DNA from: Gelria sp. Kuro-4
GTDB taxonomy: Bacteria; Bacillota; DTU030; DUMP01
Assembly: GCF_019668485.1 (NCBI RefSeq)
Contig: NZ_AP024619.1
Location: 2,082,001 to 2,146,000, forward strand
Direction of reading: 5' to 3'
DNA: 64,000 nucleotides
In this document: positions 1 to 64,000 of the stretch, in pieces
How the letters are laid out: each line of letters begins with the position of its first letter
Numbering within the stretch: the first letter of the stretch is position 1
Translations under genes and position numbers: made by a program
The notes under the pieces: model-generated
What the model was told of the DNA's origin: nothing
Database searches by the model: none
Seen by the model: the letters and a program-made list of their open reading frames with translations, nothing else

Positions 1-453
1 CCCCAACGACGCCGTGAGGAAAACCTTCACATCGGCCGCCGGCAGCACCACCGTGCCGATGTCGCGCCCGTCCATCACCACCCCGCCCGCTGCCCCTAAA
101 GCCTGCTGCCGGCGGGTAAGCTGGCGGCGTACACCGGGCACCTGGGCCACCCGCGACACCGCCGCGTTAACCGCCGGCGCGCGCAGCGCAGACGTTACCT
201 CCTCCCCGTCCAGGAAAACAGCTTGTCCGCCGTCGGGCCGGCTTTTGAGCTCAATGCGCGCGCCCTGGGCCAAACGGCTTAAGGCCTCTTCGTCGTCCAA
301 CGGAACCCCGCAGCGCAGGGCTTTTAAGGTTATCGCGCGGTACATGGCGCCGGTGTCAAGGTACAGGTACCCCAGGATCTGAGCCAGCTGACGGGCCACC
401 GTGCTTTTGCCTGAGCCCGCCGGCCCATCGATGGCAACCTGCAGTTTCTTCAT
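1..453 (-). CDS. cmk: cytidylate kinase, N-terminal part (cut by window edge)
   Basis: Phosphorylates CMP and dCMP with ATP in pyrimidine nucleotide supply. The ATG at 453 opens a frame that runs off the window after 151 codons of the usual 220 or so. The P-loop GPAGSGKST lies at residues 10-18, followed by the family stretch LDTGAMYRA near residue 32 and MDGRDIGTVV near residue 128. The start overlaps the aroH stop by four bases (ATGA), so the two are probably translationally coupled in the rluB-aroH-cmk operon. No terminator is seen because the 3' end is missing. Confidence 0.95.
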   Translation of the reverse strand, partial: MKKLQVAIDGPAGSGKSTVARQLAQILGYLYLDTGAMYRAITLKALRCGVPLDDEEALSRLAQGARIELKSRPDGGQAVFLDGEEVTSALRAPAVNAAVSRVAQVPGVRRQLTRRQQALGAAGGVVMDGRDIGTVVLPAADVKVFLTASLG

Positions 454-833
454 TCCCGGTCCTCGCTTTCGCACGCAGCTATGTCGGGGCGCAGCGCCCG
501 GGCGCCGCGTAGATAAACGAAGCTGAACGCATTTTGCGGCCGCTCGCTGTTCACCAGGAGCAGGATGCGCAGGCAGCGCGGAATACTGCCCGGGACCGGA
601 ATTTCCCGGCAACAAAAAAGCGGCACCTCCTGCCAGCCCAAGGTACGGGCCGCTGTGGCGGGAAAGGCTGCATCCAGGTCGTCCGTCAAGCTGAAAATGG
701 CCGCCGCGATATCGGGCACAGCCAGGCCGTTTCTTTTGACCAGTTCAGTAAGAAGCTCCTTTGTCGCCTCCAGAATGGCCTCCGCAGTGTTTGCGGCGCA
801 GGTGGTGGCTCCTCGTACGCCCCGTAGGGCCAT
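450..833 (-). CDS. aroH: chorismate mutase, monofunctional AroH type
   Basis: Converts chorismate to prephenate for phenylalanine and tyrosine synthesis. The 127-residue length and the start MALRGVRGATT match the Bacillus subtilis AroH trimeric fold; Arg7 in that motif, the CREIPVPG stretch and the C-terminal YLRGARALRPD carry the known active-site positions. A longer in-frame start at 878 exists but adds residues that the family lacks, so the ATG at 833 is chosen. Its first 89 bases overlap the 3' end of rluB in another frame, and its stop overlaps the cmk start. Confidence 0.93.
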   Translation of the reverse strand: MALRGVRGATTCAANTAEAILEATKELLTELVKRNGLAVPDIAAAIFSLTDDLDAAFPATAARTLGWQEVPLFCCREIPVPGSIPRCLRILLLVNSERPQNAFSFVYLRGARALRPDIAACESEDRE

Positions 834-1578
834 CGCTCGCTCTCCCCTTTCCCTTTGCTCCTTCGCCTGCGGCGGCATGGTATAAAGCTGCCACCTCCCC
901 GGCCGTCAAAGGGCGAAACCGGCCGGCCGGGAGCCTTCCCAGCGGCAGCGGTCCCAGGCGCCGGCGAATGAGCCGCTCCACCGGAAAGCCCACTGCGGCC
1001 AAAAGCCGCCGCACCTCGCGCTTGCGCCCTTCCACCATGGTCACCGCCAGTCGGCTGCCGCCTGTCCAGGTCCCCAAAACCTCAACAGCTTGGACCCGCG
1101 CCGGGCCGTCCTCCAGAAGCACACCGGAAAGCAGGGCTGCAAGGTCCTCTGGCCTGGGTTTGCCGTGCACCCATGCTTCGTAAACCTTTTCGACTTGGAA
1201 GCGCGGGTGGGTGAGAAGATAGGCTAGGCGGCCATCGTTGGTGAGGATGAGCAGCCCCTCGCTATCGATGTCCAGCCGGCCCACGGGAAAAACCCGCTCC
1301 CGCGTGCCCACCAGATCGAGAACGGTAGGACGCCCCTGGGGATCGCGGACGGTGGTCACGTAACCGCGCGGTTTGTTGATGAGAAGGTAAAGGCGCCGGG
1401 GGGAAGGGAGCTTTTTCCCCTGCACGGTGATCGTGTCCCGCTCCAAGTCGGCCTTGGCACCGAGCTCCGTCACGGTCTCGCCGTTCACCTGTACCAGACC
1501 CTGGGCGATAAGCTCCTCGGCTCGCCGCCGCGAAGCCAGCCCGGCCTGTGCGATCAGCTTTTGCAGGCGCTCTTGCAC
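745..1578 (-). CDS. rluB: 23S rRNA pseudouridine synthase, RluB family
   Basis: Isomerises a uridine in 23S rRNA to pseudouridine. An S4 RNA-binding domain covers about residues 1-60 and the catalytic GRLDIDSEGLL motif lies at 100-110 with Asp103 as the expected nucleophile. The family usually ends near residue 240; here a basic tail of some 30 residues reads on into the aroH coding region. That tail is either a true overlap or the mark of a late frameshift. The gene follows the flavoprotein gene by about 20 bases and is likely in the same transcript. Confidence 0.93.
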   Translation of the reverse strand: MQERLQKLIAQAGLASRRRAEELIAQGLVQVNGETVTELGAKADLERDTITVQGKKLPSPRRLYLLINKPRGYVTTVRDPQGRPTVLDLVGTRERVFPVGRLDIDSEGLLILTNDGRLAYLLTHPRFQVEKVYEAWVHGKPRPEDLAALLSGVLLEDGPARVQAVEVLGTWTGGSRLAVTMVEGRKREVRRLLAAVGFPVERLIRRRLGPLPLGRLPAGRFRPLTAGEVAALYHAAAGEGAKGKGRASDGPTGRTRSHHLRRKHCGGHSGGDKGASY

Positions 1579-1598
1579 TCCCCTTCCCCCCAGCCCTC

Positions 1599-2879
1599 TT
1601 ACTTCAAAGGACGGGCGTAAATGCCCTCCAAGCCGGCATCCTTAACCCGCCGGAACACTTCGGCTTCCTCGGTGCAGTAAAGATTCTTTTCGCGCATGAG
1701 CTGGAAAAATCCTGCTCCAGAAAAACTATAGCTGCGGCTGCCCGGACGACCCGCTGCGAGGTCGGCCGTGATTTGGGCGATCAGTTCGCCGCTGGCCAGC
1801 GTGCGCGGCAACACCAGGAAGTCCTTGTTCCTGGCCCCCCGCACGGCGTTGTGTCCCGCCAAAAGCCCGGTGGTGATGGCTTCCGTATGTCCCACCGCCG
1901 GCCCCTGCTTCTCCCCACCGACAAAGACGTTGGCCAGGCCGGTGACCTTGAGCGCGTTGTCCCGGTAGGCCATGGCCAGAAGCCGCATCGAGTTCCCTTT
2001 CCCGGCGGCGTATGGGTCGGCAAAACGGGCCTCGGCAAAGCCCGGCAGACGGCGCAGGTACTCGAGGGGAAAGAAAGGAGCCATGAGTTTAGCATGCCCC
2101 GTATCGAGCAGAATGATATTGTTCGCAAAAGCCGGCAGTGCATACTGCTGGCACACCTTCATCTTCAGCTTCTGCGGGCGGACGAGCTCAGAGGGAAGCG
2201 GTACCTCCACCTTGCCGCTGGCCTCGAGCTCGGCGCGCAGGTCGGGTGCAAGCGATTCTTTGACCAGCTTGCAGGACCCGCTCATGGCGCCGTAGGTGCC
2301 GTCCGGCTTCACGAACGGGTATTCGCTGCCGCCCGCCAGCGCCACCAGCGAGGTGCGCGGCCCAAAGGCCGGGCAACGCTGGATGCAGAGCGCGCAGCCC
2401 TGCCCGTAGCGCAGGCAATTGCCCATGGGGCCGGAAGTCCCCGTGGCGTCCACAAAGCTGTCGGCGTAAAGCACGGTGCCATCTTCCAGGATAACCGCCC
2501 GGACACGGTCTCCTTCTTTCTTCACCCCGGCGACCCGGCTTTGGGTGCGGATGGTAACGCCGCGCGCCGCCAGGAGGCTGCGGATGGCAGGCTCTGCTTT
2601 CAGCACGTCATACAGGCAGGCATGGGCGTGACCGGGGAAGCTCAGGTTCCGGTGACGGTAGATGCCCTCCAGGGCGGCAAAGATGGCCTCCCCGCCCAGT
2701 GCCGTGGCTTCCAGCGCCGCCGTCCGCCGCCCGTTGTTCATCATGATGCCGCCAACCAGGCCGGCTCCCAGGAGCATGTCCGTCCTTTCCAGGAGCACCA
2801 CTTCCGCCCCCGCCTGCTTGGCGGCCAGGGCCGCCGCGCAGCCGGCCCAGCCGCCGCCCACCACGATCACCTTGACCAC
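1599..2879 (-). CDS. FAD-dependent oxidoreductase with a cysteine cluster
   Basis: A 426-residue flavoprotein of unknown substrate. The dinucleotide motif GGGWAG is at residues 8-13, VDATG at 143-147 and a C-terminal FAD-contact stretch (VFVGGEKQG, then GH) near 320-335. Between them Cys155, Cys162, Cys165 and Cys169 form a C-x6-C-x2-C-x3-C pattern followed by Pro, which looks like an iron-sulfur site. It begins 6 bases after the PyrK-like gene stop, so the two products probably work as a pair that moves electrons between NAD(P)H or ferredoxin and an organic substrate. The reaction is not evident. Confidence 0.8.
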   Translation of the reverse strand: MVKVIVVGGGWAGCAAALAAKQAGAEVVLLERTDMLLGAGLVGGIMMNNGRRTAALEATALGGEAIFAALEGIYRHRNLSFPGHAHACLYDVLKAEPAIRSLLAARGVTIRTQSRVAGVKKEGDRVRAVILEDGTVLYADSFVDATGTSGPMGNCLRYGQGCALCIQRCPAFGPRTSLVALAGGSEYPFVKPDGTYGAMSGSCKLVKESLAPDLRAELEASGKVEVPLPSELVRPQKLKMKVCQQYALPAFANNIILLDTGHAKLMAPFFPLEYLRRLPGFAEARFADPYAAGKGNSMRLLAMAYRDNALKVTGLANVFVGGEKQGPAVGHTEAITTGLLAGHNAVRGARNKDFLVLPRTLASGELIAQITADLAAGRPGSRSYSFSGAGFFQLMREKNLYCTEEAEVFRRVKDAGLEGIYARPLK

Positions 2880-2885
2880 CGAATT

Positions 2886-3833
2886 TTACCTCCCCTCCGA
2901 CTGATACTGTGCCTTACAGCGCGGGACACGGCGCCGCTTTGCGGTAAAGACGACGCAGCTTCCGCACAGCCCCTCGCCGCAGCACATGACCGCGTTTTGG
3001 GACGTCACCAGCGGCGCGGCCGCGCCCTGCTCCTGGAGCACCCGGGCCACTCCCCGGTGCAGGGCATCAGGGCCGCCGCTGAAAACCACTTCCGGCTCCT
3101 CCTTAAGCCACTGACTGAGCGTCGCCAATCCCTCGCGGCGCAGGCTGCTCACCTCGTTAACCTCGACGCCCAAGGCGCGCAGCAGGTCCGCCGTGTAATT
3201 TAAGCCGGCCCGCCCGGGGGCCAGGCAGGCCCGCACCCGGTTGCCACCCCGCAACAACTGCCCGGCCACCGAAGCTGCCGTCGATTGACCCACTCCCCCG
3301 GCAATGATGAGGCCCAGGCCGTCCCGCACCCGCTTGAGGATCGCCAAACCCTGTACGCCGTTATAAAACGGGCCTTTCACCACTAGGTGCGACGCCGGCT
3401 TGACTAAAAAGCGCGTTTTAGGGCCGTCGACGTAGACCACCACCCGGACCTTCTCCCCACGAACCTCCACCACGCTTACCGGAACCCACGCCTGGGGCGG
3501 CAGTTCCAGGGCGCGGAGCAGCAGAAAGGCCCCCGGGTTTACCAATTCCCGTGCCATTTCCGCTTGCAGCATAAGTTCGAGGCAAAACAAGTTGGGTGCC
3601 AGCTCTGTTCGTGTCACCTCCACTTCTTCTTCCTGTCGGCTCTTAACCGCGCCGCGTGCCCAGCGCTGATTCAGATAGCTGCAGGTGCCGCTCCAGGAAC
3701 ACTGGCAGAAATCTTCCCCCCTGAGCAGCGAACAGGCGATGCACTCGCCGCTTTCCGCCAGGTAACACGGACAATAGGCGCTACCAGCGTCGACGCAGAA
3801 GAGGGACCACTCCGCCGCCTGCTCCATCTTCAC
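2886..3833 (-). CDS. PyrK-like FAD/[2Fe-2S] electron-transfer protein with Cys-rich N-terminus
   Basis: The middle and C-terminal parts resemble the electron-transfer subunit of dihydroorotate dehydrogenase and related sulfide dehydrogenase subunits: an NAD-binding glycine stretch (IIAGGVGQS) near residue 187 and a terminal cluster with Cys284, 285, 290, 293 and 306 fitting a [2Fe-2S] site. The unusual part is the first 60 residues, with cysteines at 13, 21, 23, 31, 34, 43, 45 and 51, enough for two metal sites. There is no pyrD or other pyrimidine gene nearby, so a role outside pyrimidine synthesis is likely. The next gene downstream is the flavoprotein at 1599-2879. Confidence 0.75.
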   Translation of the reverse strand: MKMEQAAEWSLFCVDAGSAYCPCYLAESGECIACSLLRGEDFCQCSWSGTCSYLNQRWARGAVKSRQEEEVEVTRTELAPNLFCLELMLQAEMARELVNPGAFLLLRALELPPQAWVPVSVVEVRGEKVRVVVYVDGPKTRFLVKPASHLVVKGPFYNGVQGLAILKRVRDGLGLIIAGGVGQSTAASVAGQLLRGGNRVRACLAPGRAGLNYTADLLRALGVEVNEVSSLRREGLATLSQWLKEEPEVVFSGGPDALHRGVARVLQEQGAAAPLVTSQNAVMCCGEGLCGSCVVFTAKRRRVPRCKAQYQSEGR

Positions 3834-3957
3834 CCCTCCTTACAGCTCTCTCCTAGGCTATGAAAAGCGGCCGGAGATGGTGCCTTAGCACACCTGTAAA
3901 GAGGAGCGAATACTATAACAGCAAAAACCACCCTGTCACAGCAGGAGGTGACAACCT

Positions 3958-4428
3958 TTGCAACTGGGGATTGAGTTTGTGACCCTGACGCCCTTGGCGC
4001 TGAAGGTCCCGGCCTGGTTCGAGCTGCTCCTAAGCGCCGGGCAGCAGGTGGTTCCTGAGTCCTTTGGCAAGGACGAGTACATGTACCCGGTGCATTTGCC
4101 CGCCCACGCCCGCATCACTGCTACGGGACGCAAGTGCCTCTTTTTAAACCACCAGAAGGTCTCCGCAACCGCCTACCAGGCCGGCCCCAGCGAGCCGGTG
4201 GAGCTACCGCCGCTTGAGCCGGCGGCACACCTCATGTTGTTCATCGCCACCTCCTTGAGCCTGACGCCGCGCGAGCTGGCCCGCGCGTTCGGCCTGAACC
4301 TGGTAACGCCGGCGAAAGAGCACCGCATCGCCCTCAAGGAAGAGGCCATCGAGCCGAGCGGCAACGGCAAGTTCGTCATCAACCTGTCCGCCCTCCTTCA
4401 GAGCACCGCCTCTCCCCTGTCCGCCTGA
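3958..4428 (+). CDS. hypothetical protein
   Basis: A 156-residue protein that I do not recognise. The TTG start is chosen because a strong AGGAGGTG site lies 7 bases before it. There is no signal peptide or clear membrane segment; the C-terminal third has a helical look (LSLTPRELARAFGL near residue 100). It stands alone on the plus strand, divergent from the PyrK-like gene and convergent with spmB, so its neighbours give little hint. Confidence 0.7.
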   Translation: MQLGIEFVTLTPLALKVPAWFELLLSAGQQVVPESFGKDEYMYPVHLPAHARITATGRKCLFLNHQKVSATAYQAGPSEPVELPPLEPAAHLMLFIATSLSLTPRELARAFGLNLVTPAKEHRIALKEEAIEPSGNGKFVINLSALLQSTASPLSA

Positions 4429-4471
4429 ACCGCCCTTGGGACTTCCCGCCCAGTGGGACCCGGCAGCGCGC

Positions 4472-5017
4472 TTAGCCCCAGAGCAGGCGGGCGATGAAGA
4501 CGGCGGCGCCGATGCCGGCAACGTCGGCCATAAGCCCCACCGGCAGTGCATAGCGGGTGCGCTTTACCCCTACCGAACCGAAGTAGACGGTGAGGATGTA
4601 CAGGGTTGTGTCGGTGGCGCCCTGCATGGTGGAAGCCATGCGCCCGAGCAGCGAGTCCGGCCCGTAGGTCTGCAGGGCATCCGCCATCAGGGCAAAGGAG
4701 GCGCTGCCTGAAAGGGGCCGGGCAAGGGCGAGGGGGAGAAGCTCGGGTGGGAGCCCCAGGGTGGCCAGGGGGCCGCGCAGCGGTGCCAGGGCAATATCCA
4801 GCAGGCCGGAGGCACGCAATGTGGCGATGGCCACCAGCATACCGACCAGGTAAGGGATCAGCCGCACCGCCAGCTCGAAGCCTTCCTGAGCGCCGGCCAA
4901 AAAGGTCTCATACACCTTGACGCCCCGGCACCAGCCCGCCACCAGCACCAGAAGGACAAACATCAGGACGGCGGCGTTGCTGGCCCAAAGCAAAGCAGCA
5001 GCCATGATCCCCTTCAC
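4472..5017 (-). CDS. spmB: spore maturation protein B
   Basis: Membrane protein needed, together with SpmA, for normal dehydration of the spore core in Bacillus. The 181 residues hold several hydrophobic segments and the nucleoside-recognition (Gate) fold typical of the family, with the conserved stretch RPLSGSASFAL near residue 100 and QGATDTTLYIL near 132. Its ATG overlaps the spmA stop by four bases, so the pair is coupled. Its stop lies 43 bases from the end of the convergent hypothetical gene. Confidence 0.93.
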   Translation of the reverse strand: MKGIMAAALLWASNAAVLMFVLLVLVAGWCRGVKVYETFLAGAQEGFELAVRLIPYLVGMLVAIATLRASGLLDIALAPLRGPLATLGLPPELLPLALARPLSGSASFALMADALQTYGPDSLLGRMASTMQGATDTTLYILTVYFGSVGVKRTRYALPVGLMADVAGIGAAVFIARLLWG

Positions 5018-5595
5018 CTCTTCCAGCGCGAACGGAACAGCCGATCGGCTGCAACCGCCACCACCGTGGCGGTTAAGGTGGCGAGAAACGTCGGACCGAC
5101 AATCACCGCCGGCGCCGACGATCCAGCCGCGGCCCGCGCTGCGAGTACCGCGGTAGGAACCAGGGTGACACAGCAGGTGTTAAGCGCCAGGAAGGTACAC
5201 ATGGCCGGCGTCGCTTCTTCGGGGTGCGGGTTCAGCTCCTGCAGGCGTTGCATGGCCTTAAGCCCCAGGGGCGTCGCCGCGTTGCCCAAACCGAGCACGT
5301 TGGCGGCGATGTTCATGAGGATCGCCCCTTCCGCCTGGTCCCCCTTGGGCACACTGGGGAAAAGGAAGCGGAAGAGCGGTGCCAGTACCCGGGCCAGGCC
5401 GCGGACCAGTCCGGCCTCTTCGGCGATGCGCATCAGCCCGAGCCAAAACGCCATGGCGCCGACCAGCCCCAGGGCCAGTTCCACTGCCTCGGCCGAGGCC
5501 TGCATCAGCGCCAGGGTCACCGCCTCGGAACGCCCGTTTACGAGGGCCAGGCCGAGGCCGCCGACAAGAAAGGAGAGCCAGAGCACATCGAGCAT
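5014..5595 (-). CDS. spmA: spore maturation protein A
   Basis: Partner of SpmB in spore-core dehydration. Start placed at the ATG at 5595 behind GGGGTGGGAAG; a longer frame from 5658 adds a charged, non-family leader. The protein of 193 residues has the family signatures GLMRIAEEAGL near residue 55 and MNIAANVLGLGNAATP near 90, with several membrane segments. Sporulation-specific expression is expected from known biology, but I could not pick a convincing sporulation promoter here. Confidence 0.93.
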   Translation of the reverse strand: MLDVLWLSFLVGGLGLALVNGRSEAVTLALMQASAEAVELALGLVGAMAFWLGLMRIAEEAGLVRGLARVLAPLFRFLFPSVPKGDQAEGAILMNIAANVLGLGNAATPLGLKAMQRLQELNPHPEEATPAMCTFLALNTCCVTLVPTAVLAARAAAGSSAPAVIVGPTFLATLTATVVAVAADRLFRSRWKR

Positions 5596-5696
5596 CTTCC
5601 CACCCCTTACATGCCTTCTCTTTTCATGGCTATGATGGGCCGGCAAGGGGCAGAACAACGAAGAAAGGAGGCCGACGGCCTCCTTTCGTGCCTGCT

Positions 5697-6194
5697 CTAT
5701 CTTCGCCCTTGAGGGCTGTACTCCGGTGACGGTTCATGGTCACTTCCCCGGTAACGGGAACGGCCACGCCCGTTTTCTTCTTCCGTATCTTCGCGCGGGC
5801 GCTTGGTTTTCAGGCCGCCGACCAGGGAATCCAGGTGCTCGAGCACCTGCGGTGCCAGGTCGATCAGGCGGTCGTAAAGGGCCCGGCTGTCCACCGGCAG
5901 GAGCCGCACCTGCCCTCCGCCCACCACCACAAAGGCCACCGGTTGCACACTCACCCCGGCACCGCTGCCGCCGCCAAAAGGCAGGGCGGCTCCAGCCTCC
6001 CCACCCTGGCCGCCGCCCCGGGGTTCGTACTCCCCGCCGCCGGCGGCAAAGCCCAGCGAGACCCGAGACACGGGAATGATCACGCTGCCGTCCGGGGTCT
6101 CCACCGGGTCCCCGACCACGGTGTTGACATCCACCATGTCCTTGATGCTCTCCATAGCCGTCTTCATGAGGCCCTGAATAGGATGTTCGGCCAT
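5697..6194 (-). CDS. ytfJ: sporulation protein YtfJ (GerW family)
   Basis: Spore protein of the GerW/YtfJ family, required for germination in some Bacillus species. The 165 residues begin HPIQGLMKTAMESIKDMV, then VVGDPVETPDGS and a glycine-rich centre (residues 50-80), as in the family; the C-terminus is long, charged and probably disordered. Its start lies inside the 3' end of the DUF2953 gene (31-base overlap), the same order as ytfI-ytfJ in Bacillus subtilis. Confidence 0.93.
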   Translation of the reverse strand: MAEHPIQGLMKTAMESIKDMVDVNTVVGDPVETPDGSVIIPVSRVSLGFAAGGGEYEPRGGGQGGEAGAALPFGGGSGAGVSVQPVAFVVVGGGQVRLLPVDSRALYDRLIDLAPQVLEHLDSLVGGLKTKRPREDTEEENGRGRSRYRGSDHEPSPEYSPQGRR

Positions 6195-6787
6195 CCTTCT
6201 TTACCCCCTCGCCGCTTTCGTTCTGCCTGCTCTTGCCACAGGTATGTAAGGGCGCGTGCAGCAACACTTATAATATGAGTCACAGGCACAGCGGCTATGC
6301 ACTTAAGATCCACCTCCAGGCAGCCGCGCGCAAACTCGGGTTCCAGCTGGATGCGGATGCGGCTGCGCCGCAGCACCTGCTGCGCCAGCGCCTGCGCCAG
6401 CCCCAGGCCGCTCCAGATGAGGCCACTCGCAAAACCGGTGGCGGCGGCGTCCCCGGTGCCAAATCTAATCCAGCCTTCGGCCTCGAGCTCGAGCCGCTGC
6501 AGCAAGCCCGCAGCCAACCGGAGCAGGAAACGCGTGTCCGCTAAACGCACCCGGGCGCCCCACCGGCGCCCACCCAGGCGCGCGCTGGGCTGCCCCCCGC
6601 CCGCACCCGGCCGCCAGGTGTAAAACGGCAGCCTGATCTGGCACCGGCGTACCTGCCAGAGCAGGCCGAGGCGCAGTGCGAATTCTTCCTGCGGACAGGT
6701 GCAGTAAACCAGTTCGAGCCGGATGCGCGCCGCCAGGAAAAGTATGAACAAAAGGAGGGGGGCCACCCCAAAATACCCGTAAGGCAA
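6164..6787 (-). CDS. DUF2953 domain protein (YtfI-like)
   Basis: A 207-residue protein with one N-terminal membrane segment (about residues 7-22) and an otherwise soluble body, matching the DUF2953 family that sits upstream of ytfJ in many spore formers. The function is unknown; linkage suggests a sporulation role. The start is a TTG at 6787 and the site GAGGCGGG is close to it, so the exact start is uncertain. Confidence 0.82.
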   Translation of the reverse strand: MPYGYFGVAPLLLFILFLAARIRLELVYCTCPQEEFALRLGLLWQVRRCQIRLPFYTWRPGAGGGQPSARLGGRRWGARVRLADTRFLLRLAAGLLQRLELEAEGWIRFGTGDAAATGFASGLIWSGLGLAQALAQQVLRRSRIRIQLEPEFARGCLEVDLKCIAAVPVTHIISVAARALTYLWQEQAERKRRGGKEGWPNILFRAS

Positions 6788-6842
6788 CCCGCCTCACCCC
6801 CCAGCCTTTTGCCTATTCTTTCCCTTCTGCGTGCGCTCATAC

Positions 6843-6875
6843 AAAAAGCCCGGAAGAATTATTCCGGGCTTTTTG
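6843..6875 (-). terminator. intrinsic terminator of scpAB
   Basis: A perfect inverted repeat (GCCCGGAA with a GAATTA-type loop) flanked by A5 on one side and T5 on the other. It overlaps the last codons and the stop of scpB and ends that minus-strand transcript before the DUF2953 gene. Confidence 0.85.
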
Positions 6876-7431
6876 CTTGCGGGTGGCTTTCTTTTGGGGG
6901 GCGGCCTTCACTTGTTGCCGCCGCTTCCGGCAGCGGGGGCAGGTCGCCTAAGCTCTTCAGGCCCAAGCTGCGCAAAAAGGCCGGTGTGGTTCCAAAAAGA
7001 ACGGGCCGGCCCGGCCCCTCCTTGCGGCCCACCGCCGTTATCAGGCCCCGCTCTTCCAGGGTAAAGAGCACCTGGTCCACCCGGACCCCGCGCACCGCCT
7101 CAATCTCCAGCCGGGTGATGGGCTGGCGGTAGGCGATGATGGCCAGGGTTTCCAGTGCCGCCTGGGAAAGGCGTGGTCTCTCCGGCGGCTGCAGCAGGCG
7201 GCGGATGTAGGGGGCAAATTCAGGCCGGGTAAAAAGCTGCAGACCGCCCGCCACCTCACGCAGGACCAGGCCGCGCCTGCCCTCCGCCAGCTGGCGCCTA
7301 AGCTCCGCCAGCGCGAGCTCGGCATCCTCGACCGAAAGCCCGACCGCAGCCGCCAGCTCGGAAACGGAAACCGGCCGGCCGGCGGCAAAAAGCAGCGCCT
7401 CCAGAAGAGCCGTCACTGATTCGAGCTGCAC
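6859..7431 (-). CDS. scpB: segregation and condensation protein B
   Basis: Winged-helix partner of ScpA in the SMC-ScpAB complex that organises and separates the chromosome. The 190 residues carry the two winged-helix repeats (ALLFAAGRPVS near residue 11 and LETLAIIAYRQPIT near 93) and VRGVRVDQVLFTLEERGLI near 115. GTG start at 7431 behind GGAGGGTGAGAC. Overlaps the scpA 3' end by 19 bases. The C-terminal 20 residues are loose and end inside the terminator hairpin. Confidence 0.95.
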   Translation of the reverse strand: MQLESVTALLEALLFAAGRPVSVSELAAAVGLSVEDAELALAELRRQLAEGRRGLVLREVAGGLQLFTRPEFAPYIRRLLQPPERPRLSQAALETLAIIAYRQPITRLEIEAVRGVRVDQVLFTLEERGLITAVGRKEGPGRPVLFGTTPAFLRSLGLKSLGDLPPLPEAAATSEGRPPKESHPQAKSPE

Positions 7432-8162
7432 GTCTCACCCTCCTGCCGCGCCACGATGATTTCCCCGAACCGCTCCTTTTGCCAGACCCGCACCCGCTCG
7501 CGGTGCCAAAGCTCCAAGAGGGCCAGAAAAGCCGGCACTACGCGGCCCGGGCGCGCCCTCCGGCCCAGGTAACGCCGGAACTCCATCGTCGGCACCTGCC
7601 GCAGGCGCCTGAGGAGCCGCTTAAGCTCCTCCTGAACCGTGGGCGTATCAGGGATGATGGTGACCGGAGCCGGCGGCTTGAAGAGCGGGGCCACACGGGC
7701 CCAGGCGGCTGAAAGCACCTCCGGGTCAAGCTTCAGCTCCGGCCGCTCGGCCCGGGCCTCGCCCAGCTCCGCGGCGCCAAGGCCCGGTGAAGGGAAAAAG
7801 TTCGTCTCCTCACTCAGGCGGCGGGCCAGCTCCCGCGCTGCATCCCGGAAAGCCTTGTACTCACGCAGGTGGTCCACCAGCTGCTCAGGGCTTTCCTCTT
7901 CATCCTCCTCCGGCGGCGCTTCGGTCGCCGGCAGCAGCATGCGGGCCTTCAGCACCAGGAGGCGGGCCGCCATCACCAGAAACTCCCCGATGGCATCCAG
8001 GTCGGTCTGGCCGGCGGCCGCCTCCACGTACGCCAAATACTGGTCCACCACCGCAGCCAAGGAGATAGTGCAGATGTCAAGTTCCCGGGCTTCGATTAAG
8101 TGGCAGAGGAGGTCGAACGGCCCGCTGAAGTTCTCCAGCCTAACCTCGTACGCCACGGCCAC
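7413..8162 (-). CDS. scpA: segregation and condensation protein A
   Basis: Kleisin subunit of the SMC complex. The N-terminus has the family motif FSGPFDLLCHLIEARELDI near residues 12-30, the middle is acidic and flexible, and the C-terminal winged helix includes VPAFLALLELWH near 212. At 249 residues it has the usual length. It begins 11 bases after the trpS stop and runs into scpB. Confidence 0.95.
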   Translation of the reverse strand: MAVAYEVRLENFSGPFDLLCHLIEARELDICTISLAAVVDQYLAYVEAAAGQTDLDAIGEFLVMAARLLVLKARMLLPATEAPPEEDEEESPEQLVDHLREYKAFRDAARELARRLSEETNFFPSPGLGAAELGEARAERPELKLDPEVLSAAWARVAPLFKPPAPVTIIPDTPTVQEELKRLLRRLRQVPTMEFRRYLGRRARPGRVVPAFLALLELWHRERVRVWQKERFGEIIVARQEGETCSSNQ

Positions 8163-8172
8163 GTACCTAAAC

Positions 8173-9162
8173 CTAAAGGTCGCGCAGGTTCATGGCTTCC
8201 CGGGCTTCCTCGACGGTACGGGCCGCCACCAGGCGCGCCCGCCGTGCCCCTTCCCGGAGGATATCGCGCACGTCGTCCGGGTGAGCCGCAAGCTGCTGGC
8301 GCCGTTCATGAATGGGCGCCATCCGCTCGGCGATCACATCGGCCAGCCGCCGCTTGCATGCCACGCAGCCGATGCCGGCGCTCTTGCACTCCTTTGCCAC
8401 CGCTTCGTGGGTGGCAGCGCTGAAGGCCTTGTAGAACTGGTAAGGGACGCAAACCTCCGGGTGCCCGGGATCGGTCTTTTTGATGCGCTCAGGGTCGGTG
8501 ACCATCTGCGCCACCTTGGCGCGGATTTCCTCCGGCGAGTCCGACATGCGGATCTCGTTGCCGTAGCTCTTGCTCATCTTGCGGCCGTCGATACCGGGCA
8601 GCAACGCGAACTTGGTAAGCTTAGCCTGGGGCTCGGGAAAGACCTGTTTCTGGTAGAGGAAGTTGAAACGCCGGGCAATCTCCCGGGCGATCTCCAGGTG
8701 GGGCAGCTGGTCCTCACCCACCGGAACCGTGTCGGCCTTGTAAACAAGGATGTCGGCGGCCATCAGCACCGGATAACCCAAGAAACCGTAGGTGGCGATG
8801 TTGCGGCCTTCCAGCTGCTTGAGCTGTTCCTTGTACGTCGGCACCCGCTCGAGCCAGGAGAGCGGGGTGACCATGGAAAAGAGTAGGTGCAGTTCGCCAT
8901 GTTCCTTCACGTTGGACTGAACAAATACGGTGCTCTTCTCCGGGTCAATCCCGGCGCTCAGCCAGTCGATGGCGATGTTCAGAATGTTATCCTGCAGCTC
9001 AGCTGTATCCTCATAGCCTGTCGTCAAGGCGTGCCAATCAACGATGGTGAAGTAACACTCGTAATCCTTTTGCAGCTCCACCATGTTGACCACAGAGCCC
9101 AGGTAATTGCCCAGGTGGAGTCGCCCCGTCGGGCGCATGCCGTTGAGAACACGACCTTTCAT
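8173..9162 (-). CDS. trpS: tryptophan--tRNA ligase
   Basis: Charges tRNA-Trp. With the ATG at 9162 the class I signature HLGN is at residues 16-19 and KMSKS at 195-199; the GEDQLPHLE motif is near 149. An ATG three codons upstream (9171) is nearly as good, and a longer frame to 9237 adds a cysteine-rich leader outside the family. No T-box lies upstream: only 34 bases separate it from the M50 protease gene. Confidence 0.96.
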   Translation of the reverse strand: MKGRVLNGMRPTGRLHLGNYLGSVVNMVELQKDYECYFTIVDWHALTTGYEDTAELQDNILNIAIDWLSAGIDPEKSTVFVQSNVKEHGELHLLFSMVTPLSWLERVPTYKEQLKQLEGRNIATYGFLGYPVLMAADILVYKADTVPVGEDQLPHLEIAREIARRFNFLYQKQVFPEPQAKLTKFALLPGIDGRKMSKSYGNEIRMSDSPEEIRAKVAQMVTDPERIKKTDPGHPEVCVPYQFYKAFSAATHEAVAKECKSAGIGCVACKRRLADVIAERMAPIHERRQQLAAHPDDVRDILREGARRARLVAARTVEEAREAMNLRDL

Positions 9163-9196
9163 CCCTCTCATCCCTTCGCGTAGAGATTTGGCTGCT

Positions 9197-9841
9197 TCAA
9201 AAGCGCAGCAGGATACGATACAGGAAGCCAAACACAATAAGGTCGGTCACGCTGTACAAAACCTGGTACAACCAGGAGGCAAGCGGTAAGAGGATTATGC
9301 TGGTCAGGCCCAGGTAAAGGAGCACGATAAGGATTACCGGGCCGTACGGCTCCCAGCGCGCCAGCTCATAGGCTGTGCGGCGCGGCAGCAGCTCCGCCAG
9401 CACCTTTGAGCCGTCCAGAGGCGGAATCGGTATTAAGTTAAAGACAGCCAGAAAAATATTATACCACATGGCCAGCTCCACAATGCTGGCCAGGCCTTCG
9501 TTGAAGAGCAGCACCTGCAGCTTAAGGAGAATTAAGAGGACAAGCGCCGTCAGGACGTTGGCCCCCGCTCCAGCCAGGGAGACGAGGATCAGGCCGGCCC
9601 GGCGCGGCCGCAGGTAATTGGGGTTTATCGGAACCGGCTTGGCCCAGCCGAAGCGCACCAGCCAGAGCATTAAGAGCCCTAAAGGGTCCAGGTGAGCCAG
9701 CGGATTAAGCGTCAGCCGCCCGTAAGCGCGGGGCGTGGGATCACCCAGCGCATCCGCCACCTTCGCATGGGCATACTCATGTACCGTCAGCGCCAGCAGC
9801 AGGGCCGGAATGCGAAAGATCATGTCGCGGGCAAGCCACAT
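9197..9841 (-). CDS. site-2 protease family protein (peptidase M50)
   Basis: Membrane metalloprotease of the small YwhC/rhomboid-distant M50 group, substrate unknown. With the ATG at 9841, behind AGGAAGGAAGG, the zinc motif HEYAH is at residues 21-25 and the second motif NLIPIPPLDGS near residue 135. Several hydrophobic segments agree with an integral membrane enzyme. It precedes trpS by about 35 bases; the pairing with trpS and scpAB is common in spore-forming Clostridia. Confidence 0.92.
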   Translation of the reverse strand: MWLARDMIFRIPALLLALTVHEYAHAKVADALGDPTPRAYGRLTLNPLAHLDPLGLLMLWLVRFGWAKPVPINPNYLRPRRAGLILVSLAGAGANVLTALVLLILLKLQVLLFNEGLASIVELAMWYNIFLAVFNLIPIPPLDGSKVLAELLPRRTAYELARWEPYGPVILIVLLYLGLTSIILLPLASWLYQVLYSVTDLIVFGFLYRILLRF

Positions 9842-9960
9842 ACGTACCTTCCTTCCTCTTTGTCCCGCGGCCCGGCCGGTCCAGTCGCGCTTCATCGCCT
9901 GCGCGCCGGCGCCTTTCCCGGCGTGCCACTTAAGGGAAATTATAGCACAACCAAGGGGCG

Positions 9961-9995
9961 AAAAAAAGCCAGAACGGGGCCGGTCCCCGTCTGGC
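9961..9995 (-). terminator. intrinsic terminator of lysA
   Basis: On the minus strand a GC-rich stem of about 11 pairs (GCCAGACGGGG against CCCCGTTCTGGC) is followed by seven T. It lies 14 bases beyond the lysA stop. Confidence 0.88.
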
Positions 9996-10008
9996 TTGCG
10001 CATTCGTT

Positions 10009-11349
10009 TCAGCGCACCGCCCGCAAAGACTCCTGCTCACGCCACGCGGCGGGAATGCGGTCGTTGCGCACCAGGTCCGCCAGGCTTTCCCGCTGGACCA
10101 CCACAGAGGCCCGGCCATCGCGGACAAAGACCACCGCCGGGCGGGCCAGGCGGTTGTAGTTGCTGGCCATGGAATACTGATAGGCCCCGGCCGTAAAGAC
10201 GGCGATGAGGTCGCCCGGCTCCAGCCGCGGCAGGTTAATGTCTTGGATGAGTACATCGCCCGACTCACAGCACTTGCCGGCAATGGTCACCACCTCGGCC
10301 GGCAGGTGATTCGCCTTGTTGGCCACCAGGGCGCTGTAGCGCGACCCATAGAGGGCCGGGCGCGGGTTATCGGCCATACCACCGTCCACGGCGACGTAGG
10401 TGCGCACGCCCGGGATTTCCTTGCGCGCCCCTACCCGGTAGACAGCAGTTCCCGCCGGGCCGACGATGGAACGGCCGGGCTCGAAGATCACCTTCGGCAG
10501 GGGAAAGCGCTTCTCCTGACAGTAAGCCTTGAGGGCCGCCGCGATGGTATCGATACAGGCGGCCGGGCTCACCGGGGCATCGTCGTCGCTGTAGTACACC
10601 CCCAGCCCTCCGCCCAGGTCCAATTCCTCGAAGGTAAGGCCGGTGAGGCGCCTCACTTCGCCAAGAAAATCGATCATCACCTGGGCCGCTTTAACGTAGC
10701 CATCAAGGGCAAAGATTTGCGAACCGATGTGACAGTGCAACCCTCTAAGATCCAGGCGGCTCTTCGTTAGAGCCTCCTCCACTGCCGTAAGCGCCTGACC
10801 GTTTTCCAGCGTAAAGCCGAATTTGGAATCCAGTTGGCCGGTCTGAACGTAAGCGTGGGTGTGCGCCTCAATCCCGGGCGAGACCCGGAGGAGAACACTC
10901 ACCCGCTGGTGCAGCCGTGCCGCCACTTCTTCCAGGAGGTCGAGCTCGTAAAAGTTATCGACGATGATGCGCCCCACCCGCGCCCGCACTGCTTGCTCCA
11001 GCTCGGCCGGGCTCTTATTGTTGCCGTTGAAGTAAATGCGTCCCGCCGGAAAGCCCGCCGTCAGCGCCGTGTAGAGCTCGCCGCCGGAGACCACATCCAG
11101 GGCCAGTTCCTCTTCCTCGGCCAGGCGGCACATGGCCAGGGTGCAAAAGGCCTTGCAGGCGTAGGCCACCTCGGCCCGGGGGAAGTTCGCCTGCGCCGCC
11201 TTGCGCCAGCTGCGGCAGTTGGCGCGGATGAGCTCTTCATCCATGACATAAAGCGGGGTGCCGTACCGCGCTGCCAGGTCCGGTACAGGCACACCGCCGA
11301 TCTCCAGATACCCTTGCCCGTTTATCCGGGCCGTCCCCATAAGCTTCAT
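10009..11349 (-). CDS. lysA: diaminopimelate decarboxylase
   Basis: Last step of lysine synthesis: decarboxylates meso-diaminopimelate with pyridoxal phosphate. The PLP lysine is Lys66 in AYACKAF; HCHIGSQ lies near residue 205, EPGRSIV near 305 and the CESGDVL active-site cysteine region near 360. 446 residues is the normal length. ATG at 11349 has a GAGGAGGCGG site. It is a single-gene unit between a lysine riboswitch and a terminator. Confidence 0.97.
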   Translation of the reverse strand: MKLMGTARINGQGYLEIGGVPVPDLAARYGTPLYVMDEELIRANCRSWRKAAQANFPRAEVAYACKAFCTLAMCRLAEEEELALDVVSGGELYTALTAGFPAGRIYFNGNNKSPAELEQAVRARVGRIIVDNFYELDLLEEVAARLHQRVSVLLRVSPGIEAHTHAYVQTGQLDSKFGFTLENGQALTAVEEALTKSRLDLRGLHCHIGSQIFALDGYVKAAQVMIDFLGEVRRLTGLTFEELDLGGGLGVYYSDDDAPVSPAACIDTIAAALKAYCQEKRFPLPKVIFEPGRSIVGPAGTAVYRVGARKEIPGVRTYVAVDGGMADNPRPALYGSRYSALVANKANHLPAEVVTIAGKCCESGDVLIQDINLPRLEPGDLIAVFTAGAYQYSMASNYNRLARPAVVFVRDGRASVVVQRESLADLVRNDRIPAAWREQESLRAVR

Positions 11350-11457
11350 TACGTCCGCCTCCTCGCTTGTTTAACCCTCCGCTGGGGAGTAAAACTAAAC
11401 GAGAAAGCGGCCTTTAGCGGAACGGGACACTCTCATCCCTGGCTACCCCCTTTCCGT

Positions 11458-11632
11458 GAGATAGCGCTCCACCGGCAGCCACGGTAAACCGCCGGTGACA
11501 GTCCCAGACTTGTTCAGCCTGGGCCCAGCCGGGAAGCCGGCGCCTCTTCCCTGCTTCGGCGACGGCCCCTTTCCCCCGCCTTCCTCGCTGCCCTGCTCGA
11601 GCGGGTTACTCTTGGCCCTCGCGCCTCTACCC
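11458..11632 (-). promoter_or_regulatory. lysine riboswitch (L box)
   Basis: The minus strand shows the conserved lysine-aptamer core: AGAGGCGCGAGG, AGAGTAACC, AAAGGGGCCGTCGCCGAAGC, CTGGG, GGGACTGTCA and GGTGGAGCGCTATC in order. GGTAG near 11629 pairs with CTATC near 11462 to close P1. It precedes lysA by about 110 bases. I see no strong terminator with a T-run between aptamer and gene, so control could be at translation or through a weak hairpin. Confidence 0.92.
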
Positions 11633-11669
11633 CACCTCAGCCGAGATGAGGTGCTAAAAGTTTGCGCTT

Positions 11670-11699
11670 ATCATAACACGCCCCTGTCCCCGCTGTCAA
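11670..11699 (-). promoter_or_regulatory. SigA-type promoter of lysA
   Basis: TTGACA and TATGAT separated by 18 bases on the minus strand, about 40 bases upstream of the lysine aptamer. Expected start of the riboswitch leader is near 11663. Confidence 0.8.
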
Positions 11700-11725
11700 C
11701 GCCGTGCGGCGCCGTAACATACATT

Positions 11726-12697
11726 TTACCTGCCGGCGGCCTCGCCGGTGAGGCTCCAGCGGCCGCAGCGGTCGCCCCAGCGCGCCAGCACCCGGTCGCC
11801 GGCACGAATCTCCACCACCTCGCACTGGTTGGCGCAGCCGCTGCAGGAGCGGCTGGCCACCTGAAAACGCCAGCGGCTCACGTCAAAGCCCTGGAAGCGG
11901 GAAGGGCTGCCGTCGGCCACGGCCCGGCGGGCCAGCTGGGCGGCCCCCAGCGCCCCCATGACCGCGTGGTGCGCCGGTACCGTGACCGCCCGGCCCAGCG
12001 CCTCTTCAAAGGCCCGGCGCATGCCCACATTGGCCGCCACGCCGCCCTGAAAAAGAATAGGGGAGCGGATTTCCTTCCCTTTAGCCACGTTGTTCAGGTA
12101 GTTGCGCACCAAGGCCTGGCAGAGCCCGGCCACGATATCCTCCACCGGGTGTCCCAGCTGTTGCTTGTGAATCATGTCCGACTCGGCAAAGACAGCGCAG
12201 CGGCCGGCGATCCGTACCGGGTTGGCGGCTTTCACGGCCAGGCCGCCGAACTCCTCGATGGGCACGCCCAGCCGGGCCGCCTGGCGGTCGAGAAAGGAAC
12301 CCGTTCCGGCCGCGCAGACGGTATTCATGGCAAAGTCCACCACCACGCCGTGGCGGAGGATGATGATCTTGGAATCCTGGCCCCCGATCTCCAGCACCGT
12401 CTGCACGGCCGGGACCTGGCTCAAGGCGGCCACCGCATGAGCGGTGATCTCGTTTTTCACCGCATCGGCGCCCACCATGGCCGCCGCGAGCTGCCGCCCG
12501 CTGCCGGTGGTACCAACACCGGCGATGCTGAGGCGCGCAGGGATTTCCCGCTCCACGCAGGCCAGGCCCTCCTGCACGGCCCGGATGGGATTGCCGCGGG
12601 TCCTGAGGTAAAGGCTGGTGAGCACTTCCCCCCCTTCGTCTAAAAGTACCAGGTTGGTGCTCACCGAACCGACGTCAATGCCGAGATACGCCTGCAA
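11726..12697 (-). CDS. acyl-CoA dehydratase activase family ATPase (BadF/HgdC type)
   Basis: ASKHA-fold ATPase of the kind that activates 2-hydroxyacyl-CoA dehydratases by ATP-driven electron transfer. Nucleotide motifs are GIDVGSVSTN at 6-15 and EIGGQDSK at 103-110. Cys128 (in NTVCAAGTG) and Cys167 (in AGRCAVF) fit the inter-subunit [4Fe-4S] cluster ligands. A C-terminal addition has Cys285, 288, 292 and 311, suggesting another metal site. TTG start at 12697 behind GGAGGAACAGC. It overlaps the preceding gene and ends the series that follows spoVAF. No dehydratase substrate genes are nearby. Confidence 0.88.
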   Translation of the reverse strand: MQAYLGIDVGSVSTNLVLLDEGGEVLTSLYLRTRGNPIRAVQEGLACVEREIPARLSIAGVGTTGSGRQLAAAMVGADAVKNEITAHAVAALSQVPAVQTVLEIGGQDSKIIILRHGVVVDFAMNTVCAAGTGSFLDRQAARLGVPIEEFGGLAVKAANPVRIAGRCAVFAESDMIHKQQLGHPVEDIVAGLCQALVRNYLNNVAKGKEIRSPILFQGGVAANVGMRRAFEEALGRAVTVPAHHAVMGALGAAQLARRAVADGSPSRFQGFDVSRWRFQVASRSCSGCANQCEVVEIRAGDRVLARWGDRCGRWSLTGEAAGR

Positions 12698-13793
12698 ACG
12701 CTGTTCCTCCTTCTTTCTGCCGGCGCCGGGCGCACAGGAGGTCGCAGAAGGCCTCCAGCCGGGTGCGCACCCCTACCTCACTGGCATGCTCATCCAGCAT
12801 AAAGGTGAGGACAGGAATACCCACATCCCGGCTCACCTTGGGCAGGATGCTTTCCGCCACTATTTCCGGCATGCAGGTGAGCGGCGCCAGCTGAATAACC
12901 CCGTCAAAACCGGCGCGGGCGTAACGCACGGTCCAGCTGATGCTTTCCAGGCCGTGCCCGCCGACAAAGTGGCCCAGGTAGGGCGCAGCCAGGCGGTACT
13001 CTTCCCGGTCGTCCCTGAGGTGCAGGGAGTGTAGCACCAAGTTGGTTTTCACCCAGTCGCTGAGGTAGATGGAGCGCTCCACGATAGCGCCCATTTCCCC
13101 CAGCACGCGCTCCAACTCCAGGTTCACGGCCGGCTCCAGCACCGTGTAAATCTCGCCCACGATCCCGATGCGCAGCGGGGCCTCGCCTTCCCGGCGAGGC
13201 AGAGCCTTAAGGAGTACCTTCCCCCGGCGGGCCGCCTCCTCCACCTCCGGCACGCTGCCGGCTTCATCCACCTGGTCGAGAATCCTTTGCCACGCCCTGG
13301 TGGTGGCCCCGCGCTCACCTTCCTGCGCCCGCGCCCGATGCACCTCGTGTTCCAGTTCGTCCAGGACGGTCAGCTTGCGCCAGGCCAGCCGGCCGGCCCG
13401 CCAGATCTCCCGCAGGCCGGCCCCGCCGGTGATGTCGCGCAGGCCCTGCCAGAGTTCCCGCCAGTGGCCCTGCGGGGGCTCCAGCACCACCATGCGCAGA
13501 TTTACTCCCAGGTCGCGCAAGATTTCCTGCTCCACCTGGGCGTAATAACCGAAGCGGCAGGGTCCCACCCCGCCGGCCATCACCACGGTATCCGCCCCTT
13601 TGCGGGCCGCCTCAAGGAAGTTGCCCACGTTCACCTTGAGCGGCAAACAGGCGAACTCCGGTGCATAGCGCGTCCCCAGGCTCAGCGTCTCCCGGCTGAC
13701 CGGAGGAGGCACCACCACCTCCACCCCCAAGGCCGTAAAAAAAGCGCGCAGCGGGATATAGATGTGCCCCATATGAGGAAAAGTCACCTTCAC
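12675..13793 (-). CDS. activase-associated protein, COG3581/HgdB-like
   Basis: Relative of the dehydratase component and of the C-terminal part of large multidomain activases. The GTG at 13793 overlaps the upstream stop (GTGA) and has GGAGGGG before it. Conserved points are ACLPLKVNVGNF near residue 54, GGVGPCRFGYY near 78, LTCMPE near 305 and the FMLDEH stretch near 330; the cysteines could hold an iron-sulfur cluster. The substrate is not evident. It lies between a paralogue-like DUF2229 gene and the activase gene and likely forms one complex with them. Confidence 0.8.
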   Translation of the reverse strand: MKVTFPHMGHIYIPLRAFFTALGVEVVVPPPVSRETLSLGTRYAPEFACLPLKVNVGNFLEAARKGADTVVMAGGVGPCRFGYYAQVEQEILRDLGVNLRMVVLEPPQGHWRELWQGLRDITGGAGLREIWRAGRLAWRKLTVLDELEHEVHRARAQEGERGATTRAWQRILDQVDEAGSVPEVEEAARRGKVLLKALPRREGEAPLRIGIVGEIYTVLEPAVNLELERVLGEMGAIVERSIYLSDWVKTNLVLHSLHLRDDREEYRLAAPYLGHFVGGHGLESISWTVRYARAGFDGVIQLAPLTCMPEIVAESILPKVSRDVGIPVLTFMLDEHASEVGVRTRLEAFCDLLCARRRQKEGGTAFAGVSRH

Positions 13794-14746
13794 GACGCGC
13801 CCCTCCATTCGATCATGTCCAGGAAAGCCTCCACGCGGGTCACCAAACCGCCTTCACCCGTGTGCTCATCCAGGGTTAAAAGGAGAAAGGGTAAGCGTCC
13901 CCGGCGGTGGGCGCGGCGTTCCAGGAGCTCGCCCACCAGGGAGTCGGGGCCGCAGCCGAAGGACACCACGTGGATGATGCCGGCGACACCGCCCCCGCGC
14001 AGGTAGTGGCCGCCTGCGCCTAGGATGAGCCGGCCCAGGCTCCAAAAGAGCGACTTGGGAAGCCGTGCCGCCTCGGCGGCGATGAGCCGGCTGGGCAGCA
14101 TCTCCGCGGTAAGCACGCGGTAACCCCGGCGCTTAAGGCGCGCGATGAGTCCCATGTTGACAAACTCGTCGAAGACGTTGTAAGGGTGTCCCAGCACCAA
14201 GAGGGTGCCCTTAACCGGTGCGGCCGCTGCTTCCGGGGCCACGCCTTCCTCCTCCAGGGGTGCCCTCCCCTCACCCAGGCGCACCAGGTAACGCGCCTGT
14301 TCGCCGGCGGCCGCCCGCCAGGCGGCCCTGGCGTCCGCAACCGTAAAGCCCAGCACCCGGGCCGTATTAAGCAGGCTGTTCTCCCAGGCCCGGCGCCCCA
14401 GGCGGGCGTTCAACGTGGGCCCGAGCACCGGGGGGAGCTTCAGGCCGGCATGGCGCAGCATGTCCGGCAGGCCCATGAGCTTAGGACAGATGTAGGTTCC
14501 CGGCTCGGCGCTCACCAGCCGCGGCACGAAAAGATAATCCACCCGGGGAACCAGCTGGAGGGTGTGGCCGTAGAACACCTTCACCGGCAGGCAGGCCTCG
14601 GGGACGGCCGCCAGGACTCCCTGGTTGAGGATCTCCTTGGTGGTGGGCGGGGAGGTCACCACCTCCACACCCAGGCGCTGCCAAAAGGTCAGCCAGAGCG
14701 GGTGGTAGTGGTAGTAGAGCAGGGCGCGCGGTATGCCCAGCCGCAT
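13790..14746 (-). CDS. activase-associated protein, DUF2229/COG3580-like
   Basis: Similar in plan to the neighbouring COG3581-like protein: a start of the form MRLGIPRALLYY, an EACLPVKVFYGH motif near residue 54, a CPK motif near 88, FGCGPDSLV near 265 and LTLDEHTGEGG near 290. The ATG at 14746 has an AGAGGTG site 7-10 bases upstream; a GTG four codons earlier is an alternative. It starts 16 bases after the spoVAF stop with no terminator between, so it appears to belong to the spoVA transcript. Confidence 0.8.
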   Translation of the reverse strand: MRLGIPRALLYYHYHPLWLTFWQRLGVEVVTSPPTTKEILNQGVLAAVPEACLPVKVFYGHTLQLVPRVDYLFVPRLVSAEPGTYICPKLMGLPDMLRHAGLKLPPVLGPTLNARLGRRAWENSLLNTARVLGFTVADARAAWRAAAGEQARYLVRLGEGRAPLEEEGVAPEAAAAPVKGTLLVLGHPYNVFDEFVNMGLIARLKRRGYRVLTAEMLPSRLIAAEAARLPKSLFWSLGRLILGAGGHYLRGGGVAGIIHVVSFGCGPDSLVGELLERRAHRRGRLPFLLLTLDEHTGEGGLVTRVEAFLDMIEWRGAS

Positions 14747-14762
14747 TCTCAGCTTCACCTCT

Positions 14763-16229
14763 TCACGTGTTATCAGCGCGGGGCGGGAGCCGGTCCGGGT
14801 CCTGGGGATGCAGGGCCCGCGGCCGGAACCTTTTCACGGGGATGGGGCGGCGCAATAAAATATCCCAGAGGGCCGCACCGTCCCAGGGCAGGAGCGGCCA
14901 GAGGTAGGGAACATTAAAGGATTTGGTAGCCGTAAGGAGGATAAAGAGTCCGATGAGACCGGCGGCCAGCCCCGTTCCTCCCCAGGCACCCACCAGTATG
15001 AGCAGTGCCAGCCGGCAGAGCCGGACGGCCATGCCGAACTCGTAGCTGGGGGTAGCGAACGTCCCCACCGCGGCGATGGCCATGTACACCACCACCTCGG
15101 GTATAACCAGCCCGACCTTGGACGCAAAGTCGCCGATCATAAAGGCGGCGATGATGCCGAGGGCGGTGGCCAGGGCGCTGGGCGTGTGAATGGCGGCCAT
15201 GCGCACAAGATCAAGGCCTAGTTCCGCAAAGACAAACTGGAAGAAAAGGGGCACCTTCCCCAGCTTCTGCGGCCCGATAAACTTGAGGGCCGCAGGCACA
15301 ACCTCGGGGTGGAGGGCAAAGAGCAGCCAGAGCGGGGTGACGATGAGCGACGCGGCCACGCCGAAGAAACGCACCCAGCGCAGGTACGCTCCCACCAGCG
15401 GGTTCTGCCGGAATTCCTCGGCGTGCTGCACATGGTGAAAGAGCGTGGCCGGGGCGATGATGGCGCTGGGTGAAGTGTCCACCAGGATCAGCACGTGTCC
15501 TTCAAGAATGTGCACGGCGGCCACGTCGGGACGTTCGGTGTAACGCACCTCGGGAAAAGGGTTCCAGGTGCCCAGGGTAAGAAATTCCTCAACCGATTTT
15601 TCCGCCATGGGCAGGCCATCGATATCGACGGCCTTGAGGCGCTCCTTAATGAGCTTAACCAGTCCCGGGTCCGCAATGTCTTTGATGTAGACGACGGCAA
15701 TATCGGAGAGCGACCGCTTTCCTGCCTGCTGCAGCTCCACCCGGAGCTTGGGGTCACGAACGCGCCGGCGGATGAGAGCAGTATTGAAAACAAGCGTTTC
15801 GGTGAAACCGTCGCGCGAACCGCGCGTTACCCGTTCAATATCCGGCTCTTCCGGGCCGCGCGCCGGGTACTCGCGCGCGTCAATGACGATGGCCTCCCGC
15901 TGCCCATCGATAATGAGGGCCACGGGCCCGGCCAGTACCTGCTTGGGGATGTCCTCCAGGGAGTCAACGGTGTCAACCTCAATGTAACCGATGTACTGCG
16001 CCAGCAGTTTTTGGATGGGTTGCGGAGCGACCTTGTCGGGTGTAAGACCCTGCAGAATCTGCAGCAGCCGCAGCAGGACCTGGTCCTTGGCGAAGCCATC
16101 CACAAAGATCAGCGCCGCCTCCCGCCCGGCCACCGTCAAACGCCGGGAAACAATATCGAAGCTTTCCTCAAGGCCGAGTTCGGCCTCGAGATAAGCAAGG
16201 TTGTCCTCGAGCTTCCGGGCCAGCTCCAC
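14763..16229 (-). CDS. spoVAF: stage V sporulation protein AF (GerA-type)
   Basis: Spore inner-membrane protein of the GerAA family, part of the SpoVA dipicolinate channel operon. The first 240 residues are soluble (DGFAKD near 43, PQPIQKLL near 93) and the rest contains about five membrane segments. The motif DTSPSAIIAPATLFHH near residue 251 and FRQNPLVGAYLRW near 272 are typical of the family. GTG start at 16229 behind GGGGGGACGAGG. The charged tail of about 25 residues is ordinary. Confidence 0.95.
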   Translation of the reverse strand: MELARKLEDNLAYLEAELGLEESFDIVSRRLTVAGREAALIFVDGFAKDQVLLRLLQILQGLTPDKVAPQPIQKLLAQYIGYIEVDTVDSLEDIPKQVLAGPVALIIDGQREAIVIDAREYPARGPEEPDIERVTRGSRDGFTETLVFNTALIRRRVRDPKLRVELQQAGKRSLSDIAVVYIKDIADPGLVKLIKERLKAVDIDGLPMAEKSVEEFLTLGTWNPFPEVRYTERPDVAAVHILEGHVLILVDTSPSAIIAPATLFHHVQHAEEFRQNPLVGAYLRWVRFFGVAASLIVTPLWLLFALHPEVVPAALKFIGPQKLGKVPLFFQFVFAELGLDLVRMAAIHTPSALATALGIIAAFMIGDFASKVGLVIPEVVVYMAIAAVGTFATPSYEFGMAVRLCRLALLILVGAWGGTGLAAGLIGLFILLTATKSFNVPYLWPLLPWDGAALWDILLRRPIPVKRFRPRALHPQDPDRLPPRADNT

Positions 16230-16240
16230 CCTCGTCCCCC

Positions 16241-16591
16241 CTAGCCCTTCGGGTTAAAGAGGAGCGCCATGGCAAAGCCGAAGAAAACCGCCGCTGCGAT
16301 GCCCATACTGGTGTTCTTAAACACCCCGCTTAAGATCCCCACGGCACCCTTGGCATCGATTTCCTCAAACACCCCGCTCACAATGGAATAGCCGAAACCG
16401 GTGAGCGGAATGGTTGCTCCCGCTCCCCCCACCTGCACGAGCTTTTCGTAAATCCCCAGCCCGCTGAGCAGGGCGCCCAGGGAGACAAATAGAACCAGTA
16501 CGTGGGCCGGCGTCAACGGTGTCAGGTCCATCAGGAGTTGGCCCACAGCGCAAATGGCTCCTCCCACCACAAAAGCCAGTAGGTACTGCAC
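16241..16591 (-). CDS. spoVAE: stage V sporulation protein AE
   Basis: Small membrane subunit (116 residues) of the channel that moves dipicolinic acid into the forespore and out at germination. Hydrophobic helices and the GAGATIPLTGFGYSIV motif near residue 56 match SpoVAEb. GTG start at 16591. Packed between spoVAD and spoVAF with short gaps. Confidence 0.93.
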   Translation of the reverse strand: MQYLLAFVVGGAICAVGQLLMDLTPLTPAHVLVLFVSLGALLSGLGIYEKLVQVGGAGATIPLTGFGYSIVSGVFEEIDAKGAVGILSGVFKNTSMGIAAAVFFGFAMALLFNPKG

Positions 16592-16615
16592 GGTACATGC
16601 CCCCTACCCTCGCAC

Positions 16616-17629
16616 TTAGACTTTTTCCACGGATACAGCGTGGGCAATGCACGGTATGGATTCACCCTGCTGGTAAGAGGTGGGGCTGAGCAGCGCCCCG
16701 GTACTCACCAAAAGCACCTTGCGCCACTTGCCGCTCAGGAGCCCGCTGTAAAAGTAGCCGGAAAAAACCGCTCCCGAACAGGCGCACCCGCTCCCGCCGG
16801 CGTGCACATCCTGGTCCGGCCGGAAGATCAGCACCCCACAATCGGTATAATTGCGGCTGAGGTCATAGCCTGCTTCCGCCAGCATGTCCTCCGCCAGGGC
16901 CTTGCCCACGCTCCCCAGGTCGCCGGTGGCGATGACATCGTAATAATCCGGGGAGCGTCCCGTGTCCACAAAGTGCTGCTTGATGGTGGCCACCGCCGCA
17001 GGCGCCATGGCGGAACCCATATCGTTCACATCTTTGATACCCATGTCCACCACCTTGCCCGCTGTGGCACAGGTGAGGGCGGCACCGGAACCGCTTTCCC
17101 CGATGACGGCCGCCGCTGCTCCTGTTACCGTCCACTGCGCCGTGGGCTTGCGCTGTACCCCCAGCTCGGTGGGGAAGCGGTACTGCCGCTCTGCCGTCTG
17201 GTAATGCGAAGAAGCAGTGACCAGCGTCCGCGCGGCAAAGCCGCCGTCCAGGGTGATGCCAGCCAGGGAAAGGGCTTCGGCGAAGGTGGAGCAGGCTCCA
17301 AAGAGGCCGTAAAAAGGGACCGGTACGTCACGGGCGGCGAAGTTGGAGGCGATAATCTGGTTTAATAGATCGCCGCCGAACATGAAATCCAAATCGCCGT
17401 AAGCGAGGTTTGCCTTCTTGAGCGCCAACCCGATGGCGCTCTGCACCATTTTCGACTCGGCCTTTTCCCAGCTCTTCTCACCGAAAATCGGGTCGGTAAC
17501 CACCTGGTCAAAGTACCCGCCCAACGGGCCTTCGCCTTCTTTTTTGCCGACCACGCTCGCCGCACTGAGAATGGGCAGCGGCCGGCTGAAGAGAAAGGTC
17601 TGCTGGCCCACCTTTTTGCTCTGTGCCAC
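16616..17629 (-). CDS. spoVAD: stage V sporulation protein AD
   Basis: Thiolase-fold protein that binds dipicolinic acid as part of the SpoVA machinery. The GTG at 17629 has a GGAGG site 7 bases upstream and gives the family start AQSKKVGQQTF; the frame could run to a TTG at 17659. FGACSTFAEAL near residue 110 holds the cysteine equivalent to the thiolase site, and GSGCACSG near 285 and the FRPDQDVH stretch before it are conserved. Length 337 residues is normal. Confidence 0.95.
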   Translation of the reverse strand: MAQSKKVGQQTFLFSRPLPILSAASVVGKKEGEGPLGGYFDQVVTDPIFGEKSWEKAESKMVQSAIGLALKKANLAYGDLDFMFGGDLLNQIIASNFAARDVPVPFYGLFGACSTFAEALSLAGITLDGGFAARTLVTASSHYQTAERQYRFPTELGVQRKPTAQWTVTGAAAAVIGESGSGAALTCATAGKVVDMGIKDVNDMGSAMAPAAVATIKQHFVDTGRSPDYYDVIATGDLGSVGKALAEDMLAEAGYDLSRNYTDCGVLIFRPDQDVHAGGSGCACSGAVFSGYFYSGLLSGKWRKVLLVSTGALLSPTSYQQGESIPCIAHAVSVEKV

Positions 17630-17640
17630 ACCCGTGCCTC

Positions 17641-18096
17641 CTAGAGCTTTGTCAACCAATAGATAAGGCCGACCAGTACGGCTGTTACCGTTCCATAGAC
17701 TAGAACCGGCCCGGCCACCACAAACATGCGGGCGCCGACCCCCAGGATAAAGCCCTCCCGCTTGAACTCCATCGCCGGCGAGACGATGGAGTTGGCAAAG
17801 CCGGTGATGGGAACCACCGATCCGGCGCCGGCAAACTTGCCGAGTTCGTCATACCAGCCCAGGCCGGTAAAGAAGGCCCCTAAGAAAACCATAACGCTGG
17901 CCGTGGGGCCAGCGGCTTCTTTCGCCGACATGCCCAGGGACTGAAAGAAGGTGAGCACCGCCTGCCCGAGAACGCAGATGAGGCCGCCTACCACAAAAGC
18001 CAGAACCGTGTTTCGGAGAACCGGTGGCTGGGGCTTTTTTTGTTGCACCCGCCAGTAGTAGAGTTTTTTGTCGAGGTTGGGAGCTTGCGCCGTCAC
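17641..18096 (-). CDS. spoVAC: stage V sporulation protein AC
   Basis: Membrane subunit of the spore dipicolinate channel; SpoVAC of Bacillus acts as a mechanosensitive channel. 151 residues with four hydrophobic stretches, and the paralogous motif GAGSVVPITGFANSIVSP near residue 91 that it shares with SpoVAE. GTG start behind GGAGGTGAGACG. First gene of the operon, preceded by a SigF/SigG-like promoter. Confidence 0.95.
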   Translation of the reverse strand: MTAQAPNLDKKLYYWRVQQKKPQPPVLRNTVLAFVVGGLICVLGQAVLTFFQSLGMSAKEAAGPTASVMVFLGAFFTGLGWYDELGKFAGAGSVVPITGFANSIVSPAMEFKREGFILGVGARMFVVAGPVLVYGTVTAVLVGLIYWLTKL

Positions 18097-18121
18097 CGTC
18101 TCACCTCCGCCAAGCTGCCTC

Positions 18122-18151
18122 TATTTTTTCTGGATTCCTGGAACCTTATGC
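18122..18151 (-). promoter_or_regulatory. SigF/SigG-like forespore promoter of spoVAC
   Basis: On the minus strand GCATA is followed after 15 bases by AGAAAAAATA, close to the SigF/SigG patterns (GYATA ... GGnAAnAnTA). It lies 26 bases before the spoVAC start. The spoVA operon is SigG-dependent in Bacillus, which supports the reading. The -10 match is partial. Confidence 0.5.
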
Positions 18152-18253
18152 CTCTTTTTCCATTGTTTTTTTCCGTGGCCGGATCTACTTCGTCTGCAAG
18201 CGGCGAGCTTTGCCGCCTCCTGCCGGCGTAAGGCCGCCGGGCAGAGTCAGAAA

Positions 18254-18277
18254 GGAGAGCACCGCGGGGTGCCCTCC
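18254..18277 (-). terminator. probable terminator after the dodecin gene
   Basis: A ten-pair GC-rich hairpin (GGAGGGCACC against GGTGCTCTCC) with only TTTC after it, immediately beyond the dodecin stop. The T-run is weak. Confidence 0.5.
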
Positions 18278-18487
18278 TCATTCGGTCCCGTCCACGGGAA
18301 AGGCGATCTTGCAGTTGGCCTTGTACTCCACAACGTCGCCATTTTGCACGTTGGCGGTAAGGTTGTAGATTTCCACGCCCGAGATGTTGCGGACGGTCTT
18401 GGAAGCTTGCTTTACGGCATCGCGAACCGCCCCGTCCCAGCTATCCTTCGACTCGCCCACCACTTCTATCACCTTGACGACTGTCAC
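18278..18487 (-). CDS. dodecin family flavin-binding protein
   Basis: Dodecins form hollow dodecamers that store flavin or CoA-type ligands. The 69 residues show the family pattern: VVKVIEVVGES at 3-13, a helix with SWDGAVRDAVKQAS, then strands with GVEIYNLTANVQNG and EYKANCKIAF. The GTG start at 18487 has a GGAGGTACGCCG site. It stands between the sigF operon terminator and the spoVA promoter as its own short unit. Confidence 0.93.
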   Translation of the reverse strand: MTVVKVIEVVGESKDSWDGAVRDAVKQASKTVRNISGVEIYNLTANVQNGDVVEYKANCKIAFPVDGTE

Positions 18488-18573
18488 CGGCGTACCTCCT
18501 TCACTTTTGCTCGTGCCTGGGCGTAGCGCCCCTCAGCCAACACTAGTATGGCTTCCCCCTGAAAAAACCATAC

Positions 18574-18595
18574 AAAAAAGCGGGTCCTTACCCGC
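18574..18595 (-). terminator. intrinsic terminator of spoIIA-sigF
   Basis: GCGGGT-AAGG-ACCCGC followed by six T on the minus strand. The stem overlaps the last sense codons and stop of sigF. Confidence 0.85.
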
Positions 18596-19355
18596 CGGCC
18601 ATCAACCGCTTTATTTTCAGCAGCACCTGTTTTTCCAGGCGCGAGATCTGGACCTGTGAAAGCCCCAGCTCGGCCGCCACCTCCGCCTGGGTTTTGTCGG
18701 CGTAAAAGCGTTCCTGGATGATGAACCTTTCGCGCGGGGTCAACTTTTCCAGCACCTGGCCAAGGAGCACGTGCTCCAGGATTTCCTCGCCCTCTTCCTC
18801 CCCCAGTTGGTCCTCCACGTTGATGGCTGCTCCCTCGTCCTGGTAGATGGGGTCGGAAAGCGAGGCAGGTGCCTGGGTAGCCTCCAACGCGGCCACCAGC
18901 TCTTCCGCTGGTACTCCCACCTCGGCCGCCAGCTCGCTCAAGGTCGGTTCCCGCCCCAAACGTTGCCCGAGAGCGCCGGCGGCCCGCCGGGCGCGCAGTG
19001 CCGTCTCTTTAAGGGAGCGGCTGACCCGGACGGGATTGTCGTCGCGCAGAAAGCGGCGGATCTCGCCCACAATCATCGGAACGGCGTAGGTGGAAAACTG
19101 CACCCCGTAGCCGAGGTCAAATTTGTCGACGGCCTTCATCAAGCCGATGGTGCCGACTTGAAAAAGATCTTCAAATTCGTACCCGCGGCCGCAGAAACGC
19201 CGCGCAATCCCCACCACCAGGCGCAGATTGTCCTGAATCAACTTCTCGCGGGCAGCGCGGTCTCCCGCCTGGGCCCGCCGTACCAGGCCGGCTACCTTCT
19301 CCGGGTCTTCCACCGTTCGCTCCGGCAGGTCCAGGTTGACGTAGCGCTCAGTCAT
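18588..19355 (-). CDS. sigF: RNA polymerase sigma-F factor
   Basis: Forespore-specific sigma factor. Region 2 has FEDLFQVGTIGLMKAVDKFD near residues 61-80 and the helix-turn-helix of region 4 has TQAEVAAELGLSQVQISRLE near 222-241. 255 residues is typical. It overlaps the end of spoIIAB by 8 bases. Activity should be held by SpoIIAB until the asymmetric septum forms. Confidence 0.97.
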   Translation of the reverse strand: MTERYVNLDLPERTVEDPEKVAGLVRRAQAGDRAAREKLIQDNLRLVVGIARRFCGRGYEFEDLFQVGTIGLMKAVDKFDLGYGVQFSTYAVPMIVGEIRRFLRDDNPVRVSRSLKETALRARRAAGALGQRLGREPTLSELAAEVGVPAEELVAALEATQAPASLSDPIYQDEGAAINVEDQLGEEEGEEILEHVLLGQVLEKLTPRERFIIQERFYADKTQAEVAAELGLSQVQISRLEKQVLLKIKRLMAGG

Positions 19356-19782
19356 CCTGCCCGCCCCTCCGCTCGCCCAGGGTTTTTTCCATGTGCACGC
19401 AGGTTCCCCGGCTGGAGTTCACCTCTACCCGGTCCATGCAGGCCTCTATCAGGGAGAGCCCGATGCCCATCCGCTCCCCCGGCCGCGTGCTGCCGCCGAA
19501 GCGCCGCGCCGCACCGATGTCCGCAATGCCCCTCCCCTCGTCCGCCACCTCAATGATCACCCTTCGCCCCGCCAGGCGCACCGCGATGCGCACCGGCCCT
19601 TCGCCCTCGGGGTAGGCATGTACCACGGCGTTGGTGACCGCCTCGGAGACCGCCGTACTGATGTCGGCCAGCTCCGGCAGCGTCGGGTCCAGCTGGCTGG
19701 CGAAGGCCGCCACGGTGGCGCGGGCAAAGGCTACGTTTTCCGGCCGGCTGGGGAACTCCAGGCGCATTTCGTTCTCCTTCAC
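19348..19782 (-). CDS. spoIIAB: anti-sigma F factor and serine kinase
   Basis: Binds and inhibits SigF, and phosphorylates SpoIIAA. GHKL ATPase motifs: EAVTNAVVHAY near residue 47 (N box), ADEGRGI near 79 (G1) and GIGLSLI near 106 (G2). GTG start at 19782 gives MKENEMRLEF, as in Bacillus; the internal ATG five codons later has a better AAGGAG site and may be the real start. Confidence 0.96.
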   Translation of the reverse strand: MKENEMRLEFPSRPENVAFARATVAAFASQLDPTLPELADISTAVSEAVTNAVVHAYPEGEGPVRIAVRLAGRRVIIEVADEGRGIADIGAARRFGGSTRPGERMGIGLSLIEACMDRVEVNSSRGTCVHMEKTLGERRGGQDD

Positions 19783-19783
19783 G

Positions 19784-20128
19784 TCACTTCTCCCTCCCTA
19801 CGCGCTCCAGAGCCTCTTTTACCGTGGCTGTCACCGGCATAATCTTGGCCAGGCCGGAAAGCTCCAGCACGCGCTTGACTTGGGACCGCGCACCGGCCAC
19901 AGCCACCGCTCCGCCCCGCTCCATAAACCAGCGGTAGCGGCCCAGTAAGAAACCTAAACCGGAGCTGTCCATGAACGTAACCCGGCTTACGTCCAAAACC
20001 AGTCCTTTGATGCCCGGTGTGAGAGCAGCTTCCAGCTGCGCCCGGGCCCACGGGACGGTCGCCACGTCCAGCTCACCGTTCAGCGCAGCGATGAGACAAC
20101 TCTCTTTCTGCGTCAGCGCTACCTCCAC
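19784..20128 (-). CDS. spoIIAA: anti-sigma F factor antagonist
   Basis: STAS-domain protein that releases SigF by binding SpoIIAB when unphosphorylated. The phosphorylation site is Ser56 in MDSSGLGF (53-60). 114 residues. GTG start behind GGGAGGGAGAAAC. First gene of the spoIIA operon, with a SigH-like promoter 55 bases upstream. Confidence 0.96.
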   Translation of the reverse strand: MEVALTQKESCLIAALNGELDVATVPWARAQLEAALTPGIKGLVLDVSRVTFMDSSGLGFLLGRYRWFMERGGAVAVAGARSQVKRVLELSGLAKIMPVTATVKEALERVGREK

Positions 20129-20182
20129 GTTTCTCCCTCCCTAGGTCTGGAACTTCTCTCAGTATTTACCATATGACTTTTC

Positions 20183-20212
20183 ATATTCGCCCTGAAAGCT
20201 TCCTTTCCCTGC
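20183..20212 (-). promoter_or_regulatory. SigH-like promoter of the spoIIA operon
   Basis: GCAGGGAAA, 12 bases, GGCGAATAT on the minus strand. The -10 element fits the SigH pattern RnnGAATww fully and the -35 element RnAGGAwww with one mismatch. It lies between dacF and spoIIAA, where SigH/Spo0A control is known in Bacillus. Confidence 0.55.
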
Positions 20213-20285
20213 CCGCAGGGCAAAAAAGAAAAAATATAGGGCGCAAGGCTGCCGCCCTGGCCCTAGTTGCGCCGCTGTTCCTCAC

Positions 20286-21461
20286 TTACGGGGCACCCTT
20301 GAACCAGCCCTGGAGAACCCGGGTGAACAGGCCGTTCCAGCCCAGCACTTCCACATCCGCGGCCGTAACGAGCTCCACCTCGCCGGCCGGTTTGCCGTCC
20401 TTAAAGGCCACCAAACGGCCGCAAGGCGTCCCCTTGGCTACTGGAGCTTTGGCCTGCTCCATATCGATCCTCAGTTCGTAGCTCACCTTGTCTTCCTCGC
20501 CCTTGGGAACGGTGACGCCCAGGTCGCGGGCGCACACCAGTTCCACCTGGCGCGCGGTCCCGCGCAGCACCGGGAGGGTCGCCTTTACTTCCCCCGCTTT
20601 GGCCACCGGCAGCGAAGTGTAGTTGGCAAAACCGTAATTGAGGAGTTTAATGGCTTCTTGGAAGTGACTGCGTGGCACCGGGCAGCCCAGGACCACACTC
20701 ACCAGGCGGAAGCCGTTCTTTCTGCCGGTGGCGGAGAGGCAGTACCCGGCCTTTTCGGTCCAACCGGTTTTCAGCCCGTCCACCACGTCTTCGTACCAGG
20801 CCAGAAGCTTGTTGGTGTTCCAGAGGATGAGCGGCGGGTTCTCCCGGTAACGGTACTCGTAAATGGAGGTATACTTCAAAAGCTGTGGGTGCTTCACCGC
20901 CTCCCGCGACATAACGGCCACGTCGTAGGCCGAGGTGTAGTGATTCTCCGCCGGCATACCATGGCAGTTGACAAAGTTGGTATCCTTCATCCCCAGTTCG
21001 CGGGCCCGCTGGTTCATCAGCTCCACAAACTTGGCCTCGCTGCCGGCGATGTGTTCGGCCAGGGCGATGCAGGCATCGTTGCCCGACCCTACGGCAACGC
21101 CGATGAGCAGCTCCTCCACGCTGCGCTTTTCACCCTGCTCCAAAAAGACCACCGAACCATCGGTATCGCTTTGTGCCCGTGCGTTCTCGGAGGTGATCAC
21201 CTTGTCATCGAGCCTGATGCGCCCTTCTTCCACCGCCTCCATGGTAAGGAGCAGGGTCATGATCTTGGTGATGCTGGCCGGCTCCCGCCTTTCATGCGGG
21301 TTCTTGCTGAACAACACCTCCCCGGTGGCCGGGTCCATGAGCACGGCGCTCACCGCGCTGGTCTCAAGCTCCTGGGCGCGGGCCGGCCCGGACGGCAGGG
21401 TCAGGGCGAGCAGGAGGACCAACAGCCCGGCCCCGACCCGGGTTAGTCTCTTTTTCCCCAT
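20286..21461 (-). CDS. dacF: D-alanyl-D-alanine carboxypeptidase, DacF-like
   Basis: Penicillin-binding protein that trims the stem peptide, in spore formers often acting on spore peptidoglycan. Signal peptide at residues 1-29 (cleavage after PARA). Catalytic motifs: Ser63-x-x-Lys66 in SITK, SGN at 127-129 and KTG at 232-234. A C-terminal beta domain (PBP5 family) follows. Upstream of spoIIA as in Bacillus, with its own forespore-like promoter. Confidence 0.94.
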   Translation of the reverse strand: MGKKRLTRVGAGLLVLLLALTLPSGPARAQELETSAVSAVLMDPATGEVLFSKNPHERREPASITKIMTLLLTMEAVEEGRIRLDDKVITSENARAQSDTDGSVVFLEQGEKRSVEELLIGVAVGSGNDACIALAEHIAGSEAKFVELMNQRARELGMKDTNFVNCHGMPAENHYTSAYDVAVMSREAVKHPQLLKYTSIYEYRYRENPPLILWNTNKLLAWYEDVVDGLKTGWTEKAGYCLSATGRKNGFRLVSVVLGCPVPRSHFQEAIKLLNYGFANYTSLPVAKAGEVKATLPVLRGTARQVELVCARDLGVTVPKGEEDKVSYELRIDMEQAKAPVAKGTPCGRLVAFKDGKPAGEVELVTAADVEVLGWNGLFTRVLQGWFKGAP

Positions 21462-21494
21462 CCTGGATCTCCCTTCCTTTTGCTTTGTCGGGGC

Positions 21495-21524
21495 TAGCTT
21501 ATCCAGGATGCGGCAAAACCATGC
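21495..21524 (-). promoter_or_regulatory. possible SigF/SigG promoter of dacF
   Basis: GCATG, 15 bases, GGATAAGCTA on the minus strand, 34 bases before the dacF start. The pattern agrees with forespore promoters at most positions; dacF is SigF-dependent in Bacillus. Confidence 0.4.
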
Positions 21525-21539
21525 GCTCCAGGCTTGACG

Positions 21540-22367
21540 CTACGGGAGTCGCGCCAGGGTACCCCTAAGCAGCCTGGCCAGCCGCGGGCCGCTGGCCGCC
21601 GCCACCTCAAGAACAGCGCCGTGCTGGGCCACTTCTTCGGCGTGCCCGCGGGCGCTGTTGGTTATCACCGAGACGGCCAGCACCCTAAGGCCGGCGTGCC
21701 CGGCCACAATCACCTCCGGGACGGTGGACATGCCCACGGCGTCCGCGCCCAGCCGGGCGAAGGCCCGAAGTTCCGCCGGGGTCTCAAAACTAGGTCCGGT
21801 AACGCCGATGTAGACTCCTTCTTTTAGTTCCAGGCCCTCTGCACGCGCCACCTGGCGCGCGAGGGTGCACAGTTCAGGCGCATAGGGCGGGGTCAGTGAA
21901 GGAAAACGCGGCCCGAGCTCGGGATCGTTGGGCCCGATGAGTGGGTTGGTGCCCATAAAGTTGATGTGATCCGTGATCAGCATCAGGTCGCCGGGACTAA
22001 GCCTTGGGTTGATGCCGCCGGCGGCGTTGGTCACCACAAGCACCCCGGCGCCCAGCGCCCGCAGCACGCGCACCGGGAAGGTGATCTCCTCCAGGGTGTA
22101 GCCTTCGTAGTAGTGGAACCGCCCTTGAAAGATGACCACCTCCCGCCCGGCCCACCGGCCCAGGATCAGCCGGCCGGCATGCCCCTCCACCGTTGAAAGC
22201 GGAAAATGCGGGATGTCGCGGTACGCAAGCGTGAGAGGATCCTCGACCTCCTCGGCGACGCCGCCCAGGCCGCTCCCCAGGATGAGCCCGGCGCGCGGCG
22301 CGAGCGGCCGTAATCCCTGTAAAAACCGCGCCGCTTCCTGCACTCTGGCTTTCAGTGTTAAAGCCAT
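21540..22367 (-). CDS. punA: purine-nucleoside phosphorylase
   Basis: Phosphorolysis of guanosine and inosine to base and ribose-1-phosphate. GSGLGG at 32-37, VTNAAGGINP near residue 112 and TGPSFETPAE near 187 are trimeric PNP signatures, and VITNSARG near 238 carries the purine-binding Asn. 275 residues. Follows deoB by 24 bases; the product ribose-1-phosphate is the DeoB substrate. Confidence 0.95.
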   Translation of the reverse strand: MALTLKARVQEAARFLQGLRPLAPRAGLILGSGLGGVAEEVEDPLTLAYRDIPHFPLSTVEGHAGRLILGRWAGREVVIFQGRFHYYEGYTLEEITFPVRVLRALGAGVLVVTNAAGGINPRLSPGDLMLITDHINFMGTNPLIGPNDPELGPRFPSLTPPYAPELCTLARQVARAEGLELKEGVYIGVTGPSFETPAELRAFARLGADAVGMSTVPEVIVAGHAGLRVLAVSVITNSARGHAEEVAQHGAVLEVAAASGPRLARLLRGTLARLP

Positions 22368-22391
22368 CCTTTCAGCTCCTTTCCATCGTCT

Positions 22392-23567
22392 TCACTGTAG
22401 CGCCGGCCAAAAACTGGTGCCCGGTCCTTCCCAGGCCAGCCCCAGTATGTCCGCCACCGTCGCCCCCAGGTCGGCAAAGGTAGTGCGCGTCCCCAGCGAC
22501 ACCGCCCGGACCGTTCGGCCGTACGCCAGTAGCGGTACGTACTCCCGCGAGTGGTCGGTGCTCGGCGTGGTGGGATCGCAGCCGTGGTCCGCCGTCAAGA
22601 AAAACACGTCCTCTTGTCCCAGGGCTGCCAGGACCCTCCCCAGGCCCCGGTCCATCTCCTCCAGCGCCCGCGCGTAGCCCGCGGCATCGTTGCGGTGGCC
22701 GTAGAGCATGTCGAAGTCCACCAGGTTGGTAAAGACGAGGTCCCACGTCCCCTCCTCCAGCGCCGCCCGGGTGGCCGCCAGGCCGGCGGCATTGCCGGCG
22801 GTGTGCCGGCACTCGGTAAGTCCCCGCCCGGCGAAGATATCGCCTATCTTGCCGACGCCCAGCACGCGCCGGCCGGCGGCCAGCGCCTGGTCCAGTACGG
22901 TGGGAGCGGGAGGCGGCAGGGAAAAGTCACGCCGGTCGGCGGTGCGGCGAAAGCTCCCCGGTCGGCCTACGAAGGGGCGGGCGATCACCCGCGCCACCGC
23001 GTCTGCGCCCGTGAGCAGCCGGCGGGCGACGGCGCAGATGTGGTACAGTTCCTCCGGCGGTATCACTTCTTCGTGCGCGGCCACCTGAAAGACGCTGTCG
23101 GCGGAAGTGTACACGATGGGCCAACCGGTGGCCAGGTGCTCCGCTCCCAACTCTTCGATGATCGCCGTGCCGGAAGCCGGCTTGTTGCCTAAAGTCCGAC
23201 GGCCGATGGCCTTCTCAAAGCGGGCAATCAGAGCGGGCGGAAAGCCCTGCGGGTAGACTGGAAAGGGACGCGGCAGGATGATACCCATAAGCTCCCAGTG
23301 CCCCGTGGTGGTATCCTTGCCCGCCGACTGCTCGGCCAGGCGTCCGAACGCCGCCAGCGGCTCCCGGGCCGGGGGCACGCCCTGGAGCGGCAGGATGTTG
23401 CCCAGGCCAAGGCGCTGAAGAAGCGGCAGCTTTAAACCGCCCGCCGCCTGCGCCACATGCCCCAGGGTATTGCTCGCTTCGTCGCCGTAGGCGCCGGCGT
23501 CCGGCAGCGCGCCGGCCCCTGCACTGTCGGCCACTACCACCACAACGCGTCTTAACAGCTGGCTCAC
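22392..23567 (-). CDS. deoB: phosphopentomutase
   Basis: Interconverts ribose-1-phosphate and ribose-5-phosphate, a metal-dependent member of the alkaline phosphatase superfamily. [16 protein letters not shown] near residues 14-29 and [18 protein letters not shown] near 328 give the metal ligands. 391 residues, normal. GTG start overlaps the xerD stop (GTGA). Confidence 0.96.
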
Positions 23568-24493
23568 TCCCTTTCTCCACCGGGCCGCCCGTGCGGGTGG
23601 CAGCGTTGGTAAACCTCCAAGAGGTGTTGCGGCGTAACCTGGGTGTAAATCTGGGTGGTGGTGATGTCGGCATGCCCCAAAAGTTCCTGCACCGTGCGCA
23701 GGTCGGCATTATTTTCGAGCAGGTGCGTGGCAAAAGAATGGCGCAGGGTGTGCGGGCTGGTCGCCGGCGGCAACTCCACGGCGCGGGTGTACTTCTTGAG
23801 GATCTGCCAGAACCCCTGGCGCGTAAGGCGCCGGCCCCGCTGGTTAAGAAAGAGCGCCTGGTCGCGGCGGTGCCTAAGAAGCTGGGACCGGCCGCCGTCG
23901 AGGTAGGCCAAAAGGGCCTGAGCCGCTTTTTCGCCCACCGGGACAATCCTTTCTTTGCTCCCTTTTCCTTGGCAGCGCACGTAGCGCTCGGCCAAGTGCA
24001 GGTCTTTAAGCTCCAGCTTCACCAGTTCGGAAACCCGCAGCCCACAGGCGTACATAAGCTCCAGCATCGCCCGGTCCCGGAGCTGCGCTGGGGCTCGGCC
24101 CTGGACCGCATCCAGCAGCTCGCCAACCTGTTCCTGACTGAGGGTCCGGGGCAGGCGCAGGCTCTGGCGCGGCCGCAGCAAATCCCGGGCTGGATTATCG
24201 GCCCGGCGGCCTTCTTCCTGCAGGAAGCGATAAAACGTGCGCAGGGCGGCCTCACTGCGGGCAATGCTGGCGGGGCTTAAGCCCGAGCGCGCCAGCGCAT
24301 GGACATAGGCCGTGAGCTCTGCCGGCGCTGCCGCCCGGAGGGATTGGCCGTGCGCGCCAAGGTAAGCCGCCAGCTTTTCCAAGTCCCGGCGGTAGCCGGC
24401 CACAGTGTTGGCCGCCAGGCCCCGTTCCACCCGAAGATAAGCGAGGAAGTCCGTAAGGACCGCCCGGTCCTGTTCCTCCTCTCCCCCCTGCAA
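23564..24493 (-). CDS. xerD: site-specific tyrosine recombinase XerD
   Basis: Resolves chromosome dimers at dif with XerC. SAM-like N-terminal domain (residues 15-95) and catalytic domain with Arg in [20 protein letters not shown] (His-x-x-Arg) and the nucleophile Tyr in [12 protein letters not shown] at 24493 is chosen for its AGGAGGGAGG site; a GTG at 24511 is possible. Start of the xerD-deoB-punA unit, the same order as in Bacillus. Confidence 0.94.
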
Positions 24494-24598
24494 GGGCCTC
24501 CCTCCTCTCACTCGGTTCTACCCTGCGAAAGGTGTTGTGCCGGCTTGTCCACCTTCAGCGCCAAGAAACTGCCCTCCGCTTACCTGGGCCGGACTCTT

Positions 24599-25237
24599 CT
24601 ACAGAAACCAGTTCGTGGTGGCGCGCAGGAAGACGGGCGTGATGTAAGCTTCGATCGCTCCGGCTACGGCCACCGCCAAGGCGGCGGCCGCCAGAAAAAA
24701 CGCATAGCTGAGCAACGGCACCGGCGCCGGTGCGCGGCGGTTAAGAAAGCGCTGCCGCAGAACAAACAACGCAAAGCAGACAGCGCCCGCTCCCACCAGG
24801 AGAACGGCCGGCACCGTGAGCAGGCTCTGGGGGAGCACCGCCGCCGCCGCCACCACAAGGCCGCGCCAGCTGATTTCATCCACGAGAAAGCCCACCGTAA
24901 AGCCGCCGGCGAAGCCCTTGGTGAAGAGTAGAATGAGGGCGAGCGGCAGTCCGATCACCGTCAGGCCGCTCAGCCAGATGAGTGCGATGCTCTTTAAGTT
25001 GGCCCAGACCGTCCGGCCGACCAGCTCGCTCCCCGGGATACTCGGTCGCCCGGCGACGTCCTTAAGAAAAAGGTTCAGGTAATCCATAAGTTCCGCCTTT
25101 TGCTCCGTGGGCAGGGCCTTTACCGCCAGCGCCCCAAAGACCACCCCCACGAGGAAAAGCAGGGCCACAAAAAAGTAAACGCCCACGTTTTCCCGCACGT
25201 GCTGGGCCAAATCCTGCTCCAGGCGTAAGCGCAGCAC
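24599..25237 (-). CDS. spoIIM: stage II sporulation protein M
   Basis: Membrane component of the DMP complex (SpoIID, M, P) that drives engulfment. About 212 residues with four to five membrane segments, an N-terminal LEQDLAQHVRENVGVYFFV and LLFTKGFAGGFTVGFL in the middle as in the family. GTG at 25237 behind a G-run is preferred; an ATG at 25270 lies upstream of the AAAGGAGG site and is less likely. Confidence 0.92.
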   Translation of the reverse strand: MLRLRLEQDLAQHVRENVGVYFFVALLFLVGVVFGALAVKALPTEQKAELMDYLNLFLKDVAGRPSIPGSELVGRTVWANLKSIALIWLSGLTVIGLPLALILLFTKGFAGGFTVGFLVDEISWRGLVVAAAAVLPQSLLTVPAVLLVGAGAVCFALFVLRQRFLNRRAPAPVPLLSYAFFLAAAALAVAVAGAIEAYITPVFLRATTNWFL

Positions 25238-25292
25238 GCAAACCCCCCCCCTTGACCAGCCTCCTTTCATGCTTATGCAGCGCCGGCAGGTG

Positions 25293-25829
25293 CTATGCGA
25301 TGTTTCTCTGCCCCGCCAGAAGCAGGGCGATCAGGGTTTTGGCATCATGGACTTGCCCCCGGGCCACCCAGTCGAGTGCCGTCTTCAAGGGGATACGTCG
25401 CACCTCCAGAAACTCGTCGTCGTCCTTCTCGCCGGACCCTGCCCTTAAACCACGGGCTTCATAAAGATAAAGCACTTCGGAAGAAAAGCCGGGGCTGGAG
25501 TAAAAGCGCGCCAGTTCCTTAAGGTCTCCCGGGGCATAGCCCGTCTCCTCGCTTAACTCGCGGGCGGCACAGACCGCCGGGTCTTCGCCGGGTTCCAGCT
25601 TGCCCGCCGGGATCTCCCAAAGTTCTTCACCCGCGGCATAACGGAACTGCCGTACCAAAAGCAGCGTCTCCGGGTCGGTCCAGGCCAGGACGGCCACCGC
25701 CCCCGGGTGACGTACCACCTCCCGCTGCCCCTCTTTGCCGTTGGGCAGCCGCACCAGCGCTCGCTCCACGCAAAAGATTCGGCCGCGGTACACTTCTTCG
25801 CGCCTGAGGGTTTCTTCCTTAAGCTGCAC
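25293..25829 (-). CDS. nudF: ADP-ribose pyrophosphatase (NUDIX)
   Basis: Hydrolyses ADP-ribose to AMP and ribose-5-phosphate. The NUDIX box runs from GKLEPGEDP to ARELSEETGY (about residues 75-97), followed by FYSSPGFSSEVLYLY. The GTG at 25829 has AGGAG upstream and gives the family start QLKEETLRREEVYRGRIF; the longer frame to 25889 adds a non-family leader. Gene order spoIIM near nudF is common in spore formers. Confidence 0.92.
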   Translation of the reverse strand: MQLKEETLRREEVYRGRIFCVERALVRLPNGKEGQREVVRHPGAVAVLAWTDPETLLLVRQFRYAAGEELWEIPAGKLEPGEDPAVCAARELSEETGYAPGDLKELARFYSSPGFSSEVLYLYEARGLRAGSGEKDDDEFLEVRRIPLKTALDWVARGQVHDAKTLIALLLAGQRNIA

Positions 25830-25921
25830 AGTCAGTTTTCTCCTCTCATAATGCCTTACTTGGGACATAAATAGATACTGAGAACACACGTAACTCAGCC
25901 CAAGAAAAGGAGGCGAGCGCC

Positions 25922-26050
25922 ATCGAAGCGCTTTTCACCCGCCGCGGCGTCGCGTGGAAGGGACGGGCTCGGGAGCTGCTACCCTTCCTTGAGAGCCTCG
26001 GTCCGGCCGGGCTTACGCTCCTGGCTGCCTTGCGCCGCCACCTGGCTTAG
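25922..26050 (+). CDS. possible 42-residue ORF with an ATC start
   Basis: A perfect AAGGAGG site is followed after 8 bases by ATC GAA GCG, and the frame stays open for 42 codons to a TAG. The product would be basic and helical (IEALFTRRG at the start, LTLLAALRRHLA at the end). No ATG, GTG or TTG exists in this frame after the upstream stop. It overlaps the 3' end of the DUF3866 gene on the other strand. Start use is the weak point. Confidence 0.35.
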   Translation: MEALFTRRGVAWKGRARELLPFLESLGPAGLTLLAALRRHLA

Positions 26051-27143
26051 CCAGCTCCCCGGCCACCACGCCGGCCGCGGCCGCCGCCAGGAAAAAGGGC
26101 GGGTCTTCATCGGGGGAACGGCCCATGCTGGTCACCGGGATGCCCAGGGCAGCCAAAAGCTCCAGCCCGGGCTCACCCGCCGCGTAACGCAACTGGTGCC
26201 GGGCCGCGACGCCGGCAGCCGCCAGGCGCTGCCGGACACCTTCCAAGAATCCGGCGTCGGCGGACTGCGGCAGCACCACGGTCGCCGGCGTCTGGGCCAC
26301 CCGGCCCAGGGCGGTTAAGGTGTGATGGCTTACCCCGCGGTGGCGCGGGCGCGGGTCGGCCGCACTGAGCCGCGGCACAGCCACCGCCTGACCGTGGAGC
26401 ACGTTCACCGCATCCACCACCTGGCCCTGTTCCACCCCGGAAAAACCGAAACGCGTGCCCGTGCCGGCAATGCCGGGCCCCATGGCCACAATGGCGACAT
26501 CGGCTTCGAGCGCCCACCGGGCGGCCAGGAGGGCGCTGAAGATGGTGACCGCCTCCCAATCCCCGCCAAACGCCTGTCCAGCGGTCACAACGGCGGTAAG
26601 CAGCCCCTTTGCCTTAAGGGGCGGGATCAAACGGCTAAAGGCCAGGGGCAGCGCCGCGCCATCGGTCATGATGTAGACGATGCGCGCGCCGGAGCCCAGG
26701 ACAGAGTAAGCTCCGGCCGCCGCCGGCGCGACCATGCTGTGCAGCTCCGCCACCACCACCGGCAGCCCGGCAATGCTGTCGCGGTCTCGAAGGATGGCAT
26801 GGTAAGGGCTGGCCTCTTCCTCCACCGCCAGGCAACGCACCTGGCAAGGAGTGTACCGCAGCTTCATGATGTGCCCCGGGGCAAGGCTCCGCCCGGGCGC
26901 GGGACAGCCGGGGCAGGCGTTCAGCACCGCAGTGACAAAGTGGTAGCCGCCCGTTCCCAGCCCCAGGTCGAGCGCGGTGGTATTGAGGGCCACCAGCGAG
27001 CCTGCTTCGGCCCGGCCGGTGAGCTCCGGGTAGTTGAGAGCCAGCGCCTCCCGGCCCCCCAGCTCCACCCGCAGTTCCTGTACCCCCGACGGCAGCTGGC
27101 ATTCTGTTACAACCCTTCCCCAGGTGCGATGCAGGCTTACCAC
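26013..27143 (-). CDS. DUF3866 family protein
   Basis: A 376-residue protein matching the DUF3866 family of Firmicutes and Actinobacteria, function unknown. Landmarks are KLRYTPCQ near residue 93, EEEASPYH near 108, VAELHSM near 132, YIMTDGAALPLAFSRLI near 155 and GPGIAGTGTRFGFSG near 223. The glycine-rich stretches suggest a Rossmann-like fold. Convergent with the possible small ORF and divergent from the NSS transporter. Confidence 0.85.
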   Translation of the reverse strand: MVSLHRTWGRVVTECQLPSGVQELRVELGGREALALNYPELTGRAEAGSLVALNTTALDLGLGTGGYHFVTAVLNACPGCPAPGRSLAPGHIMKLRYTPCQVRCLAVEEEASPYHAILRDRDSIAGLPVVVAELHSMVAPAAAGAYSVLGSGARIVYIMTDGAALPLAFSRLIPPLKAKGLLTAVVTAGQAFGGDWEAVTIFSALLAARWALEADVAIVAMGPGIAGTGTRFGFSGVEQGQVVDAVNVLHGQAVAVPRLSAADPRPRHRGVSHHTLTALGRVAQTPATVVLPQSADAGFLEGVRQRLAAAGVAARHQLRYAAGEPGLELLAALGIPVTSMGRSPDEDPPFFLAAAAAGVVAGELAKPGGGARQPGA

Positions 27144-27419
27144 TGCTTTCCTCTCCTATTTTCGGCATGGCGCCTTGTTCTCCTGCTCGGCGGCTGTGTT
27201 ATCTCTTCCTACGGCCGGAAACGGCGGCAACGGGAAAAATTTTGCCTTTCCCGCCGTGACCCAAGGAGTAATTTTGCCCATAACAAAGAAAACTATAACT
27301 GATTCAGAGCAATTGGTAACATGGGCGATGATGGCCGGCCGGCTAACGAAGGGGGTGAGTAGTCGGATATTTGACGCAAATGCCACAAACCAAGAGGCCA
27401 AGAAAAGGAGGAGAGATCG
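27144..27419. other. intergenic leader of the NSS transporter
   Basis: 276 bases between divergent genes. I see no gene, tRNA or known riboswitch. The right part is AT-richer than its surroundings and contains GGCCGGCCGGC near 27335 and the transporter ribosome site AAAAGGAGGAGAG. No convincing -35/-10 pair was found. Confidence 0.5.
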
Positions 27420-28775
27420 GTGAGTCAAGAGAACGGTACGCGCGAAGGGTTCGCCAGCAAGATCGGTTTTATTTTCGCAGCAGCCGGTTCGGCCATCGGC
27501 CTCGGGAACATCTGGCGCTTCCCCTGGTTGGCCGGGGCCAACGGCGGGGCCGCCTTCCTCGTTATTTATCTTGGGATTGTCATTCTTGTCGGTGTTACCA
27601 TGTTCATGGGCGAGGTCACGCTGGGCCGTTATACGCAGCTTTCCAACGTCGGCGCCTTCAAGAAGGTCGCTCCCGGCTGGACCTGGGTCGGCGGCATGGG
27701 CCTTTTGGCCGGCTTTCTGATTCTTTCCTACTACAGTGTGGTCGGTGGCTGGGTGATTTATTACCTCTTCCGGGCCATCGCCGGTTTCCACATGACCGAC
27801 CCGAAGCTTACGGGAGAACTCTTCGGCAGCTTCATCTCCAATCCGCTTCTGCCTCTCCTCTTCCACGCCATCTTCATGGGCGTCACCATCTGGATCTGCT
27901 ACAACGGCGTGCAGGGCGGCATCGAGAAGTACTCCAACATCATGATGCCTGCTCTCTTCGCCATTGTCATCATCCTGGCTATTCGCTCCCTCACCCTGCC
28001 CGGCGCCGCCAAGGGCCTGCAGTTCTACCTGGTGCCGGACTTCTCCAAGGTCACCGGCAAGACCTTCCTCGACGCCCTGGGCCAGGTGTTCTTCTCCCTT
28101 AGTCTCGGCATGGGCTCCATCCTCACCTACGGCAGCTACCTTAGCAAGAAAGAGAACATCCCGCAGGTCTCCACCATCGTGCCGATCATGGACACGCTGG
28201 TGGCCTTTACGGCCGGCCTGATCATCTTCCCGGCGGTATTTAACTACGGGTTCGAGCCCGCGGCCGGTCCCGGGCTCACCTTCGTTACTCTGCCCGCCGT
28301 CTTTAGCGAAATGCCGCTGGGGAACCTGTTCGGCGGGGCCTTCTTCCTGCTGCTCCTCCTGGCGGCCCTCACCTCCGCCATCTCCCTGCTGGAGCCGCTG
28401 ACGGCGTATATGATGGAAGAGCACGGCTGGCAGCGCAAGCGGGCCACAGTGGTCCTCGGGAGCATCATGTTCGTCATCGGCATCGGCGCTTCCCTCTCCA
28501 TGGGCGTCTGGAGCGGCTTCCAGATTGCCGGCAAGGTATTCTTTGACCAGCTGGACTGGGTGGCGAACAACCTGCTCCTGCCGCTGGGCGGCATGTTCAC
28601 CGCCATTGTCGTCACCTGGATTTGGGGCACCAAGAACGCCCTGCGGGAAGCGACCAACGACGGGACGCTCACCTTCGGGCTGGGCGATTTCTGGGCCAAC
28701 GTGATGCTCAAGTATATCGCCCCCGCACTGGTCGCCTTTCTCTTCCTCGCCGGCTTAGGTGTGTTCAAGTTCTAG
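27420..28775 (+). CDS. sodium-dependent transporter (NSS/SNF family)
   Basis: Sodium-coupled uptake of an amino acid or similar solute (LeuT fold). The first segment has the family signature GSAIGLGNIWRFPW at about residues 23-36, followed by GANGGAAFL. About 11-12 hydrophobic segments in 451 residues. GTG start at 27420 behind AAAAGGAGG. Substrate cannot be told from sequence alone; tryptophan, tyrosine and branched amino acids are known for the family. Confidence 0.92.
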   Translation: MSQENGTREGFASKIGFIFAAAGSAIGLGNIWRFPWLAGANGGAAFLVIYLGIVILVGVTMFMGEVTLGRYTQLSNVGAFKKVAPGWTWVGGMGLLAGFLILSYYSVVGGWVIYYLFRAIAGFHMTDPKLTGELFGSFISNPLLPLLFHAIFMGVTIWICYNGVQGGIEKYSNIMMPALFAIVIILAIRSLTLPGAAKGLQFYLVPDFSKVTGKTFLDALGQVFFSLSLGMGSILTYGSYLSKKENIPQVSTIVPIMDTLVAFTAGLIIFPAVFNYGFEPAAGPGLTFVTLPAVFSEMPLGNLFGGAFFLLLLLAALTSAISLLEPLTAYMMEEHGWQRKRATVVLGSIMFVIGIGASLSMGVWSGFQIAGKVFFDQLDWVANNLLLPLGGMFTAIVVTWIWGTKNALREATNDGTLTFGLGDFWANVMLKYIAPALVAFLFLAGLGVFKF

Positions 28776-28803
28776 TTCTAGCAACTCTTACAGCGTTTAC
28801 TGC

Positions 28804-28836
28804 AAGCAGCGCCGCCCGCGCTGCTTCTTTTTTTTA
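28804..28836 (+). terminator. intrinsic terminator after the NSS transporter
   Basis: AAGCAGCGC, five-base loop, GCGCTGCTT and then C followed by a run of T. Starts 29 bases past the stop. Confidence 0.92.
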
Positions 28837-28907
28837 CGCCCGGCGGCGGAATGGGCCTTCGCCTCCGCGGTTAAATTAAGGCTAGAATGCAAAGAGGAGG
28901 TAGTAAG

Positions 28908-29300
28908 ATGCCAAATCCAAGCGTGAAGTGTGAAGTTAACACCTGCACCCACTGGCTGCCGGGCGACCTTTGTTCCGCCGCCAACATCGACATCTTGCAT
29001 GAAGAAGAAGGCAAGATGGCTCAGCAAAAGGAACAGACCGAGTGTAAAACCTTTGCCCACCGCCGCGGCCTGGCCAACATGCTCGGCTCGCTGGATAACG
29101 TCAACTGGGGCGGGATGCTCACCGGCGTGTTCCGCGACGGGGTGCAGATTACGCCGAGCGTCACCTGTGTGGTCGACAGCTGTAAGTACTGGGCGGAAGG
29201 CAACCTCTGTGCGGCAGACTCTATCTTCGTCTCGGGCAATGGTGCCACCGAGTGCCAGGCCACGAACTGCGACACCTACGCCAATAACAACCAGGGCTAG
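28908..29300 (+). CDS. protein with two DUF1540 domains
   Basis: 130 residues with two copies of a short cysteine motif: VKCEVNTCTHWLPGDLC at residues 6-22 and VTCVVDSCKYWAEGNLC near 84-100, each followed by a further cysteine-containing stretch. DUF1540 proteins are frequent in spore formers and probably bind metal; the role is unknown. The ATG at 28908 has AGAGGAGG before it. Monocistronic, ended by a strong terminator. Confidence 0.88.
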   Translation: MPNPSVKCEVNTCTHWLPGDLCSAANIDILHEEEGKMAQQKEQTECKTFAHRRGLANMLGSLDNVNWGGMLTGVFRDGVQITPSVTCVVDSCKYWAEGNLCAADSIFVSGNGATECQATNCDTYANNNQG

Positions 29301-29340
29301 CCAGCCCCTGCGCTCAAGCCTGAGGCGGACAGGTCACAAA

Positions 29341-29374
29341 AAAGAAAGCCTGGGTTTAAACCCAGGCATTTTTG
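29341..29374. terminator. bidirectional terminator
   Basis: GCCTGGGTTTAAACCCAGGC, a perfect palindrome, with ATTTTTG on the right and a run of A on the left. It can end the DUF1540 gene on the plus strand and the M18 peptidase gene on the minus strand. Confidence 0.88.
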
Positions 29375-29433
29375 TCCTCATATGAACCGGCCCGCCGGGC
29401 CACTGCCCGCACGGCACATCATGACGGACCAGC

Positions 29434-30861
29434 TTATTTTTCCGGCTCCCAGAAAACCTTGTACGCCCGGTAGGCCATGTAGACATCCACCTTGCTCGCC
29501 ACCTCAAACGGCGAGTGCATGCTGAGGATGGCCACCCCGGCATCGATAACGTCCATCCCCAGGTCAGCCAGGAACTGCGCGATGGTCCCGCCGCCGCCTT
29601 CATCTACCTTACCCAGTTCCCCCGGTTGCCAGGCGACGTTGTGCCGGTTGAGGAGGTCGCGCACCGCGGCGGTAAACTCAGCGCTGGCTTCGCTGGAGCC
29701 GCTCTTGCCGCGCGCTCCGGTGTATTTGCTGAGGTTGATGCCGTAGCCCAAGAGGGCGGAGTTGCGCTTGTCGCTTACCTCCTGGTACGAAGGATCGAGC
29801 GCTGCGTTGACGTCGGCCGAAAGCGCCTCTCCGCGCGCCAGCGCCTGCCGTACCGCCAGGTCCACCGACTCTGCGCCCTCCCGGTGTGCCAGGTCGGCCA
29901 GCACGTTTTCGAAGAAGCGCGAACGCGCGCCCGTGTTGCCCATGCTGCCCACTTCCTCTTTATCGGTAAACAGGCAGATGGCCGTTTTCGCTGGCTGGCG
30001 CACCTCGAGCAGGCCCCGCAAGCTGGTATAGGCCGAGATGCGGTCGTCCTGGCCGTAAGCCCCCACCATGCTGCGGTCGAAGCCGACATCGCGCGCCGCG
30101 CCGGCGGGAACCGCCTCCAGCTCGGCGCTGATGAAGTCTTCTTCCCTGATACCGTAGGTGTCCCTAAGGAGCTTTAAGACGGCCAGCTTGATCCGTTCTT
30201 TGACGTCTTCCTCCTCCGGGTAGGGCAGGTTTCCGACCACGATGTTAAGTGCTTCGCCGCTGACCACTTCCTTGGCCTTTTTTTCCATCTGTTCGTAGGC
30301 CAGGTGCGGCAGGAGGTCGGTGACGCAAAACACCGGGTCGCCCGCCTCTTCACCCAGACGGATGTCCCGCCGCCGGCCGTCCGAGAGCACCACCAGGCCG
30401 TGCAGTGCCAGGGGATGCACCGGCCACTGGTACTTCTTAATGCCGCCGTAATAATGCGTCTTGAGAAGGGCCAGGCCTTCTTCTTCGTACAGGGGGCGCG
30501 GCTTAAGATCCAGCCGGGGGGAATCGATGTGCGAACCCACCAAGCGGAAACCAGCGCTAATAGGCTCCCGGCCGACCACCACCAGAGCAGCGCTCCGGCC
30601 CCGGTTGTTGTAGTAAAGCCTTGTCCCCGGCGTCAGGCGGCCCGGAACTTTCTCGGCCGGGCGAAAGCCCTGCTTTTCCGCCTCGCTGAGGATCAAAGCA
30701 TTGGCTTCGCGCTCCGTTTTGGCGGCCGTGAGAAAGGCCTTGTAACCTTCGGCCAGCGTAAAAACCCGCTGGCGCTCTTCTCCCTTCAGGCGGTCCCAAG
30801 CCGGTTTAGGCTTATAGGCCAGTTCTTCAAACAGTTTCTTCCCTGCACTGGCTTCTTGCAT
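29434..30861 (-). CDS. M18 family aminopeptidase
   Basis: Zinc aminopeptidase acting on small peptides in the cytoplasm. Metal-site motifs are SHIDSPRLDLKP near residues 110-121 (His111, Asp113), DKEEVGSMGNTGARS near 300 and the C-terminal MHSPFEVAS near 452. 475 residues, normal length. ATG start with GAGGAGGGATAC upstream. Divergent from the APC permease, which could import its products or their amino acids. Confidence 0.93.
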   Translation of the reverse strand: MQEASAGKKLFEELAYKPKPAWDRLKGEERQRVFTLAEGYKAFLTAAKTEREANALILSEAEKQGFRPAEKVPGRLTPGTRLYYNNRGRSAALVVVGREPISAGFRLVGSHIDSPRLDLKPRPLYEEEGLALLKTHYYGGIKKYQWPVHPLALHGLVVLSDGRRRDIRLGEEAGDPVFCVTDLLPHLAYEQMEKKAKEVVSGEALNIVVGNLPYPEEEDVKERIKLAVLKLLRDTYGIREEDFISAELEAVPAGAARDVGFDRSMVGAYGQDDRISAYTSLRGLLEVRQPAKTAICLFTDKEEVGSMGNTGARSRFFENVLADLAHREGAESVDLAVRQALARGEALSADVNAALDPSYQEVSDKRNSALLGYGINLSKYTGARGKSGSSEASAEFTAAVRDLLNRHNVAWQPGELGKVDEGGGGTIAQFLADLGMDVIDAGVAILSMHSPFEVASKVDVYMAYRAYKVFWEPEK

Positions 30862-31008
30862 GCTGTATCCCTCCTCGTGTTATCCCCTTTAGTTTACCAC
30901 AATCCACCAGCATTCACACCCCCCGGCGGCAAGCTCCCCCGGGGCATGCGGCCGGCAACGCCGTGGACATATTAAGGGTAAGAAGAAACGGCTGGGGAGG
31001 CTGGTACG

Positions 31009-32490
31009 GTGAACGGTTGGCGGCGAATGTTTCAGCGCAAACCGGTGGAGGTGTTGCTCCAGGAAGGGCGCGCCCGCGGCGGCCTGAAGCGCACCCTGGG
31101 TGCGCTCGATCTGGTGGCCCTGGGTGTCGGGGGCATCATCGGCACCGGCATCTTCGTGCTCACCGGGGTTGCCGCCGCCCGCTACGCCGGACCCGGCCTG
31201 GCTGTATCCTTCCTCATCTCCGGTACGGCGGCCGGGCTGGCGGCCCTGGTTTACGCTGAGTTTGCTTCGATGCTTCCGGCGGCCGGGAGTGCCTACACCT
31301 ATACGTACGCCTCCCTGGGCGAACTGCCCGCCTGGCTGATCGGCTGGAACCTCATTCTGGAATACATCGTGGCCTCGGCCGCCGTGGCCATCGGCTGGGG
31401 CTCGTATCTTGCCGACCTGCTGCGCTCTTTTGGGCTTATCCTCCCGAAAGCGTTTACCGCCGGCCCGCTCGCGGGCGGCGTACTCAACCTGCCCCCGGTT
31501 TTCATCATCGCCCTGGTGGCCGCGATCGGCATTACCGGCACGCGCCGCAGCGCCAACCTGACGCACCTGATGGTCACCTTAAAGCTCGGGGTTGTCCTCC
31601 TTTTCATCATTCTCGGGGCCACCCGTATCAATTCGGCCAACTGGCGTCCCTTTTTCCCCTTCGGTCCCGCGGGCGTAATGCACGGCGCAGCCATCATCTT
31701 TTTCGCCTATGTCGGCTTTGACGCCGTAGCCGCCGCCGGCGAGGAAGTAAAGAATCCCCGCCGCGACCTTACCATAGGGATAATCGGCTCCCTGGTGCTT
31801 TCCACAGTCCTTTACGTACTGGTGACCCTGGTACTCACCGGCATGGTTCACTACCCGCGCCTCAACACGGCTTCCCCCATTGCCACCGCCCTCCTCAGCG
31901 CCGGCATGGGCTGGGCCTCGGCCCTTGTCGCCATTGGTGCCCTGGCCGGGCTCACCAGTGTTCTTTTGGCCAACCTCTTCGCCCAGAGCCGCGTGTTTTT
32001 TGCCATGGGACGCGACGGCCTGCTGCCACCTCTTTTCGCCAGCTTAAGCTCCCGGTTTAAAACCCCCGCAGCCAGCCTCGGCATTATCGCCGCCGGTGTA
32101 ACTTCGCTGGCGGCCCTCATTCCCGTGGAAGTGGTGGCGCAGTTGGCCAACATCGGCACCCTGTCGGCCTTTCTCTTTGTCTCGGCCGGGCTTCTGGTCC
32201 TGCGCCGGCGCTATCCGCAGCTACCTCGCCCCTTTAAGACTCCCTTTGTTCCCTGGACGCCTCTTCTTGCCATGGCCTTTTCCCTCTACTTAATAGCAAA
32301 CCTACCGCCCGTCACCTGGATCCGGCTGGCGCTCTGGCTGGCCGTGGGCATCGCCGTGTACCTCTTTTATGGTTACCGGCACAGCAAAAGGCTGCCCGTC
32401 GAGCCGGCGGCGGGCTACCCCTTGGTACCCGAGCCTGCAGCCAAGCCCCTGCCGAATGAAAGCGAACCAGAGCAAAAGAAATCCTCCTAA
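31009..32490 (+). CDS. APC superfamily amino acid permease
   Basis: Cationic-amino-acid-type transporter by resemblance to the YfnA/CAT group: GVGGIIGTGIFVLTGVAA at about 39-56 in segment 1, an EFASMLPAAGSAYTY stretch near 84, and ANLFAQSRVFFAMGRDG near 321. About 12-14 segments in 493 residues. GTG start at 31009. The hydrophilic tail (last 40 residues) is lysine- and glutamate-rich and probably cytosolic. Confidence 0.9.
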   Translation: MNGWRRMFQRKPVEVLLQEGRARGGLKRTLGALDLVALGVGGIIGTGIFVLTGVAAARYAGPGLAVSFLISGTAAGLAALVYAEFASMLPAAGSAYTYTYASLGELPAWLIGWNLILEYIVASAAVAIGWGSYLADLLRSFGLILPKAFTAGPLAGGVLNLPPVFIIALVAAIGITGTRRSANLTHLMVTLKLGVVLLFIILGATRINSANWRPFFPFGPAGVMHGAAIIFFAYVGFDAVAAAGEEVKNPRRDLTIGIIGSLVLSTVLYVLVTLVLTGMVHYPRLNTASPIATALLSAGMGWASALVAIGALAGLTSVLLANLFAQSRVFFAMGRDGLLPPLFASLSSRFKTPAASLGIIAAGVTSLAALIPVEVVAQLANIGTLSAFLFVSAGLLVLRRRYPQLPRPFKTPFVPWTPLLAMAFSLYLIANLPPVTWIRLALWLAVGIAVYLFYGYRHSKRLPVEPAAGYPLVPEPAAKPLPNESEPEQKKSS

Positions 32491-32513
32491 ATTTTTCCTA
32501 CAAGGGAGGATTT
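32479..32513 (+). terminator. probable terminator of the APC permease
   Basis: AAATCCTCC pairs with GGAGGATTT across a 17-base loop; the following sequence is T- and C-rich. It overlaps the stop codon of the permease. Confidence 0.6.
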
Positions 32514-32667
32514 CCTTTGTCCTTTGTCAAAAGATATGTCAAAAAGAGGCAGCATACAATTAATTAGGGCTTGCGGAAGGCCCCAGTCTTTTCGAAAGGA
32601 GGGATGCGAAAAGCGTCAGGAACCGTAAGCGTAAAAGGGCAGGACCAAGAAAAGGGGGCGAGATTCC

Positions 32668-34050
32668 GTGCTGGCGACTTTGTACCGTATCAGCGACTTC
32701 TTGTGGGGTTGGCCGCTCATCATCATTATCGTGGCAGTGTCTTTGACCTTCTCTTTTCGGTTGCACTTCATCCAGTTTACCAAGCTGGGCTGGATTCTAA
32801 AGAACACCCTGTTTAAGATGTTCGATCGCCGGACCGAAGGCGAAGGAAACCTGACGCCCTTCCAAGCTGCGGCCACCGCCCTCTCGGCCACCATCGGCGT
32901 GGGCAACATAGCGGGCGTAGGCATGGCCATCGGCCTGGGTGGGCCGGGCGCAGTCTTTTGGATGTGGGTGGTGGCCCTCTTTGCCATGATCAATAAGTAC
33001 GCCGAGATTGTACTGGGGCTCACTTATCGCATCAAAGACCCCGAGACCGGCATCTACCGCGGCGGCGGCATGTACTACATTACACGTGGGCTCGGGCTGC
33101 AGTGGAAGTGGTTGGCTTTTATTTTTGCCATCATGTTCGCCTTTATGTTCTTCGTCTTCGGCTTTGTACAATCGAACACCCTGGCCCTTACCCTGCAGAG
33201 TTCCTTCGGCCTGCCCACGCTCGCCGGCGGCATTCTCATCGCCGTCCTGGCCGGTCTGGTAATCATCGGCGGGGTAAAGCGCATCGGTGAAGTGGCAGAA
33301 AAGGTTGTTCCCTTCATGGCCTTTTTCTACGCGCTGGGCGCTTTAGTTATTATCCTGATGAACGCCGGCCGGATCCCCGAGGTCTTCGGGCAAATCTTTC
33401 GCGACGCCTTCACCGGTGCGGCGGCGGCCGGCGGCTTCGCTGGCTCCACGGCCATGCTGGCCATTCGCCACGGGTTCGCCCGCGGCATTTTCTCCAATGA
33501 AGGCGGGATGGGTTCGGCGCCCGTGGCCCACTCCACCGCCACCGTCAACCACCCGGTGCGCCAGGGCATCTGGGGCGTGTTTGAGGTCTTCCTGGATACC
33601 ATCGTGGTCTGCTCAGCCACGGCGCTGGTGATCATGTTCACCGGTGCGCTGCCGAGCGGCCTCCTCGGCGTGGAGCTCACCAAGCATGCCTTTAACACCG
33701 GCCTGCCGGTGGTGGGCAACATCATCGTCACCGTGGGCATCCTTCTCTTCGCCTATACCACCGCGCTCACCAATGAATTCTACTGCGAAACCGGTATCGC
33801 CTACGCCCTGGGCAATAAAGCCGCCGTGGTCATTCGCTACCTTTACATCATCGGCCTGGTGTACGGGGCGGTAGGCGGCCTGCAGCACATCTGGGGCCTG
33901 GCCGATTTCTTCATGGCCATCGTGGTGATCATCAACCTCCTCGTCATCTTCTCCCTGCGGCGGAAGGTGTGGGAAGCCACCTACGATTTCTTCTGGCGGG
34001 CCCCAGACGAACCCAGCCAACTGAAGTGGAGCGGTACCCTACTGGAATAA
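32668..34050 (+). CDS. alanine/glycine:cation symporter (AGCS family)
   Basis: Imports alanine or glycine with Na+ or H+. Family motifs: FQAAATALSATIGVGNIAGV near residues 66-85, GGPGAVFWMWV near 91, and GFARGIFSNEGGMGSAPVAH near 269. 460 residues, about 10-11 segments. GTG start at 32668 with AAAAGGGGGCGAG upstream. A 177-base leader precedes it; no riboswitch was recognised there. Confidence 0.94.
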   Translation: MLATLYRISDFLWGWPLIIIIVAVSLTFSFRLHFIQFTKLGWILKNTLFKMFDRRTEGEGNLTPFQAAATALSATIGVGNIAGVGMAIGLGGPGAVFWMWVVALFAMINKYAEIVLGLTYRIKDPETGIYRGGGMYYITRGLGLQWKWLAFIFAIMFAFMFFVFGFVQSNTLALTLQSSFGLPTLAGGILIAVLAGLVIIGGVKRIGEVAEKVVPFMAFFYALGALVIILMNAGRIPEVFGQIFRDAFTGAAAAGGFAGSTAMLAIRHGFARGIFSNEGGMGSAPVAHSTATVNHPVRQGIWGVFEVFLDTIVVCSATALVIMFTGALPSGLLGVELTKHAFNTGLPVVGNIIVTVGILLFAYTTALTNEFYCETGIAYALGNKAAVVIRYLYIIGLVYGAVGGLQHIWGLADFFMAIVVIINLLVIFSLRRKVWEATYDFFWRAPDEPSQLKWSGTLLE

Positions 34051-34070
34051 ACCCGGCAAAGAACAATCCC

Positions 34071-34104
34071 AAGGCCCCTGTGGCAGCCACAGGGGCCCTT
34101 ATAC
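34071..34104 (+). terminator. hairpin after the AGCS symporter
   Basis: AAGGCCCCTGTGG, CAG loop, CCACAGGGGCCCTT: a 12-13 pair stem 20 bases beyond the stop. The following TTATA is a weak T-run. Confidence 0.7.
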
Positions 34105-34149
34105 ATGAATTCACGCCGCTGGGCAACAATACCAACAGGAGGTGAGAAC

Positions 34150-34254
34150 GTGGCCGAGAAGAAGGAGCGCGGTGCCAAAAAGAAGGCAGGGCAAGCCAAA
34201 AAGGCCCGGACGCCCGCCTCCCCTACTCCTAAGGACAGCTTCGACGTTAAGTAA
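34150..34254 (+). CDS. 34-residue lysine-rich small protein
   Basis: GTG start with AGGAGGTGAGAAC before it, open to TAA at 34252-34254, and an intrinsic terminator straight after. The product is nearly all Lys, Ala, Gly, Pro and Ser (GAKKKAGQAKKARTP in the middle) with an acidic, aromatic end DSFDVK. It has its own ribosome site and terminator, so it looks real. I do not recognise the family; a nucleic-acid-binding or spore-type small protein is conceivable but unproven. Confidence 0.6.
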   Translation: MAEKKERGAKKKAGQAKKARTPASPTPKDSFDVK

Positions 34255-34279
34255 GAGGCCCCGCACGGGGCCTCTTCTT
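34253..34279 (+). terminator. intrinsic terminator after the 34-residue gene
   Basis: AAGAGGCCCC-GCAC-GGGGCCTCTT followed by CTTA. The stem begins at the stop codon of the small gene. Confidence 0.8.
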
Positions 34280-34293
34280 ACGCCTTTTTCGTA

Positions 34294-35463
34294 CTAGAAC
34301 ACCTGGAAGATGAAGAACTTAAGGTACTCGGTTTCCGGCGCCGTCAGGAGCACGGGATGGTCTTTGGCCTGGGTGCGGTACTCGACCAAGCGCAGGCGGC
34401 GGCGGGCGTCGGCCGCCGCATCCGCTACCACCGCGCGGAAAAGCTCCGGGCTCATGTGCTGAGAACAAGAGGCCGTCACCAGGAACCCGCCCGGGGGAAT
34501 GAGCTTCAGCGCCCGCAGGTTGATTTCTTTATAACCGCGCGCCGCCCCCTCCACCGCATGGCGGCTCTTCGTGAAGGCGGGCGGGTCCAGAATGACCACA
34601 TCGAACTTTTCCCGCCGTTGGGCCAGTGCCCGGAGCTCGTCAAAGGCATTGGCCACCTCAAACCGGCAGAGCGGGGTGAGCCCGTTCAGCGCAGCGTTCT
34701 TTCTCGCCATCTCGACGGCTTCCGGGGAGACATCGATACCCAGAACTTCCCGGGCACCGTAGTGGGCGGCGTGCAGGGCAAAGGCGCCGGTGTGGCAAAA
34801 GCAGTCGAGCACCCGGGCACCTGAGACCAGCGGCGCCAGGGCCGCGCGGTTTTCCCGCTGGTCGAGAAAGTAACCTGTTTTCTGCCCGTTTGCCACATCC
34901 ACCCAGAACCTTAGGCCGTGTTCTTCAATCGCAAGGAGCGGGTCGAACTGCCCGTAGAGGAAGCCCTTTTCCTGGGGCAGCCCTTCAATCTCCCGGACCT
35001 TGACGTCGTTGCGGGCATAAATCCCGCGCGGAGCCAGGATCTCCACCAGAAGCTTAACCAGCGTCTCCTGCCAGCGTGCAATCCCCAGGGCCAGAGTCTG
35101 CAGCACCAGGTAGTCCCCAAATTTGTCCACGATGAGGGCGGGAAGAAAATCGGCTTCAGCGAAGACAACGCGGCACGAGGAAGTATCCACAAACCGGCGG
35201 CGGTACTCCCAGGCGGCCGCCAGCCGACGCCGCCAGAAGGCCGGTCCGATCTCCTCCTCTTCCGGCGTCAAGAAGCGCAGGGCAATCTGCGAGCGCGGGT
35301 TAAAGTACCCCTGCCCGAGAAAGTGCCCGCGTTCGTCGCCGATCGTCACCACATCTCCCGGTGCAAACTCCCCTTCCACCGCGAGGATGTCCGAGGCAAA
35401 CACCCAGGGGTGGCCTACTTTCAGCCGGCCGGCACCCTTTTTCGAGATGATCGCCCGGGCCAC
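34294..35463 (-). CDS. rlmI: 23S rRNA (cytosine-C5) methyltransferase, RlmI-like
   Basis: SAM-dependent methyltransferase. N-terminal PUA domain (residues 1-75: KKGAGRLKVGHPWVF), an EEHG-type linker domain, then the Rossmann fold with VLDCFCHTGAFALHAA near 223 and VILDPPAFTKSR near 285. 389 residues. GTG start at 35463. Three bases follow the stop of the TtcA-like gene, so both are one operon. Confidence 0.9.
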   Translation of the reverse strand: MARAIISKKGAGRLKVGHPWVFASDILAVEGEFAPGDVVTIGDERGHFLGQGYFNPRSQIALRFLTPEEEEIGPAFWRRRLAAAWEYRRRFVDTSSCRVVFAEADFLPALIVDKFGDYLVLQTLALGIARWQETLVKLLVEILAPRGIYARNDVKVREIEGLPQEKGFLYGQFDPLLAIEEHGLRFWVDVANGQKTGYFLDQRENRAALAPLVSGARVLDCFCHTGAFALHAAHYGAREVLGIDVSPEAVEMARKNAALNGLTPLCRFEVANAFDELRALAQRREKFDVVILDPPAFTKSRHAVEGAARGYKEINLRALKLIPPGGFLVTASCSQHMSPELFRAVVADAAADARRRLRLVEYRTQAKDHPVLLTAPETEYLKFFIFQVF

Positions 35464-35465
35464 GC

Positions 35466-36248
35466 TTACTCCCCCTCGCCAACTTGGTTCTGCCTGTTCT
35501 TTTTGCCGTCTGCCGGCCTTACCAAAGGCCCCCAGGTGGAGAATCCCCGCGGGCTCTCCCAGGCGGTCAGAAAACGGCGGTACAGATCGGGATAGCGCCC
35601 TGTGAGCTCCCGCACCAAATCCCGCATCTCGGCCCGCTTGGTCCGCCCGGCCGCCGGGCAGCCGCTTTTCACCACGGGCAGGCCTTCGCGGGCCGCAACA
35701 GACCGGATGGTTTGCTCCGGAATGTAAACCAGCGGGCGGATTACTGTAAGTCCGCTGCGGCTGAGCTGCGTGCGCGGCAGGAAGGTGTCTAAACAGCCTG
35801 TGTAAATGAGGTTGAGGAAAAAAGTGGCCAAAACGTCGTCGGCGTGATGTCCCAGCGCCACCTTGGTACAGCCCAACGCCAGCGCCACGTTATTGAGCGC
35901 CCCGCGCCTGAGGTGGGCGCAGAGCGCGCACGGGTTCGGCTCCTCCCGCACCTTAAAGACAATGTCGCCGATGGCCGTTTTTTCCCGGGTAAGCGGCACG
36001 CCGTGTTCCCGGCAGTAATCCTCCAGGGGCCCTATGTCCTCCTCCCAGCCGAGATCCACATGCACCGGAAAAAGTTTGAGGTCGGGGTAAGAAGTCTGCC
36101 GCAAAAAGAGGAGCACATGCAGGAGAAAGACGCTGTCTTTTCCCCCCGAAAGCCCCACCGCCACACGATCCCCGGGCTCAAGCAGCCGGTAACGGCGGAC
36201 GGCCTGCTTTATTTTACTCAGAAACCACTTGTTGTCGCTCTTTCGCAC
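35466..36248 (-). CDS. TtcA-like PP-loop ATPase (tRNA thiolation family)
   Basis: Adenylates a tRNA base for sulfur insertion, most likely. PP-loop SGGKDS at 34-39; Cys107 and Cys110 in PNPCALCAH and a further cysteine in SGCPAAGRTKR near residue 202 are the usual three ligands of the Fe-S cluster in TtcA/TtuA enzymes. GTG at 36248 has GGAGGAG 7 bases upstream; the frame to 36434 adds a hydrophobic leader without a ribosome site. The exact base modified cannot be read from the sequence. Confidence 0.85.
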   Translation of the reverse strand: MRKSDNKWFLSKIKQAVRRYRLLEPGDRVAVGLSGGKDSVFLLHVLLFLRQTSYPDLKLFPVHVDLGWEEDIGPLEDYCREHGVPLTREKTAIGDIVFKVREEPNPCALCAHLRRGALNNVALALGCTKVALGHHADDVLATFFLNLIYTGCLDTFLPRTQLSRSGLTVIRPLVYIPEQTIRSVAAREGLPVVKSGCPAAGRTKRAEMRDLVRELTGRYPDLYRRFLTAWESPRGFSTWGPLVRPADGKKNRQNQVGEGE

Positions 36249-36421
36249 TATGGTCTCCTCCCACTCTTTCACCACACCATCATAGTCTAACCGTAGTGAA
36301 GAAGCAAGGTGGGCCGGCCAGCAGGAGAGAAGCACCGGAGGCGCGAATAGTAATAAAAAAAGAAGCGGAAGAAAAAAAGCCTGTTTAACTTCTTGAGCTT
36401 CTTTAGGGGGGTAAGGTGGCA

Positions 36422-37834
36422 ATGTGCGACACACTCGTGGCCCTGCCCGACGTTACGTCCACCGGTACCGTGATCCTCGGCAAAAACAGCGACCGACCGG
36501 CCTTTGACTGCCAGCCGCTCCACTACTCTCCCCGCGCCCGCCATGCGCCGGGGGAAAAGCTCACCCTGGCCTATGTCGCGCTCCCACAGTCCGAGGTGAC
36601 GTATGCCACCGTGGGTTCCCGTCCTTACTGGTGTTGGGGTTATGAGGAAGGCTTCAACGAGTTTGGTGTGGCCATCGGCAATGAGGCCATCTTTACCCGG
36701 GAGAGCGCCCTGGCGGCCGCGCGCCAGCTCGAAGGCAGGCCCCCTGAGGCGGGCCTTTTGGGGATGGAGCTCCTCCGCCTCGGCCTTGAGCGCGGCAAAA
36801 GTGCAGCTGAAGCGCTCACCGTTATCGCTGAACTGGTGGAAGACTACGGCCAGTGGGGCTCCGGTGTGCCTGGATCCGACCACCTGCAAGGTTCTTACAA
36901 CAACTCCTTCATCATCGCCGACCCGAAGGAAGCCTGGGTGCTGGAGACAGCCGGCAAGCGCTGGGTAGCCCGCCGCATCACCAGCGGTTACGCCGCCATT
37001 TCCAATGAACCCAGCATCCGCACGCACTGGGACGAAAGCAGCCCCGACCTTGTCGGCCGGGCGGTGGAAAAGGGCTGGTGGCCGGCCGGAAAAGAAGCGC
37101 TCTTTGATTTCGCCCTGGCCTATACCGACCGGCATAAACCCCTCCAGGTGTCGCACATCCGCGCCCAACGCCTGCGGCAGCTCTTGGCGGAAGGCAGGGA
37201 CCAGGGGATTTCGCCGCAGTGGGTCAAACGCATCCTGCGCGACCATTACGAAGACACCTTCCTGGCCGGGCCGTACTTCAACGCCGCCCTGCCGGACTTT
37301 CTCACCATCTGCATGCACTCGTCGCCGGCCGGCTTCACCTGGGGGAATACTGCCAGTTCCGCCGTTTTCAGCCTGCCGGAGCCGGGCCAGGGTTTGCCCC
37401 ATATGTGGTGGTGCGCAGGCACACCCTGCACCGGTGTCTACCTGCCTGTCTTTCTCCCGCTCGCTTCCCTGCCGGAAACCGTGACCCGCGCCGGCACCGT
37501 CACCGCTCTCCTGCCTCCCCCGGAAGTGCCGCGCGATACGTACAGTTCTGCATCTTACTGGTGGAAGTTCCGCCACCTGCTCGATGTGCTCAAGGGCGAT
37601 GAGGAAGGCAGCTTCTTTAACCTGCGCCAGCCGGTCGCGCGCCTGGCCTTTGACCGCCTGGAGGCGGCGTGGGCCCTCGAGGCCCGCGCCGTGGAAAAAG
37701 AAGCCCTGGCCGCCGTCGCTGCCGGGAAGGAAGAAGACGCCGCCGCCCGCCTCACCGCCTTTACGGCGCGTTGCGTTGACGAAGCCTTGGCGACAGCGCG
37801 CAAGGTGAAAGAGGCCGTACTGGCGCTGGGGTAG
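36422..37834 (+). CDS. C69 family dipeptidase
   Basis: Ntn-fold dipeptidase. The ATG at 36422 gives Met-Cys-Asp-Thr, so removal of Met exposes Cys2 as the N-terminal nucleophile, as in PepD; a GTG two codons upstream would block that. Landmarks: GKNSDRPAFDCQPL near residue 20, GFNEFGVAIGNE near 77, GSYNNSFIIADPKEAWVLE near 158 and PAGFTWGNTASSAVF near 302. 470 residues. No signal peptide, so cytoplasmic. Confidence 0.92.
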   Translation: MCDTLVALPDVTSTGTVILGKNSDRPAFDCQPLHYSPRARHAPGEKLTLAYVALPQSEVTYATVGSRPYWCWGYEEGFNEFGVAIGNEAIFTRESALAAARQLEGRPPEAGLLGMELLRLGLERGKSAAEALTVIAELVEDYGQWGSGVPGSDHLQGSYNNSFIIADPKEAWVLETAGKRWVARRITSGYAAISNEPSIRTHWDESSPDLVGRAVEKGWWPAGKEALFDFALAYTDRHKPLQVSHIRAQRLRQLLAEGRDQGISPQWVKRILRDHYEDTFLAGPYFNAALPDFLTICMHSSPAGFTWGNTASSAVFSLPEPGQGLPHMWWCAGTPCTGVYLPVFLPLASLPETVTRAGTVTALLPPPEVPRDTYSSASYWWKFRHLLDVLKGDEEGSFFNLRQPVARLAFDRLEAAWALEARAVEKEALAAVAAGKEEDAAARLTAFTARCVDEALATARKVKEAVLALG

Positions 37835-37894
37835 GTATAAGCAGGGGACCGGCGCAGCATATTAGAGTCAGGAAGTGGGAAAGGGGGCCGCTCG

Positions 37895-38068
37895 GTGCGC
37901 CGCAAGGAGCACGCGCCCGACGATTTACCGTCTGTCAGGACGCGCCACAAGGGTGACCTGGTGGAGGAAAGAGAAATCGAAGAGCAGGATCTTTCCCCGC
38001 GCCAGGTGCGCGAAAACCCGTACAAGACACCGCCCAACGAACTTACCAGTAAGGGGCGGCCCCGCTAG
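37895..38068 (+). CDS. 57-residue charged small protein
   Basis: GTG start 7 bases after AAGGGGG and a TAG at 38066. The product is rich in Arg, Glu and Asp (KGDLVEEREIEEQDL in the middle) and ends NPYKTPPNELTSKGRPR; no membrane or metal motif. It follows the dipeptidase by 60 bases and its end forms part of a terminator hairpin. Family unknown. Confidence 0.6.
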   Translation: MRRKEHAPDDLPSVRTRHKGDLVEEREIEEQDLSPRQVRENPYKTPPNELTSKGRPR

Positions 38069-38083
38069 GGCCGCCCCTTACTC
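38051..38083 (+). terminator. terminator hairpin at the 57-residue gene
   Basis: AAGGGGCGGCC pairs with GGCCGCCCCTT across a six-base loop that includes the stop codon; ACTCCTTTA follows. It lies just before the convergent ogt gene. Confidence 0.7.
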
Positions 38084-38590
38084 CTTTACTTTAACCCCTT
38101 CCAGGTCCAAAAGAAAGTGCTTGCGCGGGCGCCCGCCGGCGTACTCGCCGAGCGCGCCGTCTGCTTTCAGCACCCGGTGGCAGGGGACCACCACGGCCAC
38201 GGGATTGGCGCGCATCGCCCCGCCCACCGCCCGCGCCGCCTGGGGGAATCCCGCCCGCCGGGCAAGCTCGCCGTAGCTGGTGGTCGCCCCGAAGGGAACC
38301 GTAAGCAGGGTACGCCACACCGCCAGCTGAAAGGAAGTGCCATTTAAGTCCAGCGGCAGGTCGAAAACGCGCCGCCGGCCGGCCAGGTACTCCTGGAGCT
38401 GCCGCTCCGCCTCGCCCACCCGGCCCGGGCCGGTGACTGGCCCGCGGACCGCTTCGTGCGGAAAGTGAGCCTCAAGCCAGGCGACTTCCCTTTCGACCCG
38501 GTCGCCGAAGGAAAGCCGGCAGAGTCCCCGTGAGCTGTAGGCCAGGAACACTCTTCCCAGCGCCGTTTCGCATTCCTTCCACTCAATCAT
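38078..38590 (-). CDS. ogt: methylated-DNA--protein-cysteine methyltransferase
   Basis: Removes alkyl groups from O6-alkylguanine by transfer to its own cysteine. The acceptor is the Cys of VVVPCHRVL near residue 140, with the helix-turn-helix FGATTSYGELARRAG before it and EYAGGRPRKHFLLDLE after. The ATG at 38590 has a GAAGGGAGC site; the longer frame to 38671 is not supported. 170 residues. Confidence 0.95.
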   Translation of the reverse strand: MIEWKECETALGRVFLAYSSRGLCRLSFGDRVEREVAWLEAHFPHEAVRGPVTGPGRVGEAERQLQEYLAGRRRVFDLPLDLNGTSFQLAVWRTLLTVPFGATTSYGELARRAGFPQAARAVGGAMRANPVAVVVPCHRVLKADGALGEYAGGRPRKHFLLDLEGVKVKE

Positions 38591-38688
38591 CTTACTGCTC
38601 CCTTCCTGTAAGCATAAACCGCCGCCCACGGCACATGCTAAGTGCGCCCCGTCTTTCGACCTTGACAGCACAGAAGAGGTGATGTTCG

Positions 38689-39072
38689 GTGCAGAGCCAT
38701 GAAGCCATTGCCCGTACTTATCTCACCGCCCTGGGCAACAAGGAAGTGGAAACCGCCTTGGACTTCCTGGCGCCAGACGTGCAGCTGGTCGATCCCCTGT
38801 ACGGCGAGGTTACCGGTAAAGCCGACGCCAGGATTTATTGCACGTCCTTTGTTGACCGTGTGCGCACCTGTGCCTACGACGTCCACACCGCCGCCTTCTG
38901 CGAAGGCAAGGGGTTCCTCGAATACACCTGCCACATGGTGCTGCCCGACGGCAGCCATGTGGACCTTCCTGCCGCCGCCGTATTTGAATTTTCCGGTGAC
39001 AGGATCCAGGCCGTACGCAGCTATCATGACCCGGCGCCGGCCGCCTCCATCTGGCGCCCCCAGCGGCTGTAA
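38689..39072 (+). CDS. NTF2-like (SnoaL-type) small protein
   Basis: 127 residues with the alpha+beta cone pattern of nuclear transport factor 2-like proteins: an N-terminal helix (EAIARTYLTALGNKEVETAL), LAPDVQLVDPLYG near 27-39, and a last strand IQAVRSYHDP. Such proteins are isomerases, hydrolases or ligand carriers; the ligand is unknown. GTG start with AGAGGTGATG upstream. Convergent with the MBL hydrolase gene. Confidence 0.8.
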   Translation: MQSHEAIARTYLTALGNKEVETALDFLAPDVQLVDPLYGEVTGKADARIYCTSFVDRVRTCAYDVHTAAFCEGKGFLEYTCHMVLPDGSHVDLPAAAVFEFSGDRIQAVRSYHDPAPAASIWRPQRL

Positions 39073-39076
39073 GGGC

Positions 39077-39970
39077 TCAGGGCGTCCCGGTGGCACGCTG
39101 CCAAATAAGCCGTCCCCCTTCAAAGCGGTGCCGGACCAGACCCCCTTCGGCCAGGTAAGCCAGGTGAGCGGCAACTGCCGCGGTGGAAAGAAAGTACTGG
39201 TCGGTGTTAAGAGCGATACCCTTGTCGCCGGCAATGCGCGCCACCAGATCCTCCCGGCTGTGCGGTTCGGCGAGCAGGGCGAGAATATGTTCGCTCACGG
39301 CCGTAAGCCGTGTTTTGTTGGCGGCCACAACCGGGCCGGGGTCGGTGGTAAGCTCCCCATGGCTGGGCACAAAAAAGTCGGCCTCAAAGGTCGCCAGCTT
39401 CTCCAGCGTGGCGAGCGCCGGCTGCACCCGGGCAAAGTAGGGGAGATAGTACTTGTCCAGGGTCGCGCCGGAAAAAAAGGCGTCCGCGCAAAACAGGACC
39501 GCATCCGGCGTCAGCACTCCTACCTGTTCCGGCGCATGTCCGGGCAGGGGCACCACCCTAAGCGGCTCCGGCCCGGTGTTTTCGCTTTCCAGGTGCCGGT
39601 CCACCCGGGAGGGCTTGGCCATGAGGAACTTATTCTTCAAGGCAGGGAACGGGTCCCCGCCTGAGAGGTACAAGGGTTCCAGGTAGGGATTCTCGATGAC
39701 CGCCGCCTCCAGCGGTGCCGCCCAGGTCAGGGCCTCGGTACGCTTTTGCAGGAAGGCGTTACCGCCGCAGTGGTCCGCGTGACTGTGGGTGTTGACGATG
39801 TTTCTAAGCGGGAGTGCGTCCGCCGCGCGCAGGGCCTTGAGCACCCGGCGCCCGCTCTCGTCGTCCAGCCCTGTATCGATGACGGCGGCCCCACCCTCAG
39901 GATAGAGATAAACGCCGATATTAACCGGTCCCGGGAGGTAATAGGTGCGGCCTTGAATATGGGTTAACAT
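39077..39970 (-). CDS. MBL-fold metallo-hydrolase
   Basis: Zinc hydrolase with the HSHADH motif at residues 62-67, VIDTGLDD near 30, PGHAPEQVG near 144, LFCADAFFS near 159 and PSHGE near 200. A C-terminal winged-helix-like part (residues 225-290) resembles those of the thioesterase-like MBL group, so thioester or lactone substrates are possible. 297 residues. The upstream region contains the group II intron remnant. Confidence 0.88.
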   Translation of the reverse strand: MLTHIQGRTYYLPGPVNIGVYLYPEGGAAVIDTGLDDESGRRVLKALRAADALPLRNIVNTHSHADHCGGNAFLQKRTEALTWAAPLEAAVIENPYLEPLYLSGGDPFPALKNKFLMAKPSRVDRHLESENTGPEPLRVVPLPGHAPEQVGVLTPDAVLFCADAFFSGATLDKYYLPYFARVQPALATLEKLATFEADFFVPSHGELTTDPGPVVAANKTRLTAVSEHILALLAEPHSREDLVARIAGDKGIALNTDQYFLSTAAVAAHLAYLAEGGLVRHRFEGGRLIWQRATGTP

Positions 39971-40029
39971 TGCACCACCCCTTTTTCCCCAATCTGAATT
40001 ATCTACATGATACCAAAATCTGTCTTAGC

Positions 40030-40393
40030 CAGCAACCCGCCTTCACCGCCCGCCACTCAAGGTGATGACCCGCTCATCTGCAGCGCTTCCGCCCCGGCAG
40101 CCCGGTTCACCCTTCCACCGCGCACCGCGCACTCCGGGGTATCGAGAACGCCCCCAGGCCAACCCGTCCCAGTGCCCGGCGCGTTGCCAGCCCAACCTCG
40201 GCCGGCTAGTTGGAACGACGTCCTGCACGCGCAACCCGGCTCAGCGCGACCAGGTTTGCCGCCGGCTTCCTTCAGCACCCACCTTCGGTGGGTACCCGAC
40301 CTCGCGGTGGACACCCTTGCCTTAAGCTACGGCTACTGCTACCCTCGCCGTTCGGGACTTGCACCCTAGAGACAGCGCCCATGCCGGGCGCAC
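40030..40393 (-). mobile_element. 5' remnant of a group IIC intron
   Basis: On the minus strand the element begins GTGCGCCCGGCATGGG at 40393, then GTCTCTAGGGTGCAAGTCCC, a GAACGGCGAGGG stretch, CAAGGGTGTCC, and CTGAAGGAAGC with GGCAAACCT, in the order of domain I of group IIC introns such as that of Oceanobacillus iheyensis. Segments near 40080 (GGAAGCGCTGCAGATGAGCGGGTCAT) resemble the end of domains II-III. No reverse transcriptase and no domain V or VI follow before the MBL gene, so it is a decayed, ORF-less piece. The left boundary is approximate. It sits directly behind a terminator-type hairpin, the known target of class C introns. Confidence 0.8.
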
Positions 40394-40400
40394 ATGCAGC

Positions 40401-40430
40401 AGGCCCTTCAGGCGGCAACCTGAAGGGCCT
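40401..40430. terminator. terminator-type hairpin downstream of tRNA-Leu
   Basis: AGGCCCTTCAGG and CCTGAAGGGCCT pair across a six-base loop. On the minus strand it lies behind tRNA-Leu(TAA) but lacks a T-run, since GCTGCAT and then the intron remnant follow. Confidence 0.7.
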
Positions 40431-40443
40431 TGGTATCTTTTTT

Positions 40444-40532
40444 TGGTGCCGGAGGCGGGGGTCGAACCCGCACGCACGTTGCCGTGCGAGGGATTTTAAG
40501 TCCCTTGCGTCTGCCAGTTCCGCCACTCCGGC
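40444..40532 (-). tRNA. tRNA-Leu(TAA)
   Basis: Cloverleaf with acceptor GCCGGAG, anticodon loop CTTAAAA (anticodon TAA), a long variable arm typical of leucine, T arm GGTTCGACCCC, and an encoded CCA end. Confidence 0.96.
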
Positions 40533-40605
40533 GCCTTCGGCTTCATTTTAGCACCTTTGCCGGGAAGTTTCAAGGGAAGCGAAGGGCAAGGACGGAGGCT
40601 GCGTT

Positions 40606-42186
40606 TTACAGGTAAATCCCGGCGCCGGGCCCGAGCGGGAGCTTGAGCAGCATCCAGATGACGATCTGGATGGACAGGATGATGAGATAAGCGATGGAAT
40701 ACGGTATCATCAGCGAGATGTAGGTGCCGATGCCCACCTCTTCCTTTTTGGGGTTAAACTGGGTGAGCAGGCCCAGGATAACGGGAATGTAAGGCGAAAG
40801 AGGCGAGATGATGTTGGTGGCGGTGTCACCGATGCGGTACGCCACCTGCGTGAGCGCCGGGGAGAAGCTGACCACGGAGAACATGGGTAGAAAGATCGGC
40901 GCCAGGATGATCCACTTGGAAGAACCGCTTACGATGAAGAGGTTGATAAAGGCCACCAGGAGGATAAACATGAGGGCCAGGGGGATGCCGCCCAGGTTCA
41001 TGGCCTTCAGGAATTCGGCACCCTTCACGGCGAGTACAGTGGTGATATTGCTGCTGTTAAAGAGGTAGATGAAGAGCGCCGCCGGCAAAGCCACGACAAT
41101 AAAGCCGACGATGCCTTCGATGCCCTTGGCCATATAGCGGGGCACGTCTTTTTCCGATTTGATTGTCCCGGCCCCGATGCCGTAGCCCACGCCGACGAAC
41201 AGGAAGAAGAAGAAGAGGATGGCCATAATGCTGTCAGTCAGCGGCGACTTGGGCAGGAAGGCACCTTCGGGGTTGCGGAAGAACGCTCCCGGCGGCAGGC
41301 TAAGGATCAGCATGATAGCGACAAAGAGCAAAAAGCCGCCCAGGGCCCAACGCAGCCCTCGCTCTTCCTCGGGTTTAAGGGCGTGTTCCTGCAGAGCATT
41401 TTCATCCAGCCTGCCCTGTGAGCGGGTGTCACCCAGCCGCTTGGCCGTAAAGCGCTCGGTGACGTAAGTGGTACCCAGCGTAAGGGTGAAGGTGGCCACG
41501 ATCATAAAGAACCAGTTGATCATGGGGTGTGTGGGCGCGGTGATGCCCATGGCTTGGGCCACCGGAGCGGTAATACCGGACAGCAGGGCGTCTGTGCCGG
41601 CAATCATCAGGTTGGCCGTGAAACCGCTCCACCCGGCGGCGTACCCTGTGACCACGCCGACCAGCGGGTTGCGACCGAGAGCCGCAAAGAGCGAGCCGCC
41701 GATGGCCGCGGTGAAGACGGAACCGGCGTCCGAGGCCAGGTTAGAGTTTATGCCGACGAAGGCCAGCGCCATAGTAACGAGCGCCGGCGGAGCACCGAGA
41801 ATGGTTTTGCGCATCGCCGCCGACATGAATCCCGTCTGGTCCAAGAGCGCAATACCGAGCATCATGGTAAGGATGAGGCCCAGAGGCGGAAAGGCGACGA
41901 AGTTCTTGACGAAGTCCGCCATGAACTTGCGCATGGGGCCAAAGGCCAGCAGGTTCTGCACCGCAACAGTAACCTGCTGAGGCGCCTCACCCACCTTCGC
42001 CGGCGGTTTCATGTAGGTGACCTCGACCCCGGCCGAAGCCAGGATCCAGGAGAGAGCCAGGGTAACGAGCGCCAGAATAACAAAGAGTGTAAAAGGATGA
42101 GGGAGCCTGTTACCCACGACCTCCACCCAGTTAATGAACTTACCAAACCAGCCGCCCAGCTCATCCGATTGCTTCTTTTCAGGCAC
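40606..42186 (-). CDS. AbgT family transporter
   Basis: Member of the p-aminobenzoyl-glutamate transporter family, several of which export antimetabolites. Motifs: NRLPHPFTLFVILAL near residue 25, GVVTGYAAGWSGFTANL near 178 and DALLSGITAP near 200. About 12 segments in 526 residues. GTG start behind GAGGAGGTAAATTA. It follows the M20 amidohydrolase gene by 147 bases, the same pairing as abgA/B with abgT in Escherichia coli. Confidence 0.92.
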   Translation of the reverse strand: MPEKKQSDELGGWFGKFINWVEVVGNRLPHPFTLFVILALVTLALSWILASAGVEVTYMKPPAKVGEAPQQVTVAVQNLLAFGPMRKFMADFVKNFVAFPPLGLILTMMLGIALLDQTGFMSAAMRKTILGAPPALVTMALAFVGINSNLASDAGSVFTAAIGGSLFAALGRNPLVGVVTGYAAGWSGFTANLMIAGTDALLSGITAPVAQAMGITAPTHPMINWFFMIVATFTLTLGTTYVTERFTAKRLGDTRSQGRLDENALQEHALKPEEERGLRWALGGFLLFVAIMLILSLPPGAFFRNPEGAFLPKSPLTDSIMAILFFFFLFVGVGYGIGAGTIKSEKDVPRYMAKGIEGIVGFIVVALPAALFIYLFNSSNITTVLAVKGAEFLKAMNLGGIPLALMFILLVAFINLFIVSGSSKWIILAPIFLPMFSVVSFSPALTQVAYRIGDTATNIISPLSPYIPVILGLLTQFNPKKEEVGIGTYISLMIPYSIAYLIILSIQIVIWMLLKLPLGPGAGIYL

Positions 42187-42333
42187 TAATTTACCTCCTC
42201 ATCTGTAGTTGTGGGTTCAGCTTTGTCCTTGCCCTGGCGTGCTAAATTCGCCCCTGCATCCGCAAATTCCTGTTGGTTAGGGCATGATTTCTTACATATG
42301 AACGCGTAATTATGCGCGTGCGAGGCGAAGTCC

Positions 42334-43515
42334 TCAGCCCTTTAAATAGGCCAGAGCTGCTCGCACAAAAACCTCTACCCCTACCGGCAAAGCGCGCTCG
42401 TCAACCAGGAACTCCGGGTTATGAAGTGGTATCTTCTTAGTCCCCGGGGCCGTGCACCCCAGCCAGAAGAGGGCCCCTGGCACCTTTTCCAGGTAGAAGG
42501 CGAAGTCCTCTGCTCCCATACCCGGGTAATCCGGCTGCACCACCCCGCCGGCACCGAGGGCAGCAGTGCCCGCCTGCCGGAGAAGTTCAACCCCCTCGGC
42601 CGTATTGACCAGCGGCGGGTAACCATGGACGTACTTTACGTCGCAGGTAGCCCCCAGGCCCGCAGCCACGTTTTCCGCCAGCTCTGCCAGACGGCGCGGG
42701 ATGAGTTTCCGCACCTCCGCGTTTAACGTGCGGCAGGTCCCTTCCAGGGTTACTTCCTCGGCGATTATGTTGTAGCGATGACCACCCTTGATAGTGCCGA
42801 AAGAGAGTACCGCCGCTTCCAGCGGGCTGACGTTGCGGCTCACTATGGTCTGAAGAGCCGTCAGCACCTGAGCCGTGGTCACGATGGCATCCACCCCTTG
42901 GTGGGGAGCCGAGCCGTGGCTGCTCCTACCCCTTACGGTAAGGAACACGCGGTCAGACGCCGCCATGAGCGCGCCTGCGCGCACGCCGATGGTTCCCACC
43001 GGCAGGTCGGGCCAAACGTGCAGGGCGAGAATAAGGTCGACCTTCGGCTCCTCCAGTGCACCGGCGTCCATGAGCAGGTGCGCCCCGCCTGTAGGGTTGT
43101 TTTCCTCGGCCGGCTGGAAAAGGAACTTCACGTTCCCGGTCAGCTGCTTCCGCAAGGCCGTCAGCACCTGGGCCGCCCCCAGGAGGATGGCCGTGTGGGC
43201 GTCGTGGCCGCAGGCGTGCATCACCCCCGGCACCTGGGAAGGATAAGGGCAAGCGGTCCTCTCCGGCAGCGGTAACGCGTCCATGTCGGCCCGCAGGGCC
43301 AGGGTCTTGCCCGGGCGGCCACCCCTGAGGAGTGCTACCACGCCCGTATCGCCAAGGCGCTTCACCTCGAGACCGAGCTCCTTAAGCTCCGCCTCCACCA
43401 GGGCCGCTGTGCGCTCCTCCTTCAGGCTGAGCTCCGGGTGTTGGTGAATGTCCCAACGCAGGCGCGTCACATCCGCCAGGTTCGCACGGACCAGCCCCTT
43501 TACCGCATCATCCAA
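42334..43515 (-). CDS. M20 family amidohydrolase
   Basis: Metal-dependent hydrolase of N-acyl amino acids or aminobenzoyl-glutamate. Metal motifs ALRADMDALP near residue 73, HACGHDAH at 100-107, the catalytic glutamates in QPAEEN near 135, and a C-terminal MGAEDFAFYLEK. The TTG at 43515 has GGGAGGCGGGAG upstream and fits the family start; the frame to 43605 adds a charged leader. Next to the AbgT transporter, so a shared substrate is likely. Confidence 0.9.
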   Translation of the reverse strand: MDDAVKGLVRANLADVTRLRWDIHQHPELSLKEERTAALVEAELKELGLEVKRLGDTGVVALLRGGRPGKTLALRADMDALPLPERTACPYPSQVPGVMHACGHDAHTAILLGAAQVLTALRKQLTGNVKFLFQPAEENNPTGGAHLLMDAGALEEPKVDLILALHVWPDLPVGTIGVRAGALMAASDRVFLTVRGRSSHGSAPHQGVDAIVTTAQVLTALQTIVSRNVSPLEAAVLSFGTIKGGHRYNIIAEEVTLEGTCRTLNAEVRKLIPRRLAELAENVAAGLGATCDVKYVHGYPPLVNTAEGVELLRQAGTAALGAGGVVQPDYPGMGAEDFAFYLEKVPGALFWLGCTAPGTKKIPLHNPEFLVDERALPVGVEVFVRAALAYLKG

Positions 43516-43649
43516 CGTTCTCCCGCCTCCCGTTCTGCTCTCGGCCTGAAAGGCCTCCTCGTCTATTCGCCGCCGGAGAGCCTTTGTCCTGCTCCCCTCT
43601 TGCAAATGCTGGGCGGATGTCCTATTCTAGACATCACGGAGGGATGAAC

Positions 43650-44519
43650 ATGGAGCACGACAAGCTTTATGATCTGGCCGTTGTGGGTTGCGGCCCGGCC
43701 GGACTGTCGGCGGCCATCAACGCCGCCATTCGCAGGAAAGACCTCATTATTCTCGGGTCGGAGTTCTGCAGCCCTAAGCTGCACAAGGCCCCCCGCATTG
43801 ACAACTACCTCGGGCTGCCGGGTGTGGGGGGGGAAGAGCTGCGCCAGGCCGCTCTTAAACACGTGGCCCAGTTCGGCCTTCGGGTGGAACCGGCGCGGGT
43901 GGAGGCCATCATTCCCTTGGGCGATAGATTCCAACTCCTCACCCGCACTTCCCTTTACGAGGCTAAGGCGGCCGTGCTGGCCACCGGCGTGGTGGAAGTG
44001 GCGACGCTGCCCGGCGAAGAAGACTTCCTGGGACGCGGCGTCAGTTACTGTGCCACCTGTGACGGTCCCCTCTTCGGCGGCCAGCCGGTGGCCGTGGTAT
44101 CGGACATCGTTGAGGGTGAAGAGGAGGCCAACTACCTGGCCGATGTAGCAGCAGAGGTTTACTATCTCCCCTTATACAAGCGCAGCTACAAACTCAATGC
44201 CAAGGTTACCGTGCTGCCCGCGCGGCCCCGCGCCATCCACGGGCTGACCGGCGTGGAGGGGCTCGAACTGACCGACGGCACGGTACTCAGCGTAAAGGGC
44301 GTCTTCATCATCCGCGAGGCCACCAACCCCAATCGCCTCGTACCCGGGCTGGACCTCAACGGAACAGCCATCCGGGTCGATCGCGAGCAGCGCACCAATA
44401 TTCCCGGGCTGTTCGCCGCCGGCGATTGCACCGGCCGCCCCTTCCAACTGGCCAAGGCGGTAGGCGAAGGTCAGGTGGCCGCGCTCAGCGCCGTTCGCTA
44501 CCTGGACCAAAAAAAATAG
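43650..44519 (+). CDS. thioredoxin-reductase-like flavoprotein without the NADPH motif
   Basis: FAD-binding GCGPAG near residues 13-18, redox disulfide Cys134 and Cys137 in YCATCDG, and the C-terminal GLFAAGDCTGRPFQLAKAVGEGQ as in thioredoxin reductases. The second Rossmann motif, normally GGGDSA-like, is replaced by VVSDIVEGEEEAN near residue 149, so NADPH is probably not the donor; ferredoxin-dependent flavin reductases of Clostridia have such a change. The ATG at 43650 is 6 bases behind CGGAGGG. Ends at a bidirectional terminator. Confidence 0.88.
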   Translation: MEHDKLYDLAVVGCGPAGLSAAINAAIRRKDLIILGSEFCSPKLHKAPRIDNYLGLPGVGGEELRQAALKHVAQFGLRVEPARVEAIIPLGDRFQLLTRTSLYEAKAAVLATGVVEVATLPGEEDFLGRGVSYCATCDGPLFGGQPVAVVSDIVEGEEEANYLADVAAEVYYLPLYKRSYKLNAKVTVLPARPRAIHGLTGVEGLELTDGTVLSVKGVFIIREATNPNRLVPGLDLNGTAIRVDREQRTNIPGLFAAGDCTGRPFQLAKAVGEGQVAALSAVRYLDQKK

Positions 44520-44532
44520 CAGCACGGATACC

Positions 44533-44559
44533 AAAAAACCCTGCCCAGCAGGGTTTTTT
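44533..44559. terminator. bidirectional terminator
   Basis: AAAAAACCCTGC-CCA-GCAGGGTTTTTT. It serves the flavoprotein gene on the plus strand and tRNA-Cys on the minus strand. Confidence 0.9.
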
Positions 44560-44595
44560 CTTACCTACCAGCAGGCAGGGTTTTTAAGCAAAAAA

Positions 44596-44671
44596 TGGAG
44601 GTGCGGGCCGGAATCGAACCGGCGAATAGTGGTTTTGCAGACCACGGCGTTAGCCTCTTCGCCACCGCACC
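44596..44671 (-). tRNA. tRNA-Cys(GCA)
   Basis: Acceptor GGTGCGG with CCGCACC, anticodon loop CTGCAAA (GCA), T arm GGTTCGATTCC, discriminator T and encoded CCA. Confidence 0.95.
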
Positions 44672-44717
44672 TCATCGCCCCTTATTATACCATGCCGCTT
44701 CCTTCCGGGCAAGACCT

Positions 44718-44945
44718 CTAATGCTGCTCGTCGCTCTCACACCGCGGGGCCAGCAGGTCGTCCAAGGCTTTTCTGGCTTCCTCGCTGCGCCGGCGCGTCG
44801 CCGCTTCGTCCCGCTTAAGAGCTACGTCCAGCACGTCCCCTTCCCGCACGTCGGCTGGAAGAAGCTGACGCGGAAAGTTGAAGGTGCCTTCTTCCCACTC
44901 CAGAACCGCCCACCGCTCCTCCAACCGGTCAACGATCAGCAGCAC
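44718..44945 (-). CDS. DUF3006 domain protein
   Basis: 75 residues, a small beta-rich domain (LIVDRLEERWAVLE at 3-16, LPADVREGDVLDV near 29) that in Firmicutes typically follows a ComEC-type MBL protein. GTG start. It overlaps the end of the MBL gene by 17 bases, so the two are co-translated. Function unknown. Confidence 0.85.
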   Translation of the reverse strand: MLLIVDRLEERWAVLEWEEGTFNFPRQLLPADVREGDVLDVALKRDEAATRRRSEEARKALDDLLAPRCESDEQH

Positions 44946-45852
44946 TCTTCATCCCCTCCTCCCAAACCCTGTTTCCATCGCTCAGAAGAACAATAGTTCC
45001 CTGCTGGTCCGTACGCAACACCTTGACCTTTTCCCTGCCCAGGCGCCGCAGGGTAGATGGGCTCGGATGGCCGTAATCGTTCCGGCGCCCTACGGAGATC
45101 ACCGCCAGGGCCGGCCGCACCGCGCGCAGGAAAGCCGTGCTTGTTGCCGAAGCGGAGCCGTGATGTCCCACCTTCAGAACATCGGCCTTGAGCCCGCCGC
45201 GTGCCACGAGGTCCTGCTCGGCCACCTCGCCCGCATCGCCTGTAAAGAGAAAGGCCGTCCGCCCGTAAGTAACCTTGAGCACCGCGCTCACATCGTTCAG
45301 ATCATCATAGTCAGTGCGCACCGGACCGAGGAACTGGGCCTTAACCGCCGGTTCCTCAAGCTGCACGACCGCCCCGGCACGCGCCTCTTTAACCACTACA
45401 CGCTTCTCTTTAAGGGCGGCAAGCAGTCGCTCGTACGTGCGGGTGGCGGCGGCCCGCCGCGGCAGGTAACACTCTTTCACCGGCAAGGCCGCAAGGACTG
45501 CAGGCAGCCCTCCAATGTGATCCTCGTGCGGATGAGTGGCTACCACCGCGGCCAGGCTCCTCACCCCGCTCTTTTTTAAGTAATCCACCACGTTCTCACC
45601 GTCAGCGGCGTTCCCACCATCGATGAGCACGTTCTCCCCGCCCGGCAGCTGCACCAAGATGCTGTCCGCCTGGCCCACGTCCAGGTAGTGGACATCAAGG
45701 ACCCGGGGCTCTCCTCCACTCCCGCCGGCATCCCGGCTGAGCCCGGACGGTGGACTGGGGCTGCAGGCGCTCAGCACCAGGAGAAGAAGCGCCAAGAAGA
45801 CCGGGACACACCGCCGCCGGCGCAGAAAAGATGGCACATGCTCAGTTTTCAT
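44929..45852 (-). CDS. ComEC-like MBL-fold lipoprotein
   Basis: A lipoprotein signal peptide is clear: basic start, hydrophobic run and LLVLSAC with the lipid-bearing cysteine near residue 30. After it comes the MBL domain of the ComEC/Rec2 type: HYLDVGQADSILV near residue 55, LIDGG, THPHEDHIGG near 105, FLFTGDAG near 200 and VGHHGSASATS near 226. It lacks ComEC membrane parts, so it is a surface hydrolase, perhaps a nuclease or phosphodiesterase. The ATG at 45852 is chosen. Confidence 0.88.
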   Translation of the reverse strand: MKTEHVPSFLRRRRCVPVFLALLLLVLSACSPSPPSGLSRDAGGSGGEPRVLDVHYLDVGQADSILVQLPGGENVLIDGGNAADGENVVDYLKKSGVRSLAAVVATHPHEDHIGGLPAVLAALPVKECYLPRRAAATRTYERLLAALKEKRVVVKEARAGAVVQLEEPAVKAQFLGPVRTDYDDLNDVSAVLKVTYGRTAFLFTGDAGEVAEQDLVARGGLKADVLKVGHHGSASATSTAFLRAVRPALAVISVGRRNDYGHPSPSTLRRLGREKVKVLRTDQQGTIVLLSDGNRVWEEGMKSAADR

Positions 45853-45902
45853 AGTGCTATGTATACCTCCGGCCAACCCGAGATTCGTAAGACGGGCCGA
45901 AC

Positions 45903-45927
45903 AAAAATCCTCCCGTTTTCAGGGAGG
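45903..45927 (-). terminator. terminator of the tRNA operon
   Basis: CCTCCC-TGAAAAC-GGGAGG followed by ATTTTTG on the minus strand, about 20 bases after tRNA-Gly. Confidence 0.85.
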
Positions 45928-45946
45928 CCGTGCCTTAAAAATAAAA

Positions 45947-46021
45947 TGGAGCGGAAGACGGGATTCGAACCCGCGACCCTCGCCTTGGCAAGGCGATGCT
46001 CTACCTCTGAGCCACTTCCGC
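45947..46021 (-). tRNA. tRNA-Gly(GCC)
   Basis: Acceptor GCGGAAG with CTTCCGC, loop TTGCCAA (anticodon GCC), T arm GGTTCGAATCC, encoded CCA. Last gene of the operon. Confidence 0.96.
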
Positions 46022-46024
46022 TTC

Positions 46025-46100
<76 letters not shown>

Positions 46101-46120
46101 TTATTGATTTGTAGGGAAAT

Positions 46121-46198
46121 TGGCGGAAGCGATGGGAGTCGAACCCACGATCTCCTGCGTGACAGGCAGGCATGTTAACCACTACACCACGCCTCCGC
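46121..46198 (-). tRNA. tRNA-Asp(GTC)
   Basis: Starts GCGGAGGCGTGGTGTAG, loop CTGTCAC (anticodon GTC), discriminator G and encoded CCA. Confidence 0.95.
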
Positions 46199-46201
46199 TT
46201 A

Positions 46202-46277
46202 TGGTGGGCGAAACAGGGCTCGAACCTGTGACCTCCTGGGTGTGATCCAGGCACTCTCCCAGCTGAGCTATTCGCCC
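46202..46277 (-). tRNA. tRNA-Val(CAC)
   Basis: Acceptor GGGCGAA with TTCGCCC, loop ATCACAC (anticodon CAC), T arm GGTTCGAGCCC, ACCA end. Confidence 0.93.
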
Positions 46278-46282
46278 ACATT

Positions 46283-46365
46283 TGGTGTCGGAGGGGGGAC
46301 TTGAACCCCCACGGTTGCCCACACGCCCCTCAAACGTGCGCGTCTGCCAGTTCCGCCACTCCGAC
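46283..46365 (-). tRNA. tRNA-Leu(GAG)
   Basis: Acceptor GTCGGAG with CTCCGAC, loop TTGAGGG (anticodon GAG), long variable arm, ACCA end. Confidence 0.95.
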
Positions 46366-46369
46366 GCAC

Positions 46370-46457
46370 TGGTGCCGAAGGAGGGATTCGAACCCTCACG
46401 AGCGCGAGGCTCACTGCGCCCTGAACACAGCGTGTCTACCAGTTCCACCACTTCGGC
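46370..46457 (-). tRNA. tRNA-Leu(CAG)
   Basis: Acceptor GCCGAAG with CTTCGGC, loop TTCAGGG (anticodon CAG), long variable arm, ACCA end. First gene of the six-tRNA operon. Confidence 0.95.
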
Positions 46458-46492
46458 TCTTGCGGCAGCTCGCGCTGCCGAGTACACTAACG

Positions 46493-46520
46493 ATTATAGC
46501 ACAAAATTGCTCGATGTCAA
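46493..46520 (-). promoter_or_regulatory. SigA promoter of the tRNA operon
   Basis: TTGACA and TATAAT, both perfect, with 16 bases between them, 36 bases upstream of tRNA-Leu(CAG). It lies just beyond the pncB-like stop. Confidence 0.92.
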
Positions 46521-46533
46521 GATCGTCTCGGCG

Positions 46534-47577
46534 CTAAATCTGTCGTTTTAGGCGCGGATTAGGGGTTATGCCTGGGATCCGCCCGCGCTTGGCGACAGGC
46601 ACCCCGCTGACCACCTTCAGATCCATGGTCATGTCAATGGGCGGTGCTGCCGTGATGTAACTGCCCACGCCGAAAGCCGCTGCACCGGCCGCCTTCAGTT
46701 CGACAATGCGCTCCGGAGTTACACCGCCTGAGACAAAAATATTTACATGCTGGAACCCCTTCTGGTCGAGGCGCTGCCGGACCTCGTACACCAGGTCGGG
46801 GGTGACCCCGCCGCGCTCGCCCGGAGTGTCGAGGCGAACCCCGCTGAGACGCTCACCCAAGGCCTCCGCCACCCGCACTGCTTCCTCAGCTTCGTCGTGG
46901 AAAGTATCCACCAGCACCAGCCGCGGCGCATCGGGCGGCATCACCTTGTCGTAAACCTTGGCCACTTCCACCGTGTCGCCCATAATTAGGATCACCGCAT
47001 GGGGAACGGTCCCGGCCGGTTCCCGGCCGGCCAGTTTGGCCGCCAGGATGCAGCTGGCACCGTCAAAGCCGCCGATCAAAGCCGCCCGCTCCATCACCGG
47101 CGCCACCGCAGGGTGGAGGTGACGCGCTCCGAAGCAGAACACCGGCGCATCGCCGGCAGCCTGTTTGCACTCGCGGGCGGCGGTAGCCCAGCCGCTCGGG
47201 CTGGCCAAAAAGCCCAGGATCACCGTCTCAAAGAGGCCGAATTTGTCGTAGGGGCCTGAAATGCGCATGACAACTTCCTTAGGTGCAAACTCTTCGCCTT
47301 CATCGAGCGACCACATCTCCAGCCCTTCGCGGCCGGCCAGGAGGTGTTTAACCTCCTCCACGCCCGCCAAAATCCCGCCGCGGCGCGCAAAGATCTCCGC
47401 CACCACCGGGGTGGCGCCTAACCCCATGTGATGCAACAGCTCATAGCTGCGCACGAAGTAGATGTCGGTGGTTGCCCCTTGCATGATCTCTTCGTGGGTG
47501 GCCGAGTGAAACCGCTTGTCAGCGGCCACTTTGAGATTGCGCACGCGCTCCAGGCTCGTCAATTCTTGCGCCGGCAC
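46534..47577 (-). CDS. pncB: nicotinate phosphoribosyltransferase
   Basis: Salvages nicotinate to nicotinate mononucleotide. 347 residues of the short form: SATHEEIMQGATTDIYFV near residues 25-42, EEFAPKEVVMRISGPY near 95, SGVRLDTPGERGG near 238 and FVSGGVTPERI near 273. GTG start at 47577 behind GGGAGTGAAATAAA. A quinolinate phosphoribosyltransferase-like enzyme is a less likely alternative because of the DIYF motif. Confidence 0.88.
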   Translation of the reverse strand: MPAQELTSLERVRNLKVAADKRFHSATHEEIMQGATTDIYFVRSYELLHHMGLGATPVVAEIFARRGGILAGVEEVKHLLAGREGLEMWSLDEGEEFAPKEVVMRISGPYDKFGLFETVILGFLASPSGWATAARECKQAAGDAPVFCFGARHLHPAVAPVMERAALIGGFDGASCILAAKLAGREPAGTVPHAVILIMGDTVEVAKVYDKVMPPDAPRLVLVDTFHDEAEEAVRVAEALGERLSGVRLDTPGERGGVTPDLVYEVRQRLDQKGFQHVNIFVSGGVTPERIVELKAAGAAAFGVGSYITAAPPIDMTMDLKVVSGVPVAKRGRIPGITPNPRLKRQI

Positions 47578-47642
47578 TTTATTTCACTCCCTTGGTAGCA
47601 TCTGCCTTGTATTATTTCGACCTGCCACGCGCTAATACCTCT

Positions 47643-48218
47643 TTAGGGGTCGGTATTATAGATTCTTTTGTACCAGTGGTAGTTTCGCAGCACCCTGCGC
47701 ACGTAGGTGCGCGTTTCGGGAAAGGGTATGTTTTCGATGGTAAATGATCCTTGCCCCTCTTTTTGCGCCGCCAGCCAGCCGCGCACATTGCCCCGCCCGG
47801 AGTTGTAAGCCGCGAGGGCCAGCACAATGTTGCCGTGAAACTCATCAAACAAGTCGCGCAGGTACCAGGCCCCGATGCGGATGTTCGTCTCCGGGTCAAA
47901 CAACTTGTCCGCTGCAAAACCGGCCAGCCCCAGTTTTTCGGCTGCCCAGGCCCCCGTTTCCGGGACGATTTGCATAAGGCCTAAGGCACCGGCCGCCGAC
48001 CGGGCGCGCGGGTGGTACTTGCTCTCAGCACGGATCACCGCCGCCAGAAGCAGCGGGTCCACCTGGTACTCGTTGCCATAGCGTTCGAGCAGGGGCTGGT
48101 AGTGTAAAGGAAAAAAGAGGCGCCAAAAGATACGGCTGTCGAAGACGAGGCCCGCCAAGACCAGCCAAACCGCCAACCAGGCTCCGGTTTTCATTAGTCT
48201 AAGCCGCTTTGCACTCAT
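47643..48218 (-). CDS. lytic murein transglycosylase
   Basis: Soluble-lytic-transglycosylase (Slt-type) domain behind one N-terminal membrane anchor (about residues 11-27). Catalytic Glu65 in AVIRAESKYHP, then ARSAAGALGLMQIVPET and ALAAYNSGRGNV. 191 residues. ATG overlaps the coaE stop (ATGA). Acts at the outer face of the membrane on peptidoglycan. Confidence 0.93.
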   Translation of the reverse strand: MSAKRLRLMKTGAWLAVWLVLAGLVFDSRIFWRLFFPLHYQPLLERYGNEYQVDPLLLAAVIRAESKYHPRARSAAGALGLMQIVPETGAWAAEKLGLAGFAADKLFDPETNIRIGAWYLRDLFDEFHGNIVLALAAYNSGRGNVRGWLAAQKEGQGSFTIENIPFPETRTYVRRVLRNYHWYKRIYNTDP

Positions 48219-48859
48219 TTAACCGCCTTTGGACTCCTCCCCTGTTCTCCTGGCCCCCGGCGCCCCCAAAGAGCCGCCAGCGCCTCCTGCACTGCGCGGC
48301 GCGTTTGCTCCCTCGTTCCTGAATTATCGATGACGCGGTCGGCCAGGGCGCACTTTTCCGTCAAGGGCTGCTGGGCCGCAAGCCGCGCCTCGGCCTCGGC
48401 CGGGGTGAGCCCGCTGCGCTCCACCAGGCGGGCCAGCTGGGTCGCCCGGTCCGCGTAAACCACCCAGACCTCGCTCGCCGGCAGTCTCCTCCCCGTCTCG
48501 AAATAAAGCGGCACCTCCAGGACAACAAAAGGCGCCCTCGCTACGGCAGCAGCCAGCCGTTCTTGCAGGAGGGCAAAGATTCGCGGGTGGGTTATCTCCT
48601 CCAGCCGGCGCCGCTCCTCAGAAGACGCGAAAACCCGCCGTCCTAGGCGCCGGCGGTCGATTTCACCTTCGGGTGTCAGCACCCCGGTACCCCACGTCTG
48701 CACCACTTCTTCCCAGCCCGGGCTTCCCGGCACCAGCACCTCCCGGGCCAGCACATCGGCCGAGATCACTTCCCCTCCCTCCTCGGCCAGCATGCGGGCG
48801 ACGGTGCTCTTGCCGCTGGCAATACCGCCGGTGAGAACGATTATCGGCGTCCCCGGCAT
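48215..48859 (-). CDS. coaE: dephospho-CoA kinase
   Basis: Last step of coenzyme A synthesis. P-loop GGIASGKST at 11-19, SADVLAREVL near residue 34, VLEVPLYFETG near 112 and the DR..ATQLARL lid motif near 137. 214 residues. ATG behind GGAGGGATAACA. Confidence 0.95.
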   Translation of the reverse strand: MPGTPIIVLTGGIASGKSTVARMLAEEGGEVISADVLAREVLVPGSPGWEEVVQTWGTGVLTPEGEIDRRRLGRRVFASSEERRRLEEITHPRIFALLQERLAAAVARAPFVVLEVPLYFETGRRLPASEVWVVYADRATQLARLVERSGLTPAEAEARLAAQQPLTEKCALADRVIDNSGTREQTRRAVQEALAALWGRRGPGEQGRSPKAVK

Positions 48860-48939
48860 TGTTATCCCTCCGGGTGGATACTATTCTCTTCACGGGATTC
48901 GCTTCCCTGCTGGAAAAATAAAAAAGCAGGGAGACAGTT

Positions 48940-49563
48940 TTACAGCAGTCGATAAAAGCCGAGCGCCACCAGCAGAGCTCCATGCACCAGCGTGGCCCAG
49001 GAAGTCTCCAGCCGCAGGAGGCGCTGCCCCAGGCCCTGGCCCACCTTTAAGGTACACAAGGCGGCGCCTCCTACCAGCGCTGACGTAATGAAGGGCGGAA
49101 AGGCCGTCAGCGCCGCTCCCAGGCCTGCCCCCAGCGCGTCGAGCGCCAGGGCGGCGCCGAGGAGTACGGCCTCACCCGAGCTGATCTCCCCGGAGGCATC
49201 CAAGTCCGCCCGGCCCGGCTCTTCAATCACCTGGATGATGAGGCCCAGCGGGCGGATGCGCAGGGAAAGCAGCTTGTCTTCGCCTGTCTTTTTGCGCTGC
49301 GACCGCCAGGCGGTAAAAAAGGAGCTCAGCCCCATACCGATAAGGATTGCACCGCCCAGCCAGCGGCTGCTCGCCGCCGGCAGCAGGCCGGCGAGGACTC
49401 TGCCTGCCAGCATGCTGCTGTACATGGCTGCCATGGACAGGCCGCTCAGTAAACAGAGTGAGACGGGTGGTATTCTGACCTTTTTTGCACCATAAGCAAA
49501 GCCCACACCCAAGCTGTCTAGGCTTACAGCCAGTGCCAGCACTAGGGCAGAAAGTTCGTCCAT
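48940..49563 (-). CDS. ytaF: sporulation membrane protein YtaF (MntP-like fold)
   Basis: Membrane protein of the manganese-efflux-pump-like family. The start ALVLALAVSLDSLGVGFAYGAKK at residues 5-27 carries the conserved Asp and Gly pattern, repeated in the second half as ALALDALGAGLGAALT near 135. Six hydrophobic segments. Its place between coaE and mutM is that of ytaF in Bacillus subtilis. Whether it moves Mn is not known. Confidence 0.9.
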   Translation of the reverse strand: MDELSALVLALAVSLDSLGVGFAYGAKKVRIPPVSLCLLSGLSMAAMYSSMLAGRVLAGLLPAASSRWLGGAILIGMGLSSFFTAWRSQRKKTGEDKLLSLRIRPLGLIIQVIEEPGRADLDASGEISSGEAVLLGAALALDALGAGLGAALTAFPPFITSALVGGAALCTLKVGQGLGQRLLRLETSWATLVHGALLVALGFYRLL

Positions 49564-49635
49564 GCTCCTCCCTCCAGGATGGCCCCTCGTCTCCCCAGTT
49601 TATGCAGGCTTTCCGTGGTCCGTGCTTGGGGCGCA

Positions 49636-49887
49636 TCAGCGCGGCTTATGGCTGATCTCCAGCCGCTTGGTACCATCCTGGTAGAGCTGTTCAAACCCGC
49701 GGTCGATGGTGCGAACCTCATCCCGGTCCAAGGTGATGAGGCCGTGCGCTTCCAAGAGCTGGACCACCTCGAAGAGCGAGTCCTTCTTTTCCGGAGGAAG
49801 GCTGCGCACGAACCGGTTGATCTCTTCCGGCGGCACGTTGTTCCAGAACTTCACGCCGCCGTACTGCAGGTATTTCTTGGCTCCCAT
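49636..49887 (-). CDS. hypothetical protein
   Basis: 83 codons from an ATG at 49887 behind GGGAGGCCTGCC; a longer frame to 49917 is possible. The product is soluble and charged (YLQYGGVKFWNNVPPEEINRF near the start, LLEAHGLITLDRDE later), like a small helical domain. It sits in the mutM-ytaF interval. I do not recognise the family. Confidence 0.65.
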   Translation of the reverse strand: MGAKKYLQYGGVKFWNNVPPEEINRFVRSLPPEKKDSLFEVVQLLEAHGLITLDRDEVRTIDRGFEQLYQDGTKRLEISHKPR

Positions 49888-49955
49888 GGGCAGGCCTCCC
49901 GTTTTACGCCTTGTCACATCTAGGATAACCCTGCCCGGGAGCGGCTATGCCCCGC

Positions 49956-50780
49956 TCACAGCTGGCACTTGGGGCAGAAAACCGTGCTCCGGCCCGCCAG
50001 GCGCTCGCCCATAAGCAGCGTGCCGCAACGCCGGCACGGCTCTCCCTTACGGCCGTACACCGCCAGCTGCCGTTGAAAGGCACCGGGCGCGCCCTGTCCG
50101 TTGACGTAATCGCGGATTGAGGTGCCACCGGCTGCAACGGCTTCCTGGAGCACCGCCCGGATGCCGGTAAAAAGGCGTGCCACCTCCTCGGCCGTCAGGG
50201 TATCGGCCGGCCTTAGCGGGCTTATGCCTGCCCGGAAGAGGGCTTCATCGGCATAAATATTGCCCAGCCCAGCCACCACCCGCTGGGCGAGGAGCACGTT
50301 TTTGATGGGACCGCGATGCTTGGCCAGCGCCTTGCCTAAACCCTGGGGCGTAAAGGCAGGGCCCAAGGGTTCCGGTCCCAAGGAAACCAAACCGGGAAGC
50401 GAGGGCAGCGCCTCGCTTGTCGTCAGGAAAACCATGGCAAATGAACGCACGTCATGGAGGTGCAGCTGGGCCGGCGGGGTGAGTGCCATGAGCAGCCGGG
50501 TGTAAGGGGTCACCGCAGCGCCCTGCGGGTAAAAAAGCAGCCGGCCCGTCATGCGCAGGTGAACCACAAGAACCTCCCCACCCTCAAGGTTGACCAACAG
50601 GTACTTACCGCGCCGGCCGAGTTCAGCAATGCGCCGGCCGACGAGGCGCCGGTTAAGCTCCGCAGGCGTAACGTTCTTCAGCTGCCGCGGGCGGAAAACC
50701 TGAACCGCTGTAATCTCCTGGCCCACAAGGTACGGCTCCAAGCTCCGGCGAATAGTTTCTACTTCGGGAAGCTCCGGCAT
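49956..50780 (-). CDS. mutM: formamidopyrimidine-DNA glycosylase
   Basis: Removes oxidised purines. After loss of Met, Pro2-Glu3 (PELPEVETIRR) form the active site; Lys in GRRGKYLLV near residue 57, and the C-terminal zinc finger with CRRCG and CPKC. 274 residues. ATG at 50780 lies 2 bases after the polA stop. Confidence 0.96.
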   Translation of the reverse strand: MPELPEVETIRRSLEPYLVGQEITAVQVFRPRQLKNVTPAELNRRLVGRRIAELGRRGKYLLVNLEGGEVLVVHLRMTGRLLFYPQGAAVTPYTRLLMALTPPAQLHLHDVRSFAMVFLTTSEALPSLPGLVSLGPEPLGPAFTPQGLGKALAKHRGPIKNVLLAQRVVAGLGNIYADEALFRAGISPLRPADTLTAEEVARLFTGIRAVLQEAVAAGGTSIRDYVNGQGAPGAFQRQLAVYGRKGEPCRRCGTLLMGERLAGRSTVFCPKCQL

Positions 50781-50782
50781 TT

Positions 50783-53413
50783 TTACACCTTCTCCACCTG
50801 GTACCAATTGGGCCCCACTTTAATGTCCACCTTCAGCGGCACGCTCAGCTCCACGGCGTGCTCCATGTTCCGGCGCACAAGCTCTTGGAGTTCGGGCAGC
50901 TCCTCGGGCGGCACCTCGAAAACCAGCTCGTCGTGCACCTGCAGCAGCAGCCGGCCGGCCAGGTGCCTGGCCTTGAGCGCCGCGCTCACCTTGAGCATCG
51001 CCACCTTGATGATATCGGCCGCGGAACCCTGAATGGGGGTGTTGAGGGCCGTCCGTTCGGCAAAGGAACGCCGCGCCCAGTTGCGGCTGGTGATGTCGGG
51101 CAGGTAACGCCGGCGGTTGAGGAGGGTGGTCACATAACCGGTGAGCCGGGCTTGTTCCACCACGCGGCGCATGTAGTCGCGCACGCCCGGATAACGTTCC
51201 AGGTAGCTTTCGATGTACTCCCGGGCCTCCTGGCGCGAAACCCCCGTGTTCTGCGCCAGCCCGAAATCGCTGATGCCGTACACGATGCCGAAGTTCACCG
51301 CTTTGGCCCGGCTGCGCAGCTCTGGGGTAACCCGGCCCATGGGCACGCGGAAAATCTCCGCCGCCGTCCGGGTGTGAATGTCTTCCTCGTTACGGAACGC
51401 CGCCTGCAGGGCCGCATCGCCGGCCACGTGCGCCAGCACCCGGAGTTCAATCTGGGAGTAGTCGGCAGCCAGGATCAGCCAGCCGGGCTCGCCGGGGACA
51501 AAGGCCTCGCGCAGCCGCCGTCCCAGCTCCAAGCGGATGGGGATGTTCTGCAGGTTCGGTTCGACGCTGCTCAGGCGCCCGGTGGCCGTCACCGTTTGGG
51601 TGAAGGTGGTGTGGATGCGCCCCGTGGCCGGGTTTATCTGGGCGCCCATGGCGTCCACATACGTGGATTTCAACTTGGCGAGCTGCCGGTGCTCGAGGAT
51701 TTTTGCCACCGCCGGGTGGGCGGGCGCCAGCTCCTCCAGCACCTCGGCATCGGTGGAGTAGCCGGTTTTCGTTTTCTTCTTGGCGGGCAGGCCGAGCTTG
51801 TCAAAAAGGATGAAGGCGAGCTGTTTAGGCGAATTCAGATTGAACTCCTCGCCCACCAGGCTGAAGATCTCCGCCTCCAGTGCCGCCATGCGCTCGCCGA
51901 TCGCCCGGCCCATGGCGAGGAGTTTCTCCTTGTCCACCTTGATGCCCGTGCGCTCCATCTCGGCCAGCACGCCGGCCAGCGGCAGTTCCACCTCCTGGTA
52001 GAGCGGCCAGAGTTCGTCCGTCTTAAGGTTTTCCGCCAGGCGCAGCCAGAGGGTGTCCAGAGCCTGTGCCCAGGTGCAGAACACGCCGGCGCGCCCGGCG
52101 GCGTCTTCCGCCTTCTTTTCGCCCGGGGCACCCGGGAGGCGGGGCAGCTCCTCGCCCAGGTACTCCTTCACCAGGCGCGGCAGGTCGCGGCCATCGGCGG
52201 TGGGGTTGAGGAGGTAACCACCCAGCAGGGTATCCCCCGTTACATGGGCGAGGGTGAGGCCGGAGGCAGCCAGGGTGTTTAAAGCCGCCTTCACGTCGTG
52301 GGTGTTCTTGGCCAGGCCCGCATCGGCAAGGAGCGGGCGGAGGGCATCGACGTGTTTCCAGGGCACAAAGGCCACCTCCTGGCCGGCGGCCACCGCCAAA
52401 CCAGCCGGTTCCTGAGCTGCACCGGGAACGATGAGAAAGCTGAAGGACCCGGCTGCCCGGACTTTTGCCGCCCAATGCGCCGCAGCCTCGGCCGTCTCAA
52501 CCCGCTCATAGGCACAAACCTTTGCCGGCGCCGCGGCCGCCTTTTCGCCCTGTTCCGGAAAAAGGCGGTTCAACAGGCTGTGAAACTCGAGCCGGCGAAA
52601 GAGCGGCGCCACCCGCTCCGGTGTAGGCTTTCTGACCTGGCACTCCTCCCAATCCGCCGTGAGCGGGACATCGCGGCGAATGGTAGCCAGTTCCCGGCTG
52701 AGGCGCGCCTGCTCTTCGTTCTCGCACAGCAGTCTTCGCCAGCGCTCCTTTACACCATCGAGGTGCGCATAGATGTCCTCCAAGGTAGGAAACTCGCTTA
52801 GGAAAGCGGCCGCTGTCTTGGGACCGATCCCGGGTACGCCCGGGATGTTGTCGGAAGCGTCTCCCGTAAGCGCCTTGAAATCCGGCACCTGCGCCGGGGT
52901 AACGCCCAGCTTTTCCTTGACGCCGGCCGGATCCAGCCGTTCCAGGTCGGTGATGCCGCGCCGGGTCAGCAGCACGTGGGTATCCTCGTTCACCAGCTGC
53001 AGAGCGTCGCGGTCGCCGGTGACAATGAGCGTCTTGAAGCCGGCGCGCTCAGCCTGGGCCGCCATGGTACCGAGAATGTCGTCGGCTTCAAACCCGGCCA
53101 GTTCAAAGTACGGAACGCCCAGGGCGGTGAGCACTTCGCGGCTCAAGGCGAACTGGGAAAGGAGGTCCTCCGGCGCCTGGTCGCGCTGGGCCTTGTACAG
53201 GGCGTAGCGCTCCGTGCGAAAGGTCTCGCGCGCCCTGTCGAAGGCCACCGCCAGGTAGTCGGGCTGCTCCTCCTCCAAAAGGCGCAGCAGCATGGTGGTG
53301 AAGCCATACACGGCGTGCGTCTTCTCCCCCGCCGCCGTCGCCAGCGGCGGCAGGGCATGGTAGGCACGGTGAAGCAGGCTGTTGCCGTCAATCAAAATGA
53401 GTTTCTTCTTCAC
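50783..53413 (-). CDS. polA: DNA polymerase I
   Basis: 876 residues from the GTG at 53413 behind AGAGGTGACCTC. The 5'-3' exonuclease domain comes first (DGNSLLHRAYHAL near 9, FEADDILGT near 110, GDRDALQL near 130). The 3'-5' exonuclease region (300-470) lacks clear catalytic acids and is probably inactive, as in Bacillus. Polymerase motifs: ADYSQIELRVLAH near 650, KAVNFGIVYGISDFGL near 702 and VHDELVFEVP near 827. Confidence 0.97.
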   Translation of the reverse strand: MKKKLILIDGNSLLHRAYHALPPLATAAGEKTHAVYGFTTMLLRLLEEEQPDYLAVAFDRARETFRTERYALYKAQRDQAPEDLLSQFALSREVLTALGVPYFELAGFEADDILGTMAAQAERAGFKTLIVTGDRDALQLVNEDTHVLLTRRGITDLERLDPAGVKEKLGVTPAQVPDFKALTGDASDNIPGVPGIGPKTAAAFLSEFPTLEDIYAHLDGVKERWRRLLCENEEQARLSRELATIRRDVPLTADWEECQVRKPTPERVAPLFRRLEFHSLLNRLFPEQGEKAAAAPAKVCAYERVETAEAAAHWAAKVRAAGSFSFLIVPGAAQEPAGLAVAAGQEVAFVPWKHVDALRPLLADAGLAKNTHDVKAALNTLAASGLTLAHVTGDTLLGGYLLNPTADGRDLPRLVKEYLGEELPRLPGAPGEKKAEDAAGRAGVFCTWAQALDTLWLRLAENLKTDELWPLYQEVELPLAGVLAEMERTGIKVDKEKLLAMGRAIGERMAALEAEIFSLVGEEFNLNSPKQLAFILFDKLGLPAKKKTKTGYSTDAEVLEELAPAHPAVAKILEHRQLAKLKSTYVDAMGAQINPATGRIHTTFTQTVTATGRLSSVEPNLQNIPIRLELGRRLREAFVPGEPGWLILAADYSQIELRVLAHVAGDAALQAAFRNEEDIHTRTAAEIFRVPMGRVTPELRSRAKAVNFGIVYGISDFGLAQNTGVSRQEAREYIESYLERYPGVRDYMRRVVEQARLTGYVTTLLNRRRYLPDITSRNWARRSFAERTALNTPIQGSAADIIKVAMLKVSAALKARHLAGRLLLQVHDELVFEVPPEELPELQELVRRNMEHAVELSVPLKVDIKVGPNWYQVEKV

Positions 53414-53516
53414 GAGGTCACCTCTTTTACACAAACCTCGGCCCGGGCCGGCACTTCGAGGTATCATCCCCGCTAGTATTTCACCACCGGGGAGGCAAAT
53501 CCTCTTTAGTCCGGGC

Positions 53517-53552
53517 CAAAAGGCGGCTGCCCTGCCGCGGGGCAGGGCAGCC
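53517..53552 (-). terminator. terminator of the ECF sigma/anti-sigma operon
   Basis: GGCTGCCCTGCC-CCGC-GGCAGGGCAGCC followed by GCCTTTTGG on the minus strand, 12 bases after the anti-sigma stop. Confidence 0.85.
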
Positions 53553-53563
53553 GAGACGCAGCG

Positions 53564-54826
53564 CTAGCTGCGGGTTCCCTTGCGCCGGCGCCGCTCGATC
53601 CACCAGGCGAAAGCCACCAGCGCCAGGGCGAGCACGAAGAAAGGCAAAGCCGCCGCCAGCCACACCACAGCCTGCCCGGCGTAATCGAGCAGGGCATTGA
53701 TGCTGGAGAGCACCGCCTGCCGCGCCCGGACACCCAGGTCGGCCACGCGTAAGGTACGCACCGCGCTCACCGGCTGGGGCCTTTCCCGCAGGTCCACCGT
53801 AAGGGTTGAAAGGGCGGCCTGGTTGTCCAGATATTTGAGCCGGGCCGTGAGGGATTCGATCTCGCCGCGGACGCGCTCCAGCTGCGTTTCTACCTTGAGC
53901 ACGTCATCCACCGTTTTCGCCCGCCCCAAGATGTCCAGCAGGCGCTCTTCCTGGCGCTCCAGGTTGCGGCGCCGCGCGTCCACATCCACGTACTCCTCGG
54001 TCACATCCTGACCGCCCAGTTCGCGCTGCTCCACCTCACCCAGTTTTTCTGCCGTTCGCACCACATCCATAAACGCCGGGGCCGGCACGCGCAGGGTGTA
54101 ACTCGCCCCGCGGACACCGTCGCCGCGGCGCAGGTTGGAGCTTTGAATAAAACCACCCTCGGCCGCCACCACTTTGGTCAGCCGGTCCGCCGTCGCATCC
54201 AGGTCCTCCACGCGCAGAACCAGGCGGCCCGTTTGGATCACCTTGCGCTCCAGGGGCGCCGGCCCCAACGCAGCCCGCTTCGGCTGTATCGCCGAATCGC
54301 CGGCTTTCTTCTCCCCTGCAGCCGGCTGCTCGGGCGGTGCGCCTGCCACGCTGAGCTGCTCTTCGCTCTTTACAGCTTGTTGCCCTTGCTCTGACTCCGC
54401 CGCCACGTGCGGCACGCCGCCCAGGGGGGATTTGAAGCCAACCCCCGGCCTGCCTGCCAGCGGCCCACGGCCCACGATCACCGCAAGAAGCAGCACCGCC
54501 GCTACCGCCGCGAGGCCGCCGGCGGGCCACCTACCCAGCCGGCGCAGTACCTCAAGAAAGAAGGCGCGCGCTCCCGGGGCGGGAGTACCGGAACCTAGGG
54601 CCGAAGTCACTGCCTGCACGCGGCCCATGATTCTCTCTTTAAGTTCAGGTGGTGGGTTTACCGGCTCCAACGAACGAATTAAGCCCACGGTCTCTTCCAG
54701 GGAAGAGAGCTCGGCCCGGCAGGCTGGACACGCTTCCAGGTGCGCGGCGATCAGCTGGAGTTCTTCCGCTTTGAGCTGCCCGTCCAGGTAAGCGGAGAGC
54801 TTTTCCTCTACTGCCTTGCAGTCCAT
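53564..54826 (-). CDS. anti-sigma factor with zinc finger, membrane segment and DUF4349
   Basis: 420 residues in this order: a putative zinc-finger anti-sigma domain (Cys3, then HLEACPAC at about 27-34), a membrane segment near 97-115, a long extracytoplasmic part with DUF4349 (QTGRLVLRVEDLDATADRL near 192, coiled-coil NLERQEERLLDIL near 285) and a second membrane segment at 389-411 with a basic end. It should hold the ECF sigma factor at the membrane. DUF4349 usually occurs as a separate lipoprotein, so the fusion is noteworthy. Confidence 0.82.
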   Translation of the reverse strand: MDCKAVEEKLSAYLDGQLKAEELQLIAAHLEACPACRAELSSLEETVGLIRSLEPVNPPPELKERIMGRVQAVTSALGSGTPAPGARAFFLEVLRRLGRWPAGGLAAVAAVLLLAVIVGRGPLAGRPGVGFKSPLGGVPHVAAESEQGQQAVKSEEQLSVAGAPPEQPAAGEKKAGDSAIQPKRAALGPAPLERKVIQTGRLVLRVEDLDATADRLTKVVAAEGGFIQSSNLRRGDGVRGASYTLRVPAPAFMDVVRTAEKLGEVEQRELGGQDVTEEYVDVDARRRNLERQEERLLDILGRAKTVDDVLKVETQLERVRGEIESLTARLKYLDNQAALSTLTVDLRERPQPVSAVRTLRVADLGVRARQAVLSSINALLDYAGQAVVWLAAALPFFVLALALVAFAWWIERRRRKGTRS

Positions 54827-54841
54827 GCCTTCTTCCCCCTC

Positions 54842-55432
54842 TCACCCGGAATAGACGCCGCTGCCCAAGAAAAGTTCCCGCTCGGCGTTCAGTTTGTCGC
54901 GCAGCGTCCGCCGCGCCCGGTTAAGCCGCGACTTAACCGTGCCGAGGGAACATTGTAGGACCTGAGCCATCTCTTCGTAGGAAAGGTCCTGGATGTCCCT
55001 TAGGACCAGAGCTGTGCGCTGGTCAGGGGGAAGCGTGGCAATGAGCTGCTGCAACCGCTCCCGCACGGCCTGGCGGGCACAGAGTTCCGCCGGACCGGGC
55101 TGCGGAGCCGACACTTCGAGGCGGGTCCCGCTTTCCGTCTCCGCCTCCAAGGAAACCACCGGCCGGCGCCGGCGCCGGCGCAGCTCGTCATAGCAGATAT
55201 TATGGGCAATGCGATAAAGCCAGGTGCTGAAGCTGGCTTCCCCGCGGAACTCGCCGAGTTTCACGTAGGCGCGGCAGAACACCTCTTGCGCCATTTCGCC
55301 GGCGTCGTCAGCGTTGCCCAACAGCCGGTAGGCCAGGTTGTAGATTTTGCCCTGATAGCGCTCCACCAGCGTGGCGAACGCATCCTGGTCTCCCCGGCGG
55401 CAGGCGCTCACCAGCACTTCGTCCGCAACCAT
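54842..55432 (-). CDS. ECF-type sigma-70 factor
   Basis: 196 residues with region 2 (AQEVFCRAYVKLGEFRGEASFSTWLYRIAHN spread over 47-78) and region 4 (DIQDLSYEEMAQVLQCSLGTVKSRLNRAR). Closest in appearance to SigW/RpoE. ATG behind GGGGGTGGGGGG. Followed after 15 bases by its anti-sigma gene, so release is by regulated proteolysis or a signal at the cell envelope. Confidence 0.92.
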   Translation of the reverse strand: MVADEVLVSACRRGDQDAFATLVERYQGKIYNLAYRLLGNADDAGEMAQEVFCRAYVKLGEFRGEASFSTWLYRIAHNICYDELRRRRRRPVVSLEAETESGTRLEVSAPQPGPAELCARQAVRERLQQLIATLPPDQRTALVLRDIQDLSYEEMAQVLQCSLGTVKSRLNRARRTLRDKLNAERELFLGSGVYSG

Positions 55433-55470
55433 CCCCCCACCCCCTCAAAGGCACACTCGAGAAGTAATTC

Positions 55471-55482
55471 CACCTGCAGGTG
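55471..55482. repeat. 12-base palindrome upstream of the ECF sigma gene
   Basis: CACCTGCAGGTG, a perfect palindrome 39 bases before the sigma start and between it and the Mrp operon. It could be an operator, or chance. Confidence 0.3.
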
Positions 55483-55637
55483 ATTGATTCCTTCTGGAAG
55501 AAAAATCCTATCTTTTCCTAACGAACATTTCTCCCATTCCGGGCAGGATTGGAGGAAACCGCCGTTGAATAAATTAATTAATAATAGGTGTTACAATTCG
55601 CGTGCCGATCTACACTTATGCCGGTGGTGGACGTCCT

Positions 55638-56153
55638 ATGCCGCTCCTCGCCGAACTGCTCCGTTTAGTGCCGCGTATCAAGGCCCAGCTCGCGTGGGCA
55701 GCATCGTTATTCGCTTTTTGGCTCGCCCTGGCCTGGGCGGCAGACAGCCAGCACCTTGTAGCCGGAGTTGTCTGTGTTTTCTTTCTGGCAATCCTGTGGC
55801 GTGAGCTCGTTCCCCGGCACAGCTTCCCGCTGCGCGCTTTTCCGGCTTTAATCCTTTACCTCGCCCTCCTGGCCGGGGAAATCCTGCAGGCCGGGGTGCA
55901 TGTGGCCGCCATCGTGCTGAACCCGCGCCTCCCCATTGCTCCCGCCTTCCGCAAGGTAAAGGTGCCCCTGAGCACCCCCGGAGGAAAAACCGCCCTGGCC
56001 AACTCCATCACCCTGACCCCAGGTACCTTAACCGTGGAGGTAGAGGACCAGGCGTTCCTGGTACACATGATCGATCGCAACGTACCCTTTAACCTGCCGG
56101 AATGGACCCTTACCAAGCTTCTCGCAGAGCTCGAAAGGGGAGGAGAGCCTTGA
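55638..56153 (+). CDS. mrpE: Mrp/Mbh antiporter subunit E (MrpE/MbhA)
   Basis: Membrane subunit of a multi-subunit cation/proton antiporter. Two to three N-terminal segments, then the cytosolic domain with NSITLTPGTLTVEVED near residue 122 as in the family. The ATG at 55638 has GGTGG 7 bases upstream; a GTG at 55602 is possible. The stop overlaps mrpF. An AT-rich stretch (55563-55590) precedes it but I found no clear promoter. Confidence 0.9.
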   Translation: MPLLAELLRLVPRIKAQLAWAASLFAFWLALAWAADSQHLVAGVVCVFFLAILWRELVPRHSFPLRAFPALILYLALLAGEILQAGVHVAAIVLNPRLPIAPAFRKVKVPLSTPGGKTALANSITLTPGTLTVEVEDQAFLVHMIDRNVPFNLPEWTLTKLLAELERGGEP

Positions 56154-56425
56154 TCCAGTTCCATGCCGGGGCCGCCGCCCTGCTTGCCTTTCTCATCTTA
56201 GGGTGCCTGCTCAGGGCCTACCTGGGCCCCACCGCCGCCGACCGGGTGGTGGCGGTAAACGTCATCGGCACCAAGGCTGTCATTCTGCTCTGCCTGGTTT
56301 CCGCCGCCTTTGAGGAGGGCTTCTTCCTGGACGTAGCCCTGGTTTACTCCCTCATCAGCTTTCTGGCCACCGTTTGCCTGGCGCGCCTGGTGCTGCAAAA
56401 AGAGCAGGGAAGGGAAGCCAGGTGA
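56150..56425 (+). CDS. mrpF: Mrp/Mbh antiporter subunit F (MrpF/MbhB)
   Basis: 91 residues, three membrane segments, with LLRAYLGPTAADRVVAVN near 20 typical of MrpF. TTG start at 56150 behind GGGGAGGAGAGCC, overlapping the mrpE stop (TTGA). Confidence 0.9.
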   Translation: MIQFHAGAAALLAFLILGCLLRAYLGPTAADRVVAVNVIGTKAVILLCLVSAAFEEGFFLDVALVYSLISFLATVCLARLVLQKEQGREAR

Positions 56426-56745
56426 TGCTTGTCGCTTCTAAGCTCCTGCTCTTGGGCGGCCTGTTCTTTTCCTTCACGGCAACGCTGGGGCTGCTGCGCC
56501 TGCCGGACGTCTACAACCGCCTGCACGCCACCACCAAGTGCGACACCTTGGGCGCCGGTCTCATCCTCTTGGCCCTTATCCTCAGCGGGCGGCCGCCGGA
56601 GCAGGCGGTAAAGCTGGTGGTGATCCTTATCTTCCTCTGGCTGGCGAACCCCACCGCCGCCCATATCCTGGCCCGGGCCGCCTGGGCCGCCGGTACACCC
56701 CTGGCCCGGGGAACAGAGCTCCCGAAGGAGGAAAGGCCGTGTTAG
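56425..56745 (+). CDS. mrpG: Mrp/Mbh antiporter subunit G (MrpG/MbhC)
   Basis: 106 residues. GLLRLPDVYNRLHATTKCDTLG near residue 24 is the family signature. ATG at 56425 joins the mrpF stop (TGATG); the GTG at 56422 is an alternative. Three membrane segments. Confidence 0.9.
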   Translation: MLVASKLLLLGGLFFSFTATLGLLRLPDVYNRLHATTKCDTLGAGLILLALILSGRPPEQAVKLVVILIFLWLANPTAAHILARAAWAAGTPLARGTELPKEERPC

Positions 56746-56978
56746 TGGTCCGCTTGTTCCTTCTCGCCCTGCTCATCCTTTGTGCCCTGGCGGTGGGCCG
56801 CACGCGCGACCTCTTGAGTGCAGCGGTGATCTTCGCCGCTTACAGCCTCGTCATGGCCACCGTCTGGCAGCAGCTCCGAGCCCCCGACATCGCCCTGGCG
56901 GAAGCGGCCATCGGGGCCGGCATCACCAGCCTCCTCTTCATCGTGACCATCGCCCGCACCGGGAGGTACGAAAAGTGA
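56739..56978 (+). CDS. MbhD-like subunit (DUF4040)
   Basis: 79 residues, three helices, with YSLVMATVWQQLRAPDIALAEAAIGAG at about 31-57, the hallmark of the DUF4040 subunit that corresponds to the end of MrpA. GTG at 56739 with AAGGAGG upstream; overlaps mrpG by 7 bases and the next gene by 4. Confidence 0.87.
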   Translation: MLVVRLFLLALLILCALAVGRTRDLLSAAVIFAAYSLVMATVWQQLRAPDIALAEAAIGAGITSLLFIVTIARTGRYEK

Positions 56979-57268
56979 GAGCGGTACTCATCACCTTGAT
57001 CCTCCTCCTCGCCGCCGGCGCCTTGGTGGCAGTGGCCCTGGAGATGCCGCCCTTGGGTGCGCCGGGTGCTCCCGCTTTGGCAAGCCCCCTTACAGCCTAC
57101 TACCAGGCGCGGGCTTTTTACGAAACCGCCTGTCCTAATCAGGTTGCTGCCATCGTGGCCGACTACCGGGCCTATGATACTCTGGGAGAAACCACGGTAC
57201 TGTTCACCGCTGTCGCCGCTATCCTGACCCTCAGGCACAGCCGGAAGGAGGAGAAGGACCGTGGATGA
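56975..57268 (+). CDS. MbhE-like subunit
   Basis: 97 residues with one helix at the start and one near the end, and the sequence AYDTLGETTVLFTAVAAI near residue 67, as in MbhE of Mbh/Mbx complexes and the corresponding part of MrpA. GTG at 56975. Overlaps both neighbours. Confidence 0.85.
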   Translation: MRAVLITLILLLAAGALVAVALEMPPLGAPGAPALASPLTAYYQARAFYETACPNQVAAIVADYRAYDTLGETTVLFTAVAAILTLRHSRKEEKDRG

Positions 57269-57680
57269 CCTGGTTCTCAAGACGGTGGCCCGGCTGCTCA
57301 TCCCTTTCATCCAGCTCTACGGTTTGTACGTCATCCTGCACGGCCATCTCTCGCCCGGCGGCGGGTTTGCCGGCGGGGTGATCGTAGCGGCGGGGTTCGT
57401 GCTCTATGCCCTGGCCTTCGGCCGGTCGGCGCTCGCGGCCGTGTTTCCCGAACGTCTTTCCACTTGGCTGGAGAGCGGCGGCATCCTCTGGTACGTGGGG
57501 CTGGGTCTGGTAGGGGTTTTCTCCGGCGGGGCTTTTCTGGCCAACGCCCGGGCCGGCTTCCCCCTGGGCCCAGCCGGGCGGCTTTTTTCCAGCGGCCTCG
57601 TTTTTCTGCTCAACCTGGGCATCGGTATCAAAGTCGCCGCCACCATCGCTACGCTCTTTCGCCACCTGGAGGAGGAATAG
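57261..57680 (+). CDS. mrpB: MrpB (MnhB domain) subunit
   Basis: 139 residues, four membrane segments. LYGLYVILHGHLSPGGGFAGGVIVAA near residues 19-44 is the MnhB signature. GTG start at 57261 behind GGAAGGAGGAGAAGGACC, overlapping the previous gene. Confidence 0.92.
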   Translation: MDDLVLKTVARLLIPFIQLYGLYVILHGHLSPGGGFAGGVIVAAGFVLYALAFGRSALAAVFPERLSTWLESGGILWYVGLGLVGVFSGGAFLANARAGFPLGPAGRLFSSGLVFLLNLGIGIKVAATIATLFRHLEEE

Positions 57681-57682
57681 CC

Positions 57683-58029
57683 GTGCACTTCGATTATGTG
57701 GCCGCGATGCTGCTTTACGTCACCGGGCTGGGGATCATGCTGTTTCACTCAAACCTCATCAAGAAGATCTTCGGAATGAACATCATGGAGACGGCCGTTT
57801 TTCTACTTTTTATCCTCAGCGGGTACGTGCGCGGGGGGAAGCCACCCATCGCCCTCCCGGGGCAGCTACCCGCAGCGCCCGTCAACCCGCTCCCCCAGGC
57901 CCTCATCCTCACCGGCCTGGTGGTTTCGGTCAGCGTTACCGCCTATGCCCTGGCCCTGGTACGCGCGCTTTACCAGGCCTACGGCACCTTGAGCGCCCCG
58001 GAGATCGCCCGGCGCAAGGGAGAGTTCTC

Positions 58030-58033
<4 letters not shown>
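57683..58033 (+). CDS. mrpC: MrpC (NuoK-like) subunit
   Basis: 116 residues, three helices, resembling NuoK: GLGIMLFHSNLIKKIFGMNIMETAV near residue 16 and PQALILTGLVVSVSVTAYAL near 72. GTG start behind GAGGAGGAATAGCC. Stop overlaps mrpD by four bases. Confidence 0.92.
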
Positions 58034-59505
<1,472 letters not shown>

Positions 59506-59523
59506 GCGAAGGAGGCCGGCCGC

Positions 59524-60960
59524 GTGCTTTTTCTTCTCGTTCTCATCCTTGTCCCCGTCCTCACCGGTTGTTTCCTCCTTCTCTTCGCGCCGCCGGACAA
59601 GGTCGCCTGGCGACTGGCCCTCTCCGCCAGCGTCCTCGCCGCCGCCGGTGCTTTGCAGCTCCTGGCCGGGCCGCACCCGCGCCTGCTGTTCGCTTACCGG
59701 TTTACACCCATCGTCTCCCTGGCCCTCGTCATGGATGCCATGGGCCTGCTTTTCGCCCTGATAGCCTCCTGCTTGTGGGTCTTCACCGTTATCTACTCGC
59801 ACGGCTACATGGCGCACGAAGAGCGCCTGCGAAGTTACCTGGCCTTTCTCATCCTCTCGCTGGGCATCACCAACGGCATAGCGCTCGCCGGCAACCTGGT
59901 AACGCTCTTTTTCTTCTACGAAGCCCTCACGCTGGTCACCTTTCCCCTGGTTATCCACCGGCACACGCCGGAGGCCATGCGGGCCGGCATCGTCTACCTG
60001 GCCTACAACCTGGCCGGCGCCACCCTGGTCCTTTTGGCCATCGCCACATTGGCCGGCCATGTCCACAAGGTAGACTTTATCTACGGGGGCATCATACCCC
60101 CAGGGCTGTTTACGCGCGTCCAGCTCGTCCGGCTCGTTATCCTTTTTGTGGCCGGCTTTGGTGTCAAAGCTGCTGTGATCCCGCTCCACCACTGGCTACC
60201 CCGGGCCATGGTGGCACCCACCCCCGTGAGCGCCCTGCTGCACGCCGTGGCCGTGGTGAACGCCGGGGTGTTCGGCTTACTCCGGGTCTGGGCTTACATC
60301 CTCGGCGCCGAAACGCTGCGCGCCATGGACCTGGCACCTCTCCTGCGCTGGCCCATGGCCGCCACCATCATCCTCGGCTCCATCTGGGCCTTTCGCCAGG
60401 ATGACCTGAAGCGCCGCCTGGCTTACTCCACCATCAGCCAGCTGGCCTACATGGGCCTGGGCGCCTCTTTCCTCTCGCCCAGCGGCTGGACGGCCGCCCT
60501 GCTCCACTTTTTTAACCATGCCCTCCTTAAGATCACCCTGTTTTTCTGCGCCGGCAACCTGGCCATTGGCAGCGGTAAAACCCGGGTAAGCGAGCTGGGC
60601 GGCGTTGGTTTCAGCCAACCCTGGACGCTGGCGGCCTTTACGGTGGCCAGTGGCGGCATGATCGGCCTCCCGCCGGTCAACGGCTTTCTCAGCAAATGGT
60701 ACCTGGGCCTGGGCGCCCTGGAAGCCGGGCTGCCGGGTATGGTGGGAGTGATCCTCTTGAGCGCTTTGCTCAATGCCGGCTACTTTCTGCCCATTGTCTT
60801 TACGGCCTTCCGCCGGGAGCCGGCCGCCGTGCCGGCGCCGAGCGAGCCCCCGCTCACCATGCTGCTCCCCACCCTCCTTCTCGGCGCCGGCTGCCTCGTT
60901 TTCTTCTTCTGGCCCCAGCTGCCCCTGCTCCTTGCCGCTTGGTTCCAGGGCGGGGGTTAA
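59524..60960 (+). CDS. second NuoL/M-type antiporter-like subunit
   Basis: 478 residues. VAGFGVKAAVIPLHHWLPRAMVAPTPVSALLHA near 211-243 and LGSIWAFRQDDLKRRLAYSTISQL near 284. GTG at 59524 behind GAAGGAGGCC, 18 bases after mrpD. It is related to mrpD but not close, so it is not a fresh duplication. Confidence 0.9.
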   Translation: MLFLLVLILVPVLTGCFLLLFAPPDKVAWRLALSASVLAAAGALQLLAGPHPRLLFAYRFTPIVSLALVMDAMGLLFALIASCLWVFTVIYSHGYMAHEERLRSYLAFLILSLGITNGIALAGNLVTLFFFYEALTLVTFPLVIHRHTPEAMRAGIVYLAYNLAGATLVLLAIATLAGHVHKVDFIYGGIIPPGLFTRVQLVRLVILFVAGFGVKAAVIPLHHWLPRAMVAPTPVSALLHAVAVVNAGVFGLLRVWAYILGAETLRAMDLAPLLRWPMAATIILGSIWAFRQDDLKRRLAYSTISQLAYMGLGASFLSPSGWTAALLHFFNHALLKITLFFCAGNLAIGSGKTRVSELGGVGFSQPWTLAAFTVASGGMIGLPPVNGFLSKWYLGLGALEAGLPGMVGVILLSALLNAGYFLPIVFTAFRREPAAVPAPSEPPLTMLLPTLLLGAGCLVFFFWPQLPLLLAAWFQGGG

Positions 60961-61010
60961 ACCGGCGACCGGGGGCCATCATGCCGAGACCAAAGGAAAG
61001 GAAGTGCAGA

Positions 61011-62558
61011 ATGCTACTACTCATACCGCTCATCTCCGTGGCCGTCCCCCTGGTCGTGGGCGTCCTGACCCTGCTGCTCCCCTGGCCCGCCGAGCGCCGG
61101 GCGCGCTTCTCGACCTTGATCCATGCGGGACTCCTGCTGCTTCTCCTGGGCCTTTTTCCCGCCGTACGCGCCGGGCGTCCCCTGACGTACAACGTGGCGG
61201 CCCTGCTGCCCCCGCACGGGCTCTTCCTGCGCGTGGACACGCTAGGCTACCTGCTGGCCTTAGTCGTGGCCTTCATCTGGTTTCTGTCTTCCCTCTATGC
61301 CCTGGCCTACATGCAGTGCGAAAAGCACATACCGCGCTACTGGGCCTTTTCCAACTTCACCCTCTGCGGTTGCCTGGGCGTAGCTTTTGCCGGCGATCTT
61401 TTCAGCTTCTTCATCTTTTTTGAATTCATGTCCCTCATTTCTTACATGCTGGTCATTCATACGGAAACACCGGCGGCACTGCGCGCCGGCGCCAAGTACC
61501 TTTACCTCGGCATCATCGGCGGCCTCTTTCTTCTCTACGCCATCATCGCCACCTACGACCTCGCAGGAGAACTGTCTTTTACGGCACTGCGCTCTTTCCG
61601 CTTCCCTGATTTCAGCCTGTACACCTTTTCCATCTTTCTCTCTTATGTCATCGGCTTCGGTATCAAGGCCGGCATGGTGCCGCTGCACGTCTGGCTGCCG
61701 GACGCCCATCCCGTGGCACCGGCACCGGCCAGCGCCCTCCTCTCCGGCGTGCTGCTCAAAACGGGTGCCTTCGGTATGGCCCGGACGTTTCTGGACGTGT
61801 TCGGCCGTACGTACCTGGAAGCTGCCGGCTGGGCCCAGATCGTGGTGGTGCTGGCCGGCATAAGCATCATCTTCGGCTCGCTGGTGGCCATTGTGCAGGA
61901 CGATCTCAAACGGCGCCTCGCCTACTCCAGCATCAGCCAGATGGGTTACATTCTGCTCGGCTTAGGCCTGCTCACCCCGGCGGGACTTTATGGCGCCGTA
62001 CTCCACATCCTTAACCACGCCCTCATGAAAAGCGGCCTCTTTCTGGCGGCCGGCGCCGTGATTTTCCGTACCGGACGCCACAAGGTTTCTGAACTCGATA
62101 ACGTCGGCTGGGCCATGCCGCGCACCATGCTGGCCTTTACCGTCACCGCTCTGGCCATGGTCGGGATACCGCCGCTGGGCGGCTTTATCAGCAAGTGGTA
62201 CCTGGGGCTGGGAGCCGTCTCCGGCGGCCAGCCGCTCTTTCTCGGCTTTCTGCTCCTCTCCAGCTTTCTTAACGCCCTGTACTACCTGCCCATTGTTACC
62301 CGCGCCTTCTTTAACCGTGCAGCCTGCCCCTTTGCCGCCTTCCAGGTGCTGCCACCGGAAGAAGCCCCCACCGCCGCCTCCGACACCGCTTCCGGGCCGC
62401 TTCCTCTGGAACCGCGGCCGCTCTTGCCAGAGCTGCCGCCGGCCATGCTATTTTCGATCCTCACCCTGGCCGCAGGCACCCTTTTCTTCGGCCTTTTCCC
62501 GACGTCCCCACCTTTTTCCTTGGCGCAAGAGGTGGTTCAGACCTACTTTGGAGGCTAA
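61011..62558 (+). CDS. third NuoL/M-type antiporter-like subunit
   Basis: 515 residues. Start ATG at 61011 behind AAAGGAAGTGC; an in-frame ATG at 60981 is possible. IGFGIKAGMVPLHVWLPDAHPVAPAPASALLSG near residues 212-244 and FGSLVAIVQDDLKRRLAYSSIS near 287. A loop near 445-475 is rich in Pro, Ala and Glu. The motif set is that of the proton channel of the NuoL/M/N family. Confidence 0.9.
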   Translation: MLLLIPLISVAVPLVVGVLTLLLPWPAERRARFSTLIHAGLLLLLLGLFPAVRAGRPLTYNVAALLPPHGLFLRVDTLGYLLALVVAFIWFLSSLYALAYMQCEKHIPRYWAFSNFTLCGCLGVAFAGDLFSFFIFFEFMSLISYMLVIHTETPAALRAGAKYLYLGIIGGLFLLYAIIATYDLAGELSFTALRSFRFPDFSLYTFSIFLSYVIGFGIKAGMVPLHVWLPDAHPVAPAPASALLSGVLLKTGAFGMARTFLDVFGRTYLEAAGWAQIVVVLAGISIIFGSLVAIVQDDLKRRLAYSSISQMGYILLGLGLLTPAGLYGAVLHILNHALMKSGLFLAAGAVIFRTGRHKVSELDNVGWAMPRTMLAFTVTALAMVGIPPLGGFISKWYLGLGAVSGGQPLFLGFLLLSSFLNALYYLPIVTRAFFNRAACPFAAFQVLPPEEAPTAASDTASGPLPLEPRPLLPELPPAMLFSILTLAAGTLFFGLFPTSPPFSLAQEVVQTYFGG

Positions 62559-62561
62559 CCC

Positions 62562-64000
62562 ATGCCGCAAGGTGTAACCTTGGTTCTACCGCTCCTCGGC
62601 GAGGGGCTGCGCTTCAGGTCCGATGCCCTGAGCCTGCTCTTTGTTCTCCTAACCCTGTGGGTCGGGTTCTGGGCGACCCTGTTTTCCTTCCCCTACCTCT
62701 CCCACGGGCACACGCGCGGCCGTTTTTACCTCTGCTGGCTGCTCACCCTGGCCGGCTGCCTGGGATCGTTCCTGGCTGCTGACCTCTTCACCCTTTACCT
62801 CTTCTTCGAGCTGATGTCGCTCGCTTCTTGGGCGCTGGTGGTACACGAAGAAGACTACGCCGCGCTAAAAGCCGGGGGCACCTATCTCTACCTCAGCCTG
62901 GCCGGCGGGCTGGCGCTGCTCGCGGCGGCTTTCCTCCTCCAGGCGAGCTGCGGGACAACCGCCTGGCAGCAGCTCTCCCTCCTCCCGGCACCGCCGGAGG
63001 GAATCCTCCGGCCGGTAGCCTCCCTGCTTCTGGCGGGCTTTGGCCTGAAAGCCGGGGTTTTCCCCCTGCACTTCTGGCTGCCCCAGGCCCACCCGGTGGC
63101 CCCCGCCCCGGCCAGCGCCCTCCTGTCCGGCATCCTGCTTAAGGTGGGAGCGTACGGCCTGCTGCGCACCGTGAGCCTCCTGGCCCGGTGGGAGTTCACC
63201 GCTCTGGCACCGCTCGGAACACTCCTGGCCCTTCTGGCCGTCTTCACCATGCTGCTGGGTGCCTATGAGGCGCTCCAGCAGCAAAACGCCAAGCGGCTTT
63301 TAGCCTTCTCCAGCGTAAGCCAGCTGGGCTACGTGGTCCTGGGCGCCGCCCTGGCGGCACTCCTAGCTCCGGCCTTTCCCCTGGTGTGGGCCGCGGCCCT
63401 TTACCACGCGCTCAACCACGCCCTGGCCAAGGGCGCGCTCTTTCTCACCGCCGGCTCGTTAGGGGTGCTGAGCGGCTCCCTGGAGCTCAGCGCTGCGGCC
63501 GGGCTTGGCCTGAGGTACCGCGGTCTCGGCGCCGCAGTGACGCTGGGGGCGGCCGCCATGGCCGGTTTGCCCGGACTGAGCGGCTATCTCAGCAAAACCC
63601 TGCTCCACCATGCCGTGGTGGCAGCGCCCCAGGCGGCGGGTGCCGTCTGGGGGCTCCTCGAGCCCCTCTTTCTCCTGGCCGGCGCCGGGACAGTGGCGTA
63701 CTACTTGGTGTTCCTTACTCCCTGGTACCAAAAAAGCGGTGCTCGCCCGCAGCGGGCCGCACCGCTTCTCTGGCTGCCGCCTCTCGTTCTCACCCTCAGC
63801 GCCCTGGCGGCCGGCGCCCTGCCCGGGCTTTTCCTGCCGCGCCTTGTCGTCCCGGCCGCCCTGGTTCTCATGAAAGCGGAAGAAGCCCACCACCTGGCAG
63901 CAGAGCTGGAGCACTTTCACCCCTGGTCGGCAGCCGATCTCAAGGGAGCCATCTTCACCGTAGCCCTGGGCCTCCTCGTCTACGCCGCTTACGCCCGCGG
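62562..64000 (+). CDS. fourth NuoL/M-type antiporter-like subunit (cut by window end)
   Basis: Open from the ATG at 62562 (GGAGG 7 bases before it) to the end of the window, 479 codons so far. AGFGLKAGVFPLHFWLPQAHPVAPAPASALLSG near residues 159-191, then NAKRLLAFSSVSQLGYVVLGAA near 244 and YHALNHALAKGALFL near 283. Probably near its end at the window edge. Starts 4 bases after the third subunit stop. Confidence 0.88.
   Translation, partial: MPQGVTLVLPLLGEGLRFRSDALSLLFVLLTLWVGFWATLFSFPYLSHGHTRGRFYLCWLLTLAGCLGSFLAADLFTLYLFFELMSLASWALVVHEEDYAALKAGGTYLYLSLAGGLALLAAAFLLQASCGTTAWQQLSLLPAPPEGILRPVASLLLAGFGLKAGVFPLHFWLPQAHPVAPAPASALLSGILLKVGAYGLLRTVSLLARWEFTALAPLGTLLALLAVFTMLLGAYEALQQQNAKRLLAFSSVSQLGYVVLGAALAALLAPAFPLVWAAALYHALNHALAKGALFLTAGSLGVLSGSLELSAAAGLGLRYRGLGAAVTLGAAAMAGLPGLSGYLSKTLLHHAVVAAPQAAGAVWGLLEPLFLLAGAGTVAYYLVFLTPWYQKSGARPQRAAPLLWLPPLVLTLSALAAGALPGLFLPRLVVPAALVLMKAEEAHHLAAELEHFHPWSAADLKGAIFTVALGLLVYAAYAR

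Follow-up and report, generated by a model that had tools for sequence, protein, structure and literature searches.

The three genes that close the spoVA operon of Gelria sp. Kuro-4 probably encode a complete reductase dedicated to sporulation, an ATP-driven, low-potential iron–sulphur system that would be made in the forespore. The third protein, C, is an archerase. The other two, A and B, carry in structure models the fold of the catalytic subunits that such archerases serve. Because A and B combine this fold with three invariant cysteines each, the trio looks like a complete archerase together with its two-subunit reductase. The association between the trio and spoVA is real and ancient. 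All coordinates without a locus name refer to the window, the stretch of 64,000 nucleotides that was analysed.

The trio closes the spoVA operon

On the minus strand, the gene order is sigF, dodecin, spoVAC, spoVAD, spoVAE, spoVAF, A, B, C and lysA. The features are as follows.

18588-19355, minus: sigF
18573-18544, minus: strong sigma-G/F-like promoter upstream of the dodecin gene, GTATG-N18-CATACTA
18278-18487, minus: dodecin gene, between sigF and spoVAC (PF07311, E 1e-26)
18151-18118, minus: weak sigma-G/F-like promoter of spoVAC, with GCATA at 18151
17641-18096, minus: spoVAC (TIGR02838, 191.8 bits, cut-off 164)
16616-17629, minus: spoVAD (TIGR02845, 483 bits, cut-off 411.8)
16241-16591, minus: spoVAE (AEB) (TIGR02839, 152 bits, cut-off 131.1)
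14763-16229, minus: spoVAF, GerA-type (PF03323, E 2e-152)
13790-14746, minus: A, DUF2229/COG3580-like subunit (invariant Cys 52, 87, 265)
12675-13793 (or 13808), minus: B, COG3581-like subunit (invariant Cys 54, 84, 312, numbered from 13808)
11726-12697, minus: C, BadF/HgdC archerase (TIGR00241, 187.7 bits, cut-off 125.4)

The genes spoVAC, spoVAD and spoVAE follow sigF in this order, each above its NCBIfam equivalog cut-off, which identifies the operon as spoVA, whose products bring dipicolinic acid into the spore. The sequence-only reading had placed the trio 16 bases behind spoVAF with no terminator in between, and both the coordinates and a scan of the junction agree with it. The 16-base gap contains the Shine-Dalgarno sequence GAGGTG ahead of the ATG of A at 14746. 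Neither a sigma-70 promoter nor a terminator was found in the minus-strand scan of this junction, and its fold z-score is -0.09. The translational overlap of the COG3580-like, COG3581-like and BadF/HgdC genes, as initially described, also holds: A and B share the four nucleotides GTGA when B starts at its GTG, or 19 nt when it starts at the ATG at 13808, and B and C overlap by 23 nt. The promoter of lysA (TTGACA-N18-TATGAT, 11699-11670) begins 27 bases past C, and a lysine riboswitch (11637-11454, minus) stands ahead of lysA, directly after the trio. Since lysA has its own promoter and riboswitch, the trio is the end of the transcription unit.

Recurrence with spoVA and other sporulation genes

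The pairing that was noticed in this single stretch recurs widely in relatives. Among 41 relatives, about 20 genomes besides the window carry the trio directly after spoVAE/spoVAF or within a few genes of it. A scan of GTDB species genomes yields 80 named loci, with the same order in Thermincola, Fervidicola, Tepidanaerobacter, Orenia, Natroniella and Halonatronum as well as in Desulfofundulus, Pelotomaculum, Carboxydocella, Carboxydothermus, Moorella thermoacetica and heliobacteria.

Co-occurrence was quantified across 200 sampled genomes of the phylum by a DNA signature for B of the spoVA clade, GPCR[FIL]G[YF]Y, for which the reversed control gives 0 matches. The signature is present in 112 of 173 SpoVAD-positive genomes versus 1 of 27 SpoVAD-negative genomes, a co-occurrence for which the Fisher test treats genomes as independent and ignores shared ancestry. 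As the signature is absent from 61 of the 173 SpoVAD-positive genomes, sporulation in general does not require the trio. Of the 113 positives, 73 have the signature no more than 20 kb from spoVAD (median 3.2 kb), on the same strand and downstream in 73/73. Nineteen further positives adjoin sigF, spoVAF or other spoVA genes, and at least three more belong to a cluster of the type spoIIP-DUF3189-spoVAEA-A-B-C. Adding the 70 positives with the trio no more than 6 kb from spoVAD brings the signature genomes that have it beside sporulation genes to at least 92 of 113. The absence of the pairing from relatives, which the sequence-only reading had named as a refutation, is thus not what the genomes show.

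An old gene order may also persist by descent, and gene order here is generally old. The trio could thus be a passenger of spoVA, an ATP-driven reductase of general anaerobic use that has remained in place with no role in sporulation; homologous fused and second-clade forms are in fact found at a distance from sporulation genes and in genomes that lack SpoVAD. We consider this explanation unlikely, as the spoVA clade is nearly missing from SpoVAD-negative genomes and relocated copies are often found beside sigF, spoVAF or spoVAEA-spoIIP, or with forespore-type promoters. A function dedicated to sporulation remains our preferred reading.

The neighbours of relocated trios were screened for a common pathway, and none emerged. 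An ABC transporter, RodZ, WhiA, ThiF and others adjoin relocated trios in single lineages each. In several lineages the gene after C encodes a TrpB-like PLP enzyme, including cases in which the trio is no longer at spoVA:

L186, 10180-11544: TrpB-like PLP enzyme gene after C
L178, 10137-11528: TrpB-like PLP enzyme gene after C
L253, 15108-16484: TrpB-like PLP enzyme gene after C

In one related family, C stays after spoVAF and A-B has moved elsewhere in the genome (L127, L129 and L130 compared with L103-L106). In the ten genomes where A-B has no adjacent C, C is encoded elsewhere in 10/10, with 62-68% identity over nearly full coverage.

Forespore-type promoters and the dodecin gene

The sequence-only reading called the forespore an unexpected setting for an ATP-driven electron-transfer activator, should the trio share the spoVA transcript. 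This setting stands as a prediction: the conserved operon, promoters at some relocated trios and the sigma-G dependence of spoVACDE in C. difficile (PMC3789822) make forespore expression of the trio well supported. Because a strict sigma-G regular expression gave almost no matches, promoters of forespore type were called with a hand-made matrix (p<0.05). At about the place of the weak spoVAC promoter, the close relatives L077 and L078 have GCATAA or GTATAA followed by CAAACTA. A strong hairpin lies between the dodecin gene and spoVAC. Among relocated or set-apart trios of the spoVA clade, 9/34 have a forespore-type promoter 55-112 nt before A (p<0.05), these nine falling in about four lineages; the count is 1/15 for second-clade trios. 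A site of this type precedes A in 13 of the 80 linked loci.

The dodecin gene is located between sigF and spoVAC in 47 of the 55 loci that hold both genes, and forespore-type promoters precede it in 29/70 loci (p<0.05). Dodecin is a flavin-binding protein. A literature search over titles and abstracts found no publication on a link of this kind between dodecin and sporulation. The dodecin gene with its forespore-type promoter is thus a second conserved feature that is apparently undescribed.

C is an archerase with a conserved four-cysteine extension

C matches the archerase family profile PF01869 with 166.9 bits against a cut-off of 31.5, and likewise TIGR00241. C aligns to HgdC (1HUX), and its Cys128, Cys167 and GGQDSK do not vary across an alignment of 44 sequences; it so combines the two cysteines expected for the dimer-bridging [4Fe-4S] cluster with the ASKHA motifs of an archerase. 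Its C-terminal extension has the pattern Cx2Cx3Cx18C. These extra cysteines (285, 288, 292 and 311), pointed out from the first inspection of the sequence, are invariant in alignments of 32 and of 44 sequences. The suggestion that they mark a special sporulation feature was rejected, as the extension occurs in both clades of the trio and likewise in the fused relatives.

A and B have the fold of catalytic subunits

C had initially been described as an activator with no dehydratase subunits nearby. The structure models contradict this, as A and B themselves have that fold. The AlphaFold models, built on 61 sequences for A and 70 for B, are confident (A, pLDDT 92 and pTM 0.90; B, pLDDT 90 and pTM 0.89). 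In a Foldseek search against the PDB, the best 14 matches of A and the best 17 of B are solely chains of DCCP, HadBC, MbdON and BzdNO, with TM-scores of 0.45-0.58, which is similarity at the level of domains, and 11-16% identity to HadBC. For A and B, Pfam gives just a match to DUF2229 and weak similarity to the final 60 positions of PF06050 (HGD-D), at 20 and 22 bits and thus below the cut-off of 28.4. A comparison by hhalign shows that the two subunits are homologues (99.9%).

Exactly three cysteines are invariant in each subunit, C52, C87 and C265 in A and C54, C84 and C312 in B. The third of A aligns with a cysteine of DCCP (E 3e-6), and the third of B aligns weakly with a cysteine of HadC and of DCCP. 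In BzdO, an open aqua-[4Fe-4S] cluster is held by Cys95, Cys128 and Cys380 (PMC11971306), and the three cysteines of A and of B match these in order and approximate spacing. Six cysteine thiolates are the ligands of the double-cubane cluster described for BzdN (PMC11971306); such a set for an [8Fe-9S] cluster is not present in A or B with their three invariant cysteines each. By subunit fold and by the three-cysteine pattern, which predicts an open [4Fe-4S] cluster, A and B fall into the superfamily of dehydratases, class I benzoyl-CoA reductases and DCCP, and the models indicate that they are themselves subunits of the catalytic type.

We regard it as very unlikely that A and B are accessory domains in an activator complex whose target, a dehydratase or reductase, is encoded at another locus, even though C is a canonical activase and A and B stay under the curated dehydratase-family cut-off. 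The catalytic-subunit fold and the cysteine pattern argue against it, and so does the genome itself: the loci of its three full-length HGD-D genes, two at 170-173 kb and one at 646-648 kb, include their own archerases. All four archerases of the genome adjoin a partner of HGD-D or A-B type, with A-B pairs at both trios, so that the idea of an activator lacking its dehydratase is not supported. The further proposal that the three genes are split parts of a large activase is supported by fused relatives of about 1,400 residues, in which the same modules follow each other as activase-[4 Cys]-A-B in a single chain.

Two clades of the trio

A tree of A+B resolves the spoVA-linked trios from a second clade, with SH-aLRT values of 98 and 95; the other trio of this genome belongs to that clade, as do copies at different kinds of loci. 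The paralogous trio of this genome (L014, 7804-11235; genome C1:1824-1827 kb) is found after spoVK, a GTPase gene and ynbB and before lexA, an arrangement conserved in the family and class of the source genome. Next to the cluster cysteines, several positions distinguish the two clades (85, 86 and 270 in A; 57, 86 and 313 in B). Since the residues there are constant inside a clade and not the same in the other, different substrates are suggested for the spoVA clade and the second clade.

Related ATP-driven reductases re-reduce cofactors, and an open [4Fe-4S] site is no proof of catalysis. A-B could accordingly be a non-catalytic electron relay or cluster-repair device, charged by C, that keeps iron–sulphur or corrinoid enzymes of the forespore reduced before dormancy or at germination. 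This is quite unlikely in our assessment, as the differences beside the cluster cysteines are better matched by two substrates than by a single general relay.

Proposed mechanism and function

For a catalytic A-B pair, we propose the following sequence of events, deduced from family membership and conserved residues. C would dimerise into an ATPase whose two subunits hold a [4Fe-4S] cluster between them through Cys128 and Cys167. A second cluster in the extension (Cys 285, 288, 292 and 311) probably accepts electrons from a carrier. Hydrolysis of ATP by C would push single electrons of very low potential into an A-B heterodimer, in which A and B may each hold a [4Fe-4S] cluster by three cysteines with one iron site open. 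At the open site in A or B, radical chemistry, either reduction or elimination, could then take place on a small metabolite or cofactor of the spore.

More tentatively, we propose that the trio is a conserved forespore radical reductase acting on a spore-specific small molecule during maturation or germination. The substrate is conceivably aromatic, for example dipicolinate, or may belong to a pool of flavin or CoA that the neighbouring dodecin would hold. A role of the trio as a substitute for DpaAB was rejected, as DpaA is about equally common with and without the trio signature (about 98/113 signature genomes versus about 54/61 SpoVAD-positive genomes without it, estimated by hand with negatives among the matches listed). 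In the family of the source genome and its sister family (G001-G009), DpaA (dipicolinate synthase) was not found at E 1e-30 and SpoVAD is present, so dipicolinate is made another way there or not at all.

Archerase systems driven by ATP have been described in fermentation and in the breakdown of aromatic compounds. That one of them holds a fixed place at the tail of the spoVA operon in many families of anaerobic spore formers suggests that spores mature or germinate with the help of a redox step, which the aerobic model Bacillus subtilis would not reveal. The open literature searched contained nothing relevant on the trio, its COGs or activases in connection with sporulation, although an earlier listing in the 2005 Carboxydothermus genome paper or in the DCCP papers is possible; the association of an archerase-type reductase with spoVA is apparently undescribed. 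To our knowledge, as far as this literature shows, the widespread DUF2229/COG3580/COG3581 proteins are apparently uncharacterised, and the spoVA operon offers a well-defined setting for finding their function. It also provides a named, deletable set of genes in the culturable Moorella thermoacetica, Carboxydothermus and Heliobacterium.

Comparison with known systems

The pieces of the trio belong to a known superfamily. The A-B pair is not among the members characterised so far, and its setting is new. From Carboxydothermus, DCCP and its reductase DCCP-R (PDB 6ENO, 7YYL) share with the trio the fold of A and B, the adjacent archerase and a homologous C-terminal cysteine segment. However, DCCP is a homodimer with a six-cysteine double-cubane cluster, whereas the trio has two different subunits with three invariant cysteines each, and its C carries the additional four-cysteine extension. 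The (R)-2-hydroxyisocaproyl-CoA dehydratase HadBC with HadI resembles the trio in having a two-subunit partner of the same fold and an activator of BadF/HgdC type. HadBC uses three cysteines per cluster. The trio differs from it in staying under the PF06050 cut-off, in the low identity of the fold alignment (11-16%) and in its setting, which is sporulation and not fermentation. With class I benzoyl-CoA reductases (BzdNOPQ, MbdONPQ), the trio has in common the fold, the ATP-driven design and a three-cysteine site like that of BzdO. In contrast to them, it contains no six-cysteine double-cubane subunit, has one type of activase where they have two, and has no aromatic pathway genes nearby. The large fused activase (about 1,400 aa, HgdC-DUF2229-COG3581) contains the same modules and the same four-cysteine motif. 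It has a second, N-terminal activase copy and the order C-A-B, whereas the trio is split, has the order A-B-C and is located beside spoVA.
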